From: Psychrobium sp. MM17-31
Lineage (GTDB): Bacteria; Pseudomonadota; Gammaproteobacteria; Enterobacterales; Psychrobiaceae
Length of the DNA stretch: 64,000 nucleotides
Direction of reading: 5' to 3'
Assembly: GCF_022347785.1 (NCBI RefSeq)
Contig: NZ_JAKRGA010000004.1
Coordinates: 1-64,000, forward strand
Positions 1-64,000 of this stretch are shown here, piece by piece. Numbering within the stretch: position 1 is the stretch's first letter; each line of letters starts with the position of its first letter. Made by a program: the position numbers and the translations under genes. The notes beneath the pieces were generated by a model. That model was not told where the DNA came from, did not search any database, and worked only from the letters and a program-made list of their open reading frames with translations.

Positions 1-108
1 TAGAGTCAACTGAAGGGCCGTCGGAGACTACGACGTTGATAGGCGGGGTGTGTAAGCGTTGTGAGGCGTTGAGCTAACCCGTACTAATGACCCGTGAGGC
101 TTAATCAT
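1..108 (+). rRNA. rrl: 23S ribosomal RNA, 3' end only (partial)
   Basis: The first ~108 bases match the extreme 3' end of gammaproteobacterial 23S rRNA. They include the conserved GGGTGTGTAAGCG segment, the GAGCTAACCC-GTACTAATGA segment and the terminal GTGAGGCTTAA. The gene begins before the window. The exact 3' end (about 107-108) is placed by comparison with the remembered E. coli end and is uncertain by a few bases. It is followed by a ~95-base spacer and 5S rRNA, the standard order of an rrn operon, so the window opens at the tail of an rRNA operon on the plus strand. Confidence 0.95.
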
Positions 109-203
109 ACAACACCTAATGTGTTTTGATGTCTCAGAAATTAACGAGATACTTGTTGTGTTGTAAAGAACAGACTATCAGTTTTCGAAATTGTAACTTA
201 TTA

Positions 204-320
204 GACTGGTAACCATAGCAAATTGGTCCCACCTGATCCCATTCCGAACTCAGTAGTGAAACGATTTAGCGCCGATGGTAGTGTGGGGCTTCCCCATGTG
301 AGAGTAGGACATTGCCAGTC
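204..320 (+). rRNA. rrf: 5S ribosomal RNA
   Basis: This is a complete 5S rRNA gene. The conserved core GGTCCCACCTGA, the CCGAACTCAG loop, GTGAAACG, TAGCGCCGATGGTAGTGTGG and GAGAGTAGGAC are all present in order. The ends are defined by helix I: GACTGG at 204-209 pairs with CCAGTC at 315-320. Length (~117 nt) is normal. It lies ~95 bases after 23S rRNA and just before a strong intrinsic terminator. The mature ends could differ by one to three bases. Confidence 0.97.
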
Positions 321-332
321 ACCTATTTAGAG

Positions 333-365
333 AAAGCCGCTGCAGAAATGTAGCGGCTTTTTTGT
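333..365 (+). terminator. rRNA operon intrinsic terminator
   Basis: A 12-bp stem (AAAGCCGCTGCA at 333-344 against TGTAGCGGCTTT at 349-360, one G-U pair, GAAA loop) is followed by a run of T. It sits 13 bases after 5S rRNA and should end the rRNA transcript. Confidence 0.92.
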
Positions 366-394
366 TTTCTGTTTGTGAAACGACTTAGCGCCGA

Positions 395-557
395 AACTCG
401 GCAACATGCTCTTGCGTTGCTCTACTACCGACATCCATGTCGGCAAGCGATCGTTGCTCGCGAATCAACTTGGGCATACCTCGTTTCCTTGAAACTTATT
501 CAAGGGACTTCGGCATGCAATATAGTTACGGTTCTTTCACAAATACTACAACACAGC
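395..557. repeat. Palindrome-rich insert inside the 5S remnant
   Basis: This 163-base segment separates the first two 5S-like blocks. It contains an inverted repeat with 7-bp arms at 428-443 (CCGACAT, two-base loop, ATGTCGG) and a weaker CTTGA...TCAAG arm pair near 490-507. No transposase, tRNA or convincing coding sequence is present. It resembles dispersed intergenic palindromic elements, but copy number elsewhere in the genome cannot be judged from this window. Confidence 0.5.
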
Positions 558-575
558 GTGGGGCTTCCCCAACTT

Positions 576-623
576 GGTAAACCGAGCTGCGTTAGTCCGC
601 TGGACTAACGGTCTCGGCTTACC
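576..623. repeat. Nested three-helix palindrome inside the 5S remnant
   Basis: A long, nearly perfect palindrome consists of three nested arms: GGTAA (576-580) with TTACC (619-623), CCGAG (582-586) with CTCGG (613-617), and GTTAGTCC (591-598) with GGACTAAC (602-609), closed by a 3-base loop. It lies between the second and third 5S-like blocks and could fold as one long hairpin in RNA or single-stranded DNA. There is no T-run, so it is not a normal terminator. Confidence 0.75.
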
Positions 624-731
624 TGAGTAGGACGCCGCTCTTACGCATTTCTATAATTACTCAATGTATTATTCGCTCGAAGAATGAGTGACAGTTGCTT
701 CTTCGCAGGTACTTAACTCTGTCCAGGAATT

Positions 732-1604
732 TTAGTTGTTAGCGGCCTTGAGCATTTCTAATGCGTTGAGTGGCTTACTTTGTCGTATTGTGCGTGTTGG
801 TCTCACTGCCGTTCTGCGTTTGAAACCGAGCATTTCGTATAGCTCCCCTTGTTGAACACGCAGTTCAGCACTTGAAATGAGCCCTTGTCGTTGGTATTGC
901 TTGAGTAAGGCATCAATGACAGGTTTGAGTTCTTGTTTCGACATACCTGCCTTGACGCGTTTTTCGCTAAAGAGTCTTAATAAAATCTCGTCTAAGCCGG
1001 TTAACAGTGCGTTCCTTGTTTTGTCGTTAAAGATCGAAGGGAAGACTAATTCTGAGTCTCGAATTAGTCCTAATGCTTGGGTGAGTTCCTCTACGATACA
1101 GGCGACGAGTTTGCCATGCATCCGAGCTTGGTCGACTGGAATGAAGATGTGGGCAGATGTAATAAAATTACTACGATCGGTTTTCACGTTCGCTAAGCAA
1201 ATAGCACCGTGCAGGTATTCAACTGCTGATGCGCCTACTTCAGTTTCAACGAGCTCTGATAGGGCTGATTGTCGCGTGAAGTAATAAAAGACATTTGCAT
1301 CGGACTTGTTATTTACACGCTGTATATCGAATTGCGTAATGTCTCTGAGTTGTTTTATGTGAGCGTTGAGTAATTGGTTGTGTAACTGTTTGTCACCAAT
1401 TTGATGTTCGACGTAGATTTTAAGTGGTGTATTCCATTTTCTGAGGTTTTGGTTTGGGCTATCGCCGTATTCTGATCCTAAGCCAACTTCGAAAAAACTA
1501 TCGCTGATATAGCCAAGATCTGGCCAAGCTTTAGTCTTTGCGTATAAGTATTGGGCGGGTATTAAGCTCAATACAACGGCTAATACGCAAGTGAAAACTT
1601 TCAA
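732..1604 (-). CDS. DUF2927 family exported protein
   Basis: The 290-residue protein begins with a typical Sec signal peptide (hydrophobic stretch at residues ~4-18 ending near YAKTKA), so it is probably periplasmic or outer-membrane associated. The mature part has FFEVGLGSEYG, an RKWNTPLKIYVE segment, and a later CIVEELTQALGLIRDSE stretch followed by PSIFND. This pattern matches what I know of the DUF2927 family, whose biochemical function is unknown. The EEL-Q-LGL region hints at a degenerate protease-like helix but no complete metal-binding HExxH motif is visible. It is a single gene, divergent from the MAPEG gene and unrelated to the rRNA operon upstream. The family call is from motif memory; function is not assigned. 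Confidence 0.7.
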   Translation of the reverse strand: MKVFTCVLAVVLSLIPAQYLYAKTKAWPDLGYISDSFFEVGLGSEYGDSPNQNLRKWNTPLKIYVEHQIGDKQLHNQLLNAHIKQLRDITQFDIQRVNNKSDANVFYYFTRQSALSELVETEVGASAVEYLHGAICLANVKTDRSNFITSAHIFIPVDQARMHGKLVACIVEELTQALGLIRDSELVFPSIFNDKTRNALLTGLDEILLRLFSEKRVKAGMSKQELKPVIDALLKQYQRQGLISSAELRVQQGELYEMLGFKRRTAVRPTRTIRQSKPLNALEMLKAANN

Positions 1605-1686
1605 TTTTTACCTCAGTAAATGGTGTGTGTTTGTGTTGAATTTACTTTTTATTTACTATGACGAAAATTAACACGTGGGGCAAATA

Positions 1687-2076
1687 ATGAACACGCTTAT
1701 TTTGATTACTTTTATTAGTACCTTGTTACCATTTTTAGCGAAAATTCCAGTAGCGCTTGCAATGCATCGAAAAGGTGGGTATGACAATCGCCATCCTAGA
1801 CAGCAGCAATCACAACTCACTGGTTTTGGGGCACGAGCACTTGCTGCGCATCAGAATTCATTCGAAGCGTTAATCATTTTTGGGGTTGCGATGGCTACGG
1901 CGATGGCGACCAACACGACAAATGAGGTGGTCATCTATTTGGGAGTCACACATTTAGTGGCGAGGGTACTTTACTGTGTGCTGTATTGGTTTGATATCAA
2001 CATTATCCGTTCCATAGTGTGGGGCATTGGAACCGTAGCTAGTTTTGCGATTATTTGGCAGTGTCTGAGCTTTTAG
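1687..2076 (+). CDS. MAPEG family membrane protein
   Basis: A 129-residue protein with about four hydrophobic segments (near residues 3-22, 55-75, 80-100 and 105-125). It carries the family-like pattern of a basic loop after helix 1 (MHRKGGYDNRHPR), then LTGFGARALAAHQNSFEA, which resembles the RAxxAHxNxxE segment of MAPEG (eicosanoid and glutathione metabolism) membrane proteins. Bacterial members are small inner-membrane proteins of mostly unknown substrate. I chose ATG at 1687 over the in-frame GTG at 1675 because a GGGG Shine-Dalgarno core lies 6 bases before the ATG. Its 3' end overlaps convergently with the next minus-strand gene by 26 bases. Confidence 0.8.
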   Translation: MNTLILITFISTLLPFLAKIPVALAMHRKGGYDNRHPRQQQSQLTGFGARALAAHQNSFEALIIFGVAMATAMATNTTNEVVIYLGVTHLVARVLYCVLYWFDINIIRSIVWGIGTVASFAIIWQCLSF

Positions 2077-2233
2077 CTGTTTGTTCTGCATCTGCGGCTA
2101 ATGCACGTTGTTGTTTGCGATAGAGGCTCATCTGTTCATAGAAATGGTCCCACACACATGGACAGCAGGCGCCACCGCCACAGCAGTCGTCATCAAGTGG
2201 TTTTTCAGGCTTTTCAATTAAATCAGTCATCAT
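2051..2233 (-). CDS. Small cysteine-rich oxidoreductase-like protein
   Basis: This is a 60-residue acidic, cysteine-rich protein. It has the pattern KPxKPLDDDCCGGGACCPCVWDHFYEQ, which matches the N-terminal oxidoreductase-like domain (PF09791 type) found in small bacterial proteins and some mitochondrial ones. The cysteines suggest metal or redox chemistry, but no enzymatic role has been shown to my knowledge. A longer reading from GTG at 2269 exists. The tandem ATG-ATG at 2233/2230 is preferred because an AAGAAG ribosome-binding site precedes it by about 6 bases. The gene overlaps the MAPEG gene tail-to-tail. Confidence 0.7.
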   Translation of the reverse strand: MMTDLIEKPEKPLDDDCCGGGACCPCVWDHFYEQMSLYRKQQRALAADAEQTAKSSDTAK

Positions 2234-2285
2234 TACTTCTTCTTGCAACATTAATGAGTAGTTTAACACTGTTGTGCTGATAATA

Positions 2286-2319
2286 AAAAAGCCGCCACTA
2301 CGTTTTGTAGGGCGGCTTT
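2286..2319 (-). terminator. pckA intrinsic terminator
   Basis: GCCGCC-A-CTAC pairs with GTAG-GGCGGC across a short T-rich loop, and six A residues on the plus strand give a T-run after the hairpin on the minus strand. It sits 22 bases beyond the pckA stop codon. Confidence 0.85.
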
Positions 2320-2341
2320 GGAAGCTAGTTAATCGCTTTAA

Positions 2342-3964
2342 TTAGAGGCTTGGGCCTGCTGCTACTAATGATTTACCTTCTTCAGTATCAGTGAATTTCT
2401 CGAAGTTATTTACGAAGCGCTTAGCAAGATCTTGAGCTTTTTCTTCCCACTCGGCTGCATCTTGGTAAGTATCGCGTGGATCCAGGATATCACCTTCTAC
2501 ACCCTCAACGTTAGTTGGAACGCTTAGGTTGAAGTGAGGAAGTGTTTGACACTCAGCGTTGTCGATTGAGCCGTCTAGGATCGCATCGATAATAGCGCGA
2601 GTAGCTTTGATAGAGATACGCTTGCCAGTACCGTTCCAACCAGTGTTTACTAGGTATGCAGTAGCGCCTGCATCTTCCATACGCTTAGTTAAAACTTCAG
2701 CATATTGTGTTGGGTGAAGCGTTAGGAACGCCGCGCCGAAACACGAAGAGAATGTTGGCGTTGGTTCGGTAATACCGCGCTCAGTACCTGCTAGTTTCGC
2801 TGTGAAACCAGATAGGAAGTAGTAACGTGTTTGCTCAGGCGTTAATTTAGATACTGGTGGTAATACACCGAACGCATCAGCAGTTAAGAAAATAACTTTC
2901 TTAGCGTGACCTGCTTTTGATACCGGCTTAACGATGTTATCGATGTGGTAGATTGGGTAAGAAACACGAGTGTTCTCTGTTTTTGAGTTATCGTCGTAAT
3001 CGATCTTACCATCGCTATCTACTGTCACGTTTTCTAATAGCGCATCGCGACGGATTGCATTGTAGATATCTGGTTCGTTTTCTTCGCTTAGGTTGATCGT
3101 TTTCGCGTAACAACCGCCTTCGAAGTTAAATACGCCGTTGTCATCCCAACCGTGCTCGTCGTCACCGATTAATTGACGCTTAGGATCTGTTGATAGGGTA
3201 GTTTTACCTGTACCAGATAGTCCGAAGAATACCGCTGTGTCACCGTCTTTACCAACGTTAGCACTACAGTGCATTGAGGCGATGCCTTTTAATGGTAATA
3301 GGTAGTTCATCATTGAGAACATACCTTTCTTCATTTCGCCACCGTACCAAGTACCGCCGATTAGCTGCATGCGCTCTGTTAGGTTAAAGGCAACGAAGTT
3401 CTCTGAATTTAAGCCCTGCTCTTTCCAGTTTGGATTCGTTGTTTTTGCACCGTTCATTACCACAAAATCAGGTACGAAAGTTTCTAACTCTTCTTCTGAT
3501 GGACGGATGAACATGTTTTTAACGAAGTGAGCTTGCCATGCAACCTCAGTGATGAAGCGAACTTTTAGGCGCGTATCTTCATTGGCACCACAAAATGTGT
3601 CAACAACAAATAGGCGCTTGCCTGATAGTTGTGTTGAAACTAAACCTTTTAGTGAATCCCAAGTTTCAGGAGTCATTGGTTTGTTGTCGTTTTTACCTTG
3701 ATCTGACCACCATACTGTGTCGCGCGTTACGTCGTCGCGAACAATGTATTTGTCTTTTGGCGAACGGCCAGTAAAAATCCCTGTATCTACTGATACTGCA
3801 CCCGATTGCGTCACTACGCCTTTATCATAGCCAGAAAGTGTGGCTTTTGTTTCTTCTTCAAACAGTTGATCGTAAGAAGGGTTGTAAACAATCTCTTGGA
3901 CGTCGTTAATACCATATTGAGTTAAATCGATAGTGGTATTGTTACCAGCTGTGGCGACGGTCAT
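2342..3964 (-). CDS. pckA: Phosphoenolpyruvate carboxykinase (ATP)
   Basis: The enzyme decarboxylates and phosphorylates oxaloacetate to PEP with ATP, the first committed step of gluconeogenesis, in the cytosol. At 540 residues it has the length of the E. coli enzyme. Diagnostic motifs are visible: [11 protein letters not shown] near residue 67, the P-loop GLSGTGKTT near residue 248, the [10 protein letters not shown] metal and phosphate-binding segment just after it, and ENTRVSYP near 335. It is a single gene with its own terminator, separated from hslO by ~340 bases that hold two hairpins, so it is probably transcribed alone. The order hslR-hslO-pckA next to gsp genes is typical of Alteromonadales. 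Confidence 0.98.
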
Positions 3965-4041
3965 TTTTTAGCTCCTAAGGGTGGTAAGTTGTATGTAATG
4001 GTTACATCAAGGTTTGGTAATCTAGCCATTTGGCTGACGCG

Positions 4042-4047
4042 ATTGTA
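4042..4047 (-). promoter_or_regulatory. Candidate -10 box for pckA
   Basis: On the minus strand TACAAT is followed by a CGCG discriminator, about 78 bases before the pckA start. The matching -35 at 17 bp spacing is poor (TTAAAT). This is a weak candidate; a regulated promoter needing an activator would look like this. Confidence 0.35.
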
Positions 4048-4178
4048 CAGGATCTTAGGGTGTGATTTAAACCACGTATTTAATAAAAATGTCATTAAGT
4101 GCTTTACACTGCTTAGGTAATTAGTCTAATGCCTTGTTTGGCTTGGGTTTGAGCTCGATAGCATACTCGAAAAAAATT

Positions 4179-4207
4179 AATGAAAGTCGAGGTGAAAGTC
4201 TTTCATT
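4179..4207 (-). terminator. Second hairpin downstream of hslO
   Basis: AATGAAAG (4179-4186) pairs perfectly with CTTTCATT (4200-4207). The plus-strand A-run before it becomes a T-run after it on the minus strand. It lies behind the terminator at 4226-4255, so the two may form a tandem terminator insulating pckA from hslRO. The stem is AT-rich and weak. Confidence 0.5.
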
Positions 4208-4225
4208 TTGGTGATTTTAAGGCGT

Positions 4226-4255
4226 AAAAAAGCCCGATTTTTAAATCAGGCTTTT
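4226..4255 (-). terminator. hslRO intrinsic terminator
   Basis: AAAAGCC-C-GATTT pairs with AAATC-A-GGCTTTT with a single C/A mismatch. The A-run on the plus strand gives a T-tail on the minus strand, about 48 bases after the hslO stop. Confidence 0.8.
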
Positions 4256-4302
4256 AGATTGAGATGATAAATTTAATAGTTTGTTAACTGAGTGTAAATT
4301 TA

Positions 4303-5163
4303 TTAGTGCAGTTGGTCGCTGTTTTCTGATGGATCGTGAAACAATTGAGCAACATCTTCACTGCCAAATTCGTATTTAGTATTACAGTAATCACAGTGCA
4401 TTTGGATACTACCTTGCTCAGTAATAATTGCTTCTGCTTCTTCACGGCCAATAGAAATAATTGCCGAACCGCTGCGTTCAACAGAACATGTACAGTTGAA
4501 GCTAACATCTTGAGGATCGAAGATGCGCACTTCCTCTTGGTGATACAGACGAGTTAGGATTACTTGTGGCTCTAGTTCAAATAACTCTTCATCTTTAATG
4601 GTCGCACTAAGCTGATGCAGGTTATCGTAGCCGTCATCATCTGCTTGGCTTTCTTCTGGTAGGGCTTGCAGCATCATGCCTGCGGCGTTTTCTTCGTTAG
4701 CGAATAACCAAAAGTTAGTTTTTAATTGCTCAGATTGGGCGAAGTATGATTCTAGTACTTCCGCGATAGTGTCTTTATCTACCGCAACAATACCTTGGTA
4801 ACGTTCACCTTGCTTAGGTGTGATGGTAATGACCATGTAACCTTTTTTGAACAAATCGGTTAGTTTATCAGTGGTTACTTCACCAGTGACATTGGCAACT
4901 GCACGTAGTTCTTGTTGATCATTACCATTGACAACCATCGCAGGAATTGGACCTTCGCCTTGGATTTGAACGGCGATATCTCCTTCAAATTTTAGCAATG
5001 CCGTTAACATTGATGTTGCTGCTAGCAATTGGCCAAGCAATGTATTCACCGCTGCCGGGTAGTCGTGATTGTTAATGATTTCGCGATAAGTGTTAGAGAC
5101 TTGCGCAAGTTCGCCACGTACGTGGACGTTATCAAATAGATAACGGTTTAATTGATCGTTCAT
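4303..5163 (-). CDS. hslO: Redox-regulated chaperone Hsp33
   Basis: Hsp33 is a cytosolic holdase that is switched on by oxidative stress when its zinc-bound cysteines form disulfides. The 286-residue protein starts DQLNRYLFDN, typical of the family. It ends with the redox switch: CTC near residue 225 and CDYC near residue 258, giving the CxC...CxxC zinc centre. Length agrees with the ~290 residues usual for the family. It follows hslR with a 22-base gap on the same strand, so the two form an operon that ends in the terminator at 4226-4255. Confidence 0.97.
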   Translation of the reverse strand: MNDQLNRYLFDNVHVRGELAQVSNTYREIINNHDYPAAVNTLLGQLLAATSMLTALLKFEGDIAVQIQGEGPIPAMVVNGNDQQELRAVANVTGEVTTDKLTDLFKKGYMVITITPKQGERYQGIVAVDKDTIAEVLESYFAQSEQLKTNFWLFANEENAAGMMLQALPEESQADDDGYDNLHQLSATIKDEELFELEPQVILTRLYHQEEVRIFDPQDVSFNCTCSVERSGSAIISIGREEAEAIITEQGSIQMHCDYCNTKYEFGSEDVAQLFHDPSENSDQLH

Positions 5164-5185
5164 AGTGTTCCGGTGCTATTTAAAA

Positions 5186-5584
5186 CTACTGGTTTTTAAA
5201 TTGAATAATTTTTCGGCGTTGCTTTTTGTCTGGGCGCTTGTCTGGATGTGGATTATCGAGCGCATGAAGTTTACGTAGTTCGGCATTTTGCTGTCGTTTA
5301 GTGACACTTTGCGCTGTTTCTTCGTAAAGCGTTTGTGCGATGGGAGCGCCACGGCGTTGGTCACTTAACTGAAGAATTTCTACTTCTTTCACTTCATTTC
5401 CCTGACGCAGGGTAATCATTGCACCAACCTCGACGATTTTACTCGGCTTGCTGCGTTGATTGTTATAAGACACTTTACCCGACTGAATCATGTCACGGGC
5501 AATAGAACGTGTTTTATAGAATCTAGCTGCCCACAACCACTTATCTAATCGGACAGAAAGAGATGATTTTTCAGCTAAATTCAT
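5186..5584 (-). CDS. hslR: Heat-shock RNA-binding protein Hsp15
   Basis: Hsp15 binds stalled 50S subunits that still carry peptidyl-tRNA and helps recycle them. The 132-residue protein has an N-terminal S4-type RNA-binding domain (VRLDKWLWAARFYKTRS at about residues 11-27, then GKVSYNN) and a long basic C-terminal tail with KKQRRK, as expected. It is first in the hslR-hslO operon and divergent from gspC. The ~200-base gap between them should hold both promoters. Confidence 0.95.
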   Translation of the reverse strand: MNLAEKSSLSVRLDKWLWAARFYKTRSIARDMIQSGKVSYNNQRSKPSKIVEVGAMITLRQGNEVKEVEILQLSDQRRGAPIAQTLYEETAQSVTKRQQNAELRKLHALDNPHPDKRPDKKQRRKIIQFKNQ

Positions 5585-5679
5585 GGTGTTCCTACGTCAT
5601 AAAAAGTTCCGCAAAAATTAACACAATTCGTGTTTTTTTTCTATGCTGATTTGGGGACGATAGATAGCGATTTCAATGG

Positions 5680-5708
5680 TTGTGACGCAGGCAATAACTT
5701 AGTATAGT
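5680..5708 (+). promoter_or_regulatory. Candidate sigma70 promoter for the gsp operon
   Basis: TTGTGA (5680-5685) and TATAGT (5703-5708) are separated by exactly 17 bases and lie 75 bases before gspC. No other promoter-like sequence is obvious between gspC and gspN, so this could drive the whole secretion operon. Confidence 0.6.
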
Positions 5709-5782
5709 GTTGTGTCTTTGATAATAATTCGCATATCCAGATTCTTCGTTATGCTAAGTTAGTAATTTTACTGTGATATTTA

Positions 5783-6658
5783 ATGTTAACTATAAATAAA
5801 ATAATCGCCTATTCGACGAAAAATCTTTCAAAAATTGTTGCCTTAATCACCAGTATCTTGATTATCTTGGCGATTTATTACGCGGCCAAATTGACTTGGT
5901 TGGTTTTGACTCCTAATTCTACGCATGCTCCATGGCAGCCGCCTTCGGTCACCCAAGGCGGCAGCGCAACTTCATCGATAAATTTTTCGAACTTTCATTG
6001 GTTTGGCAAACCTAATGCTCAGCCAGTTGAAGAGCAACCACAGCAAGAAATTACTGACGCGCCCAAGACATCACTCAATATGACGCTGACAGGCGTGGTA
6101 GCTAATAACGATGTGAAACGATCGATGGCGATCATTGAGTATCAAGCAAAACAAGATACTTACGTGATAAATCAGAAGGTCCCATCATCGCGTGCCAGTA
6201 TTGCTGAAATTCATCACGATCGCGTGATACTTAAAAACAATGGTCGTTACGAAACGCTAATGCTTGACGGTTTTGATTATTCGAAGCCTAAGCCAGCAAC
6301 TCAAACTAATCGTAAACAACTATCAGCTGGCCCGAAGAAACAATTGGGTAGTAAGTTTTCGAAAACGCGACAAGAAATTTTGGCAGATCCTGGAAAAATC
6401 ATGGACTACATAGCCATTAGCCCTGTGAGCACTAACGGAAAAGTGAAGGGTTATCGATTAAACCCAGGTCGCAATCCTGAGCTGTTCCGCGCTTCTGGTT
6501 TAAAACCGCGAGATCTTGCCGTTGCTATTAATGGATACGATTTATCTGATCCAACACAGTCGATTCGCGTGATGAGTGAATTGCGCAACATGAATAATAT
6601 TATGATCACCGTTGAGCGCGATGGTCAGTTAACCGATATAGAATTTGCATTGCCATAG
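5783..6658 (+). CDS. gspC: Type II secretion inner-membrane protein GspC
   Basis: GspC links the inner-membrane platform of the type II secretion system to the secretin GspD and helps select substrates. The 291-residue protein has one membrane segment at about residues 16-38, a proline/glutamine-rich linker, the homology-region domain (LTGVVANNDVKRSMAIIE at about residues 100-117) that contacts GspD, and a C-terminal PDZ-like domain (GYRLNPGRNPELFRASGL near residue 225). It is the first of twelve consecutive gsp genes on one strand. Confidence 0.96.
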   Translation: MLTINKIIAYSTKNLSKIVALITSILIILAIYYAAKLTWLVLTPNSTHAPWQPPSVTQGGSATSSINFSNFHWFGKPNAQPVEEQPQQEITDAPKTSLNMTLTGVVANNDVKRSMAIIEYQAKQDTYVINQKVPSSRASIAEIHHDRVILKNNGRYETLMLDGFDYSKPKPATQTNRKQLSAGPKKQLGSKFSKTRQEILADPGKIMDYIAISPVSTNGKVKGYRLNPGRNPELFRASGLKPRDLAVAINGYDLSDPTQSIRVMSELRNMNNIMITVERDGQLTDIEFALP

Positions 6659-6684
6659 CAATGCATCGCCAAGGAAATAATAAC

Positions 6685-8775
6685 ATGTCTGGAAAGAGAC
6701 GCTTTTTCTCACCGAATAAATGTGCAGCCGCTATGTTAATGGCGAGTTTAATGGCACTGCCAGCAACTACTATTGCGAGCCAGTATTCAGCTAGCTTCAA
6801 AGGCACCGATATTAATGAGTTCATTAATACTGTTGGTCGCGCACTGAATAAAACTATCATTATTGAGCCAAATGTACGCGGTAAAATTAACGTTCGTAGC
6901 TACGAGACCTTTAACGAAGAGCAGTACTACCAATTCTTCTTAAGCGTGTTAGAGGTTTATGGCTATGCTGTGGTTGAGATGGATAACAACATTCTCAAAA
7001 TTATTAAAGACAAAGAAGCGAAATCATCTGCCATTCCAGTGATTGGCCCTAATGACACAGGTGTTGGCGATGAAATGGTAACGCGTATTGTGCCTGTATA
7101 TAACGTGCCTGTTCGTGATCTCACCCCTATCTTGCGTCAGCTAAATGATAACAGCGGCGGTGGTAATATCGTCGCGCATGATGCTTCTAACGTGATTATG
7201 CTGACTGGCCGTGCGTCAAAAGTGAATCGCATTGTGGAAATGATCCGCCGCGTTGATAAGCAAGGTGACCAAGAAGTTTCTATCGTTAAACTAAAATACG
7301 CTTCTGCACCTGAGCTAGTACGCATTATTGAAACCATTATTACCAATACTGGTGGCAGTAAATCTAAATCTGCCAATCAACTTACCCCGAAATTAGTCGC
7401 CGACGAGCGTACTAATAGTGTGGTAGTGAGTGGTGAAAAACGCGCGCGGGATCGTGCTGTATCTCTTGTTAAGCGACTTGATAATGAACAAGAAAGTTCG
7501 GGTAATACCAAGGTTGTTCACCTGCGTTATGCTCAAGCAAAAGAGGTGGTGAAAGTATTAACTGGCGTTGCTGATTCAATAAAGAATGGCACTTCTTCGA
7601 GTAAATCAAAATCTAAAAACTCCAAGCGTGACGTCAACATTCAAGCGCATGAAGATACTAACTCGTTGGTAATCACCGCTCAACCAGATGTCATGCGCAG
7701 TTTAGAAGGCGTTATTCGTCAACTTGATTTCCGCCGTGCGCAAATCAATGTAGAAGCTATTATCGTTGAGGTTAGTGAAGGCGACGGTATCGATTTGGGC
7801 GTGCAATGGGCAAGTGCTGATGGCGGCATGATCCAATTTAATAATGGTGGTGCAGGCGTTAGCCAGATTGCTGCTGGTGCTATTGCGGCTCGCGATGAAA
7901 CCGTTCCAGGCTCTACCGTTCGTGATGCGAATGGTGGTGAGACGGTAAATAAAGAAGTCGTACAGCGTGGTGATTACACCTTACTGCAAAATGTTCTAGG
8001 CGGCGTAAACGGTGCACTGGCTGGTTTTGTAAAAGGCGATTGGGGCGCGGTTATTCAAGCGGTTAGTGCGGCTTCAACCTCTAATATTTTAGCAACCCCG
8101 AACATTACGACGCTTGATAACCAAGAAGCAGACTTTGTAGTTGGTGAAGAAGTGCCGGTAATTACGGGCTCAGCGGCAAGCAATAACAATAGTAATCCAT
8201 TCCAAACTATTGAGCGTAAAGAAGTTGGTATCAAACTTAAAGTAACACCACAAATCAACGAAGGTGATGCGGTACAACTTAAGATTGAACAAGAAGTTTC
8301 TGGCGTTAAAGGCGGCACTGCTGGTACTGCAGTTGATGTTATTTTCTCAAAACGTTCAGTAACCACAACTGTAATGGTTGATGATGGTCAAATCGTAGTT
8401 ATTGGCGGTTTGATTGATGAAGACGTGCAAGAAACAGAATCTAAAGTACCGCTACTGGGCGATATTCCTGTGTTAGGGCATCTATTTCGCTCGACTAAGA
8501 GTAGTAAGAATAAACGTAACCTAATGATTTTCATTAAGCCGACAATTATTCGAGATGCCGCAACTATGCAGCAATTAAGCTCTAGAAAATACAATATGAT
8601 CCGTGCCGAGCAACTGTCTCAACGAGAAGATGGTATTTCATTAATGCCGTTTACCGACCAGCCAGTAATTAACGAAGATCCTGCTGATATTAAGTTGCCA
8701 AAATCATTGCAAGACTTTGTTGATGAGCACAACGAAAAGATGACTGGTAAGCCTACAGAGAAAAACGATGAATAA
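6685..8775 (+). CDS. gspD: Type II secretion outer-membrane secretin GspD
   Basis: GspD forms the outer-membrane channel through which folded exoproteins leave the cell. The 696-residue protein has a signal peptide, the N0 domain ([19 protein letters not shown]), repeated N1-N3 domains, and the secretin domain with the gate motif VPVITGS and the end segment [21 protein letters not shown] ~50-residue C-terminal tail could bind a pilotin. I start at ATG 6685 because an AAGGAAA ribosome-binding site lies before it; the ATG at 6661 directly follows the gspC stop and would add an odd 8-residue polar leader before the signal peptide. It overlaps gspE by 8 bases. Confidence 0.96.
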
Positions 8776-10318
8776 TGACGTGCGAGAAGACGCAGAACTC
8801 ATCGAAGCGGTAGATGCCAATGAGCAAGACGTTGTCGAGCAAGCTGATGAGATTGTAAGTGCTGGCGAATTTAGTTTTGCGTTCGCTAAGCGTCATCAAG
8901 TGTTGCTTGAGCGCGAAGAAGAACGCACTGCTATTTACTATAGTGATGCAACAGAATTAGCTGGCTTAATGGAAGCACGGCGTTTTGTGGGTCATGACGC
9001 GCAATTGATTAAACTCTCTTCTGATGATTTTGAGCGTGATTTAACGATCAAGTATCAACACGATACTTCACAGACTCAGCAGTTAGTTGAAGATCTCGGT
9101 AATGACGTTGACCTCTTTACCCTGGCCGACGAGCTAACCGAAACTCAAGATTTACTTGAGTCGGAAGACGATGCGCCGATCATCAAACTGATTAACGCAA
9201 CGCTTAGTGAAGCCATTAAAGAAGGTGCCAGTGATGTTCACATTGAGACTTTCGAAAAGCAGCTGACTATTCGTTTTCGCGTTGATGGTATTCTGCGTGA
9301 AGTGCTAAAGCCTAATCGCAAATTGGCTTCTCTATTGGTTTCTCGTATTAAGGTTATGGCGCGTCTAGATATCGCTGAAAAGCGTGTGCCACAAGATGGT
9401 CGTATTTCGCTGCGCATTGCCGGTCGCGGTGTTGATGTGCGTGTATCGACAATGCCGTCGAGTCATGGTGAACGTGTGGTATTGCGTTTACTCGATAAGA
9501 ACCAAGCGCGTTTAAACCTCAAAGATCTCGGGATGACTGAAAGCGTGCGTGAGCGCTTTAACCATCTTATTCACCGTCCACACGGAATTATCCTTGTTAC
9601 CGGCCCAACAGGCTCAGGTAAGAGTACCACCTTGTATGCTGGTCTAACTGATTTAAACAGTAAAGATCGTAATATTCTGACTGTTGAAGATCCTATCGAG
9701 TACAACATCGATGGTATTGGTCAAACACAGGTGAATGCCAAGGTTGATATGACTTTTGCGCGTGGACTGCGCGCTATCTTACGTCAGGATCCCGATGTGG
9801 TAATGATTGGTGAGATCCGTGATTTAGAAACGGCGCAAATTGCAGTACAAGCCAGTTTAACCGGTCACTTAGTGATGTCGACGCTGCATACTAACACAGC
9901 TGTTGGCGCAGTAACGCGTCTGCAAGATATGGGTGTTGAAACCTTCTTATTATCTTCGAGTTTACTAGGTGTGTTAGCGCAGCGTCTTGTGCGTACTTTA
10001 TGTGAAGACTGTCGCGAAGAGCACCATGCCGATGAAGCAGAATTAGCTTTATTGGGTAAATCAGAGCCAACCATTATTTATCGACCGAAAGGTTGTGAAT
10101 CATGTAACTACACGGGCTATAAAGGCCGTACTGGTATTCACGAGTTACTTGAAGTTGATGATGTGGTGCGCGAAATGATCCACAACGGCGCCAGTGAATC
10201 TGAAATCGAGCGTCAGGCGCGTACCGTGAGTGCAGGTATTCGCGGCGACGGTGTATCTAAAGTGCTAGCGGGTATTACAACGCTTGAAGAAGTATTACGA
10301 GTAACAAGGGAAGAATAG
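8768..10318 (+). CDS. gspE: Type II secretion ATPase GspE
   Basis: GspE is the cytoplasmic hexameric ATPase that powers pseudopilus assembly. The 516-residue protein has the N-terminal GspL-binding domain, the Walker A motif GPTGSGKST near residue 278, Asp and Walker B boxes ([12 protein letters not shown] near 340), a His box ([12 protein letters not shown] near 365), and the tetracysteine zinc module CEDC...CESC near residues 412-448. All catalytic features are present. It overlaps gspD and is followed one base later by gspF, so the genes are translationally coupled. Confidence 0.97.
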
Positions 10319-10319
10319 C

Positions 10320-11534
10320 GTGGCAGCATTTGAGTACAAAGCGCTAAACAAGCAAGGAAAGCAGCTAAAGGGCGTATTAGAGGCTGACTCGTCGCGTCAA
10401 ATTCGCCAGCAATTGCGCGATAAAGGTTTGATGCCGCTTGAAGTAAATCAAGTGGCTAGCGTGACGACTAAGAAGAAAAGCAGCTTGTTTGCTAAAAAAA
10501 TTAGCGCCGCTGATCTTGCCCTTGTAACACGTCAATTGGCTACCTTAGTTCAATCATCTTTACCAATCGAAGAAAGTCTGCAAGCCGTGGCTGAGCAATG
10601 TGAAGAAGCCAAAGTTAAATCTATTGTGATGGCGGTGCGTAGTCGCGTAGTAGAAGGATATAGCCTTGCCGATTCGATGGCTGAATATCCCGATGTATTT
10701 GAAAAACTTTACACGGCGATGGTGGCTGCGGGGGAAAAATCGGGTCATCTCGATACCGTATTAAATCGTCTGGCCGATTACACTGAGCAGCGCCAAGCAA
10801 TGCGCAGCAAGTTAATGCAGGCGATGATTTATCCTGTCATGTTAACTACAGTTGCTATTGGCGTTATTGCATTATTACTGGCGCTGGTGGTGCCACAAGT
10901 GGTGCAGCAGTTCGATCACATGTCACAGGATTTGCCTTGGGCGACTCAGCTGTTAATTACCTTAAGTGATTTTGTCCGCGACTATGGTTTGATAATCGTC
11001 GGTTTGATTATTGTTGGTATTGTTTTGTTTAAACAGCGCCTCAAAAATGAAGCATTTGAGCTTAAAGTTCACAAACGCATTCTTAGTATGGCGGTGATTG
11101 GTAAAGTGTCTCGTGGTGTTAACACCGCCCGCTTTGCTCGAACGTTAAGTATCTTAACGTCTTCGAGTGTGCCATTACTCGAAAGTATGAAAATTTCCGC
11201 TGAGGTATTGGCAAATCAACACATGCGAGCGGCAATTTTAGATGCAGCAAATTATGTTCGTGAGGGTTCAAGCCTGCGCGCGTCGTTGACCCAAACGAAA
11301 CTATTTCCACCGATGATGCTCCATATGATTGCATCAGGTGAAAAAAGTGGTGAGCTTGAGCAAATGCTCGGCCGCGCCGCTGACAACCAAGATCGAGAAT
11401 TTGAAGCAACGGCTAATATCGCCTTGGGTATTTTTACTCCGGCAATCGTTGTGACTATGGCAGTCATTGTATTTTTTATCGTGATTGCGATTTTACAGCC
11501 AATTTTGGCACTAAACTCGTTAGTCGGGGCTTAG
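10320..11534 (+). CDS. gspF: Type II secretion inner-membrane platform protein GspF
   Basis: GspF is the polytopic platform protein that couples GspE to the pseudopilus. The 404-residue protein shows two repeats of the T2SF cytoplasmic domain (LATLVQSSLPIEESLQAVAE near residue 75 and FARTLSILTSSSVPLLESM near 277). The membrane segments lie near residues 170-190, 220-240 and 375-398. It starts with GTG one base after the gspE stop. Length is normal. Confidence 0.97.
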   Translation: MAAFEYKALNKQGKQLKGVLEADSSRQIRQQLRDKGLMPLEVNQVASVTTKKKSSLFAKKISAADLALVTRQLATLVQSSLPIEESLQAVAEQCEEAKVKSIVMAVRSRVVEGYSLADSMAEYPDVFEKLYTAMVAAGEKSGHLDTVLNRLADYTEQRQAMRSKLMQAMIYPVMLTTVAIGVIALLLALVVPQVVQQFDHMSQDLPWATQLLITLSDFVRDYGLIIVGLIIVGIVLFKQRLKNEAFELKVHKRILSMAVIGKVSRGVNTARFARTLSILTSSSVPLLESMKISAEVLANQHMRAAILDAANYVREGSSLRASLTQTKLFPPMMLHMIASGEKSGELEQMLGRAADNQDREFEATANIALGIFTPAIVVTMAVIVFFIVIAILQPILALNSLVGA

Positions 11535-11561
11535 TATTAAATGTTAGTAAGAGAGAGTATT

Positions 11562-12008
11562 ATGAAAAACAACAAGCAAAAACAAGGCGGTTTTACGCTT
11601 ATTGAATTAATGGTAGTTATCGTTATTTTAGGCCTGCTAGGCGCGATGGTAGTTCCTAGTGTATTTGGCAGTAAAGAAAAGGCTGACTTCCAAAAAGTAC
11701 GTTCTGATATTGGCCAATACGAAGCGGCGCTTAAGCGTTACCGTTTGGACAACGGCAGTTATCCAACGACAGATCAAGGTTTGGAAGCGTTAGTGAATAA
11801 GCCAACAATCGATCCTATCCCGCGTAATTTTAGCGATGAAGGTTATGTTGACCGTTTATTTAACGATCCTTGGGGCAATGAATACTACATGTTAAGCCCT
11901 GGTGAGAACGGCAAAATCGACATTTACTCAGCGGGTCCTGACGGTGAAGAAGGTACTGATGATGATATCGGTAACTGGAACATGCACGACAAGCCACAAG
12001 AGCAATAA
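11562..12008 (+). CDS. gspG: Major pseudopilin GspG
   Basis: GspG is the main subunit of the type II pseudopilus. The 148-residue protein has the prepilin peptidase site QGG-FTLIELMVV with Glu at +5, a hydrophobic helix, and the GspG C-terminal calcium-binding region with DPWGNEYYM and DGEEGTDDDIGNW. The ATG at 11562 is preferred over 11541 because it gives the short basic leader normal for prepilins and follows a GAGAG ribosome-binding site. A prepilin peptidase gene is not in this window. Confidence 0.96.
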   Translation: MKNNKQKQGGFTLIELMVVIVILGLLGAMVVPSVFGSKEKADFQKVRSDIGQYEAALKRYRLDNGSYPTTDQGLEALVNKPTIDPIPRNFSDEGYVDRLFNDPWGNEYYMLSPGENGKIDIYSAGPDGEEGTDDDIGNWNMHDKPQEQ

Positions 12009-12018
12009 GTAGTTCATT

Positions 12019-12639
12019 GTGAATCGCGCCCCTATTTCAGCAACTAGACAACAAGGCTTCACCCTAATCGAGGTCCTTATTGTTGTGCTTATTATGGGGC
12101 TAGCAACTAGCTTTGTAGTGATGTCGGTTAGCGGCAATAGCCACAAAGAGCAAGTGAAACGCGCCGCGCTGAAAATGGCGGCATTATCGAATATTGCCCT
12201 TGATCAAGCTGTGCTATCGGGGCGTGATTACGGCGTGGTATTCGCGCGAGATAAATATCATTTTGTTGAATTAGTCGAACAGCGCTGGCAACCGGCGCAA
12301 GACGAGTTACTGCAAGAACAAGAGCTACAAGACATCTTTTTAGAAGCTGAAGTTGAAGGCTTTAGATGGTTACCCGATCAAGAAGACTTTTCATCGAGTG
12401 CGCTGTTTACCGAACGCGAAGTTGACCAAGAACAAGATGAAAAAGAAAAACCACATATCCCGCAATTACTTATTCTATCTTCTGGCGAAATGACGCCATT
12501 TCGACTGACGTTTGCTGTAGATCCTGAAAAGGTCTTTAACTTAGAAACCAGCGATGCAGAATATTTTGCCGTTGTTAAAGCAAATACGCTGGGCCTGTTG
12601 ACGGTATTAGATTCCAATGATGAGGAATCTTATGAATAA
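12019..12639 (+). CDS. gspH: Minor pseudopilin GspH
   Basis: This 206-residue minor pseudopilin begins at GTG 12019 and has the cleavage site QQG-FTLIEVLIVV with Glu at +5, followed by a globular domain. GspH joins GspG to the tip complex. The C-terminal part carries a very acidic stretch (EREVDQEQDEKEKP at about residues 132-145). The 3' end overlaps the start of gspI, which supports operon translation. Confidence 0.92.
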   Translation: MNRAPISATRQQGFTLIEVLIVVLIMGLATSFVVMSVSGNSHKEQVKRAALKMAALSNIALDQAVLSGRDYGVVFARDKYHFVELVEQRWQPAQDELLQEQELQDIFLEAEVEGFRWLPDQEDFSSSALFTEREVDQEQDEKEKPHIPQLLILSSGEMTPFRLTFAVDPEKVFNLETSDAEYFAVVKANTLGLLTVLDSNDEESYE

Positions 12640-13018
12640 CAATCGAGCCTTTAAGCGCCAACGTGGTTTAACCCTAATCGAAGTGATGGCTGCCTTAGCG
12701 ATTTTTGCTGTTGCTGCTTTGGCTATTGTTAATGCGGCCGGTGAACACATTCGCAGTTTGACCTATCTCGAACAAAAAAACATGGCGTTGTGGGTGGCTA
12801 ATAATCATCTCACTCAACTATCACTAGAAGATAAGTTTCCACAGCTTGGTGAAAAGAAAGGCAATGTTGAGATGGCCAATGTCACTTGGTATTGGCAACA
12901 GAAGGTAGTGAAAACGCCAGATCCGAAATTTAGGGCAGTGACTATTCGAATTCTCAGTGAAGAAAAAGGCGAATATGCACTGGCTGAACTTACCACTTAT
13001 ATGGTGGCGAAATCATGA
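12632..13018 (+). CDS. gspI: Minor pseudopilin GspI
   Basis: GspI nucleates the pseudopilus tip with GspJ and GspK. The 128-residue product has RQRG-LTLIEVMAALAIF with Glu at +5 and the family's EQKNMALWVANN segment. ATG 12632 is chosen over an upstream ATG because GAGGAA lies 7 bases before it and the leader then has normal length. It overlaps gspH by 8 bases and gspJ by 4 bases (ATGA). Confidence 0.94.
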   Translation: MNNNRAFKRQRGLTLIEVMAALAIFAVAALAIVNAAGEHIRSLTYLEQKNMALWVANNHLTQLSLEDKFPQLGEKKGNVEMANVTWYWQQKVVKTPDPKFRAVTIRILSEEKGEYALAELTTYMVAKS

Positions 13019-13641
13019 AAAAAAATGGTTTCACGTTAATTGAAGTACTTATTGCAATGGCCATTGTCGCCATCATTGGTGTTGCATCGGCACAGGTAGT
13101 GTCATCGGTGATTGACAGCGATCAAGCATCGCAAAAGGCAGATAAACGCATTACGCTATTGCAGCGTACCTACCAGACAATTCAGCGTGATATGTTGCAA
13201 ATGGCGACGCGAAGCGTGCGAGTAAACGGTGGTAAGCCACAAAAACGCTATATTTTTGCGGGTGAAAACGTGCTTGAAAGCGATGAGGATGGCATCGTAT
13301 TTACCCGTAAAGGCTGGCGAAATCCAGCGCAGATGTTCCCTCGCAGCAATTTACAAGGCGTCGGCTACCGGGTGAGAGATGGCAAGCTAGAACGCTTACA
13401 CTTTCTCTACCCCGACCAAGCTGCGGGTGTCGAGCCGGAAGTAACCACTCTAATCGAAGGGGTTACTGGTTTTAAAATTGAATATTTTGATGCCAAGAAG
13501 TGGCAAAAAGAATGGCAAAAGCCAACGCTGCCTAAAGGCATAGCATTAGATATTACGACTGAGGCTTTTGGTGATATTCGCTGGCAATTTTTAGTGCCCG
13601 GTGGCCCAGTTGCTCAAACGGCGCAAGGTGGTAATCCTTGA
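13015..13641 (+). CDS. gspJ: Minor pseudopilin GspJ
   Basis: A 208-residue tip pseudopilin with a very short leader, KKNG-FTLIEVLIAMAIV, Glu at +5, and the typical LQRTYQTIQRDMLQMATR helix. The C-terminal half contains the expected GWRNP and GVGYRV segments. It overlaps both gspI and gspK, so it is expressed with them. Confidence 0.95.
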   Translation: MKKNGFTLIEVLIAMAIVAIIGVASAQVVSSVIDSDQASQKADKRITLLQRTYQTIQRDMLQMATRSVRVNGGKPQKRYIFAGENVLESDEDGIVFTRKGWRNPAQMFPRSNLQGVGYRVRDGKLERLHFLYPDQAAGVEPEVTTLIEGVTGFKIEYFDAKKWQKEWQKPTLPKGIALDITTEAFGDIRWQFLVPGGPVAQTAQGGNP

Positions 13642-14645
13642 TGGCAACATTAGTGAATCATGGATTTAAGCGCCAACGCGGTGTTGCATTAATTACTGTA
13701 TTGCTGGTGGTGGCCATAGTGGTGATCCTAGCGGCTAACATGACAGGACGACTGCAATTGCTAATGGGGCGCAGCATTAATATGCAAGCCGATCAGCAGG
13801 GCTTGTGGTCGGCAATGGCGGGTGAACAGTTAGTATTTAATGTGCTAGAAGAAGACCATAAGGACGATCCGCAAAAGGTTCACTTGTCGCAGTTATGGGC
13901 GCGTGAGGGCATGGTGTTTCCGTTAAGTGATGGCGCCTTGTCTGGAGAAGTTAGAGATTTACATAGCTGTTTTAATGTCAATGCATTAGGCGCTAAAAAA
14001 GAAGACAACCAGCAACAACAAAGAAGCCTGCCACAGCGCCAATTTGAAGTATTGTTAAGACAATTAGAAATTGAAGATTACGTTGCGGAAGTACTTTCGT
14101 ATACCATTGCTGATTGGGTGGACGAAGACAGTCGCATCACGGGGAATTTCGGGGCAGAAGATGAGACTTATTCCAGTCGTCCCGTGCCTTACATAACCGC
14201 TAACAGCCCAATAGGGGATATTAGCGAGTTATTGGCTATCGAAGGCATGACGCCGGCGATATATCGTGAAGTGGCTCCGTATTTATGCGCGCTGCCAAAT
14301 ACAGAAAATAAGCTTAACGTTAATACGATTAAAGAAGAGCACGCTCAATTGCTGGTGGCGATGTTTGAAAACAAGATGACTGTTGAAGATGCTAAATCGC
14401 TCCTTAGCAGTCGTGATCCAGAAGGGTTTAAATCGGTTGATGATTTTTTTAATAGCCCAGAGATCACCAGCATGGGTAAGCTGGATGACAAACTCAAAGA
14501 ACAATTTGATATAAAAAGCCAAGACTTTAAGGCGACATTGACTTATACGGTGGAAGATCAGAGTTTTACACTCAATAGCGTGTATCACCGAGACAACGGT
14601 GGCAAACTGCATGTGGTCTCACGGCAAATAGGCAATGATAAATAG
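13641..14645 (+). CDS. gspK: Minor pseudopilin GspK
   Basis: GspK caps the pseudopilus. The 334-residue protein has the leader RQRG-VALITVLLVVAIV without the +5 glutamate, which is the known hallmark of GspK. A large globular domain with the calcium-binding and helix-rich regions follows (DWVDEDS near residue 155, TPAIYREVAPYLCALP near 210). The start at ATG 13641 overlaps the gspJ stop by one base; an upstream TTG is less likely. Confidence 0.94.
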   Translation: MATLVNHGFKRQRGVALITVLLVVAIVVILAANMTGRLQLLMGRSINMQADQQGLWSAMAGEQLVFNVLEEDHKDDPQKVHLSQLWAREGMVFPLSDGALSGEVRDLHSCFNVNALGAKKEDNQQQQRSLPQRQFEVLLRQLEIEDYVAEVLSYTIADWVDEDSRITGNFGAEDETYSSRPVPYITANSPIGDISELLAIEGMTPAIYREVAPYLCALPNTENKLNVNTIKEEHAQLLVAMFENKMTVEDAKSLLSSRDPEGFKSVDDFFNSPEITSMGKLDDKLKEQFDIKSQDFKATLTYTVEDQSFTLNSVYHRDNGGKLHVVSRQIGNDK

Positions 14646-14663
14646 ATCATGAGGAATTTTTAG

Positions 14664-15863
14664 GTGAGTGAACGTTTAATAATACGTTTAGGCAGTAATG
14701 CAGAGGACGCTATCCATTGGCTCCACTATAACGACAAGGCGCAAGAGGTTATTGGCTCTGGATCGTTAAATAGTGCCAGTGAATTAACGCAACTTGCTGG
14801 ACAGGTTGCCAATGTTAATGTCCAGGTGTTGGTACCTGGCAGTGACATTAGCTATTTTGAAGTGGAAGTGCCAAAGAGTAATCGCCGCCAAGCAATTGCG
14901 GCTATTCCATTTATGCTTGAAGATGAGCTGGCCAGTGATATTGATGCGCTACATTTCGTGTATGGCAATGTTAATGACAACCGTCAAAGCGTTTATGTGT
15001 GTGAGAAAAGCAAGCTAGCCAATTGGCTCGATTGGTTTGCTGAGGCTGAAATTAGCGTGACGCAGTTTACGCCGGATTATTTAGCGGTGCCGCTAGCTAA
15101 AGATGATAGCAATATCAGTGCGCTGCAGTTTGACGAGCAAATACTACTGCGTCTAAATGCGAATCACGGTCTGTGTATTAACGAACAGTGGCTAGAGGTT
15201 ACCTTAACCATGCTTAGCGGCGAGGAAGAGACTTTGACGCTGGAGCATTACGACATAGCGCAGCAGAATCAACTTGAGTCTCATCAGTGGCATCCACAGC
15301 CATTAATGTTGCCAATGCAGCAACTGGCAATGTCGTTGGTTAAATTGCCGTTGAATTTGCTCGTTGGTGAATTTGCACAAAACAAAAAAAGCAATACGCA
15401 ATGGAAGGTGTGGCGCGGCGTTGCTGTTGCGGCGTCTCTGTTGGTGGTGTTATTTTTCGTTGAACAATTTATTCGCGTCAATCAACTTGAGCAGCAACAA
15501 GCGCAGCTTAAACAGCAAACTGAAGATATCTATCGCAAACTCAACCCTAATGTTCGCAAGGTCATTAAACTCAAATCGCGGATGCAGCAAGAACTAAATC
15601 AGCTCGCCGGTGGCGGTGGCAGTAATGAACTCTTTGCGATGTTAGAGACCATGAATAGCGCTTTTAACTCGGTGCCTAGCGTTAAACCGAGCAACATCAA
15701 ATTTGATCAACGTCGCAATGAATTGAGATTGCAGGCTGAGGCGAATTCGTATCAGGACTTTGAGAAATTTAAAGGCTTGTTAGAGCAACAATATACAGTG
15801 ACAACAGGTGCCATGAATAACAATGGTAGCAAGGTCAATGGCTCGCTAGTGGTTAAGGGGTAG
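14664..15863 (+). CDS. gspL: Type II secretion assembly protein GspL
   Basis: GspL anchors the ATPase GspE to the inner membrane and binds GspM. The 399-residue protein has an actin-like cytoplasmic half (residues ~1-235), one membrane segment near residues 250-270 (GVAVAASLLVVLFFVEQF), and a small periplasmic ferredoxin-like domain. It starts with GTG behind a GAGGAA ribosome-binding site. Length and position between gspK and gspM are standard. Confidence 0.94.
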   Translation: MSERLIIRLGSNAEDAIHWLHYNDKAQEVIGSGSLNSASELTQLAGQVANVNVQVLVPGSDISYFEVEVPKSNRRQAIAAIPFMLEDELASDIDALHFVYGNVNDNRQSVYVCEKSKLANWLDWFAEAEISVTQFTPDYLAVPLAKDDSNISALQFDEQILLRLNANHGLCINEQWLEVTLTMLSGEEETLTLEHYDIAQQNQLESHQWHPQPLMLPMQQLAMSLVKLPLNLLVGEFAQNKKSNTQWKVWRGVAVAASLLVVLFFVEQFIRVNQLEQQQAQLKQQTEDIYRKLNPNVRKVIKLKSRMQQELNQLAGGGGSNELFAMLETMNSAFNSVPSVKPSNIKFDQRRNELRLQAEANSYQDFEKFKGLLEQQYTVTTGAMNNNGSKVNGSLVVKG

Positions 15864-15865
15864 TT

Positions 15866-16333
15866 ATGAAGGATTGGTTTAACGGTTTAGCACAACGCGA
15901 ACAACGCCTTATTTTGGCAATGTTAGGCGTGGTGATTATCGCAATTGTCTTTTTCGCCTTGATTCAGCCACTGCAAGAGCGCGTAGCTCGCGCTGAATTA
16001 AGCGTAAAGCGTAATCAACAATTATTAAGCTGGGTGGAAACGAATGCGGCTAAGATAGTTCAATTGCGCGCCAAAGGTGGTGTGTCAGCATCGGCCAGTG
16101 GCTCCATTGAACAACGTATTAATCGCTCTGCGCGCCAATACAAAATTACCATTAATCGTTTACAGCCTCAAAACAAGAAAATGCAGGTGATGATCGATAA
16201 AGCGCCATTCAACAGCATTTTACAATGGGTGCAGGCGCTACAGCTCAAGCAAGGACTTACCATTGAAATTGCAGATATTCGTGCCGATGCTCAATCGGGA
16301 TATGTCAAAACACGTTTGGTGGTGAGTCAGTAA
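15866..16333 (+). CDS. gspM: Type II secretion protein GspM
   Basis: GspM is a small bitopic inner-membrane partner of GspL. The 155-residue protein has the expected short N-terminal segment (WFNGLAQREQRL), a membrane helix at about residues 17-37 and a periplasmic domain. It lies 2 bases after gspL and 1 base before gspN. Confidence 0.93.
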   Translation: MKDWFNGLAQREQRLILAMLGVVIIAIVFFALIQPLQERVARAELSVKRNQQLLSWVETNAAKIVQLRAKGGVSASASGSIEQRINRSARQYKITINRLQPQNKKMQVMIDKAPFNSILQWVQALQLKQGLTIEIADIRADAQSGYVKTRLVVSQ

Positions 16334-16334
16334 G

Positions 16335-17102
16335 ATGCTTAAAAAGTTAAAAATCGCCTTTGTTTTAGTATTGATTTACATGGTGTTTATGTTGGCTTTA
16401 TTGCCAGCACGCTTTGTTACCTCGCACCTTGAGCAAAAGAATCTTATGCCACCACAAGTGGCTCTTGGAAATGTTACTGGCACTGTGTGGCAAGGCAACC
16501 TATCGTCACTAACCTATCAAGGCGTGGTACTTGATAATGTGAAATGGGAGTTATCGCCACTTTCAATTTTTACGGGCACGATTTCAGTGGACTTCAAAGC
16601 GGGTAAACCGCGGAGCGCGATTCGAGCGAGTGGCCAGCTCGCATTTAATAACGAGGGTTTAGCGGCGCATAATTTGTCCATTAAGACATCATTGGCCCCG
16701 TTATTACAAAGCTTTCCGTTGCCTTATGGATTAACGAGTACAGGTCGAGTGAATTTAAACATTGCGACTTATCAGCAAGATCAGCCATGGTGTAAAACAC
16801 TTGATGGCGTGATTAAAGCCGATGATCTTTTGATTAAGAGCGCTTTTGGTCAACTTGCTGTGGCGAACGTGTCTGCCAAACTCAGTTGTCCAAATGGTGT
16901 AATGACCGCAGTTATGCAACCTTCGAGTAATAGCTTGGGAATCGATGGTGATATACAGTTAAACAAAGCACGACAATACAACTTGAATGCGAGAGTGCTA
17001 CCGCCAGCAGATGCATCGCAGGATTACCTCAATGTGTTGAAATTCTCTGGTTCGCCAAATAGCCAAGGGCAGTACGTGTTTAAATACAGTGGCAAACTGT
17101 AG
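16335..17102 (+). CDS. gspN: Type II secretion protein GspN
   Basis: A 255-residue protein with an N-terminal membrane anchor (residues ~4-24) and a periplasmic beta-rich domain. It contains the GTVWQGNLSSLTYQGVVL segment and the later LPYGLTSTGRVNLN segment characteristic of GspN. GspN is not essential in every type II system and its role is unclear. It is the last gsp gene here; nudE follows after 15 bases and may be cotranscribed. Confidence 0.92.
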   Translation: MLKKLKIAFVLVLIYMVFMLALLPARFVTSHLEQKNLMPPQVALGNVTGTVWQGNLSSLTYQGVVLDNVKWELSPLSIFTGTISVDFKAGKPRSAIRASGQLAFNNEGLAAHNLSIKTSLAPLLQSFPLPYGLTSTGRVNLNIATYQQDQPWCKTLDGVIKADDLLIKSAFGQLAVANVSAKLSCPNGVMTAVMQPSSNSLGIDGDIQLNKARQYNLNARVLPPADASQDYLNVLKFSGSPNSQGQYVFKYSGKL

Positions 17103-17117
17103 TTATCGGAGAGTGTG

Positions 17118-17672
17118 ATGAGTGAGTCAAAATTACCGAAAATCTTGTCTGTGACTACGGCGGCACAAAGCCGGTTGTTTACCATTGAGCAAGTATCTCT
17201 TCGATTTTCTAATGGTGTTGAGCGTGAATACGAACGCATGAAGAGTAGTGGTCGTGGTGCAGTTATGGTCATTCCTTTTCTCGATGAGAAAACGCTATTA
17301 CTTATTAAAGAATATGCTTGTGGCACACATCGCTATGAACTAGGCTTTCCCAAGGGGCTAATTGATCCCGGTGAAACACCAGAGCAAGCGGCCAACCGCG
17401 AGCTTAAAGAAGAAATTGGATATGGTGCGAAAAAGTTTACTGCGTTAAAACCGCTGGCGATGGCGCCAACTTATTTTGGTTCGACCATGCACGTGTTTAT
17501 CGCGCAAGATCTTTATAAAGAGAGACTCGAAGGCGATGAGCCAGAAGAGCTTGAAGTGATAAAGTGGCCGGCAAATCAAGTTGATGAGCTATTGGCACAT
17601 GAGGATTTTACTGATGGTCGTTGTGTTGCAGGACTACTAATGACCGATCGCCTGCTAGCACTCAGTAGCTAA
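17118..17672 (+). CDS. nudE: ADP compounds hydrolase NudE (Nudix)
   Basis: NudE hydrolyses ADP-ribose, NADH and related dinucleotides in the cytosol. The 184-residue protein contains the full Nudix box: GLIDPGE followed by RELKEEIGY, fitting GX5EX7REUXEEXGU, near residues 80-102. ATG 17118 is preferred over GTG 17115 because of spacing from the GGAGAG ribosome-binding site. The gspN-nudE-cysQ order is a recurring arrangement in Alteromonadales. Confidence 0.93.
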   Translation: MSESKLPKILSVTTAAQSRLFTIEQVSLRFSNGVEREYERMKSSGRGAVMVIPFLDEKTLLLIKEYACGTHRYELGFPKGLIDPGETPEQAANRELKEEIGYGAKKFTALKPLAMAPTYFGSTMHVFIAQDLYKERLEGDEPEELEVIKWPANQVDELLAHEDFTDGRCVAGLLMTDRLLALSS

Positions 17673-17692
17673 TAAAATGATAAGGGGATGTG

Positions 17693-18496
17693 ATGGATTT
17701 AACCGAGTTAACCTTAGCGGTTGAGCAAATCGCCCGTGATGCTGGTGGTGAAATTAAGCGCATCTATGAGCAAGGGCAATTTGAAACCTTCACCAAAGAT
17801 GACGAATCCCCTGTCACTAGCGCCGACTATGCCGCCAATGAAGTAATTGTCTCGGCGTTGCAATCATTAACACCAAACATTCCCATAGTTTCAGAAGAGT
17901 CAGACAAAGAAGCGATTAAAGAGCGTCGCAATTGGCAACGATACTGGCTTATCGATCCCCTCGATGGCACCCAAGAGTTTGTCGCTGGCAGTGGCGACTT
18001 TGCTGTTGCCATCGCACTTGTTGTCAACCACATACCGACCATAGGTGTGATATACGCGCCAATTCACGATCGCTGCTACTTTGCTATAAAGGGCGAAGGT
18101 GCATTTCGTCGCGATAGTGAAGGCTTGTCGCCAATTAAAGTTGATACTACGCCACGAGAAACTGTTCGTATCGCCGTGAGTCTTCGCCAAGCCAAAGCGT
18201 TGGTTGAATCTCGACTCAGTGAGTCTTTTACCTATGAGTATATTGCAATGGGGAGTGCGACCCTTAAAGCGTGTTTAGTGGCGCAAGGCGGCGCTGATAT
18301 CTATATGCGCATTGGCCCAACAGGCGAATGGGATACGGGGGCTGCACATTGTATTGTCGCGGAGGCTGGTGGTGATATTTTTGATCTGTCAATTAACCGC
18401 TTAACCTATAATGAGCGTGAGACGCTTGCTAATCCAAATTTTGTGGTGTGTGGCAACCTCCGTTTACCATGGGCCGATATCGTATTAGATAGTTAA
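17693..18496 (+). CDS. cysQ: 3'(2'),5'-bisphosphate nucleotidase CysQ
   Basis: CysQ removes a phosphate from 3'-phosphoadenosine 5'-phosphate (PAP), a toxic by-product of sulfate assimilation. The 267-residue protein has the inositol-monophosphatase fold motifs: SEES near residue 66, the metal site WLIDPLDGTQEFV near residue 85, and GEWDTGAAHCIVAEAGG near residue 210. ATG 17693 lies 5 bases after AAGGGG. It follows nudE by ~20 bases, likely in the same transcript. Confidence 0.96.
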   Translation: MDLTELTLAVEQIARDAGGEIKRIYEQGQFETFTKDDESPVTSADYAANEVIVSALQSLTPNIPIVSEESDKEAIKERRNWQRYWLIDPLDGTQEFVAGSGDFAVAIALVVNHIPTIGVIYAPIHDRCYFAIKGEGAFRRDSEGLSPIKVDTTPRETVRIAVSLRQAKALVESRLSESFTYEYIAMGSATLKACLVAQGGADIYMRIGPTGEWDTGAAHCIVAEAGGDIFDLSINRLTYNERETLANPNFVVCGNLRLPWADIVLDS

Positions 18497-18519
18497 CCAA
18501 CGCGCTTTAATAATTTCGT

Positions 18520-18536
18520 CTAAACTTAAAGTTTAG
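18520..18536. promoter_or_regulatory. Perfect inverted repeat before the DksA/TraR-like gene
   Basis: CTAAACTT and AAGTTTAG flank a single base, giving a perfect 8-bp inverted repeat 24 bases before the next start codon. It could be an operator or a small hairpin in the 5' leader. No regulator is known from the sequence alone. Confidence 0.4.
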
Positions 18537-18560
18537 GGGACGTTATTTAGGAGTGCGTTT

Positions 18561-18887
18561 ATGACATCAATAACTCAATTTGAATCGCGTTTGAAAGTGA
18601 TGCAAAACGAGCTCAATGACAAGCTCGCCAGTATCAAAGAAAATGTAACAAAAGCGGCTAACGCGGACTGGAATGAACAAGCACAAGAGCGAGAAAATGA
18701 CGAGGTGTTAGACGCGCTCGGTAATGAAGTTAGGCGTGAACTCAATTTGGTCAATGGTGCATTACATCGCATTAAACTGGGCGAATATGAGTATTGCGAT
18801 GACTGCGGTCAAAACATTAATCCATCCCGTTTGGAAATCCTTCCATTTACCCAATACTGCATCGATTGCGCAAACAAGCGAGACTGA
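18561..18887 (+). CDS. DksA/TraR-type C4 zinc-finger protein
   Basis: The 108-residue protein has a coiled-coil N-terminal half (residues ~5-75) and a C-terminal zinc finger CDDC-x17-CIDC, the layout of DksA/TraR proteins that act in the secondary channel of RNA polymerase. It is shorter than housekeeping DksA (~150 residues) and lacks an obvious DxxDxA tip. It is therefore probably a paralogue of the YbiI/TraR type rather than DksA itself. The start has an AGGAG ribosome-binding site. Its stop is only 13 bases from the stop of the convergent cyclase gene. Confidence 0.8.
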   Translation: MTSITQFESRLKVMQNELNDKLASIKENVTKAANADWNEQAQERENDEVLDALGNEVRRELNLVNGALHRIKLGEYEYCDDCGQNINPSRLEILPFTQYCIDCANKRD

Positions 18888-18900
18888 TTTGCAACTAGCC

Positions 18901-20229
18901 TTACTGCGCACGGACCGCGCAGTTTCGTCCCTGTGCTTTAGCGATGTTAAGCACATCATCGGCACTTGTGAGTAGCTGTTCACTACTGAGTTTAGGAAGT
19001 ACTGAAGGCGCTGTTACACCGATACTGACGGACAGCGCAATATCATATCCTTTGTAGTTTACTGTTTGCTCGCTTACGTGTTTTACCAGTTTTTCGGCAA
19101 AGCGCAGGGCTGAATCTAACTTAGTGTTGGTGGCAATGATGGCAAACTCTTCACCATCGTAGCGGGCAAAAGTATCACTCTCACGCAGCGTTTCCTTCAC
19201 CGATTCGGCAAAGGCTTTAAGCACTATATCGCCACATTCATTCCCGTATTTATCATTGATTTGCCTAAAATGGTCTAAATCAATTAGCAGCAGTGAAAAA
19301 TCGCTTTTGTATCGTTGATATCGTTTGAGTTCGTTTTTTAGCGCTTCAAGCAGATGACGACGATTGCGAATGCCAGTGAGTGGATCATGCGTTGCAAAAC
19401 GTTGTAGCGCATTACGCGCTTCTTTGTGTTGTTGAATCTCTTCTTTTAACACCCTTGTCCGATCTTCGATGATGAGATCGCGATTGGCTTTCTCAAATTC
19501 TAATTGTTTAACTAACCTTCGGATCCCTTTTAGCGATAGCAGGCTAATAGAGGTCATTAATAAGAAAATCGCAACGTGAATAAATAAATTTTGGCGGTGC
19601 AAGGGTTTCTCTTGTTCGAGGATTTCACTGATATCGTATGAAATAACAAGGCCGCCCAGTGTATTGTTGGGCTCTAATTGTGATTTTTGATGGCATGAGA
19701 AACAACTATCGTTGGCAACAAATGAACTAAAGTAGTGGAACTTGTTACCGATGATTTTTTGAAAATCTCGATTGGGACCAATCTTGTTTTCCAAGATCTG
19801 TTTTTGCCAGTCTTTAACCAGATTATCAGGATCCATCGGCTTGAGGCTAATTAGTGAAAGTGAAAACGACGGATCGAAAAAAGATTCGTTGAGTTGTTCA
19901 AGCATGCGTCCCACTGATATCTGTGTGAAAACTTTGCCGTCGTCTCGGGTAATAATTTTATGATCTGTATTGAGGTAAGGATTTTCTGGCGTATGTTCGG
20001 AGATGGGGACGTAGATTTGTTCGTGTTGTGTGGTCCAGTTGAGGAGAATTTCAACTAATCGTTTACCACCAACGCCTTTCGCTTGAAACGATTTTTCAGT
20101 GGATTGCGTAATGATCAACTGATTCCAGCAAAAAGAAATGCTGGTTAACACAAACCAAATTGATACTAATATAACAGTGGCAATGGGGGCTTTAATTAGC
20201 CTCATCATTGGTATGCTATCCGCGCTCAC
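18901..20229 (-). CDS. Membrane diguanylate cyclase with periplasmic c-haem (DUF3365-like) sensor
   Basis: The 442-residue protein has a membrane segment at about residues 13-33 and a periplasmic domain of ~170 residues that carries CFSCH (near residue 173), a CxxCH haem-c attachment motif. This resembles the DUF3365/Tll0287-like sensor. A second membrane segment (residues ~208-230), a coiled coil and a C-terminal GGDEF domain (FATHDPLTGIRNRRHL near residue 285) follow. The signature is RYDGEEF rather than GGEEF, so the first glycine is replaced by aspartate. The inhibitory RxxD site (RESD) lies five residues upstream. The GTG start follows AAAGGA at good spacing. Likely role: adjusting cyclic-di-GMP in response to redox state or a gas ligand. 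Cyclase activity is uncertain because of the altered signature. Confidence 0.8.
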   Translation of the reverse strand: MSADSIPMMRLIKAPIATVILVSIWFVLTSISFCWNQLIITQSTEKSFQAKGVGGKRLVEILLNWTTQHEQIYVPISEHTPENPYLNTDHKIITRDDGKVFTQISVGRMLEQLNESFFDPSFSLSLISLKPMDPDNLVKDWQKQILENKIGPNRDFQKIIGNKFHYFSSFVANDSCFSCHQKSQLEPNNTLGGLVISYDISEILEQEKPLHRQNLFIHVAIFLLMTSISLLSLKGIRRLVKQLEFEKANRDLIIEDRTRVLKEEIQQHKEARNALQRFATHDPLTGIRNRRHLLEALKNELKRYQRYKSDFSLLLIDLDHFRQINDKYGNECGDIVLKAFAESVKETLRESDTFARYDGEEFAIIATNTKLDSALRFAEKLVKHVSEQTVNYKGYDIALSVSIGVTAPSVLPKLSSEQLLTSADDVLNIAKAQGRNCAVRAQ

Positions 20230-20372
20230 GAAATGTCCTTTTGTTATCTAACGTATTATTATAGTCATGGTTAAGGCTGTTTAGCGATGTAAAAATGACA
20301 ATAATTTTTCCGTACTAAGTGGTAATTTTTGATCTTGTTCCCAATTAAACTGGGGATCGCCTTGTTAACGTC

Positions 20373-20401
20373 TTGCTATATCGATAGGTTCAAATTACAA
20401 T
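20373..20401 (+). promoter_or_regulatory. Candidate promoter for secE-nusG
   Basis: TTGCTA (20373-20378) and TACAAT (20396-20401) are 17 bases apart and are followed by an AACGCGC discriminator. They lie ~125 bases before secE, the first gene downstream on this strand. Confidence 0.5.
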
Positions 20402-20417
20402 AACGCGCTAAATTTTG

Positions 20418-20442
20418 TAAGCCCTGTTTTTAACAGGGCTTA
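20418..20442. other. Stem-loop in the secE leader
   Basis: AAGCCCTGTT pairs with AACAGGGCTT around a TTT(A) loop. The stem is strong but is followed only by AATTTAT, not a proper T-run. It could be a terminator for transcripts on either strand, or an RNA-processing or stability element in the secE leader. Confidence 0.55.
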
Positions 20443-20526
20443 ATTTATGGTTTCAACGTAAGATTTTATGTAAGAAAACAAACTGCGACGCAGGTTGTTT
20501 AAGTACAACTATTAGGATAGTGGTAA

Positions 20527-20910
20527 ATGAACGCAACAAATACTGAAAATCAGAGCGGATCGATGGATCTAGTCAAATGGATCCTTGTTATCGGTCTATT
20601 AGCGGGTGCCGTTGTTGGTAACTACATGTACGGCGAAGAAGTATCTGTGCTGTATCGCGCACTAGGCGTAGTGGCTGCTATCGGTGTTGCACTTTTTGTG
20701 GCAGCACAAACTGAAAAAGGGCGCGAAGCTGTTGCTTTCGCCAAAGAATCTCGCCTTGAAATTCGCAAAGTGGTTTGGCCAACGCGCAAAGAAGCTACTC
20801 AAACAACGCTTATTGTTTTAGCGGCTACTGGTGTAATGGCATTAGTACTTTGGGGTATGGATGGTTTGTTAGTGAGAATCGTCGGCTTTATCACAGGCAT
20901 CGAGGTTTAA
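20527..20910 (+). CDS. secE: Preprotein translocase subunit SecE
   Basis: SecE clamps and stabilises SecY in the inner-membrane Sec channel. The 127-residue protein has three membrane segments (near residues 16-32, 38-56 and 94-115), the longer E. coli-like form, and the conserved cytoplasmic motif [17 protein letters not shown] between the second and third. It is followed 4 bases later by nusG, the standard pair. Here it is not preceded by the tRNA-tufB cluster found in E. coli. Confidence 0.97.
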
Positions 20911-20914
20911 GATT

Positions 20915-21469
20915 ATGTCAGAAGAAAAACCAAAATTCAGATGGTACGTTGTACAAGCTTTTTCAGGCTATGAGCAACGTGTACAAAAGACCATGATTGA
21001 GCATGTAGCTATTCATGGCATGGAAGATTTATTCGAAGAAATCCTTGTTCCTACTGAAGAAGTAGTTTCAATGAAGTCTGGTAAGAAAACTAAGAGCACG
21101 CGCAAGTTCTTCCCTGGTTACGTACTAGTGAAAATGGTGATGAACGAAGACAGCTGGCATTTAGTGAAAAACGTTCCACGCGTTATGGGCTTCATCGGCG
21201 GTACTAGTGACCGTCCTGCACCGATTTCTTCTAAAGAAGCTGAGCGCATTTTACAACGTCTTGAAGATTCGGCAGATTCTCCGAAGCCAAGCACGTTATT
21301 CGAGCCAGGCGAAATCGTTCGCGTTATCGATGGTCCATTTGCTGATTTTAACGCGACTGTTGAAGAAGTGGATTACGAGAAGAGCCGCGTGAAGGTATCT
21401 GTTCTTATCTTCGGTCGTTCTACTCCAGTAGACCTAGAATTCTCTCAAATCGAGAAGGACGCCCAGTAG
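20915..21469 (+). CDS. nusG: Transcription termination/antitermination factor NusG
   Basis: NusG binds RNA polymerase across the cleft and links it to Rho or ribosomal S10. The 184-residue protein has the NGN domain ([17 protein letters not shown] at the N terminus, [12 protein letters not shown] near residue 63) and the C-terminal KOW domain ([20 protein letters not shown] near residue 130). Length matches the E. coli protein (181). Confidence 0.98.
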
Positions 21470-21494
21470 CGTTGTTATAAGACTTAGTTACGGC

Positions 21495-21536
21495 GTTAAA
21501 AGTGCTCACTTACAGGAGTAGCTCCGCGCTTTTAAC
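21495..21536. other. Long stem-loop between nusG and rplK
   Basis: GTTAAAAGTGC (21495-21505) pairs with GCGCTTTTAAC (21526-21536), 11 bp with one G-U. A second small hairpin (GGAG-TAG-CTCC) lies in the loop. No T-run follows. It may end or process the secE-nusG transcript. Confidence 0.6.
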
Positions 21537-21643
21537 TTGTACTAAAGCCTTATAACTTAGCTCAAACGTTCTAATAGAATAAAAAGTTTAAAGTAGGTTG
21601 CTCACAAGTTTAATTATTATTGATTAAATAAGTAGCAATTTGC

Positions 21644-21672
21644 TTGGCAGGGCGACAGATTATCGCTATAAT
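21644..21672 (+). promoter_or_regulatory. Promoter of the rplKA operon
   Basis: TTGGCA (21644-21649) and a perfect TATAAT (21667-21672) are 17 bases apart, followed by TCGCCGCCC, a GC-rich discriminator typical of stringently controlled promoters. It is 88 bases before rplK. The leader includes a hairpin with GACTCA/TGAGTC arms (21706-21720) that might belong to an L1 autoregulatory site, though that is inference. Confidence 0.8.
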
Positions 21673-21759
21673 TCGCCGCCCTTAAATTAACGGGGAGCTG
21701 AAAATGACTCATTGTGAGTCACTAGTATGTGTTTGAACCCATAATAGGAAATATGAAAA

Positions 21760-22188
21760 ATGGCTAAAAAAGTCGAAGCTTATATCAAGCTACAGGTTGC
21801 TGCAGGTGCAGCTAACCCGTCGCCACCGGTAGGTCCTGCTCTAGGTCAACACGGTGTGAACATCATGGAATTCTGTAAAGCGTTCAACGCAGCTACAGAT
21901 TCTTTAGACAAGGGTGCTCCAGTACCTGTAGTTATCACTGTATACAGTGATCGTTCTTTCACGTTCGAAACTAAGACTCCACCTGCTGCTTACCTTCTTA
22001 AGAAAGCTGCTGGTATTAAATCAGGTTCTGGCCGTCCAAACACTGAAAAGTGTGGCACAGTAACTCGTGCTCAGTTAGAAGAAATCGTTGCTACTAAGCA
22101 ACCAGATCTAACTGGTGCTGATTTAGAAGCTAATGTTAAATCTATTGCCGGTTCTGCTCGTGCAATGGGTCTGAACGTAGAAGGATAA
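21760..22188 (+). CDS. rplK: 50S ribosomal protein L11
   Basis: L11 binds 23S rRNA in the GTPase-associated centre and is needed for RelA-dependent stringent signalling. The 142-residue product equals the E. coli length and has the N-terminal [20 protein letters not shown] and the central [13 protein letters not shown] motif. It forms the classic rplK-rplA operon with a 5-base gap to rplA. Confidence 0.99.
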
Positions 22189-22193
22189 GAATA

Positions 22194-22898
22194 ATGGCTA
22201 AATTAACTAAGCGTATGAAGCTTATCCGTGAAAAAACTGATTCACTAAAAGCTTACGAAATCAACGAAGCTGTTACTCTTTTAAAAGAGTTAGCTACTGC
22301 TAAGTTCACTGAAAGTGTAGACGTTGCTGTTAACCTAGGTGTTGACCCACGTCGTTCTGACCAAAACGTTCGTGGTGCTACTGTATTACCACACGGTACT
22401 GGTCGCACTGTTCGCGTTGCTGTTTTCACTCAAGGTGCAAACGCTGAAGCTGCTAAAGAAGCTGGTGCAGACATCGTTGGTATGGACGATCTAGCTGCAG
22501 CTGTTAAAGGCGGCGAGATGGACTTTGACGTAGTTATCGCTTCTCCAGACGCAATGCGCGTTGTAGGTCAATTAGGTACTATCTTAGGCCCACGTGGTTT
22601 AATGCCTAACCCTAAAGTTGGCACTGTAACTCCTGATGTTGCTACAGCTGTTAAAAACGCTAAGTCTGGTCAAGTTCGTTACCGCAACGATAAGAATGGT
22701 ATCATCCATACTACTATCGGTAACGTTTCTTTCGATAACGACAAGCTAAAAGAGAACTTAGAAGCTCTACTAATCGCTCTATCTAAAGCTAAGCCAAGTG
22801 GCGCGAAAGGTACTTACATCAAGAAAGTTTCTCTGTCTACGACTATGGGTGCTGGTGTTGAAATCGACCAGTCTACTATCGAGACAAAAGCTGTTTAA
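22194..22898 (+). CDS. rplA: 50S ribosomal protein L1
   Basis: L1 forms the mobile L1 stalk at the E site and is also the translational repressor of its own operon. The 234-residue protein equals the E. coli length, with [11 protein letters not shown] at the N terminus and the conserved [15 protein letters not shown] segment near residue 135. Spacing to the next gene is large because rplJ has its own leader. Confidence 0.99.
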
Positions 22899-22951
22899 TA
22901 CTGCTAAGTATTAGAGTTAGGACGTGATCACAGAAGTTATCTTCTAAAACC

Positions 22952-22980
22952 TTGTTTTGAACAGGTGACTTCTGTATAAT
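22952..22980 (+). promoter_or_regulatory. Promoter of rplJL-rpoBC
   Basis: TTGTTT (22952-22957) and a perfect TATAAT (22975-22980) are 17 bases apart, followed by TTTGCGCCCTAACGGG. It opens the ~265-base leader of rplJ. Confidence 0.75.
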
Positions 22981-22986
22981 TTTGCG

Positions 22987-23249
22987 CCCTAACGGGTTGG
23001 GATTTGGCTAAAAATTATCGATTTTTAACCAAACTCCCGTCCAAGACCGTAGGTACAAATTTAGTAATAAATTTGTTTAATTGTTTGAAAGCCTTGATAT
23101 TTATATCTAGGTTGTCAAAGGGCCTACGCAGACGGTGTGAATCCAAACATTCCTATGTTTTGTTTTTTTACCGTGTTCACGCTTTGTATATGGATACAAA
23201 GCTTTACTAAAGTTCCGAGTTTTCTCGGAGTGAACCAGGAGTTATGCCA
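22987..23249 (+). promoter_or_regulatory. rplJ leader region (expected L10 autoregulatory site)
   Basis: The ~260 bases between the promoter and rplJ are long for a 5' leader and hold no convincing gene; the only open frame (23004-23210) has no ribosome-binding site or recognisable product. In E. coli the L10-(L12)4 complex binds a structured leader here to repress its own translation. The same arrangement is likely, but I did not fold the RNA, so the site itself is inferred from position. Confidence 0.5.
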
Positions 23250-23744
23250 ATGGCATTAAGACTTGAAGACAAAAAAGCAATCGTTGCTGAAGTCAATGAG
23301 GTCGCTAAAGGTGCTCTGTCTGCAGTAGTTGCTGATTCTCGTGGTGTTACTTTAGGTGCAATGACAGCTATGCGTAAGCAAGCTCGTGAAGCTGGTGTAC
23401 ACGTACAAGTAGTACGTAACACTCTTGCTAAACGTGCTCTAGCTGGTACCGAATTTGAGTGTCTAACTGACACTTTTAAAGGTCCAACTTTAATTGCATT
23501 TTCTAGTGACCACCCGGGTGCTGGTGCTCGTATTTTCAAAGACTTCGCTAAAGCTGAAGAAAACTTTGAAGTACTAGCCGCTGCATTCGAAGGCGCTGCT
23601 TGTGACCCTGAAGTTCTTGCAACGCTTCCAACGAAAGACGAAGCAATTGCACGACTAATGAGCGCAATGAAAGAAGCTTCTGCTGGCAAACTTGTACGCA
23701 CTATTGCTGCAATTCGCGATCAGAAGGAAGAAGCAGCAGCTTAA
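23250..23744 (+). CDS. rplJ: 50S ribosomal protein L10
   Basis: L10 is the base of the ribosomal stalk that carries L7/L12 dimers. The 164-residue protein begins [16 protein letters not shown], close to E. coli L10, and has [15 protein letters not shown] near residue 31. ATG 23250 is chosen over 23244 because it lies 8 bases after AGGAG and matches the family N terminus. Confidence 0.98.
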
Positions 23745-23840
23745 TTACTCGTTATCGAGAATTAGTTACTGTTTTATTAATCAATTTATTAGAACGCACA
23801 CTTCAATTAAGTGGTGTTCACAAACTTAGGAATGTATACC

Positions 23841-24206
23841 ATGTCTGTATCTAAAGACGATATCCTAAACGCTGTTGCTGAAATGTCAGTAATGGACGTT
23901 GTAGAACTAATCGAAGCAATGGAAGAAAAATTCGGCGTTTCTGCTGCTGCAGCTGTAGCTGTTGCTGCAGGTGGTGCTGAAGCTGCTGAAGAGCAATCAG
24001 AGTTCGACGTAATCTTAGCATCTTTCGGTGACAACAAAGTTGCTGCAATCAAAGCTGTTCGTGGCGCTACAGGTCTTGGCCTTAAAGAAGCTAAAGCTAT
24101 GGTTGAATCTGCACCAGTTGCAATCAAAGAAGGCGTTGAGAAAGCTGAAGCTGAAGAGCTTAAAAAATCTCTTGAAGAAGCAGGTCTTACTGTTGAACTT
24201 AAATAA
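23841..24206 (+). CDS. rplL: 50S ribosomal protein L7/L12
   Basis: L7/L12 is the multicopy stalk protein that recruits and stimulates translation GTPases. The 121-residue product starts [20 protein letters not shown], has an alanine-rich hinge (residues ~35-50), and a C-terminal domain with [20 protein letters not shown]. An upstream in-frame start would add 10 residues not found in the family, so ATG 23841 is used. Confidence 0.98.
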
Positions 24207-24258
24207 GGTTAACCCTTATTTGAGTGCCGCTTAGTTAGCATATGCTAATTAAGCGTGA

Positions 24259-24289
24259 GGCTGGTGATTATTTAATCACCAGCCTTTTT
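24259..24289 (+). terminator. Attenuator between rplL and rpoB
   Basis: GGCTGGTGAT pairs perfectly with ATCACCAGCC around a 6-base loop and is followed by five T. It is 52 bases after rplL. As in E. coli, a partial terminator here would lower rpoBC expression relative to the ribosomal stalk genes. The remaining ~240 bases to rpoB contain another small hairpin (CCTACC 24401 with GGTAGG 24418) and no gene. Confidence 0.85.
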
Positions 24290-24533
24290 GCGCTAAAAAA
24301 CATGGTGGATTTCACACTACATACACCATGAGTTTTAAAGCACTTCTTTTACGATGTAAGACCTTGTTTTAAAGGCAATTGTTTGAGTTAGTGTCCAGTC
24401 CCTACCAGAGATTATTGGGTAGGTTCTTACCAAAGTGTTGTTATTTTCGAGGTTGTTTAGAGATGAGGCGTCAAGTTGTGCTCATCGAAGTCTAGGCAAC
24501 AGTTGTCAAACGTCAGCTAATTTGAGGAAACCC

Positions 24534-27500
24534 ATGGGTTACTCTAGTAACGAAAAAAAACGTATCCGTAAGGATTTTGGTAAGCGTCCGCAGGTGGTTG
24601 AAATTCCACAGCTTTTGGATATCCAAAAGGACTCTTTCGCCAGATTTATCACAATGGACTCTACCGGTGAGCTAGGTTTAGAAGCCGCTTTTAGATCTAT
24701 TTTCCCTATCAAGAGCTTTTCTGGTTATGCAGAACTGCAATACGTGAGCTACAAGCTGGGTACACCAGTATTTGACGTTAAAGAATGTCAAATCCGCGGT
24801 ATCACTTACAGCGCACCATTGCGTGTAAAACTGCGCCTTGTTTTATTTGATCGCGAAGCGCCTAAAGGCACGATCAAAGATATCAAAGAGCAAGAAGTTT
24901 ACATGGGTGAAATCCCATTAATGACCGACAACGCGACTTTTGTTATCAATGGTACAGAGCGTGTTATCGTTTCTCAATTACACCGTTCTCCTGGTGTATT
25001 CTTCGACCACGATAAAGGTAAGACTCACTCTTCTGGTAAGATCTTACACAACGCACGTGTAATTCCTTACCGTGGTTCTTGGTTAGACTTCGAGTTCGAT
25101 CCAAAAGATGCTGTATTCGTACGTATCGACCGTCGTCGTAAGCTACCTGCATCTATCATTCTTCGTGCTATGGGCATGGAGACAGAAGAAATCTTAGATT
25201 TATTCTTCGAAACTACTGGCTTTAAAGTTAAGCGTGGCAAGATCGTTATGGATCTTATGCCTGAGCGCCTGCGCGGTGACACTGCTGTATTCGACATCAA
25301 AGATGACGAAGGCAATGTAATCGTTGAAACGGGTCGTCGCATTACTGCACGTCACGTTCGTCAAATGACTAAAGCTAAGTTAACGGCTGTTGAAGTACCA
25401 ACAGAGTACGTGATTGGTAAAGTAATTAACCGCACGCACGTAAACAAAGACACTGGTGAAGTTATCATCAACGCCAATGATGAAATTACACTAGAAAATC
25501 TAGCTGCATTATCTGAAGCTGGCATCAAAGAATTCGACACTATCTACTTCAACGATTTAGATAACGGTCCATTCATGTCTGACACCTTGCGTATCGATTC
25601 TTCAACTAACCGTTTAGAAGCGCTTGTTGAAATCTACCGCATGATGCGTCCGGGCGAGCCGCCAACTAAGGATGCTGCTGAAGGTCTATTCGACAACTTA
25701 TTCTTCAACGAAGAGCGTTACGATCTGTCTAAAGTTGGTCGTATGAAATTTAACGCTCGCGTTGGTAGCGACGTTGATCTAAGCACTGGTACGTTAGATA
25801 AAGACGATATCATCGCTGTGATGAAGACGCTTATCGACATCCGTAACGGTAAAGGTGACGTGGATGATATCGATCATCTTGGTAACCGTCGTATCCGTAG
25901 CGTTGGTGAAATGGCTGAAAACCAATTCCGCGTTGGTTTAGTACGTGTTGAGCGTGCGGTTAAAGAGCGTCTATCTCTAGGTGATCTTGGCGATGTAATG
26001 CCACAAGATCTAATCAACGCTAAGCCTATTTCTGCAGCTGTTAAAGAATTCTTCGGTTCTAGCCAGTTATCTCAGTTCATGGATCAAAATAACCCATTAT
26101 CTGAAGTAACTCACAAGCGTCGTATTTCTGCGTTAGGCCCAGGTGGTTTAACACGTGAACGCGCAGGCTTCGAGGTTCGAGACGTACATCCGACTCACTA
26201 CGGTCGTCTATGTCCTATCGAAACTCCTGAGGGTCCAAACATCGGTCTTATCAACTCGCTAGCATCTTACGCGAAAACTAACGATTACGGTTTCTTAGAA
26301 ACACCATACCGTAAAGTTGTTGACGGTAAGGTAACTGACGAAGTTGCATTCCTATCTGCTATCGAAGAAACAAACTTCGTAGTAGCACAGGCGTCAGCGG
26401 TTATCGATAAAGATAACAACCTAGCTGAAGACCTAGTTGCTTGTCGTCACAAAGGTGAGTCTACCTTTATGACAAGCGATCAAATCGATTATATGGATGT
26501 ATCTCCACAGCAAATTATCTCTGTGGCAGCATCGATCATTCCATTCCTAGAGCACGATGATGCGAACCGTGCATTGATGGGTGCGAACATGCAACGTCAA
26601 GCCGTTCCAACATTAAAAGCTGATAAGCCGCTTGTTGGTACTGGTATGGAAAAAACTATCGCAGTTGACTCTGGTGTAACCATTGTTGCTAAGCGCGGTG
26701 GTGTGGTTGATTACGCTGATGCATCTCGCATTGTAGTTAAGGTTAACGAAGATGAGTTAGTTGCTGGTGAAGCAGGTATCGATATCTACAACCTAACTAA
26801 GTACACACGTTCTAACCAAAATACTTGTATCAACCAACGCCCAACGGTAATGGCTGGTGAAGTTGTGGTTAAAGGCGACGTAATGGCAGATGGTCCATCT
26901 ACAGATATGGGTGACTTGGCACTTGGCCAAAACATGCGTATCGCGTTCATGCCTTGGAACGGTTACAACTTTGAGGATTCGATCCTAGTATCTGAGCGTG
27001 TTGTTCAGCAAGATCGTTTCACGACAATCCACATTCAAGAGCTAACCTGTATTGCTCGTGATACTAAGCTTGGTAGCGAAGATATCACTGCTGATATTCC
27101 AAACGTTGGTGAAGCGGCATTAGGCAAGCTAGACGAGTCTGGTATCGTTTATATCGGTGCTGAAGTTAAAGGCGGCGACATCCTAGTAGGTAAAGTAACG
27201 CCTAAAGGTGAGACGCAATTAACGCCAGAAGAGAAGCTACTACGCGCTATCTTCGGTGAGAAAGCATCTGACGTTAAAGACAGCTCATTACGCGTTCCTA
27301 ACTCAGTTAGCGGTACTATTATCGACGTTCACGTATTTACTCGTGACGGCGTTGAAAAAGACAAGCGCGCGCTTGAAATTGAGCAAATGCAGCTTAAAGA
27401 AGCGAAGAAAGATTTATCAGACGTATTCACTATCTTAGAAGATGGTATTTTCGAGCGTGCTGAGAAACTTCTACTAGCTTCTGGCTTTAGCCAAGATCAG

Positions 27501-28562
27501 CTAAATGCTATGCCACGTCGTGAGTGGTTAGAGCAAACGCTATCTGACGAAGCTTCGCAAACTCAATTAGAGCAAATCGCAGCGCAACACGCTGAGACTA
27601 AAGCTGATTTCGACAAGCAATTTGAAAACAAACGCTTGAAGATCACTCAAGGTGCGGATCTGCAACCTGGTGTTCTTAAAGTTGTTAAGGTTTACCTTGC
27701 TGTTAAACGTCGTATCCAGCCTGGTGATAAGATGGCGGGTCGTCACGGTAATAAGGGTGTAATCTCTAAACTGTGTCCTGTAGAAGACATGCCACATGAT
27801 GAGACTGGTCGTACAGTAGATATCGTACTTAACCCGCTGGGTGTACCGTCTCGTATGAACATCGGTCAGATCTTAGAAACTCACTTAGGTCTAGCAGCGC
27901 GCGGTATCGGTGACCAAATCACTGAAATGCTTGCAGAGCAACGCAAAGTTAGCGAATTACGTGATTACATCCAACGTGCTTACGCACTGGGTCAATGTGA
28001 TCAGAAAGTTGATATCAGCGAGTTCAGCGACGAAGAAGTTATTCGCCTAGCGAAGAACTTACAAGGCGGTCTGCCAATGGCTACCCCTGCGTTCGACGGT
28101 GCAGCAGAATCTGAAATCAAAGAAATGCTAAAACTGGCTAAATTACCAGAGTCAGGTCAGCTAACATTATTCGACGGCCGTACTGGTGAACAGTTCGAGC
28201 GTCCAGTAACTGTTGGTTACATGTACATGCTGAAACTAAATCACTTGGTTGATGACAAGATGCATGCTCGTTCTACTGGTTCTTACTCACTAGTAACTCA
28301 GCAACCACTAGGTGGTAAAGCTCAGTTCGGTGGTCAGCGTTTCGGTGAGATGGAGGTATGGGCACTTGAAGCATACGGTGCTGCCTACACCCTACAAGAA
28401 ATGTTAACTGTTAAGTCTGATGACGTTAACGGTCGTACTGAAATGTATAAGAACATTGTTGACGGCAAGCACGAGATGAATCCTGGTATGCCGGAATCGT
28501 TCAACGTATTGTTGAAAGAAATCCGCTCTCTAGCGATCAACATCGAGCTTGATGAAGAGTAA
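24534..28562 (+). CDS. rpoB: DNA-directed RNA polymerase subunit beta
   Basis: The beta subunit forms one side of the RNA polymerase active cleft. Starting at ATG 24534, which follows TGAGGAAA and gives the family N terminus [18 protein letters not shown], it has 1342 residues, the same as E. coli. An upstream in-frame start would add 33 unrelated residues. The rifampicin region reads [16 protein letters not shown] and [13 protein letters not shown], with the sensitive-type D, H and S residues, so no classical resistance substitution is present. Conserved NGYNFEDSI and MAGRHGNKG (lysines of the active site) are seen. Confidence 0.99.
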
Positions 28563-28642
28563 GCCCAAACTAGCTAATATAGTTTGAAATTCGAATTTAT
28601 GGCACGCACTGGTGCGTGCCCTAACTCCACTAGGAGATAAAA

Positions 28643-31600
28643 GTGAAAGACTTACTGAAGTTTCTAAAACAGCAGAACAAAACCGAAGAATTTGATGCGA
28701 TCAAAATCGGTCTTGCTTCTCCTGAACAGATCCGTTCTTGGTCATTTGGTGAAGTTAAAAAGCCAGAGACCATTAACTATCGTACCTTCAAGCCTGAGCG
28801 CGAAGGTTTATTCTGTGCGCGTATCTTTGGTCCAATCAAAGATTACGAGTGTTTGTGTGGTAAATACAAGCGTCTGAAGCACCGTGGTGTTATCTGTGAA
28901 AAGTGTGGCGTTGAGGTAACTCAATCTAAAGTTCGTCGTGACCGTATGGGTCATATCGATCTTGCTAGCCCTGTTGCTCACATCTGGTTCTTAAAATCAT
29001 TACCGTCTCGTATCGGTCTATTACTAGACTTAACACTTCGCGATATCGAGCGCGTACTTTACTTCGAATCTTTCGTAGTAACTGAGCCGGGTATGACAGA
29101 TCTTGAGCAATCACAGATCTTAACCGAAGAAGAATACTTAGACGCCTTAGAAGAGCACGGTGACGAGTTCGAAGCTAAGATGGGTGCAGAAGCGGTATTA
29201 GCGCTACTAAGCCAGCTAGATCTTGCTCACGAGATTGAAGAAATGCGCGAAGAGCTGCCTTCAATTAACTCTGAAACTAAGCGTAAGAAGATCACTAAGC
29301 GTCTTAAATTAATGGAAGCCTTCCACGAATCAGGTAACAATCCTGAGTGGATGATCATGACTGTATTACCAGTTCTTCCACCAGATCTACGTCCATTAGT
29401 ACCACTAGAAGGTGGCCGCTTTGCAACGTCTGATCTAAACGATTTATACCGTCGTGTAATCAACCGTAACAACCGTCTAAAACGTCTATTAGACCTAGCT
29501 GCTCCAGACATCATCGTACGCAACGAAAAGCGTATGTTACAAGAGTCTGTTGATGCGCTATTAGATAACGGTCGTCGCGGTCGTGCTATCACAGGTTCTA
29601 ACAAGCGTCCTCTGAAATCACTTGCCGATATGATCAAAGGTAAGCAAGGTCGTTTCCGTCAGAACTTACTTGGTAAGCGTGTTGACTACTCTGGTCGTTC
29701 GGTAATCACTGTAGGTCCTACTCTACGTCTACACCAATGTGGTCTACCTAAGAAGATGGCACTTGAGCTATTCAAGCCATTTATCTACGGTAAATTAGAA
29801 TCACTAGGCATGGCGACTACCATCAAAGCTGCGAAGAAAATGGTAGAGCGCGAAGTAGGTGAAGTTTGGGATATCCTATCTGACGTTATCCGCGAACATC
29901 CAGTAATGCTTAACCGTGCACCAACACTTCACAGATTAGGTATCCAAGCGTTTGAGCCGGTACTAATCGAAGGTAAAGCAATTCAATTACACCCATTGGT
30001 TTGTGCGGCGTACAACGCTGACTTCGATGGTGACCAAATGGCGGTACACGTACCGTTAACAATTGAAGCGCAACTTGAAGCACGTGCGTTAATGATGTCG
30101 ACTAACAACATCTTATCGCCAGCGAATGGTGAGCCGATCATCGTACCTTCTCAGGACGTTGTATTAGGTCTTTACTACATGACACGTGATTGTGTTAACG
30201 GTAAAGGCGAAGCGATGGCATTTAGCGATATCGACGAAGTAGAAAAAGCATACCGCACTGGTCACGCTCAACTACACGCTCGTATCAAAGTGCGTATCAC
30301 TGAGTACGTTCGTGATGAGAACGGCGAATTACAAGAGACTGTATCACTACGCGATACAACTGTTGGTCGTGCATTATTCTCACGCATCATGCCAAAAGGT
30401 TTATCTTACAACTTGTTAGATGAGCCATTAGGTAAGAAGCAAATTTCTAAGCTACTAAACACTTGTTACCGTGAAGTAGGTCTGAAAGATACTGTTATCT
30501 TTGCTGACCAACTAATGTACACAGGTTTTGGTTACGCGACTATGTCTGGTTGTTCGGTTGGTATCGACGATATGGTTATTCCAGACGAGAAGAAAGCGTT
30601 AATCGAAGAAGCACAAGCAGAAGTTGCAGAAATCTCTGAGCAGTTTGCTCAAGGTCTTGTAACTGCTGGTGAGCGCTACAATAAAGCAATCGATATTTGG
30701 GCTGGTACCAACGAGAAAGTATCGAAAGCGATGATGGATAACTTATCGACTGAAACGGTTATTAACCGCGATGGCGAAGAAGAAACTCAACCGTCATTTA
30801 ACAGCGTGTTCATGATGGCTGACTCGGGCGCTCGTGGTAGTGCTGCTCAGATCCGTCAGCTAGCTGGTATGCGTGGTCTGATGGCTAAGCCGGATGGCTC
30901 AATCATCGAAACGCCAATCATTGCGAACTTCCGTGAAGGTCTAAACGTACTTCAGTACTTCATTTCGACTCACGGTGCTCGTAAAGGTCTAGCGGATACC
31001 GCACTTAAGACAGCGAACTCTGGTTACCTAACACGTCGTCTAGTAGACGTTGCCCAAGATTTAGTTATCTCTGAGCAAGACTGTGGTACGCACGAAGGTC
31101 TAATGATGACACCATTAATCGAAGGTGGTGACGTTGTTGAGCCGCTACGCGAGCGTGTATTAGGTCGTGTAGTTGCAGAAGACATTATCAAGCCAGGCAC
31201 TGAAGACGAAGTACTTGTTGAGCGTAACGTTATGCTTGATGAGAACCTAGTAGACATGCTTGAAGCTAACTCAGTTGACCAAGTGAAAGTACGTTCTATC
31301 ATCACTTGTGACTCTGACTTTGGTGTATGTGCTAACTGTTACGGTCGTGACCTAGCGCGTGGTCACCTAATTAACATGGGTGAAGCCGTTGGTGTTGTAG
31401 CTGCTCAATCAATCGGTGAGCCGGGTACACAGCTAACCATGCGTACGTTCCACATCGGTGGTGCGGCATCTCGAGCGTCTGCAGAAAACAACGTTCAAGT
31501 GAAAAACGCTGGTACTATCAAGCTCCACAACTCTAAGCACGTTACAAACAGCGATGGCAAACTAGTTATCGTTTCTCGTTCTTCTGAGTTAACAGTTATC

Positions 31601-32851
31601 GATGAGATGGGTCGTGAGAAAGAGCGCTATAAAGTGCCTTACGGTACTATCTTAGAGAAAGGTGAAGATCAAACAGTAACTGCTGGCGAAATCGTAGCAA
31701 ACTGGGATCCGCATACGCATCCAATCATCACCGAGGTACAAGGTAAGATCCAATTCGTTGACTTAATCGATGGTATCACCATGGATAAGAAGACTGATGA
31801 TCTAACTGGTCTATCTTCAGTAGTAGTTATCGACGCTGCACAACGTACAGCCGCTGGTAAAGAAATGCGCCCAGCTGTAAAACTTGTTGATGACAAAGGC
31901 AACGACGTACTAATCGCTGGTACTGACGTTCCTGCACAATACTTCTTACCAGGTAACGCAATCGTTAACCTAGAAGATGGTGCAATCGTAAACGTTGGTG
32001 ACGCGTTAGCACGTATTCCACAAGAAAGCTCGAAGACTCGTGATATCACGGGTGGTCTACCTCGCGTAGCCGACTTATTCGAAGCACGTAAGCCTAAAGA
32101 GCCTGCTATTCTTGCTGAAGTTAGCGGTACTATCTCATTTGGTAAAGAAACTAAAGGTAAGCGTCGTCTAGTTATCACCCCAGCAGATGGTGGTGAGCAG
32201 TACGAAGAAATGATTCCTAAGTGGCGTAATCTAAATGCGTTCGAAGGTGAGAAGGTTGAAAAAGGTGAGGTAATCGCCGATGGTCCTGAGTCACCACATG
32301 ATATTCTTCGCTTACGTGGTATTACACACGTTGCGAACTACATCGTGAACGAAGTGCAAGACGTTTACCGTCTACAAGGTGTAAAAATCAATGATAAGCA
32401 CTGTGAAGCAATCATTCGTCAAATGCTACGTAAGTGTACTATTACCTTCGCTGGTGACAGTAACTTCCTAGTTGGTGAAACACTTGAGTACTCTCAAGTT
32501 AAAGTTGCTAACCGTGAATTGGAAGAGCAAGGCAAAGAGCCTGCACGTTTTGAGCGTAACCTAATGGGTATCACCAAAGCGTCGCTTGCAACTGAGTCAT
32601 TTATCTCAGCGGCATCGTTCCAAGAAACAACACGTGTTCTTACTGAAGCAGCAGTTAGCGGTAAGCGCGATGACTTACGTGGTCTGAAAGAAAACGTAAT
32701 CGTTGGTCGTCTGATCCCTGCTGGTACTGGTTTCGCTTACCACGAGAAACGTCGTGCGGCGGCAGTAGAGCCTGAAGTGACTAAGATTGACACTGATGAA
32801 GCTGAAGCTAACTTAGCTGATTTACTTGGTAGCCTAGGTGGCGACGAGTAA
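28643..32851 (+). CDS. rpoC: DNA-directed RNA polymerase subunit beta'
   Basis: The beta' subunit carries the catalytic magnesium site [12 protein letters not shown] near residue 458. Two zinc modules are complete: [19 protein letters not shown] at about residues 70-88, and the downstream [11 protein letters not shown] near residues 890-900. The 1402-residue length is close to E. coli (1407). It starts at GTG 28643 after an AGGAG site, 80 bases behind rpoB, and ends before a strong terminator. Confidence 0.99.
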
Positions 32852-32874
32852 TTCTTACTAAGCTGTAGCTAAAC

Positions 32875-32908
32875 AAAAACCCGTTGATGAAAATCAGCGG
32901 GTTTTTTT
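32875..32908 (+). terminator. rpoBC intrinsic terminator
   Basis: AAAACCCGTTGA pairs with TCAGCGGGTTTT (one G-U) around a short loop and is followed by seven T, 24 bases after the rpoC stop. It ends the rplJL-rpoBC transcript. Confidence 0.93.
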
Positions 32909-32976
32909 ATGCCTGCCAATCCGTTAGAGTGGACTACACTCAAACTTCAAAATAATAAAAAGAATAGGATTATCAC

Positions 32977-35163
32977 TTGAGTTTTTTAAGTTCACGGAAG
33001 ATCAAACTCCCCTCAACAGCGCCAAGCGCTTTAGCTCTTAATCGTACAAAGCACGGCATCATGGAAATTAATGGCAATGACTTGTCCGATCTATTGTGGG
33101 GCAGTGGTTATGCTCACGCTGTCGATCGCTATACCCAATTACTTTTGATGCGAATTATTGGCCAAGGTCGTTTATGTGAGTTATTAGAGGACTCGGATGA
33201 AAATTTGGCAATTGATACCTTCTTTCGCAAAGCCAACTGGCACAATAATCTAACCGATGAAGTCGATAAGCTAGAGCCTTATGCTCGGGAAATGAGCCAG
33301 CGCTATTGTGATGGTATTAATGAAGGAGTTAAGCGCAAAGGCATGTCCATGCTAAAAATCCTTGGCTACAAGCCAGAATTATGGACTATTGAAGATTCTA
33401 TTTTAATTTCTCGAATGACTGGCTACTTAACGCTGGCACAGTCACAAACGGAAATCGAACACTTCTTTGTCGAATGTGTCCAAGCTGGCGTTGACCATGC
33501 GCGACTCGCCGAGTTGTTTCCAATTGGCGATCAGCAAATCGATTTTCAATTACTCAATAAAATCCAGTTAACGGATTCAATTATTCCCTCCCATATTCTA
33601 TGGAACAGTGTATTGCCACGAATGATGGCTTCCAACAATTGGGTAATTAGTGGCGAGCATACGTACAGTGGTAAGCCAATACTCGCTAATGATCCACACC
33701 TAGAAGTAAATCGCCTACCCAATGTTTGGTGTGAACAAATTCTCAATTGTCCTACTCAGCGCATTAAAGGTATGGGGATGCCGGGGCTCCCCGGAATCGT
33801 TATTGGCCGCTCCAACGAGCTTGCTTGGGGCGTCACTTATTCATTTATGGATAGTGTCGATAGCTGGATTGAGCAATGCAGGGAAGGTAAGTACCTTCAT
33901 GATGATGGATGGCTAGACTTTGCTACGAGGAAAGAAGTAATAAGGCGTAAGAAACACCCTGAGCAGCAAGTAACTTTTTATGATAACAAGCACGGTGTGT
34001 TAGCTGGCGATCCTAATGTAGAAGGCCACTACTTAGCGACGCGTTGGAGCGGGGCAAATAGTGGTGCGCAATCTCTGCAAGCTGCCATCGAAATGTTTGA
34101 AATTTGTGATACCAAATCGGCATTATCGATTCTGGGAAAAGTCGAGTCAGCATGGAACTGGGTTGTCGCTGACAACGAAGGTAATATTGGTTATCAAATG
34201 TCTGGCTTAATGCCAAAGCGCCGAGATGGATGGAACGGATTTGTTCCTAGTGTTGGCTGGCATAGTGAAAATGATTGGCAAGGCTATGTGGATATCAAAG
34301 ACTTACCTCGTAGCTTTAACCCTGCGTGCGGCTTCCTAGTTACTGCTAATAATGACTTGAACGAATACGGCAAAGCGTCTCCTATTAATATGCCGATGGG
34401 CAATTATCGCGCCAAACGTATTGCTGATCTGATTGAGAAAAACCAGCAACATGATGTTGCATTAAGTCAGCAAATTCAGCTCGATGTTTACTCTCAACAA
34501 GCTGAGCAGTTTTTAGCTATATTACGACCTTTAGTGCAATCTCAGTGTAATGATTCACCATTATCTAGCATCATCGCAGATTGGGACTGCTGTTATGATA
34601 TGGAGTCTCGAGGCGCTGTGATATTCGAGGTTTTTTATCACAACTTGAGGCAGCAAGTTTTCGCTGGCTCTCAATTCGGGCTGGGAGCGAGCGTAGGAAA
34701 CTATTTGGCCAGCGAAACCGGTGTTTTCATCGATTTCTACCAACAGTTTGATGGCGTATTACTCAATCCAGAATCGGCGTGGTATGAAGGCACAACGCAA
34801 GCCGACGTTTTTATCGCCGCGTTTAAAGCGATTAATTCCAATGAAGTAGATAAAACATGGCAGCAGGTGAATAGTGTCAGTTTTTCAAATATTTTAGTGG
34901 CCGATAAAATGCCGTCGTTTTTAGGTGCCACTACCAAGCCAATCCCATTACGTGGCGGCCGAGCAACGCCTTCTCAAGGACAAATTTATCGCAGTGCAAA
35001 TAGGAAAACGAGCTTTGCGCCAACAATCCGCGTAATTGCTGATATGAATGAAGATGTCTTACACACTTCATTGGCAGGTGGACCGTCAGATGATTTCACA
35101 TCAAAGTGGTACTGTAATGAACTCGACGACTGGCTTAACGGTCGATATAAGCAAGTAAAATAG
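32977..35163 (+). CDS. Penicillin-acylase family Ntn hydrolase
   Basis: The 728-residue protein belongs to the penicillin amidase / acyl-homoserine-lactone acylase family, which cleaves amide bonds after self-processing into alpha and beta chains. The N-terminal part has GSGYAHAVDRYTQLLLMR near residue 40. The nucleophile is Ser219 in the motif SNNWVISG, where autocleavage would free the catalytic N terminus, followed by LANDPHLEV. The substrate cannot be told from sequence. No signal peptide is visible, although most characterised members are periplasmic. The start is TTG 32977 with an AGGA site about 8 bases upstream; a later ATG at residue 29 would truncate the fold. It is followed 29 bases later by the scramblase-like gene. 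Confidence 0.88.
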   Translation: MSFLSSRKIKLPSTAPSALALNRTKHGIMEINGNDLSDLLWGSGYAHAVDRYTQLLLMRIIGQGRLCELLEDSDENLAIDTFFRKANWHNNLTDEVDKLEPYAREMSQRYCDGINEGVKRKGMSMLKILGYKPELWTIEDSILISRMTGYLTLAQSQTEIEHFFVECVQAGVDHARLAELFPIGDQQIDFQLLNKIQLTDSIIPSHILWNSVLPRMMASNNWVISGEHTYSGKPILANDPHLEVNRLPNVWCEQILNCPTQRIKGMGMPGLPGIVIGRSNELAWGVTYSFMDSVDSWIEQCREGKYLHDDGWLDFATRKEVIRRKKHPEQQVTFYDNKHGVLAGDPNVEGHYLATRWSGANSGAQSLQAAIEMFEICDTKSALSILGKVESAWNWVVADNEGNIGYQMSGLMPKRRDGWNGFVPSVGWHSENDWQGYVDIKDLPRSFNPACGFLVTANNDLNEYGKASPINMPMGNYRAKRIADLIEKNQQHDVALSQQIQLDVYSQQAEQFLAILRPLVQSQCNDSPLSSIIADWDCCYDMESRGAVIFEVFYHNLRQQVFAGSQFGLGASVGNYLASETGVFIDFYQQFDGVLLNPESAWYEGTTQADVFIAAFKAINSNEVDKTWQQVNSVSFSNILVADKMPSFLGATTKPIPLRGGRATPSQGQIYRSANRKTSFAPTIRVIADMNEDVLHTSLAGGPSDDFTSKWYCNELDDWLNGRYKQVK

Positions 35164-35192
35164 CGTGAGCCCAGATTAAATAAGGAAATAGT

Positions 35193-35792
35193 GTGGAAAA
35201 ATTAGCAAATCATTCATCGTTAATGATCAAACAGCAAAAAGAGTGGGGGGAAATCATTACCGGATTTGAAACCCTCAATAAATATGTCATTAGCGACGCA
35301 GCGGGTGGTCAGCTCTATTTCGCAGCCGAACAAAAAGGTTCGTGGTTGGCGCGCCAATTTTTTAAAGCCAGTCGTCCATTTACTTTGGCTGTGCTCGACG
35401 CCAATAGTCAAAAACAAATGACGGTTAGTCGACCATTTCGCTGGCTATTTCCTGAAGCAACGATTTACGCGCAAGACGGTAAAACCTTAGGGGTTGTGAA
35501 AAAACACTTTTCATTAATCAGTAAAAAGTACAGTCTATTTGACGCGCAAGGTCGCGTTATCTATACCCTTAAAGGACCGCTACTCAAGCCATGGACATTT
35601 AACATCCGCCAAGGCGAGCGTGATGTCGGAAAAATTACTAAAAAATGGAGTGGCTTACTCAAAGAGAGCTTTAGTGACGCTGACAATTTCGGGGTGATCT
35701 TTCCCGATGATGCGGATGTAGAAACCAAAGCTTTTATTCTTGGTGTGGTGTTCTTGATCGACTTTGTGCACTTTGAAAATAAAGGCGACTAG
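35193..35792 (+). CDS. Phospholipid-scramblase / LURP-one related protein
   Basis: The 199-residue protein lacks a signal peptide. It shows the repeated beta-strand pattern of the scramblase/LURP-one (tubby-like) fold: YVISDAAGGQLYFAAEQ, then SRPFTLAVLDANSQ and the later KKYSLFDAQGRVIYTLKGP. A hydrophobic C-terminal helix (AFILGVVFLIDFVHF at about residues 180-194) resembles the membrane-associated helix of eukaryotic scramblases. Bacterial members have no settled function. It starts at GTG 35193 after AAGGAA and probably shares a transcript with the acylase gene. Confidence 0.72.
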   Translation: MEKLANHSSLMIKQQKEWGEIITGFETLNKYVISDAAGGQLYFAAEQKGSWLARQFFKASRPFTLAVLDANSQKQMTVSRPFRWLFPEATIYAQDGKTLGVVKKHFSLISKKYSLFDAQGRVIYTLKGPLLKPWTFNIRQGERDVGKITKKWSGLLKESFSDADNFGVIFPDDADVETKAFILGVVFLIDFVHFENKGD

Positions 35793-35814
35793 CGTCGCCT
35801 TATACATTCAACAA

Positions 35815-36240
35815 TTATAAATGCTCAGTTAGGAAGGGAGGTAAAATATCAAACGCCGGCACATCTTCCGGAAGGACACTCCACTCAGGCGCATAAGCAG
35901 TGTAGATCAACATCGCCGGTTTTAATCCGCTTTGATCGTCCAGTGTCGATGCGGCAATGGAATAAAAACTACCCACTTCAATTTCCGCGCAAACTGTTAC
36001 ACCGCAGGTTTGGCAAAAGTTGTATCGCGTTTCTCGACCTGAATCACCTGTGCGTGTAAATACCGCTGGCAGTCCCTTGGTGAACGTAAAATTGTCTTTG
36101 TGTGCCCACACTCCGAACCATTTATCAGAGCCGGTGTGTAATTGGCATTGCTTACAATAACAAAAAACAGTGTTTAGAGGCTGTCCGGTAAAGGCGTATG
36201 TAATTTGCCCGCAGGCGCAACCACCTGTTTTATGCTTCAT
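35815..36240 (-). CDS. GFA / CENP-V family zinc protein
   Basis: The 141-residue protein matches the glutathione-dependent formaldehyde-activating (GFA) fold. GGCACGQITY at residues 7-16 and CYCKQCQLHTGS at residues 32-43 supply structural and catalytic-type zinc cysteines, and CQTCG near residue 98 adds the last pair. Family members are often annotated as aldehyde-activating enzymes, but most have no proven activity. It has a GGAG ribosome-binding site and is convergent with the scramblase-like gene. Confidence 0.88.
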   Translation of the reverse strand: MKHKTGGCACGQITYAFTGQPLNTVFCYCKQCQLHTGSDKWFGVWAHKDNFTFTKGLPAVFTRTGDSGRETRYNFCQTCGVTVCAEIEVGSFYSIAASTLDDQSGLKPAMLIYTAYAPEWSVLPEDVPAFDILPPFLTEHL

Positions 36241-36373
36241 GGTTAACTCCGTTAAAACATCAAGAGTTACAAAACTATCAGAGACTCGAATTCTGCGCGA
36301 GAAATATTTTTATCTTCGAGACGATCGAATGCCTAAAAATACGATCTCCTTCACGCTCAAAACTGGTTATTTC

Positions 36374-36402
36374 TTGACTATTGCGCCCGATGAGCATAGA
36401 AT
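36374..36402 (+). promoter_or_regulatory. Promoter of the str operon
   Basis: TTGACT (36374-36379) and TAGAAT (36397-36402) are exactly 17 bases apart, followed by TTCGCGTCCCC, a GC-rich discriminator. It is 84 bases before rpsL. The segment GAGCATAGAATTTCGCGTCC is nearly the same as the S10 operon promoter segment at 44639-44656. Confidence 0.85.
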
Positions 36403-36485
36403 TTCGCGTCCCCATTTTTTGGGGATAGATTTTTCACCTAACGGGCTCGGGAAACTGAGCTAAATTCAACTAACTAGGAGCTATA

Positions 36486-36860
36486 ATGGCAACAGTTAAT
36501 CAACTAGTGCGCAACGCTCGTACAAAGAAGGTATCAAAAACAAACGTACCTGCTTTAGAAGCTTGTCCACAACGTCGTGGTGTATGTACTCGTGTATATA
36601 CTACTACACCTAAAAAACCTAACTCAGCACTACGTAAAGTAGCTCGTGTTCGTTTAACTAACGGATTCGAAGTAACTTCATACATCGGTGGTGAAGGTCA
36701 CAACTTACAAGAGCACAGCGTTATCTTAATCCGCGGTGGTCGTGTTAAAGATTTACCTGGTGTTCGTTACCACACAGTTCGCGGAACATTAGACTGTTCT
36801 GGCGTTGCTGATCGTCGTCAAGGTCGTTCTAAATACGGTGCTAAGAAGCCTAAGGCTTAA
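36486..36860 (+). CDS. rpsL: 30S ribosomal protein S12
   Basis: S12 sits at the decoding centre. The 124-residue protein has [17 protein letters not shown] with the lysine whose change gives streptomycin resistance still in place (about residue 43), and the second sensitive-type lysine in [12 protein letters not shown]. It is the first gene of the str operon, and has an AGGAG site. Confidence 0.99.
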
Positions 36861-36944
36861 TTAGCTCTCCGCAGTAAGGCCAAGCAAACGAAACTTAAGT
36901 AATAACCTGTTTTGGGGTAACCTGAATCATATTGGAGAATTAAG

Positions 36945-37415
36945 ATGCCAAGAAGACGCGTCATAGGTCAACGAAAAATCCTTCCAGATCCTAAATTTAA
37001 ATCAGAGATCCTGGCAAAATTCGTAAACATCGTAATGGTTGACGGTAAGAAATCAACTGCTGAAAAAATCGTTTACGGTGCATTAGACATCGCTGCTGAG
37101 AAATCAGGTAAAGGCCATGTTGAATTATTTGAAGAAGCATTAGAAAACGTATGCCCAACGGTAGAGGTTAAGTCTCGCCGTGTTGGTGGTTCTACGTACC
37201 AAGTGCCTGTAGAAGTACGTCCTGTACGTCGTAACGCACTAGCTATGCGTTGGTTAGTTGAGTTCTCGCGTAAGCGTGGTGAAAAATCTATGGCTCAACG
37301 CCTAGCTGGTGAATTAGTAGATGCACTAGAAAACAAAGGTGCTTCTGTTAAGAAACGTGAAGACGTTCACCGTATGGCTGAAGCGAACAAAGCATTCGCT
37401 CACTACCGTTGGTAA
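36945..37415 (+). CDS. rpsG: 30S ribosomal protein S7
   Basis: S7 organises the 3' major domain of 16S rRNA and in E. coli represses the str operon by binding the rpsL-rpsG intercistronic RNA. The 156-residue protein begins [20 protein letters not shown] and ends HYRW. The 84-base gap before it is about the length expected for that regulatory site. Confidence 0.99.
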
Positions 37416-37532
37416 TAAAATTGGTGGCTGGCTAAGTAACTTAGTCAGCTACTTTTGTTTTGCACGTGCAAAACATTGCAGTATTAATCATTCAATCTAG
37501 TTTTAGCTAGAAAGAATAAAAGGGAAACTATT

Positions 37533-39629
37533 TTGGCACGCACTACCCCAATTGAGCTGTACCGTAACATCGGTATCGTTGCCCACGTTGACGCTGGTAA
37601 AACAACGACAACAGAGCGCGTTTTGTTCTACACAGGTCTTTCTCATAAGATCGGTGAAGTACATGACGGCGCTGCGACTATGGACTGGATGGAGCAAGAG
37701 CAAGAACGCGGTATTACTATCACGTCTGCTGCGACAACAACGTTCTGGTCAGGTATGGACAAGCAGTTCAAAGAACACCGTATTAATATCATTGATACTC
37801 CGGGACACGTTGACTTCACTATCGAAGTTGAGCGTTCTCTTCGTGTTCTAGATGGCGCTGTAGTGGTGTTTTGTGGTTCATCAGGCGTAGAGCCTCAGTC
37901 AGAAACCGTATGGCGTCAGGCTGACAAGTACGAAGTACCGCGTTTGGTATTCGTAAATAAGATGGATCGCACGGGCGCAAACTTTGAAGTGGTTGTAGAC
38001 CAAATTCGAAACCGTTTAGGTGCGACCTGTGTACCTATGCACTTAAACATCGGTACAGAGGAAGACTTCAAAGGCGTTATTGACCTTATTAAGATGAAGG
38101 CCATTAACTGGAACGAAGATGATCAAGGTGCCACATTCAATTATGAAGAAATTCCAGCAGATCTTTTAGATCGCGCTCAGGAGCTTCATGAAGAGTTAGT
38201 TGAAGCTGCGGCTGAAGCTAACGAAGAATTGATGGATAAATACCTTGAAGAAGGCGAGCTGTCTGAAGAAGAGATTAAAGCTGGTCTACGTCAACGTACT
38301 CTTGCAAACGAAATAGTACTAGCCACTTGTGGTTCGGCGTTTAAAAACAAAGGTGTTCAAGCAGTACTCGATGCTGTAGTGGACTTCTTACCAGCGCCAA
38401 CCGAAGTTAAGGCCATCACTGGTGTTGATATGGATGACAACGAAGTTGTACGTCCGTCAAGTGATGACGAACCTTTTGCTGCACTCGCATTTAAGATTGC
38501 TACCGACCCATTCGTGGGAACGTTGTCTTTCATTCGCGTCTACTCAGGTGTTGTTGAGTCTGGTGCTCACGTCTTTAATTCTGTTAAACAGAAACGTGAA
38601 CGTCTAGGCCGTATCGTGCAAATGCACGCTAACGATCGCAACGAGATCACTGAAGTTCGAGCTGGCGATATCGCCGCCGCCATTGGTCTTAAAGATGTAA
38701 CAACAGGTGATACTCTATGTAGCCCAGATCACAAAGTGATTCTAGAGCGCATGGAGTTCCCTGAGCCAGTAATTGCGATTGCTGTTGAACCAAGAACAAC
38801 AGCCGCCCAAGAAAAAATGGGGATTGCGCTAGGTAAACTAGCCGCTGAAGATCCATCATTCAGAGTTGAAACGGACGCCGAAACAGGCCAAACCGTTATC
38901 TCTGGTATGGGTGAACTACATCTAGATATTATCGTAGATCGCATGCAGCGCGAATTCGGCGTTGATTGTAACGTCGGTAAACCTCAAGTTGCCTACCGCG
39001 AAACTATCCGTAACAGCGTTACTGCTGAAGGTAAGTTTGTTCGTCAATCAGGCGGCAAGGGCCAATACGGCCATGTTGTTCTGAAGATGGAGCCACAAGA
39101 AACTGGCGCTGGCTATGAATTCGTTAACGAAATCGTAGGTGGTGTTGTTCCTAAAGAATACATTGGCGCCGTTGATAAGGGATGTTCTGAAGCAATGAAC
39201 CAAGGTGTTGTTGCTGGTTTCCCAATGCTAGATATTAAAGTGACTTTAGTAGATGGTTCATATCACGACGTTGATTCCAATGAGATTGCCTTTAAAGTGG
39301 CAGGCTCAATGGGCTTTAGAAATGGCGCGTTAGATGCAAACCCTGTATTACTTGAGCCGGTAATGAAGGTTGAAGTAACGACACCAGAAGACTGGATGGG
39401 TGATGTTGTTGGCGACTTAAACCGTCGTCGCGGCATGATTGAGGGGATGGAAGATGGTGTTGCTGGTATCAAACTAGTATTCGCTAAGGTTCCTTTGTCA
39501 GAAATGTTCGGTTATGCTACCGATCTACGTTCTGCAACTCAGGGCCGAGCTTCGTACTCGATGGAATTTTTCGAGTATGCTGAAGCACCAAAGAACATTT
39601 CTGATGCTGTAGTATCAGGAAAAAGATAA
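37533..39629 (+). CDS. fusA: Elongation factor G
   Basis: EF-G catalyses ribosomal translocation and helps recycling. The 698-residue protein has the GTPase motifs [11 protein letters not shown] (G1), DTPGHVDF (G3) and NKMD (G4), and domains II-V of normal length (E. coli 704). The start is an uncommon TTG at 37533; AGGGA lies 7 bases upstream and the following residues [14 protein letters not shown] match the family start exactly. Downstream tuf follows after 55 bases. Confidence 0.98.
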
Positions 39630-39684
39630 ATAACTTATTAGTCGATTAAAACAATCGGCTTAACACACTATAAAGGTAATTGTC

Positions 39685-40869
39685 GTGTCTAAAGAAAAAT
39701 TTGACCGCTCCAAGCCGCACGTTAACGTTGGTACTATCGGCCACGTTGACCACGGTAAAACAACTCTAACTGCTGCTATCACTAAAGTACTAGCTGAAAC
39801 TTACGGCGGTGACGTAAAAGCATTCGATCAAATCGATAACGCTCCTGAAGAAAAAGCACGTGGTATAACAATCTCTACTTCACACGTAGAGTACGACACT
39901 CCAACTCGTCACTACGCACACGTTGACTGTCCAGGACACGCGGATTACGTTAAAAACATGATCACTGGTGCTGCTCAAATGGACGGCGCTATCCTAGTAG
40001 TAGCTGCGACTGATGGCCCAATGCCACAAACTCGTGAGCACATCCTACTTTCTCGTCAAGTTGGTGTACCATTCATCATCGTATTCATGAACAAATGTGA
40101 CATGGTTGACGACGAAGAATTACTAGAATTAGTAGAAATGGAAGTTCGTGAACTTCTATCTGAATACGAATTCCCAGGTGATGACCTACCAGTAATCCAA
40201 GGTTCAGCACTTAAAGCTCTAGAAGGTGATTCAAACTGGACTCCTAAGATCGTTGAACTAGCTGAAGCGCTAGATTCTTACATCCCAGAGCCAGAGCGTG
40301 ACATCGATAAGCCATTCCTACTTCCAATCGAAGACGTATTCTCAATCTCAGGCCGTGGTACTGTTGTAACTGGTCGTGTTGAGCGCGGTATCATCAACGT
40401 TGGTGACGCAGTAGAAATCGTTGGTATCAAAGAGACTTCAGAGTCAACTTGTACTGGTGTTGAAATGTTCCGTAAGCTTCTTGACGAAGGTCGCGCTGGT
40501 GAGAACGTTGGTGTTCTTCTACGTGGTATCAAGCGTGAAGAAATCGAACGTGGTCAAGTACTTGTTAAGCCAGGTACAATCACTCCACACACTAAGTTCG
40601 AATCAGAAGTATACGTACTAAGCAAAGATGAAGGTGGTCGTCACACTCCATTCTTCAAAGGTTACCGTCCACAGTTCTACTTCCGTACAACTGACGTAAC
40701 TGGTGCTGTAGAGCTTCCAGAAGGCGTAGAAATGGTAATGCCAGGTGATAACCTTAAGTTTGTTGTTGAGCTAATCTGCCCAATCGCAATGGACGAAGGT
40801 CTACGTTTCGCTATCCGTGAAGGTGGCCGTACAGTAGGTGCTGGTGTTGTAGCACGCATCATCGACTAA
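39685..40869 (+). CDS. tuf: Elongation factor Tu
   Basis: EF-Tu delivers aminoacyl-tRNA to the ribosome. The 394-residue protein has [26 protein letters not shown] and [10 protein letters not shown], and starts at GTG, as E. coli tufA does. It ends the str operon with a terminator at 40897-40924. It is the only intact tuf in this window, but two damaged copies of its 3' end follow it directly. Confidence 0.99.
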
Positions 40870-40896
40870 TATTTGGCATAGCCGAATATATCGATT

Positions 40897-40924
40897 AAAA
40901 AGGTCACTTCGGTGGCCTTTTTTT
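40897..40924 (+). terminator. str operon intrinsic terminator
   Basis: AAAAGGTCAC pairs with GTGGCCTTTT around TTCG and is followed by a T-run, 28 bases after tuf. A copy of the same terminator recurs at 41128-41155. Confidence 0.93.
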
Positions 40925-40950
40925 ATGTTCAGGATGAACGGTATGCCGCG

Positions 40951-40984
40951 AAGCCATGGATGGCTAGGAGCGGTAATGCTCCTA
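40951..40984. repeat. Two adjacent palindromes after tuf
   Basis: AGCCAT-GG-ATGGCT (952-965) is followed at once by TAGGAGC-GGTAAT-GCTCCTA (965-984). They fill the gap between the tuf terminator and the first decayed tuf tail. The core CATGGATG is the reverse complement of CATCCATG, the core of the palindrome in the 5S remnant at 428-443. Confidence 0.65.
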
Positions 40985-40989
40985 ACGCG

Positions 40990-41158
40990 CGCTAATCTGC
41001 GGCTCTCAAAAGTCAGCAATGGACGAATGTCTTAGGTTTGGTTATCTGAGATCGTGGTCGTACAGTAGGTGCTGGTGTTGTAGCACGCATCATCGACTAA
41101 TATTTGGCTTAGCCGAATATATCGATTAAAAAGGTCACTTCGGTGGCCTTTTTTTATG
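40990..41158 (+). pseudogene. Decayed second copy of the tuf 3' end with terminator
   Basis: The 100 bases at 41059-41158 copy 40828-40927 (last ~14 codons of tuf, stop and terminator) with a single mismatch (GGCATAGCC to GGCTTAGCC). Upstream, 41039-41058 still match tuf at about 14 of 20 positions, 41016-41030 match the AATGGACGAAGG segment, and 40990-40999 match GCTAATCTGC of tuf 40770. The stretch between (GGCTCTCAAAAGTCAG) replaces the tuf bases there. The 3' part has been kept or refreshed while the 5' part decays, a pattern expected from a duplicated tuf under local gene conversion. It encodes nothing useful by itself. Confidence 0.85.
41128..41155 (+). terminator. Duplicated tuf terminator
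   Basis: This is an exact copy of the hairpin and T-run at 40897-40924, carried within the duplicated tuf tail. It could act as a back-up terminator. Confidence 0.85.
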
Positions 41159-41183
41159 CCTCGAGAAAAGTTCTACGCACGAA

Positions 41184-41224
41184 GCTAATCTGCCGCTCTC
41201 AAAAGTCAACAATGGACGAAGGTT
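41184..41224 (+). pseudogene. Third fragment of the tuf tail
   Basis: GCTAATCTGC (41184-41193) and AATGGACGAAGG (41211-41222) again match tuf 40770-40779 and 40788-40799. They are separated by CGCTCTCAAAAGTCAAC, which is shared with the second copy but not with intact tuf. So this fragment descends from the already altered second copy, not directly from tuf. It ends a few bases before the stop of the DUF1223 gene. Confidence 0.75.
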
Positions 41225-41233
41225 AATATATCG

Positions 41234-41971
41234 TTACTTCAGATAACCACCTACACTTTGAATCGGAGTTGGATTGCTATCAACCGTAACCCATGCGGCG
41301 ATTCCAGTGATAGGACTCGAGCTTATAGGTTTTGCTAACTTACTTGTAATAGAAAACGTACCGTTGCTTCTGTTAAGTGGTAACTGTTGAAAGCTTAATA
41401 CGACGAAATCATGTCTTAATAATTTCCCCTCATTTTCACCACGCTTTATTTTGTCGAACAATCCAAATCCGAGTTGCGCAATGTTAAGTGTTAGCTTTTT
41501 ATCACTTGGATGATGCTCTTCGAACTTTGCCTTAAAGGATTGTTCGTTGATTTCTAGAGAGAGTTCTCCAACTTTCACTGGTGATCTTATTGGTAGCGTC
41601 TGACCGTAGAACCATCCATTCCAACCTCGACCGTTTATTACAAAACCAGGTGTTGCGACAACATTAGTATTGCCAAGATCCTTATAAATACGTTGCCGTT
41701 GTGTGAATTCTCCTGACGCATAAGGATCCGGCCATCCTAAATTATCCCAATAATCAACGTGGAAATTAACTGGAATGGTGCGTTTCCAAAGTGCATCGTT
41801 GTCCATAAGTTTGCTTAGCCACTTTTCCGCCGGTGGGCAGCTACTACAACCTTGTGATGTGTAAAGCTCTAACAATTGGACCTGCTCAATACCACTGCGA
41901 AAAGTTTGTAACGTTTGCGCGATTGATAATTTTGAACAGGTTAACAATAGTATTAAAAATATTAGTCTCAA
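41234..41971 (-). CDS. DUF1223 thioredoxin-like exported protein
   Basis: The 245-residue protein has a signal peptide (residues ~1-18) and the DUF1223 pattern: LLELYTSQGCSSCPPAEKW with a CSSC pair near residues 42-45, NFHVDYWDNLGWPDP, and TPGFVINGRGWNGWF. The family has a thioredoxin-like fold and is probably periplasmic; its substrate is unknown. The start is TTG 41971, supported by a perfect AGGAGG eight bases upstream. It stands alone between the tuf remnants and a divergent hydrolase gene. Confidence 0.85.
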   Translation of the reverse strand: MRLIFLILLLTCSKLSIAQTLQTFRSGIEQVQLLELYTSQGCSSCPPAEKWLSKLMDNDALWKRTIPVNFHVDYWDNLGWPDPYASGEFTQRQRIYKDLGNTNVVATPGFVINGRGWNGWFYGQTLPIRSPVKVGELSLEINEQSFKAKFEEHHPSDKKLTLNIAQLGFGLFDKIKRGENEGKLLRHDFVVLSFQQLPLNRSNGTFSITSKLAKPISSSPITGIAAWVTVDSNPTPIQSVGGYLK

Positions 41972-42130
41972 TGTTAAGTCCTCCTGATTATCTTAAGGAC
42001 AATAGCATGTAAGGTGAGTGGAAATTTCACAGCTTTATCACGCTGGCTACGAATATAGGATGATTGCGCCCTTGTTCATAACATACTAGTATAAATTTTA
42101 TTCACGTAATCTTTTGGTAGTGGAGTTAAA

Positions 42131-42745
42131 ATGGACTTGTCGAAAACCGCATTATTGTTGATTGGCTTTCAGAATGATTATTTTCACCCTAAGGGAATTT
42201 TACATAATGTATTCGAAAATAAAGTACAACTCGATGCTGTGCTCTCCAATACCTGCAAAATTATTGAAGCTTTCGCTAGCAGTGAAGCACTGATTATTGA
42301 AACGCCAATTAATTTTACCCCAGACTATAGCGAATTAGATGACCCTATAGGTATCTTAAAAATCATCAAAGATAACGGTGCTTTTGTTAAAGATGATTTT
42401 GGGTCACAGGCCATCCCAGCCATTCACGACAACGAAGCGTCAATTGCATGCCTTCCTGGAAAGAGAGGATTAAACTGTTTCTCAAATACCGCACTTGAGC
42501 AAATGTTACGTGAACAAGCGATTGAAGAAGTTATTATTGTCGGCGCTGTTACTTCGTTATGTATCGATACGGCGGGTCGTGAAGCGATGGACCTCGGGTT
42601 TAAAGTCACTATATTATCGGACTGTATATTAGGGAGAACAGACGTCGAGCAGCAGTTCTACTTAGAACACATTATGCCGCTGTATAGTAGGGTGCAAACT
42701 TCTCAAGAGTTAATTGAATCGCTGAGCAGTATTGATGAGTGTTAG
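42131..42745 (+). CDS. Isochorismatase-like cysteine hydrolase
   Basis: The 204-residue protein has the isochorismatase/nicotinamidase fold with its catalytic triad in view: Asp in LLIGFQNDYF (residue ~15), Lys in LPGKRGLNCF (~112), and Cys in GAVTSLCIDTAGREA (~146). Family members hydrolyse isochorismate, nicotinamide, N-carbamoyl compounds or similar amides; the substrate here cannot be assigned. The last 11 bases overlap the start of the PAS-GGDEF-EAL gene, so the two are translationally coupled. Confidence 0.88.
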   Translation: MDLSKTALLLIGFQNDYFHPKGILHNVFENKVQLDAVLSNTCKIIEAFASSEALIIETPINFTPDYSELDDPIGILKIIKDNGAFVKDDFGSQAIPAIHDNEASIACLPGKRGLNCFSNTALEQMLREQAIEEVIIVGAVTSLCIDTAGREAMDLGFKVTILSDCILGRTDVEQQFYLEHIMPLYSRVQTSQELIESLSSIDEC

Positions 42746-44498
42746 CAATCATCTAAGTGTCAATGAACAGCTGGCACAGGCACAAAATAAGCTGATAGAA
42801 CACCTTTCCCATTCTGAACGACGTTATTCAGAATTGGTTGATAATCTAAAAGATACGGTGTTCCAGATTAATAGCGACTATGAATGGACCTTTCTTAACA
42901 TCGCTTGGGAGCGAGTCACGGGATATACATTAGCTTCCACCAAAGGCGAGTCTTTTTTCGCCCATTTTCATCAAGAAGATAGAAAGCAGTGCAAAACACT
43001 GATGAAACAAGTTGTATCTGGTGAATTGAGTGAGGTCTCAGTTCAGCTTCGTTTCTTTGCAAAAGATAACTCGCCACGCGTCATGGAATTATCCTGTCGC
43101 CCAATTAAAGATGAACTTGGTAATCACAACGGATTTTCAGGCACACTAAGTGATATCACACAACGCATAAACGCTGACAAGAAAATTCGCCATATGGCTT
43201 TTCACGATACCTTGACAGGACTCGCGAATAGACGATTACTGGTGCAAGATATCGAACGAGCCCTCGACCACGAAAATACTCTACAGTCTGTGCTCATTTA
43301 TCTTGATTTGGATGGATTCAAAGGAATCAACGATACTCACGGTCACCTCGTTGGTGACTATGTGCTATCTGAAGTTGCGAGACGCTTGCGATATGAGTTC
43401 AAGGATTTAACGAGTTTAATCGCGAGAATTGGCGGCGATGAATTTGTTGTACACCTCCAGATTACTCAAAAGGCTCATAGTGAAACACAGAAGCAACTTG
43501 AGAAAATTACCGCATCTCTGCAGCAAACGATTAATGAACTCTATTGCTATAAACAACTCACCACTCAACTGACGTCGAGTATTGGTGTGGTTATTTTGCA
43601 AGACACTGCGATGAATCACGATAATGTACTAAGCTTGGCTGATGCGGCAATGTATCGCTCCAAGCTTGAGGGTAAAAATACGATTCGATTCTACGATAAA
43701 GAATTTGAAGCGCAGCAACGAGCAGAGCAAAAGTTTCGCAATGAACTCACCGAAGCGTTCGAGCAAGAACAGTTCGAGCTATATTACCAACCTCAAATCG
43801 ACATCAAGCAAAATGAAATCGTCAAAGTTGAAGCCTTGATTCGTTGGCGTCACCCTGACAAAGGCATTATCTATCCGGACAACTTTATCGACCATCTCGA
43901 AGAGTCGGGGTTGATAATAGATGTTGGTGGCTGGGTTCTGGAGCGTGCGTGCTATCAGTTAGACCAGTGGCGCTCGATGGGAATCGACAATATTCGTGTA
44001 TCTGTCAATGTCAGTGCGGTTCAATTTAAAGCGGGGGATTTTGTAGACCGTGTTCAGCGTAGTCTATCTAAATACAACATCCCGAGCCACTCGCTAGAAA
44101 TCGAACTAACAGAGAGCGTCGCCATTGCCGATATGAACGATTCCACTGATAAGATGCACAAGCTTAACCAACTAGGCATTCTTATAGCACTTGATGATTT
44201 TGGCACTGGCTATTCGTCTCTGGCTTATCTCAAATACTTGCCGGTACAAACCATAAAGATCGATAAGTCATTCATTCATGGGGTGCCAGACGACGGCTAC
44301 GATGCTGCGATTGTTGAGTCCACGATGTTAATGGCTAAATATCTCGGACTAAACGTGGTCGCGGAAGGTGTCGAAAACCCGAAGCAGCTCAACTTTTTGA
44401 AAAATCACGATTGTCAGCTTTACCAAGGTTATCTTCACAGCAAACCTTGTACGCCAGCAGAACTTGAGAACTTGCTCAAAGTTTCGGAACACGTTTAA
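42735..44498 (+). CDS. PAS-GGDEF-EAL cyclic-di-GMP protein
   Basis: The 587-residue protein has no membrane segment and is probably cytosolic. A PAS domain (residues ~28-145, with the PAC end GTLSDITQRINADKK) precedes a GGDEF domain with intact RIGGDEF and a full EAL domain. In the EAL domain EALIRWRHP, LTESVAI, DDFGTGYSSLAYLKYLP, KIDKSFI and AEGVEN are all present. Both synthesis and breakdown of cyclic-di-GMP look possible, with the PAS domain as switch. The ATG at 42735 lies inside the end of the hydrolase gene; the ribosome-binding site is weak, consistent with coupling. Confidence 0.93.
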   Translation: MSVSNHLSVNEQLAQAQNKLIEHLSHSERRYSELVDNLKDTVFQINSDYEWTFLNIAWERVTGYTLASTKGESFFAHFHQEDRKQCKTLMKQVVSGELSEVSVQLRFFAKDNSPRVMELSCRPIKDELGNHNGFSGTLSDITQRINADKKIRHMAFHDTLTGLANRRLLVQDIERALDHENTLQSVLIYLDLDGFKGINDTHGHLVGDYVLSEVARRLRYEFKDLTSLIARIGGDEFVVHLQITQKAHSETQKQLEKITASLQQTINELYCYKQLTTQLTSSIGVVILQDTAMNHDNVLSLADAAMYRSKLEGKNTIRFYDKEFEAQQRAEQKFRNELTEAFEQEQFELYYQPQIDIKQNEIVKVEALIRWRHPDKGIIYPDNFIDHLEESGLIIDVGGWVLERACYQLDQWRSMGIDNIRVSVNVSAVQFKAGDFVDRVQRSLSKYNIPSHSLEIELTESVAIADMNDSTDKMHKLNQLGILIALDDFGTGYSSLAYLKYLPVQTIKIDKSFIHGVPDDGYDAAIVESTMLMAKYLGLNVVAEGVENPKQLNFLKNHDCQLYQGYLHSKPCTPAELENLLKVSEHV

Positions 44499-44619
44499 TC
44501 CATAATCTCAACCATATGTAAAAAGTCGTTGATTTAATCTGCAATTTACGTATACTGCGCGCCATTCGTTGTCTATATCACAACGCGTCGAAGCGAAGTT
44601 TGCTTTGATATTAAAAGAC

Positions 44620-44648
44620 TTGCGTTTGCCAAAAAATGAGCATATAAT
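44620..44648 (+). promoter_or_regulatory. Promoter of the S10 operon
   Basis: TTGCGT (44620-44625) and a perfect TATAAT (44643-44648) are 17 bases apart, followed by TCGCGTCC. It is about 185 bases before rpsJ. Confidence 0.85.
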
Positions 44649-44654
44649 TCGCGT

Positions 44655-45147
<493 letters not shown>

Positions 45148-45173
45148 TCCTGGGACGGTAAGAGGTTATAACA

Positions 45174-45812
45174 ATGGCTATTGGTCTAGTCGGTCGTAAA
45201 GTTGGAATGACTCGTATCTTCACTGAAGATGGCGTTTCAGTTCCAGTGACTGTTGTTGAAGTAGAGACGAACCGCGTTACTCAAGTTAAAACTCTTGAAA
45301 ACGACGGCTACCGTGCACTTCAAGTAACTACAGGCGCTAAAAAAGCAAGCCGCGTTAACAAACCAGAAGCAGGTCACTTTGCTAAAGCTGGTGTTGATGC
45401 AGGCCGCGGTCTGTGGGAATTTCGTCTAGGTACAGACGAAGGCAATGATATCGAAGTTGGCGCTGAGCTAAACGTTGATGTTTTTGCAGAAAATACAAAA
45501 GTAGATGTTACTGGTACGTCTAAAGGTAAAGGTTTCGCTGGTGTTATCAAGCGTTACAACTTTGCTATGCAAGACGCTACTCACGGTAACTCTATTTCTC
45601 ACCGTGCCCCTGGTTCTATCGGTATGTGTCAAACTCCTGGACGTGTGTTCAAGGGTAAGAAAATGGCCGGTCACATGGGTGCAGAAAGAGTTACAGTTCA
45701 GAGATTAGATGTTGTTCGCGTTGACGCTGAAAACAATCTTCTTCTGATCAAGGGCGCGATTCCTGGTGCAAACAACGGCACTGTTATCGTTAACCCTACT
45801 GTTAAACCATAG
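45174..45812 (+). CDS. rplC: 50S ribosomal protein L3
   Basis: L3 is an early 50S assembly protein whose loop reaches the peptidyl-transferase centre. The 212-residue protein has [13 protein letters not shown] at the start and [18 protein letters not shown] near residue 145, with the methylatable glutamine in place. It follows rpsJ by 26 bases. Confidence 0.99.
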
Positions 45813-45825
45813 TTAGGAGATAGTA

Positions 45826-46431
45826 ATGGAATTGGTATTGAAAGACGCGGGTAACGCTCTTGAAGTTTCAGAAGCTACTTTTGGCCGTGAATTTAACGAA
45901 GCTTTAGTTCATCAAGTAGTTGTAGCTTACGCTGCAGGCGCTCGTCAAGGTTCTCGCAAGCAAAAAACTCGCTCTGAAGTGAGTGGCGGCGGTCGTAAAC
46001 CTTGGAAACAAAAGGGCACTGGTCGTGCTCGTGCTGGTACAATCCGTAGCCCAATCTGGCGCTCGGGTGGTGTTACTTTTGCTGCTCGTCCACAGGACCA
46101 CAGCCAAAAAGTAAACCGTAAAATGTACCGCGCTGCACTACAATCAATCTTCTCTGAGCTAGTTCGTCAAGATCGCTTAGTAGTAGTTGAGAACTTCGCT
46201 GTTGAAACGCCAAAGACTAAAGAATTAGTTGCAAAACTAAAAGAATTAGAACTAAAAGACGTTTTAATCGTTACTGAAGAAGTAGAAGAGAACTTGTTCT
46301 TAGCAGCTCGCAACTTATACAAAGTTGACGTTCGTGACGTTGCAGGTTTAGACCCAGTATCACTAGTTGGCTTCGATAAAATCGTAGTTACTGCTGCTGC
46401 AGTTAAACAAATCGAGGAGATGCTAGCATGA
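45826..46431 (+). CDS. rplD: 50S ribosomal protein L4
   Basis: L4 lines the peptide exit tunnel and in E. coli represses the S10 operon. The 201-residue protein has the tunnel loop with [19 protein letters not shown] near residue 64. The stop overlaps rplW by 4 bases (ATGA). Confidence 0.99.
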
Positions 46432-46730
46432 TCACTGAAGAACGTTTATTAAAAGTTCTAGTAGGTCCACATATCTCTGAAAAGAGTACGTTGACTGCTG
46501 AAAACAATAACACCATCGTTTTCAAAGTAGATAACACTGCGACTAAAGCTGAAGTTAAAGCTGCCGTAGAGAAACTATTTGAAGTTGAAGTTGACGCTGT
46601 TCGTACCTTAAATGTTAAAGGTAAGACTAAGCGTACTGGTGCTCGCATGGGTCGTCGCAACGACTGGAAAAAAGCTTACGTAACGCTCAAAGAAGGTAGT
46701 GATATCGACTTTGTTGGCGGTGCTGAGTAA
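46428..46730 (+). CDS. rplW: 50S ribosomal protein L23
   Basis: L23 lies at the tunnel exit and docks trigger factor and the signal recognition particle. The 100-residue protein has [14 protein letters not shown] and the basic loop [20 protein letters not shown]. It overlaps rplD. Confidence 0.99.
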
Positions 46731-46745
46731 TCGAGGAGTATTAAG

Positions 46746-47570
46746 ATGGCTATAGTTAAATGTAAGCCTACCTCTCCGGGTCGCCGCCATTTAGTTAAGG
46801 TAGTGAACTCAGAGCTGCATAAAGGTAAGCCTTATGCACCTCTTCTAGAGAGCAAAAGCAAATCTGGCGGTCGTAACAACAACGGTCGTATTACAGTTCG
46901 TCACGTTGGTGGTGGTCACAAGCATCACTATCGCGTTATCGATTTTAAACGTAATAAAGATGGCATCCCTGCAACAGTAGAGCGTTTGGAATATGATCCA
47001 AACCGCAGTGCAAACATCGCACTAGTACTGTACAAAGACGGTGAGCGTCGTTACATCCTAGCACCTAAAGGCTTAAAAGCTGGTGATACTATCGTTTCTG
47101 GTATGGAAGCTCCTATCAAAGCGGGTAACACTATGCCAATGCGTAGCATGCCACTAGGTTCTGTGATCCACAATATTGAAATGAAGCCTGGCAAAGGTGC
47201 ACAAATTGCACGTTCTGCTGGTACTTATGCTCAGTTAATCGCTAAAGATGGCGCTTACGTTACTCTACGTTTACGTAGTGGCGAAATGCGTAAAATCTTA
47301 GCAGATTGTCGTGCTACCTTCGGTGAAGTTGGTAACGCTGAACATATGCTTCGTCGCCTTGGTAAAGCTGGTGCAAACCGCTGGCGTGGTGTTCGTCCTA
47401 CCGTTCGCGGTGTTGCGATGAACCCAGTAGATCACCCGCATGGTGGTGGTGAAGGTCGTACCTCTGGTGGTCGTCACCCTGTAACTCCATGGGGCGTACC
47501 TACTAAAGGCTACAAAACTCGTAAGAACAAGCGCACTGACAAGTACATTGTCCGTCGTGCTTCTAAGTAA
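46746..47570 (+). CDS. rplB: 50S ribosomal protein L2
   Basis: L2 supports the peptidyl-transferase centre and subunit joining. The 274-residue protein contains [20 protein letters not shown] near residue 225, including the conserved histidine of the HPHGGG loop. Length agrees with E. coli (273). Confidence 0.99.
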
Positions 47571-47587
47571 TTTAAAGAGGAATTACT

Positions 47588-47863
47588 ATGCCACGTTCTC
47601 TCAAGAAGGGTCCTTTCATTGACCTACACTTGTTAAAGAAGGTAGAGACAGCTGTGGAAGCCGAGAGCAAAAAGCCTATTAAGACTTGGTCTCGTCGTTC
47701 AATGATCATTCCAGATATGATTGGATTGACCATCGCTGTCCATAATGGTCGTCAGCACGTTCCAGTTTTCGTAACCGAAGATATGATCGGTCACAAGCTG
47801 GGTGAATTTGCACCAACTCGTACTTATCGCGGCCACGCTGCTGATAAGAAAGCGAAGAAATAG
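47588..47863 (+). CDS. rpsS: 30S ribosomal protein S19
   Basis: S19 is a 30S head protein close to the A site. The 91-residue protein starts [19 protein letters not shown] and has [19 protein letters not shown], as in E. coli (92). Confidence 0.99.
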
Positions 47864-47873
47864 GGAGTAGAAG

Positions 47874-48206
47874 ATGGAAGTTTTAGCTAAACATCGTTAT
47901 GCCCAGATTTCTCCACAGAAAGTACGTCTGGTAGCAGATCAAATTCGCGGTCTATCAGTTGCAGAAGCAATTGACATCTTAACTTACAGCCCTAAAAAAG
48001 CTGCTACATTAGTTAAGAAAGTGCTTGAGTCAGCAATGGCTAACGCAGAGCACAATGAAGGTGCCGACATTGATGAGCTAGTAGTAGCTAAGGTTTTCGT
48101 AGACGAAGGCCCAACTATGAAGCGCATCATGCCTCGTGCTAAGGGTCGTGCAGACCGTATTCTTAAGCGTAGCAGTCACATTTCTGTGATTGTTTCAGAT
48201 AGCTAG
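47874..48206 (+). CDS. rplV: 50S ribosomal protein L22
   Basis: L22 lines the exit tunnel with a long beta hairpin (near residues 80-100: [18 protein letters not shown]), the region of macrolide-resistance changes in other species. The 110-residue length equals E. coli. Confidence 0.99.
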
Positions 48207-48215
48207 GAGTAAGCA

Positions 48216-48902
48216 ATGGGACAAAAAGTACATCCTAATGGCATCCGCCTAGGTATCTCTAAGCCATGGAATTCTACTTGGTACGCAGAGTCTAAAGATT
48301 TTGCAGATAACCTAAAGGGTGATCATCTGGTTCGTAAGTTCTTAGAAAAAGAACTTGCTAAAGCCTCTGTATCTCGCATCGTTATCGAGCGTCCAGCGAA
48401 AAGCATTCGTGTAACTATTCACACTGCTCGTCCTGGTGTTGTTATCGGTAAGAAAGGCGAAGATGTTGAAAAACTACGCAAAGAAATCACCAAAATTACT
48501 GGTGTTCAAGCGCAAATCAACATTGCAGAAATTCGTAAGCCTGACCTAGACGCTAAATTAGTAGCTGAAGGTATCGCTAGCCAACTTGAGCGTCGTGTTA
48601 TGTTCCGTCGTGCTATGAAGCGCGCTGTACAAAACGCTATGCGTCAAGGTGCTAAAGGTATCAAAGTACAAGTTGGTGGTCGTCTAGGCGGTGCTGAAAT
48701 CGCACGTTCAGAATGGTATCGTGAAGGTCGTGTACCTCTACATACTCTTCGTGCAGACATCGATTACGCAACAGCTGAAGGTCTAACACAATACGGTATC
48801 CTAGGTATCAAAGTGTGGATCTACAAAGGTGACGTTTTAGGTGGTCTTCCACTTAAAGTTGAAGAGCCTAAGAAGCCAGCTAAGCGTAAGCCACGCAAAT
48901 AG
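48216..48902 (+). CDS. rpsC: 30S ribosomal protein S3
   Basis: S3 forms part of the mRNA entry channel. The 228-residue protein has the KH domain with [16 protein letters not shown] near residue 78 and ends in a lysine/proline-rich tail. It is a few residues shorter than E. coli (233). Confidence 0.99.
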
Positions 48903-48913
48903 GAGACTGAATC

Positions 48914-49324
48914 ATGTTGCAACCTAAACGTATGAAGTTTCGTAAAATGCACAAAGGCCGTAACCGCGGTGTAGCTAAAGGATCTGAAGTTTCTTTCGGT
49001 GAATTTGGTCTAAAAGCGGTTGGTCGTGGTCGTCTTACTGCTCGTCAAATCGAAGCTGCGCGTCGTGCAATGACACGTCATATTAAACGTCAAGGTAAAA
49101 TCTGGATTCGTGTATTCCCAGACAAGCCAATTACCTCTAAGCCATTAGAAGTTCGTATGGGTAAAGGTAAAGGTAACGTTGAATACTGGATCTGTCAGAT
49201 TCAACCAGGCCGCGTTTTATACGAAATGGAAGGTGTTCCTGAGTCTCTAGCGCGTGAAGCGTTCGAGCTAGCAGCAACTAAACTTCCTATGAAAACTACT
49301 TTTGTAACTCGGACGGTGATGTAA
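48914..49324 (+). CDS. rplP: 50S ribosomal protein L16
   Basis: L16 helps place the A-site tRNA. The 136-residue protein begins [18 protein letters not shown] and has the arginine hydroxylated in E. coli within [20 protein letters not shown]-like context. The stop overlaps the rpmC start by one base (TAATG). Confidence 0.99.
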
Positions 49325-49512
49325 TGAATACAGTCGAACTGAGAGAAAAGTCGGTAGAAGAGCTAAATGCAGAGCTTTTAAACTTGTTACGTGAGCAATT
49401 TAACTTACGTATGCAAAACAGCACTGGTCAGCTTGCTCAAACTCACTTGTTAAAGAATGTGCGTCGCGATATCGCACGTGTTAAAACCATTCTGAACCAG
49501 AAGGCAGGTTAA
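49324..49512 (+). CDS. rpmC: 50S ribosomal protein L29
   Basis: L29 is a small two-helix protein at the tunnel exit. The 62-residue product has [20 protein letters not shown] and [15 protein letters not shown], typical of the family (E. coli 63). Confidence 0.99.
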
Positions 49513-49514
49513 TT

Positions 49515-49763
49515 ATGAGCGATAAAATCCGTACTCTTCAAGGTCGCGTAGTTAGCGACAAAATGGACAAATCTATTGTTGTCCTAATTGAACGTCGTGT
49601 TAAGCATCCTATGTATGGCAAGTTCTTATCTCGCTCTACTAAGATCCACGCTCATGACGAGACTAACCAATGTAAAGAAGGCGATGTAGTGACTATCCGT
49701 CAAACTCGCCCTATCTCTAAGACTAAGTCTTGGACATTGGAAGCAATCGTTAAGCAAGCTTAA
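49515..49763 (+). CDS. rpsQ: 30S ribosomal protein S17
   Basis: S17 is a primary 16S rRNA-binding protein with an OB fold. The 82-residue protein has [20 protein letters not shown] and ends the S10 operon, followed by a terminator. Confidence 0.99.
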
Positions 49764-49786
49764 TTATTAAGTAGTCTTAATTGCTA

Positions 49787-49813
49787 AAAAGCGACCTTCG
49801 GGTCGCTTTTTTT
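49787..49813 (+). terminator. S10 operon intrinsic terminator
   Basis: AAAAGCGACC pairs with GGTCGCTTTT around TTCG and is followed by a T-run, 24 bases after rpsQ. The plus-strand A-run before the stem also lets it serve the convergent EIIC-EAL gene. Confidence 0.93.
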
Positions 49814-49850
49814 ATACCTAGAGTTTTTCTCGTATGATTTGTAGTGATAA

Positions 49851-51893
49851 CTAGATGACATTTTGGTCGAGCTGCCAATGCATCGCAAACTGATGAGCCC
49901 GCTCTCTCGGGAGCGCTTCAGCATAATACCACCCCTGTATCACATCTACTTTTAGTTCATTGACCCAATCTTTCTCATTGGCGTTTTCAACGCCCTCCGC
50001 CACAACCGTTAGATTAAGCTCTTTAAACATTTTCACTAATTGCCTATAGATGCTTCGGCCTTTATTGGTGGTGCAACGTTCTAAAAATGAGCGGTCAAGT
50101 TTAATGATGTTTAGATTGAGTTTAGACAGTATCGATAGATTGGAGTACCCCGTCCCGAAGTCATCTAACGCAACTTTGACACCAATGGCGTTTAGCTTGT
50201 CGATATGTTGGTTGATCATATTTGTGTTTTCGAGATAGTTAGATTCAATGATTTCGACGGTAAGCTGATTTGGGAACGCCGTGAAGTTATCGCAAATCAA
50301 GTCGATTAGCTCGCGATTGAGTAAGCTATCTGGGCAGAGATTAATACTGATCCGGGGTGAAAATTGTCTCTTGCGCCATTCTGTTAAATCTAACGCTGCT
50401 CTTTCTATCACCCAGCGATCGATCGTTTCCGAAATGTGATTTTCATATAAGGTTGTGAGGAAATATGGGTTTTTCACGTTACCTTCTTTATCACGGAGTC
50501 GCATTAGGCTCTCATAGCCATAGAGGCTATTTGTTGTCGTGTTGATTTGAGGTTGATAGTAGAGTACTAAATCCCCTTGGCTAATTTCTTCTAATGTGTG
50601 CACGAGAAAGGTATCGTCATCAATCGCTTGGTGTTTGTAATTAAAGTGGCGTGATTCATCCTTATTGGCGACTTGTTGTGGCAGTGACAGTGACTCGTCA
50701 AAATTGATAAGTGCTGTATCAACCGCTCGATAGCGATGGCTCATGTTGACAAAGGGAATATAAATAAGTGTATTAAGAGCGATTAGGCACAACTGAAAGA
50801 ATATGACTAAGAAGCTTTCACTAATAATCCAGCTCTGTATAAAGAATGGCATACTCCAAGACACCGTACCTCCGTTATAGGGGAGCCAGCCGTTCGAGAG
50901 AAATTCGTAGGCGATGGTGTAATTTAAAATTGGACACAGAACAAATGGAATGAAGTAAATGGGGTTAAGTACAATTGGTAACCCATATAGGATCACTTCG
51001 TTCATATTAAAAAGTGTAAACGGAATGCTCAGCCGAGCGATGGAGTTTTCGTGATCTTTACGGCGCTTGATCAATATCGCGATGACCAAACCAAACATAC
51101 CACCAACGCCACCAAGGAATACAAAAGTATCGAAGAAAGATATCATCGACATGTTTGGTAGAAACTCTTCATATAGAAAAGAATTGCCGAATAACGAATC
51201 AAAAGCGTTTGAACCATGTACACCGACTAACCAAAAAAGGCTAGTGAGCAATTGCCTAATTAACCCCTTCGCATATAAATCTCGCTCTTCTATGAAGTTA
51301 CTAAAAGGCGAAAAAGTCCAATCTATAACCACAGCACCATACGGGATGACCAAGTAAAGAGTCGCAAAGACTAGAATAAAAGGCGTTACCATTTGAATGT
51401 TGATGCGTAGAAAACGGCTGATTCCGAATAGACTAACCGTTGTTAATTTTAGGACGCGGAAATAAAAGCGAAGTAAATAGCTACTAAGAGAAGGAATTAG
51501 AATCGCATAAATGGTGGCGTGAGAGGAATGAATAACGATGGCCCCTTGTTCAATTAATACGTAGTTGCCGTGGGTGAGAAAACACACTAAACCGAGCAAA
51601 GAGCCGCCTATCGGGTTAACGCCCAAATTTTTTGAGAGATAAAAGCCAATACTTATCACCATCATGATGGGGTAAATCATTAAAATGATTGAAAGCTCTT
51701 TACTGAAGGATTCGAGATTAATATTACTGAGCGCAAAATCTTGAACGGCGTAGGCATTGAAATGAGTCACTAAACTTTGCACCACTAAAAAGCTGGCCGT
51801 TAGTGTTAAGAAAGCAATAAGAGTAATGAAAGCTTCTCGTAAACTAAGCAGGTAGACGCTGTTGACCACCTTAACGAGATGAGCGTGCAGCAT
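49851..51893 (-). CDS. PTS EIIC-type membrane domain fused to EAL phosphodiesterase
   Basis: The 680-residue protein has about 8-10 hydrophobic segments over residues ~20-385 that resemble the sugar-transporting EIIC domain of the phosphotransferase system. The family-like marks include GVHGSNAFDSLF near 225 and FTLFNMNEVILYGLPIVLNPIYF near 290 (read as a pattern). The C-terminal EAL domain starts near residue 440: YYQPQI, YESLMRLRD (ESL instead of EAL, catalytic Glu kept), the Asn in ISINLCP, VEIIES, ALDDFGTGYSN, KLDRSFL and AEGVEN are all present, so breakdown of cyclic-di-GMP is plausible. No EIIA or EIIB partner lies nearby. It may sense a sugar or act as a transport-coupled receptor. The gene runs against the ribosomal operons and sits exactly between rpsQ and rplN. 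Confidence 0.85.
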   Translation of the reverse strand: MLHAHLVKVVNSVYLLSLREAFITLIAFLTLTASFLVVQSLVTHFNAYAVQDFALSNINLESFSKELSIILMIYPIMMVISIGFYLSKNLGVNPIGGSLLGLVCFLTHGNYVLIEQGAIVIHSSHATIYAILIPSLSSYLLRFYFRVLKLTTVSLFGISRFLRINIQMVTPFILVFATLYLVIPYGAVVIDWTFSPFSNFIEERDLYAKGLIRQLLTSLFWLVGVHGSNAFDSLFGNSFLYEEFLPNMSMISFFDTFVFLGGVGGMFGLVIAILIKRRKDHENSIARLSIPFTLFNMNEVILYGLPIVLNPIYFIPFVLCPILNYTIAYEFLSNGWLPYNGGTVSWSMPFFIQSWIISESFLVIFFQLCLIALNTLIYIPFVNMSHRYRAVDTALINFDESLSLPQQVANKDESRHFNYKHQAIDDDTFLVHTLEEISQGDLVLYYQPQINTTTNSLYGYESLMRLRDKEGNVKNPYFLTTLYENHISETIDRWVIERAALDLTEWRKRQFSPRISINLCPDSLLNRELIDLICDNFTAFPNQLTVEIIESNYLENTNMINQHIDKLNAIGVKVALDDFGTGYSNLSILSKLNLNIIKLDRSFLERCTTNKGRSIYRQLVKMFKELNLTVVAEGVENANEKDWVNELKVDVIQGWYYAEALPRERAHQFAMHWQLDQNVI

Positions 51894-52151
51894 TGGCTTT
51901 AATCCTTTAACGATAATTTACCCTGTTAAATAATAGACGAAGATCCTATTGCTGCTTTTTTTCCTTAGAAGTTAGCCTTAATCAATTCGCTATATTGAGA
52001 CTTTGTGATCTCCATCGTTCATTTAGTGCTGTATAATTTGTGTTCACTAATCGTCAAATCCCTTAACTGCTTGTTTATGAAATAGATCGGCTAAATATTG
52101 TACGGCTGCTGCTAAATTGAACTTAGCCTTTCTATATTTTTTTTACTTTGT

Positions 52152-52157
52152 TATACT
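52152..52157 (+). promoter_or_regulatory. Candidate -10 of the spc operon promoter
   Basis: TATACT followed by ATCGCGCC resembles the other ribosomal promoters in its GC-rich discriminator and lies 70 bases before rplN. The -35 region 17 bases upstream is poor (CTTTCT). A promoter is needed here because rplN is cut off from the S10 operon by the terminator and the reversed EIIC-EAL gene. Confidence 0.55.
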
Positions 52158-52227
52158 ATCGCGCCTCTTAATGGGAAGAGGTCCATATCAATCGGTATGG
52201 ATTAGTTAAATTAGCGGAGCATATAAC

Positions 52228-52596
52228 ATGATCCAAATGCAATCTAAACTTGACGTAGCTGATAATTCAGGTGCACGTCGAGTACAATGTATTAAGGTTC
52301 TTGGCGGTTCACACCGTCGTTATGCGCGCGTTGGTGACATCATCAAAGTTTCTGTAAAAGAAGCAATTCCTCGCGGTAAAGTGAAGAAAGGTGATGTAAT
52401 GAACGCCGTAGTTGTTCGTACGTCTAAAGCTATCCGTCGTGCAGACGGCAGTGCTATTCGTTTCGACAACAATGCAGCTGTAATGTTAAATGCTAACTTA
52501 CAGCCTGTTGGTACTCGAATCTTTGGTCCAGTAACGCGTGAACTACGTACAGAGCAGTTCATGAAAATCGTTTCTCTGGCTCCAGAAGTACTGTAA
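52228..52596 (+). CDS. rplN: 50S ribosomal protein L14
   Basis: L14 binds 23S rRNA at the subunit interface. The 122-residue protein begins [18 protein letters not shown] and has the [15 protein letters not shown] loop; the E. coli protein is 123 residues. It is the first gene of the spc operon. Confidence 0.99.
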
Positions 52597-52607
52597 GGAA
52601 TAGAATC

Positions 52608-52916
52608 ATGGCAGCGAAAATTCGTCAAAATGATGAAATCATTGTTTTAGCCGGTAAAGATAAAGGCAAGCGCGGTAAAGTTTTAAAAGTGCAAGCTGAC
52701 GGTAAAGCAATTGTAGAAGGTGTAAACATCATCAAGAAACACCAAAAGCCAAACCCACAATTGGGCGTAGCTGGCGGTATTGTTGAGAAAGAAGCACCAA
52801 TCCAAATGTCTAACATTGCACTTGTAGATGCCGATGGCAAAGCAAGTCGTGTTGGTTTCCGACTAGAAGACGGCAAAAAAGTACGTTTCTTCAAGTCTAA
52901 TAATGAACTAGTTTAA
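52608..52916 (+). CDS. rplX: 50S ribosomal protein L24
   Basis: L24 starts 50S assembly. The 102-residue protein has the KOW motif [20 protein letters not shown] at residues 9-28 and the proline-rich [15 protein letters not shown] loop. Position 2 of the spc operon is standard. Confidence 0.99.
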
Positions 52917-52929
52917 TTCGGAGTTAACG

Positions 52930-53469
52930 ATGGCGAAACTGCATGGTTATTACAACGAGACTGTAGTTAACAAACTAAAAGAAGAGTTTGGTTACACCAG
53001 TGTCATGCAAGTCCCTCGGATTGAAAAAATCACCCTAAACATGGGTGTCGGTGAAGCTCTTGCTGATAAAAAAGTATTAGAGCACGCAGTTAAAGATATG
53101 ACTGCAATTGCTGGTCAAAAACCAGTTGTCACTGTAGCTCGCAAATCAGTTGCTGGCTTTAAAATCCGTGAAGGCTACCCTATTGGTTGTAAAGTGACCC
53201 TACGTGGCGAACGTATGTGGGAATTTTTAGAGCGTTTAATCTCTATCTCAATTCCTCGTATCCGTGATTTCCGTGGTTTATCAGACAAGTCTTTTGACGG
53301 TCGTGGTAACTACAGCATGGGTGTACGTGAACAGATTATCTTCCCTGAAATCGATTACGATAAAGTAGACAAAATCCGTGGTATGGATATTACCATTGGT
53401 ACTACTGCATCAACTAACGAAGAAGGTCGAGCTCTGTTAGCCGCATTCAACTTCCCATTCCGCAAATAA
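52930..53469 (+). CDS. rplE: 50S ribosomal protein L5
   Basis: L5 binds 5S rRNA. The 179-residue protein equals E. coli in length and has [16 protein letters not shown] near residue 27 and [16 protein letters not shown] near 125. In E. coli the S8 repressor site is near the rplE start; I could not confirm it here by eye. Confidence 0.99.
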
Positions 53470-53480
53470 GGTGTAGGGTT

Positions 53481-53786
53481 ATGGCAAAGCAATCAATGAA
53501 GGCCCGTGAGGCCAAACGCGCTAAATTAGTAGCGAAGTATGCTGAAAAGCGTGCTGCTCTGAAAGCGATTATCAGCAGCGTAACTGCTTCTGAAGAAGAA
53601 AAATGGGATGCAGTATTAACACTGCAATCTTTACCACGTGATTCAAGTAAATCTCGTGCTCGCAACCGTTGTAACGTTACAGGTCGTCCACACGGCTACC
53701 TACGTAAGTTCGGTATGAGTCGCATCAAGACGCGTGAAGCGGCGATGCGCGGTGAAATCCCTGGCTTGACAAAAGCCTCTTGGTAA
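53481..53786 (+). CDS. rpsN: 30S ribosomal protein S14, zinc-free type
   Basis: S14 lies in the 30S head. The 101-residue protein has [20 protein letters not shown] with a single cysteine, so it is the long, zinc-independent form, not the short four-cysteine form. It begins [15 protein letters not shown]. Confidence 0.99.
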
Positions 53787-53801
53787 TCGGAGTAAGCTAA
53801 T

Positions 53802-54194
53802 ATGAGCATGCAAGATCCTATCGCGGATATGCTAACACGCATCCGTAATGGTCAGAAAGCAGCAAAAAATGCTGTTTCTATGCCATCTTCAAAGTTAAAA
53901 GTAGCTATCGCGAAATTACTTAAAGAAGAAGGTTACATCACTGACTACGCTGTTTCTGGTGAAGTTAAGCCAGAATTAGAAATCACTTTAAAGTATTTCG
54001 AAGGCAAACAAGTTATTGAAACTATCCAACGTGTGAGCCGTCCTGGTCTTCGCATTTATAAGGGCAAAGACGAGCTGCCAAAAATCATGGCTGGCATGGG
54101 CGTTGCTGTAGTTTCTACTTCTAAAGGTTTGATGACCGACCGTGCAGCGCGTAAAGCGGGCATGGGTGGCGAGATCATCTGTTACGTAGCTTAA
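53802..54194 (+). CDS. rpsH: 30S ribosomal protein S8
   Basis: S8 is a core 16S-binding protein and the usual translational repressor of the spc operon. The 130-residue protein equals E. coli in length, begins [17 protein letters not shown] and ends with the [20 protein letters not shown] segment. Confidence 0.99.
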
Positions 54195-54207
54195 TAAGGA
54201 GTTTACA

Positions 54208-54741
54208 ATGTCACGTGTCGCAAAAGCACCCGTTGCAATTCCTGCTGGCGTAGAGGTATCTCTAAACGGTCAGGAAATCACTGTTAAAGGTGGTAAAGGT
54301 TCACTAACTCGCGTTTTCAATGACGCAGTAGCTTTATCTGTTGAAGACAATGCTGTTACATTCGCACCTGCTGAAGGTTCGGTTGACGGTTGGGCACAAG
54401 CTGGTACAGCTCGCGCTCTAGTTAACAACATGGTTAAAGGTACAAGCGAAGGTTTCGAGAAGAAACTTGAGCTAGTTGGTGTTGGTTACCGTGCAAAAGT
54501 TGCTGGTAAATCAATCGACCTTTCACTTGGTTTCTCTCACCCTGTAGTTCACGAACTACCAGAAGGTGTGACAGCTGAGTGTCCAAGTCAAACTGAAATC
54601 GTTCTTAAAGGCGTTGACAACCAAGTTGTTAACCAAGTTGCTGCTAAGATCCGCGCTTACCGTCCACCAGAGCCATACAAAGGTAAAGGTGTTCGTTACG
54701 CTGATGAGCATGTACGCCGTAAAGAAGCTAAGAAGAAGTAG
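54208..54741 (+). CDS. rplF: 50S ribosomal protein L6
   Basis: L6 lies near the factor-binding site. The 177-residue protein has two repeated domains, with [20 protein letters not shown] near residue 88 and the C-terminal [16 protein letters not shown]. Confidence 0.99.
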
Positions 54742-54750
54742 GTAAATACG

Positions 54751-55104
54751 ATGGATAAGAAAACATCTCGTTTGCGCCGCGCTACTCGCGCCCGCGCAAA
54801 AATGGCAGAACTAAACGCTACGCGTTTAGTTGTACACCGTACATCTAGCCATATCTACGCTCAAGTAATCGCTGCAGGTTCTGGCGACGTAGTAGCTAGC
54901 GCTTCTACAGCTGAAAAAGCGATCCGTTCTGAACTAAAGAGCACTGGTAACGTTGAAGCAGCAACTCTTGTTGGTAAAACTGTTGCAGAGCGTGCTGTTG
55001 AAAAGGGTGTAACTGCTGTTGCATTCGATCGTTCAGGTTTCAAATACCACGGCCGCGTAGAAGCATTAGCAAATGCTGCTCGTGAAGCTGGTCTGAAATT
55101 CTAG
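54751..55104 (+). CDS. rplR: 50S ribosomal protein L18
   Basis: L18 carries 5S rRNA to the ribosome with L5. The 117-residue protein equals E. coli in length and has [16 protein letters not shown] and [19 protein letters not shown]. Confidence 0.99.
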
Positions 55105-55114
55105 GAGTTAGATC

Positions 55115-55618
55115 ATGGCAAAGTTTGAAGAACAACAACAAAGCGACATGGCTGAAAAGCTAATCGCTGTAAACCGTGTATCTAAAGTAGTTAAAGGTGG
55201 TCGTATCTTTAGCTTCACAGCATTAACTGTTGTGGGTGATGGCGCTGGTAAAATTGGTTTTGGTTACGGTAAGGCTCGTGAAGTTCCTGCTGCAATCCAA
55301 AAAGCAATGGAAAAAGCTCGTCGTAATACAATCACGGTTAACCTAAAAGGTACAACCCTACAACACGCAATCAAAGGTAAGCACTCAGGTTCGAATGTTT
55401 ACATGCAACCAGCTTCTGATGGTACTGGTATCATCGCTGGCGGCGCAATGCGTGCTGTATTAGAAGTTGCAGGTGTACAAAACGTACTATCTAAAGCTTA
55501 CGGTTCTACTAACCCGATCAACATCGTTCGCGCAACGTTTAACGCTCTAGAAGGTATGAAAACTCCTTCTGCTGTAGCTGCTAAACGTGGTCTAAGCGTT
55601 GACGAGATCATGGAGTAA
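55115..55618 (+). CDS. rpsE: 30S ribosomal protein S5
   Basis: S5 forms the mRNA entry tunnel with S3 and S4 and affects decoding fidelity. The 167-residue protein has [20 protein letters not shown] and [19 protein letters not shown]. The spectinomycin-loop region (VSKVVKGGR) looks wild type. Confidence 0.99.
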
Positions 55619-55621
55619 GAA

Positions 55622-55804
55622 ATGGCTAAGAAAACAGTTAAAGTAACTCAGGTAAAAAGCTCAATCGGCCGTTTACCTAAGCACAAAGCTTGTTTAGCAG
55701 GTCTTGGCTTACGTCGCATTAATCACACTGTTGAACTAGAAGATACTCCTTCAGTTCGCGGTATGATTAATAAAGTTTACTACATGGTTAAGGTAGAGGA
55801 TTAA
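55622..55804 (+). CDS. rpmD: 50S ribosomal protein L30
   Basis: L30 is a small 50S protein. The 60-residue product has [20 protein letters not shown] and ends MVKVED, matching E. coli (59). It lies 3 bases after rpsE. Confidence 0.98.
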
Positions 55805-55807
55805 GAC

Positions 55808-56242
55808 ATGCGTTTAAATACTCTTTCACCAGCTGCTGGCTCTAAAAAAGTAGCTAAGCGTGTAGGCCGTGGTATCGGTTCTGGTCTTGGTAAGACTGGT
55901 GGCCGTGGTCACAAAGGTCTTAAGTCACGTTCTGGCGGTAGTGTACGTCCAGGTTTTGAAGGTGGTCAAATGCCTTTAAAACAACGTTTACCAAAATTTG
56001 GTTTTACTTCACGTAAAGCATTGGTAACTGCTGAAGTACGTCTACACGAGATCGCTCAAGTATCGGGTGACGTAGTTGAACTAGCTAGCCTAATGGAAGC
56101 TAACGTTATTACTCGTAACATTAAGTTTGCTAAAGTAGTACTTTCGGGTACTATTGAGCGCCCAGTGACCGTTAAAGGTCTACGTGTAACTAAAGGCGCT
56201 CGCGCAGCTATCGAAGCTGCCGGTGGCAAAATCGAGGAATAA
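55808..56242 (+). CDS. rplO: 50S ribosomal protein L15
   Basis: L15 helps late 50S assembly. The 144-residue protein equals E. coli in length and has the glycine-rich [18 protein letters not shown] stretch near residue 21 and [18 protein letters not shown] near 53. Confidence 0.99.
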
Positions 56243-56248
56243 TAGCTG

Positions 56249-57562
56249 ATGGCTAAACCAGGAAAAGATATGCAAGGTGCACAAGGTGGTCTTTCTGAAT
56301 TGAAGGCACGCTTGTGGTTTGTTTTTGGCGCGATTATCGTGTTCAGAGCAGGCTCATTTGTTCCAATTCCTGGTGTTGACGCCGCAGTATTAGCCCAGCT
56401 GTTTGAACAGCAACAAGGAACCATCCTGAGCATGTTTAACATGTTTTCAGGTGGGGCCCTTGAACGTGCCTCTATCTTCGCTTTAGGTATCATGCCGTAC
56501 ATTTCTGCAAGTATTATCATGCAGTTAATGACCGTGGTACATCCTGCTATGGCAGAGCTAAAGAAAGAAGGTGAAGCTGGTCGTCGCAAGATCAGTCAAT
56601 ACACCCGTTGGGGTACGCTAGTGTTGGCAACCTTCCAAGCAATTGGTATTGCTACAGGGTTGCCAAACCTCATACCAGGACTTGTAGCAGATCCAGGTTT
56701 CCAGTTCTACTTCGTAGCTGTAGTGAGCTTGGTGACAGGTACAATGTTCCTAATGTGGTTAGGTGAGCAAATCACAGAGCGCGGTATCGGTAACGGTATC
56801 TCAATCTTGATTTTTGCCGGTATCGTTGCCGGTCTGCCATCAGCACTAGGTTCAATGGTTGAGCAAGCGCGTCAAGGGGATCTAAATCCACTACTGGCAT
56901 TATTATTGGCCGGAATTATGTTCGCCGTCACATATCTTGTGGTGTTTGTAGAGCGTGGACAACGTCGCATTGTGGTAAACTATGCGAAACGTCAGCAAGG
57001 ACGTAAAGTTTTTGCAGCGCAAAGCACACATTTACCTCTGAAGGTAAACATGGCGGGTGTTATCCCACCAATTTTTGCATCAAGCATTATTTTATTCCCA
57101 GGTACTCTGGGTCAATGGTTCGGTCAAACTGAGGGTTTAACTTGGATGGCTGACTTGTCATTGGCAATTGCGCCAGGACAACCGTTGTATTCAATGCTTT
57201 ATGCAGCTGCTATAATCTTCTTCTGCTTTTTCTACACGGCGTTGGTATTCAACCCACGTGAAACAGCTGATAACTTGAAGAAGAGTGGTGCATTTGTTCC
57301 AGGAATTCGCCCTGGTGAGCAAACATCGAAATATATCGATAAGATAATGACACGTTTAACCTTCGCAGGTGCGTTGTACATTACCTTTATTTGTTTGGTA
57401 CCAGAGTTCATGACCATGTCTATGAATGTACAATTTTACTTCGGTGGCACATCGCTACTGATTATGGTTGTAGTAATCATGGATTTCATGGCTCAAGTTC
57501 AGACCCATCTGATGTCTCATCAGTATGATTCGGTCATGAAGAAAGCTAATCTTAAAGGTTAG
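56249..57562 (+). CDS. secY: Preprotein translocase subunit SecY
   Basis: SecY is the pore of the Sec translocon and pairs with SecE (encoded at 20527). The 437-residue protein has ten hydrophobic segments, a plug region after helix 1, the cytoplasmic [15 protein letters not shown] loop near residue 243 and [18 protein letters not shown] near 353. It is the penultimate spc operon gene. Confidence 0.98.
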
Positions 57563-57592
57563 CCTTTAAGATAGTATTATTGGAGTAATGAT

Positions 57593-57706
57593 ATGAAAGT
57601 TCGTGCATCAGTAAAGAAGATCTGCCGTAACTGCAAGGTCATCAAACGCCACGGTGTTGTACGTGTTCTATGTTCAGAACCACGTCATAAACAACGTCAA
57701 GGCTAA
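57593..57706 (+). CDS. rpmJ: 50S ribosomal protein L36, zinc-binding type
   Basis: This 37-codon gene lies between secY and rpsM. The product begins [19 protein letters not shown] and ends RHKQRQG. It keeps the zinc ribbon: CRNC at residues 11-14, Cys27 and His32. ATG 57593 follows TGGAG by 7 bases. It is the standard last gene of the spc operon and is followed by a hairpin terminator. Confidence 0.97.
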
Positions 57707-57717
57707 TAAAATTTGAG

Positions 57718-57754
57718 CTTGCATCAAGCGTAGTTGTGCTTGGTGCAAGTTTTA
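57718..57754 (+). terminator. spc operon terminator
   Basis: CTTGCATCAAGC (57718-57729) pairs with GCTTGGTGCAAG (57738-57749), one G-U, followed by TTTTATTT. It divides the spc and alpha operons. Confidence 0.8.
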
Positions 57755-57755
57755 T

Positions 57756-57784
57756 TTGCAAACTGGCAGGGGTTCGAGTATCCT
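57756..57784 (+). promoter_or_regulatory. Candidate promoter of the alpha operon
   Basis: TTGCAA (57756-57761) and TATCCT (57779-57784) are 17 bases apart, directly after the spc terminator and 45 bases before rpsM, with a GC-rich AACGGGC following. Confidence 0.55.
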
Positions 57785-57785
57785 A

Positions 57786-57840
57786 ACGGGCTTTTCGACC
57801 CCAGCCCATTAACTTAAGGAGTGCTATAGTGGCCCGTATC
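57786..57840 (+). promoter_or_regulatory. Alpha operon leader, candidate S4-binding fold
   Basis: The leader base stretch ACGGGC (57786-57791) is complementary to GCCCGT (57832-57837), which covers codons 2 and 3 of rpsM. GGGC (57788) can alternatively pair with GCCC further on in the leader (GACCCCAGCCC region). Competing pairings that reach into the start site are what the E. coli S4-controlled alpha leader pseudoknot shows. The pairings are seen; S4 binding is inferred. Confidence 0.5.
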
Positions 57841-58185
57841 GCTGGCATTAACATTCCTGATCATAAGCATACAGTAATTGCACTGACGTCGATTTACGGC
57901 ATCGGTCTTACTCGCGCACAGGCTATCTGTGCATCTACGGGTATTGCTGAAGATGTGAAGATCAAGGAATTAGACGAAACACAATTAGATACACTACGTA
58001 ACGCTGTAGGTGAGTTCACTGTTGAAGGTGACCTACGTCGTGAAGTATCTATGAACATTAAACGACTAATGGATCTCGGTTGTAACCGCGGTCTGCGTCA
58101 TCGTAAGAGCTTGCCTCTACGTGGACAGCGTACTAAAACGAACGCTCGTACTCGTAAAGGTCCTCGTAAACCAATTAAGAAGTAG
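57829..58185 (+). CDS. rpsM: 30S ribosomal protein S13
   Basis: S13 contacts the P-site tRNA and forms a bridge to the 50S. The 118-residue protein starts at GTG ([20 protein letters not shown]) after AAGGAG and has [20 protein letters not shown] near the C terminus; the E. coli protein is also 118 residues. Confidence 0.99.
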
Positions 58186-58197
58186 GCGGGATAAATA

Positions 58198-58587
58198 ATG
58201 GCTAAAACTCCATCACGTTCTCGTAAGCGCGTACGCAAGCAAGTCGCAGACGGCATGGCACACATCCATGCTTCTTTCAACAACACAATCATTACGTTGA
58301 CTGATCGCCAAGGTAACGCTCTTTCATGGGCAACTTCTGGTGGTTCTGGCTTCCGTGGTTCTCGTAAATCTACCCCGTTCGCTGCACAGGTTGCTGCTGA
58401 GCGCGCTGGTGAAGCTGCGAAAGAATACGGTTTAAAGAACATTGAAGTATTCGTAAAAGGTCCGGGACCAGGCCGTGAGTCTGCAATCCGCGCATTAAAC
58501 GCTGTGGGTTACAAGATCACTAACATCACTGATGTTACTCCTATCCCGCACAATGGTTGTCGTCCACCTAAGAAACGTCGCGTTTAA
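58198..58587 (+). CDS. rpsK: 30S ribosomal protein S11
   Basis: S11 lies at the 30S platform. The 129-residue protein has [18 protein letters not shown] and ends [18 protein letters not shown], as in E. coli. Confidence 0.99.
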
Positions 58588-58616
58588 GACATTCTTAGGC
58601 CAGTAGGAGAAAGAAC

Positions 58617-59237
58617 ATGGCAAGATATTTGGGTCCAAAACTCAAACTAAGCCGTCGAGAAGGTACTGACCTTTTCTTGAAAAGCGGCGTTCGCGCAATT
58701 GATTCTAAGTGTAACATCGAGCAAGTTCCTGGTGTTCACGGTGCGCGCAGAACTCGTTTATCAGAGTACGGTATTCAATTACGTGAAAAGCAAAAAGTAC
58801 GTCGTATGTACGGTGTATTAGAAAAGCAATTCCGTAATTACTATAAAGATGCAGCACGTCTAAAAGGTAACACAGGTGAAAACCTACTAGTTATCCTTGA
58901 AGGCCGTCTGGATAACGTTGTTTACCGCATGGGCTTTGGCTCAACTCGTGCTGAAGCACGTCAGTTAGTAAGCCACAAAGCTATCATGGTTAACGGTAAA
59001 GTAGTAAACATTCCGTCGTATAACGTTAAGCCTAGCGACGTTATCAGCGTTCGCGAAAAATCTAAGAAGCAAGCTCGTATTGCCGCTTCTTTAGAGTTGG
59101 CCGCACAACGCGAGCCAAGCGCTTGGGTAGAAGTTGACACCACTAAGTTCGAAGGTACTTTCAAACGCCTTCCAGAGCGCAGTGATTTGTCTGCGGAAAT
59201 CAATGAACAGCTGATCGTCGAGCTTTACTCTAAGTAG
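58617..59237 (+). CDS. rpsD: 30S ribosomal protein S4
   Basis: S4 starts 30S assembly and usually represses the alpha operon. The 206-residue protein equals E. coli in length, with [20 protein letters not shown], the [20 protein letters not shown] segment and the S4 RNA-binding domain near residues 95-160. Confidence 0.99.
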
Positions 59238-59260
59238 AGCTAATAATAAGAGAGGACACA

Positions 59261-60250
59261 ATGCAGGGTTCTGTTACAGAATTTCTAAAGCCACGACTTG
59301 TCGATATCGAGCAAGTCAGTGCTACACGCTCAAAGGTTATTTTAGAGCCATTAGAGCGTGGATTTGGTCATACACTAGGTAATGCGCTACGTCGCATTTT
59401 ATTATCGTCAATGCCTGGTTGTGCCGTAACTGAAGTTGAGATTGACGGCGTACTTCACGAGTACTCTTCGAAAGAAGGTGTTCAAGAAGACGTACTGGAA
59501 ATCTTACTAAACCTAAAAGGTTTATCAGTTAAGTTGGAAGGTAAAACTGAAGCTATGTTGACACTCACGAAGAGTGGAGCAGGCCCTGTGACGGCAGGTG
59601 ACATCACCCACGACGGTGATGTTGAAATCGCAAACCCTGAGCATGTAATTTGTCATCTTTCTGAAGATGGTGAAGTTAACATGCGCATTAAGGTTGAAAT
59701 GGGTCGTGGTTATGAGCCAGCAACAGCTCGTCAAACTGACGAAGACGAAGAGCGTCCAATTGGTCGTCTTCTAGTTGATGCTTCTTATAGCCCAGTTGTT
59801 CGTATCGCATACAACGTTGAAGCTGCTCGTGTAGAACAACGTACTGACTTAGATAAGTTAGTTATCGATATGACAACCAATGGTACTCTAGATCCTGAAG
59901 AAGCGATTCGTCGCGCTTCAACGATCCTTGCTGAGCAACTAGATGCATTCGTAGATTTACGCGATGTAACAGAAGTTGAAGAGAAAGAAGAGAAACCAGA
60001 GTTCGATCCGATCCTGCTGCGTCCTGTAGACGATCTTGAACTCACAGTTCGTTCGGCTAACTGTCTGAAAGCCGAAGCTATTCACTACATTGGTGATTTA
60101 GTACAGCGTACCGAAGTTGAGTTGTTAAAAACTCCTAACCTTGGTAAGAAATCGCTTACTGAAATTAAAGACGTCTTGGCTTCACGCGGTCTGTCTTTAG
60201 GTATGCGTTTAGAAAACTGGCCACCGGCTAGTATCGCTGACGCGCTATAA
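59261..60250 (+). CDS. rpoA: DNA-directed RNA polymerase subunit alpha
   Basis: Alpha dimerises to nucleate RNA polymerase. The 329-residue protein equals E. coli in length. The N-terminal domain has [20 protein letters not shown]. The C-terminal domain, which binds UP elements and activators, has [20 protein letters not shown] and [19 protein letters not shown]. Confidence 0.99.
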
Positions 60251-60300
60251 TCAGCAGTCTAGTTAATTGTCGAACAAGATTTAGTTAAAAGGATAAGGTC

Positions 60301-60693
60301 ATGCGCCATCGTAAGAGTGGACGTCAACTGAACCGTAACAGCAGTCACCGTCAAGCTATGTTTCGTAACATGGCGGTATCTTTGCTAGAAAACGAAGTTA
60401 TTAAAACAACTTTGCCAAAAGCAAAAGAACTGCGTCGCGTAGTTGAACCATTAATCACACTCGCTAAGAGTGACAGCGTTGCTAACCGTCGTTTAGCATT
60501 TGCCCGCACACGTGATAAAGCGGTTGTAGGTAAATTATTTACAGACTTAGGCAAACGTTATGAAGATCGCCCAGGCGGTTATACTCGTATTCTTAAGTGC
60601 GGCTTCCGTGCAGGTGACAATGCTCCAATGGCATACATTGAGCTAGTTAACCGCCCAGTAGTTGAGAAAGAAGAAGAGTCTGCAGAAGATTAA
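60301..60693 (+). CDS. rplQ: 50S ribosomal protein L17
   Basis: L17 is the last gene of the alpha operon. The 130-residue protein begins [20 protein letters not shown] and has [20 protein letters not shown], followed by an acidic tail. Confidence 0.99.
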
Positions 60694-60724
60694 TTTCTTC
60701 TGATTAGATGATATCTAATCTCTA

Positions 60725-60753
60725 AAAACCCGGCTTTATAGCCGGGTTTTTTT
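60725..60753 (+). terminator. alpha operon intrinsic terminator
   Basis: AAAACCCGGC pairs perfectly with GCCGGGTTTT around TTTATA and is followed by a T-run, about 31 bases after rplQ. Confidence 0.94.
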
Positions 60754-60808
60754 ATGCCCGAAATTTGTGTTAAGTTGCTTAAACTTCTCATACTCACGGA
60801 GCAAGACA

Positions 60809-61186
60809 ATGATTGGATACGTAACCTTAGGTACAAATGATTTAGCCAAAGCCGTCGCCTTTTACGATGAGCTTTTTGCCACTATTGGCGCGGGACGTTT
60901 TTTAGAAACAGACCAATTTGTGGCTTGGGCACCTTCGCCCGATAAACCAGGTGTCTCTGTAACTAAGCCGTTTAACGGTGAAGCCGCTACGGTCGGTAAC
61001 GGGGTAATGGTTGCGCTAGTGATGGACTCTCCAGAGCAGGTCGATGCATTTTATAACAAGGCTATTGAGTTAGGTGCAACCTGTGAGGGGAAAGCTGGCC
61101 CTCGTGACGATATGCCGGGCTTTTATGCTGGTTACTTCCGAGATTTGGACGGCAATAAATTGAACGCCTTTCATATGGCGATGTAG
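60809..61186 (+). CDS. VOC (glyoxalase/bleomycin-resistance) family protein
   Basis: The 125-residue protein has the vicinal-oxygen-chelate fold pattern: MIGYVTLGTNDLAKAVAFYD at the start and YAGYFRDLDGNKLNAFHM at the end, where the metal-binding His/Glu positions usually lie. Members act as lyases, dioxygenases or binding proteins; no substrate can be read here. An upstream in-frame start at 60767 lacks a ribosome-binding site, while ATG 60809 has CGGAGC about 7 bases before it. Confidence 0.85.
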   Translation: MIGYVTLGTNDLAKAVAFYDELFATIGAGRFLETDQFVAWAPSPDKPGVSVTKPFNGEAATVGNGVMVALVMDSPEQVDAFYNKAIELGATCEGKAGPRDDMPGFYAGYFRDLDGNKLNAFHMAM

Positions 61187-61213
61187 CTACCGCTGAGATA
61201 AAAATTTAAGACG

Positions 61214-61266
61214 AAAAAGCCGCCCGCTATTGCAAAAGAGTTCAATGCATTAGGGGCGGCTTTTTT
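61214..61266. terminator. Bidirectional terminator between VOC gene and hemB
   Basis: AAAAAGCCGCCC pairs with GGGGCGGCTTTTTT across a ~25-base loop. A-run and T-run on opposite sides let it work for both converging genes; hemB ends at 61296 on the minus strand. Confidence 0.85.
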
Positions 61267-61295
61267 ATTGGCTTGTATAGGCTATTTAAAGAGAC

Positions 61296-64000
<2,705 letters not shown>

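Follow-up and report, generated by a model that had tools for sequence, protein, structure and literature searches.

Miniature elements derived from IS200/IS605 (PATEs) contain internal hairpins and stand in one orientation to a T-rich target, the stem-loops targeted by group IIC introns are often terminators, and integrases often use the 3' ends of conserved genes. REPs, BIMEs and REPtrons are described as short extragenic palindromes that occur in tandem or in composites, with modules in opposite orientation, near gene ends (PMC8266576, PMC3733652). One mark of a REPtron is a conserved tetranucleotide, most often GTAG, on the 5' side of the palindrome (PMC8266576). Group IIC introns insert behind a DNA stem-loop (PMC10190682), and the concerted evolution of tuf and rrn copies, with homogenised tails and terminators, is described in PMC6053082 and PMC8022953.

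We analysed palindromes located behind the tuf and 5S rRNA genes in a 64,000-nucleotide stretch of Psychrobium sp. MM17-31 (hereafter, the window), and compared them with sequences from the 4.17-Mb genome to which it belongs (G000) and from its relatives.

A dispersed family of hairpin repeats

The earlier note on the window had reported two palindromes with cores in opposite orientation, and this was confirmed by the sequence: AGCCATGGATGGCT lies at 40952-40965 at the tuf locus and CCGACATCCATGTCGG at 428-443 at the 5S locus, and their 8-base cores, each with two central bases, are reverse complements. The core itself is not rare. The window contains three copies, compared with 1.34 expected, 14 of 100 shuffles reach three, and the third copy lies inside an ORF; 864 kb of the same genome, window included, contain 29. 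Five of these 29 cores, all outside ORFs, extend to palindromes of 14–18 bp, and two of the five are the pair described above. We accordingly rejected the shared 8-mer as the sole proof of a common origin; kinship rests on composites instead. In agreement with the note's proposal of one element class, the modules that contain the two palindromes adjoin each other in composites at tufB and at two further loci (L013 and L039). As they stand side by side, the inverted arrangement of the shared core is a trait of the family itself.

The palindrome behind tuf is hairpin M2 of a dispersed unit of approximately 51 bp (40925-40977), and that of the 5S locus (426-445) is hairpin M4 of longer composites in the same family (M1, M2 and M4 are labels introduced in this analysis). 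In the unit, ATGTTCAGGATGAACGG (hairpin M1) is followed by TAT and then by the inner hairpin TGCCATGGATGGCA (M2), which is enclosed by a variable outer stem of 5 bp. In the window, M1 occupies 40925..40941 on the plus strand, where it is fused to the tuf T-tract, and is followed by the M2 module (40942..40977, plus strand), which includes the palindrome at 40952-40965. The M4 module, including the palindrome at 428-443, occupies 426..445 on the plus strand and is not docked on a terminator. The core of M2 is CATGGATG and that of M4 is CATCCATG; in the longer composites, M4 has the pattern TAC-NNN-CATCC-N-TG-NNN-GCA.

The stems of both types showed compensatory changes. In an alignment of 41 of the 42 listed units (cut to near full length; one with an insert omitted), 92.5% of cells were paired, 11 of 15 pairs included double changes, and 45 double-change cells were counted, compared with at most 12 in slid controls; none of 500 shuffles reached any of the five measures. 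For M4, 20 of 25 matches were aligned (L242 was omitted twice, and L008, L017 and L222 once each). Its outer positions were fixed by the search pattern, and the three free stem positions covaried, with 14 double-change cells compared with at most two in slid controls; two of the five measures for M4 fell within the range of the shuffles (pairs with a double change, 261/500; pair types, 103/500).

In the 4.17-Mb genome, the stretch behind the tuf terminator is found again at the other tuf locus and at 16 further places (E ≤ 0.01), the weakest three of which are matches of 23–25 bases, and genome comparison revealed that the element is also present in relatives. In an 869-kb sample, an HMM found the element at the two tuf loci only, which indicates a low-copy family here. 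Among genomes of the order, a 20-base pattern from which the T-tract had been left out was found in 9 of 295 genomes and 4 of 99 genera, and a search of plasmids for copies of the element gave no match.

The DNA around M4 at the 5S locus matches a third dispersed repeat (L027-L029) at 84% over 49 bases, and the insert that contains M4 is therefore a mosaic. L027-L030 (G000 C6, C4, C3 and C2) belong to a distinct and longer dispersed repeat, which contains a palindrome of the CATCCATG type and, at these loci, by eye does not stand behind a T-tract. A second module, starting with ATGTTCACGA...TTTAGGAG, was observed directly after a terminator T-tract in L294 (G008) and L112 (G007), as well as behind M2 units of the Psychrobium genome itself at L008 and L012.

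Leading units are fused to terminator T-tracts

The leading unit of an array joins directly onto an intrinsic terminator's T-tract, in a single orientation, and arrays contain one to three tandem units. At tuf, the terminator as read from the sequence occupies 40902..40924 on the plus strand (hairpin, 40902-40917; T-tract, 40918-40924). We read 30 of the 31 places with the exact pattern, from nine genomes, as distinct contexts (24 first units and 6 internal tandem units, with hairpins judged by eye). Twenty-three of the 24 arrays start directly on a T-tract with no gap (one of them, L240, reads TTTATT), and the remaining one (L239) starts after a hairpin and TT; none of the six internal units stands on a T-tract. 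In the set of loci found with the HMM, which is mildly biased because the query contained the T-tract, a script detected a T-tract at 30 of 32 loci, with two lacking it, and an adjoining stem of at least 5 bp at 29 of 32. Since the terminator stems differ between loci, the stem is not part of the repeat. On the assumption of independent copies, which does not hold entirely, the probability of finding 23 of 24 arrays docked in this manner would be approximately 1e-62, given that the sample has 158 predicted terminators in 134,596 bases outside ORFs.

As a rule, arrays of the element begin at terminators, which explains the position directly after a terminator that the earlier note had reported. 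Two kinds of copies deviate: the start of the tufB element lies 17 nt past a tail unit's T-tract, with M1 absent from the HMM match, and the M4 parts of the rrn remnants are undocked, having no T-tract upstream. No description of a palindromic repeat docked on terminators was found in open PMC papers. REPs near gene ends are already described (PMC3733652), and the tail duplications, too, belong to a known kind.

We further examined orthologous terminators in genomes of the same genus, where those of rpsO, rpsI and an EF-G-like gene are kept. The element is absent from the rpsO terminator in all seven matched relatives. At rpsI, it is absent in six, with a variant in G007 and a contig edge in G006; at the EF-G-like gene, it is absent at 8/8 loci, and G008 (L294) contains the other module, which begins with ATGTTCACGA, at the same spot. 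Because relatives keep the terminator without the element at all three genes, the terminator came first, insertion being deduced here from orthologues rather than from strains that differ in the presence of a copy. The sequence TTTTTTTATG (T-tract-ATG) is common at empty sites, and the left-end ATG may therefore be part of the target. At nearly all array starts, the T-tract is followed by A(T/C)G, in which the ATG may be either the target's or the element's, and in 20 of 36 arrays the right end, too, is followed by ATG, which fits a target duplication and an element end alike. The gene names tuf, sucD, rpsO, rpsI, rplI, ilvD, EF-G-like and GGDEF/EAL (L131) were assigned by eye from translations unless a family search is cited.

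Gene-tail units behind tuf and 5S rRNA

The tuf (EF-Tu) coding sequence, an ORF named from its sequence and matched by the tail unit, occupies 39685..40869 on the plus strand. Behind this gene (tufA) lie the element, one decayed tail unit with its own terminator (A1; 40991..41155, plus strand; hairpin, 41133-41148; T-tract, 41149-41155) and the short start of a further unit (A2; 41184..41222, plus strand). The tuf tail together with its terminator recurs at 41016-41156 with 92% identity (E 4e-54); by eye, this copy begins near 40991 and the shorter one near 41184. Behind tufB (C5), we observed a pair of decayed tail units, a composite element and the beginning of another, third unit. The tufB terminator is found in the first unit of the pair (B1) and a terminator of the tufA type in the second (B2), a pattern that suggests local homogenisation. 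In the same genus, G003, G005 and G007 also have tuf tail units with terminators of their own, and none of the 20 scored tuf loci from other families has any; in this survey, 10 loci were dropped because the tuf match was too weak, some scored loci end near contig edges, and a unit in G007 (L052, 30 vs 26) fell below the margin although it was visible by reading. The tuf tails are tandem units, seen in this genus only and partly homogenised with the local terminator.

At the other locus, the 5S rRNA gene (205..320, plus strand; Rfam 5S_rRNA, 97 bits) is followed by a terminator hairpin and T-tract (336..363, plus strand; read from the sequence) and by three pieces of a 5S tail remnant on the plus strand: 375..394, which is identical to the 5S of the sister rrn copies C6 and C8, 556..570 and 623..633. 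These pieces are broken by inserts, and become clear when set beside the rrn ends of C6 and C8, in which the last piece runs through the 5S 3' end and a second terminator; that terminator is absent at the present locus. In Rfam searches of the window, L042 and L043, the remnant was not scored as 5S. Its most fitting reading is a tandem 5S tail that has decayed. One rrn end of the same genome (G000 C6:1-290, L043) contains two complete tandem 5S genes, an arrangement that fits a tandem origin of the remnants.

The tail copies reported in the earlier note are thus real, although the note was mistaken in placing both palindromes inside them. The tuf palindrome sits after the tuf terminator and ahead of the tail copy, outside the copy itself, and the 5S palindrome sits in an insert that separates pieces of the remnant.

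The note had also suggested that the element class duplicates or captures gene tails, and had proposed to check whether each element is preceded by a duplicate of the neighbouring gene's 3' end. A tail copy was found at 0/32 element loci outside tuf (0/12 in the Psychrobium genome, where 12 of the 16 non-tuf loci at E ≤ 0.01 were tested, and 0/20 in relatives), so that these copies of the element lie away from duplicated gene tails, the outcome that the note itself had named as refuting, and the suggestion is not supported. At these 32 loci, the comparison of the gene end with the DNA behind it never exceeded shuffles by the set margin (top excess, 26 vs 24); the same kind of test gave 141 vs 26 for tufA and 46 vs 29 for tufB. 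Tail arrays with element modules were found at tufA and tufB of the Psychrobium genome and at L112 in G007, and tail arrays lacking such modules at L114 in G003, L113 in G007 and sucD in G002. Behind sucD, there are two tail copies with a terminator (the first including a run of N), and G002 has no exact copy of the element pattern. At L131 in the Psychrobium genome, a gene-tail copy spans the junction to the next gene. Direct tandem copies from the 3' part of the gene, including its downstream region, thus occur at both tuf and sucD, as at E. coli tyrT, a known case, where the repeats are 178 nt long and a 21-nt copy including the tRNA-Tyr 3' end occurs in four places.

Tail duplication as a general process was rejected: a downstream tail copy was present for only 2 of 703 ORFs in the Psychrobium genome, and the control, a gene head copied upstream, likewise gave 2 of 703, one being the same event. 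We did not count G002 L157 (two short ORFs), G005 L168 (short repeats), E. coli L213 (H-repeat genes) or E. coli L211 (an ORF antisense to the tyrT repeats) as tail events, the count also left out G017 L208, and an ilvD-like case (G005 L166, named by eye) showed a tail copy at a lower threshold only. Gene-tail copies look like ordinary short tandem duplications, which are rare and seen where the gene stays intact. Elements and tails show a weak co-occurrence, with elements in both tuf tail arrays of this genome and in the rrn remnants; this would be expected because both sit at terminators, and in so small a sample some influence of one on the other may also exist.

Three further observations were made in the window. 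Between tuf and the ribosomal protein genes that come next, there are genes for DUF1223, isochorismatase and PAS-GGDEF-EAL proteins (41234-44498). A gene for a protein with PTS_EIIC and EAL is located on the minus strand at 49851-51893, within the ribosomal protein gene cluster, and Rfam P26, a Pseudomonas sRNA family, scored just over the gathering score at 24216-24285, upstream of an rpoB-sized ORF.

Origin of the repeats and comparison with known systems

The earlier note had recommended a search for a REP transposase or a reverse transcriptase, and neither search yielded a candidate. PF01797 (Y1_Tnp), the family of the REPtron enzyme TnpA-REP (RAYT), had no match in the Psychrobium genome, with 5 of 14 control genomes positive, nor in G003, G006 and G008, which carry exact copies of the element. 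Y1_Tnp matches occurred in G001, G002 and G004, all of which lack an exact copy (diverged copies are present in G001 and G004); G007 has both matches and exact copies, and G005 has copies together with two poor matches, one broken and one below the cut-off. A dependence of the element on RAYT may exist but is not supported; among relatives there is no clear link. The two RVT_1 matches of the Psychrobium genome fit DRT3 defence models, and no mobile reverse transcriptase was found. The adjacent reverse transcriptase genes in L147:14771-18001 (G000 C3, about 364771-368001) matched PADLOC Drt3b (E 2.7e-210) and Drt3a (E 1.8e-128) and, judged from their sequences, are a DRT type 3 defence pair.

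We consider it probable that the data reflect a terminator-docked, REP-like and formerly mobile repeat, together with separate tandem gene-tail duplications. The likeliest route would be past transposition of a non-autonomous element, for which a terminator hairpin and T-tract served as the target. A single-strand enzyme of an IS200/IS605- or REPtron-like kind, perhaps acting in trans and now missing from the genome, may have moved it. Several observations stand against this reading: no Y1_Tnp was found in the Psychrobium genome or in the carriers G003, G006 and G008, the ends of the element are not fixed, the tufB element and the M4 parts of the rrn remnants are undocked, two of the 32 HMM-found loci lack a T-tract, and two of the five M4 measures do not rise above the shuffles. 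A narrower reading, of which we are slightly less than evenly persuaded, is that of a non-autonomous palindromic family in marine gammaproteobacteria that uses the intrinsic terminator as a safe-harbour insertion target, its enzyme still to be found. The tuf and 5S tails, in turn, would be short tandem duplications overlapping the gene 3' end and the terminator, as their tandem structure and shared terminators show; they may survive because the gene stays intact, and recombination may maintain their similarity to the local gene.

An immobile element that is a selected part of strong terminators, such as a backstop hairpin or a protein-binding site, and is spread by recombination would likewise have one orientation to the terminator and covarying stems, and its position behind rpsO, rpsI and rplI (named by eye) would suit such a role. 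However, the same terminators stand alone in relatives, the tandem number varies, and the exact pattern is confined to the 9/295 genomes mentioned above; we therefore regard this explanation as unlikely. Considerably less credible is the idea of the earlier note that the element itself captures gene tails. It draws on the presence of elements in both tuf tail arrays and in an rrn remnant, and on the related module that follows a tuf tail unit in G007 (L112), but it is weakened by the 32 element loci that lack a tail copy and by the tail copies without element modules at G003 L114, G007 L113, sucD in G002 and the L131 gene.

Two explanations of the tail copies seem to us equally and highly improbable. 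Scars could be left by integrative elements whose attachment sites are the 3' ends of genes, and the tail copies do hold the 3' ends of conserved genes. Yet the tandem units are approximately 160–185 bp apart with only short spacers or repeats between them, none of the nine window proteins scanned is an integrase, and no island lies between the tail copies at the loci read in relatives. Alternatively, the 3' ends of abundant RNAs might have been reverse-transcribed and reinserted beside the gene, in keeping with copies that retain the terminator and have start points within the gene that differ between species. However, the reverse transcriptase matches are Drt3a/Drt3b-like only, the L131 copy crosses the junction of two genes, as expected of a plain tandem duplication, and most units include DNA beyond the T-tract, past the transcript 3' end.

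The exact placement at 23 of 24 array starts makes the target rule of the repeat directly testable. If insertion behind terminators is confirmed, it would illustrate a way for a selfish repeat to spread with little harm, and would form a counterpart, at the level of DNA, of introns that target stem-loops. Two processes that seem one when a single genome is viewed, the duplication of gene tails and the insertion of elements, can also be told apart.

Compared with the REP and REPtron systems, the family is similar in its dispersed short palindromes with compensatory pairing (at 16 non-tuf loci of the Psychrobium genome and in relatives), but differs in that no GTAG or CGTC tag precedes the M1, M2 and M4 hairpins, GTAG being absent before the hairpin from the consensus of the 41 units and of the 20 M4 copies, and in that the genome lacks a Y1 transposase. 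Exact terminator docking is a further difference, being absent from the excerpted REP descriptions with which we compared it. PATEs share hairpins within the element and a single orientation to a T-rich target, but no Y1 partner is present in this genome, and the ends and target described here are putative. Unlike group IIC introns, the element is approximately 51 bp of hairpins with no intron or reverse transcriptase, and the reverse transcriptases of the genome are DRT3-like. The tuf and 5S tail units resemble the E. coli tyrT-rttR repeats, which are also tail repeats behind a highly expressed gene, although that gene is a tRNA gene, whereas tuf and 5S genes are involved here. Finally, in contrast to the concerted evolution described for tuf and rrn copies, the homogenisation observed here also extends to the decayed tail units.
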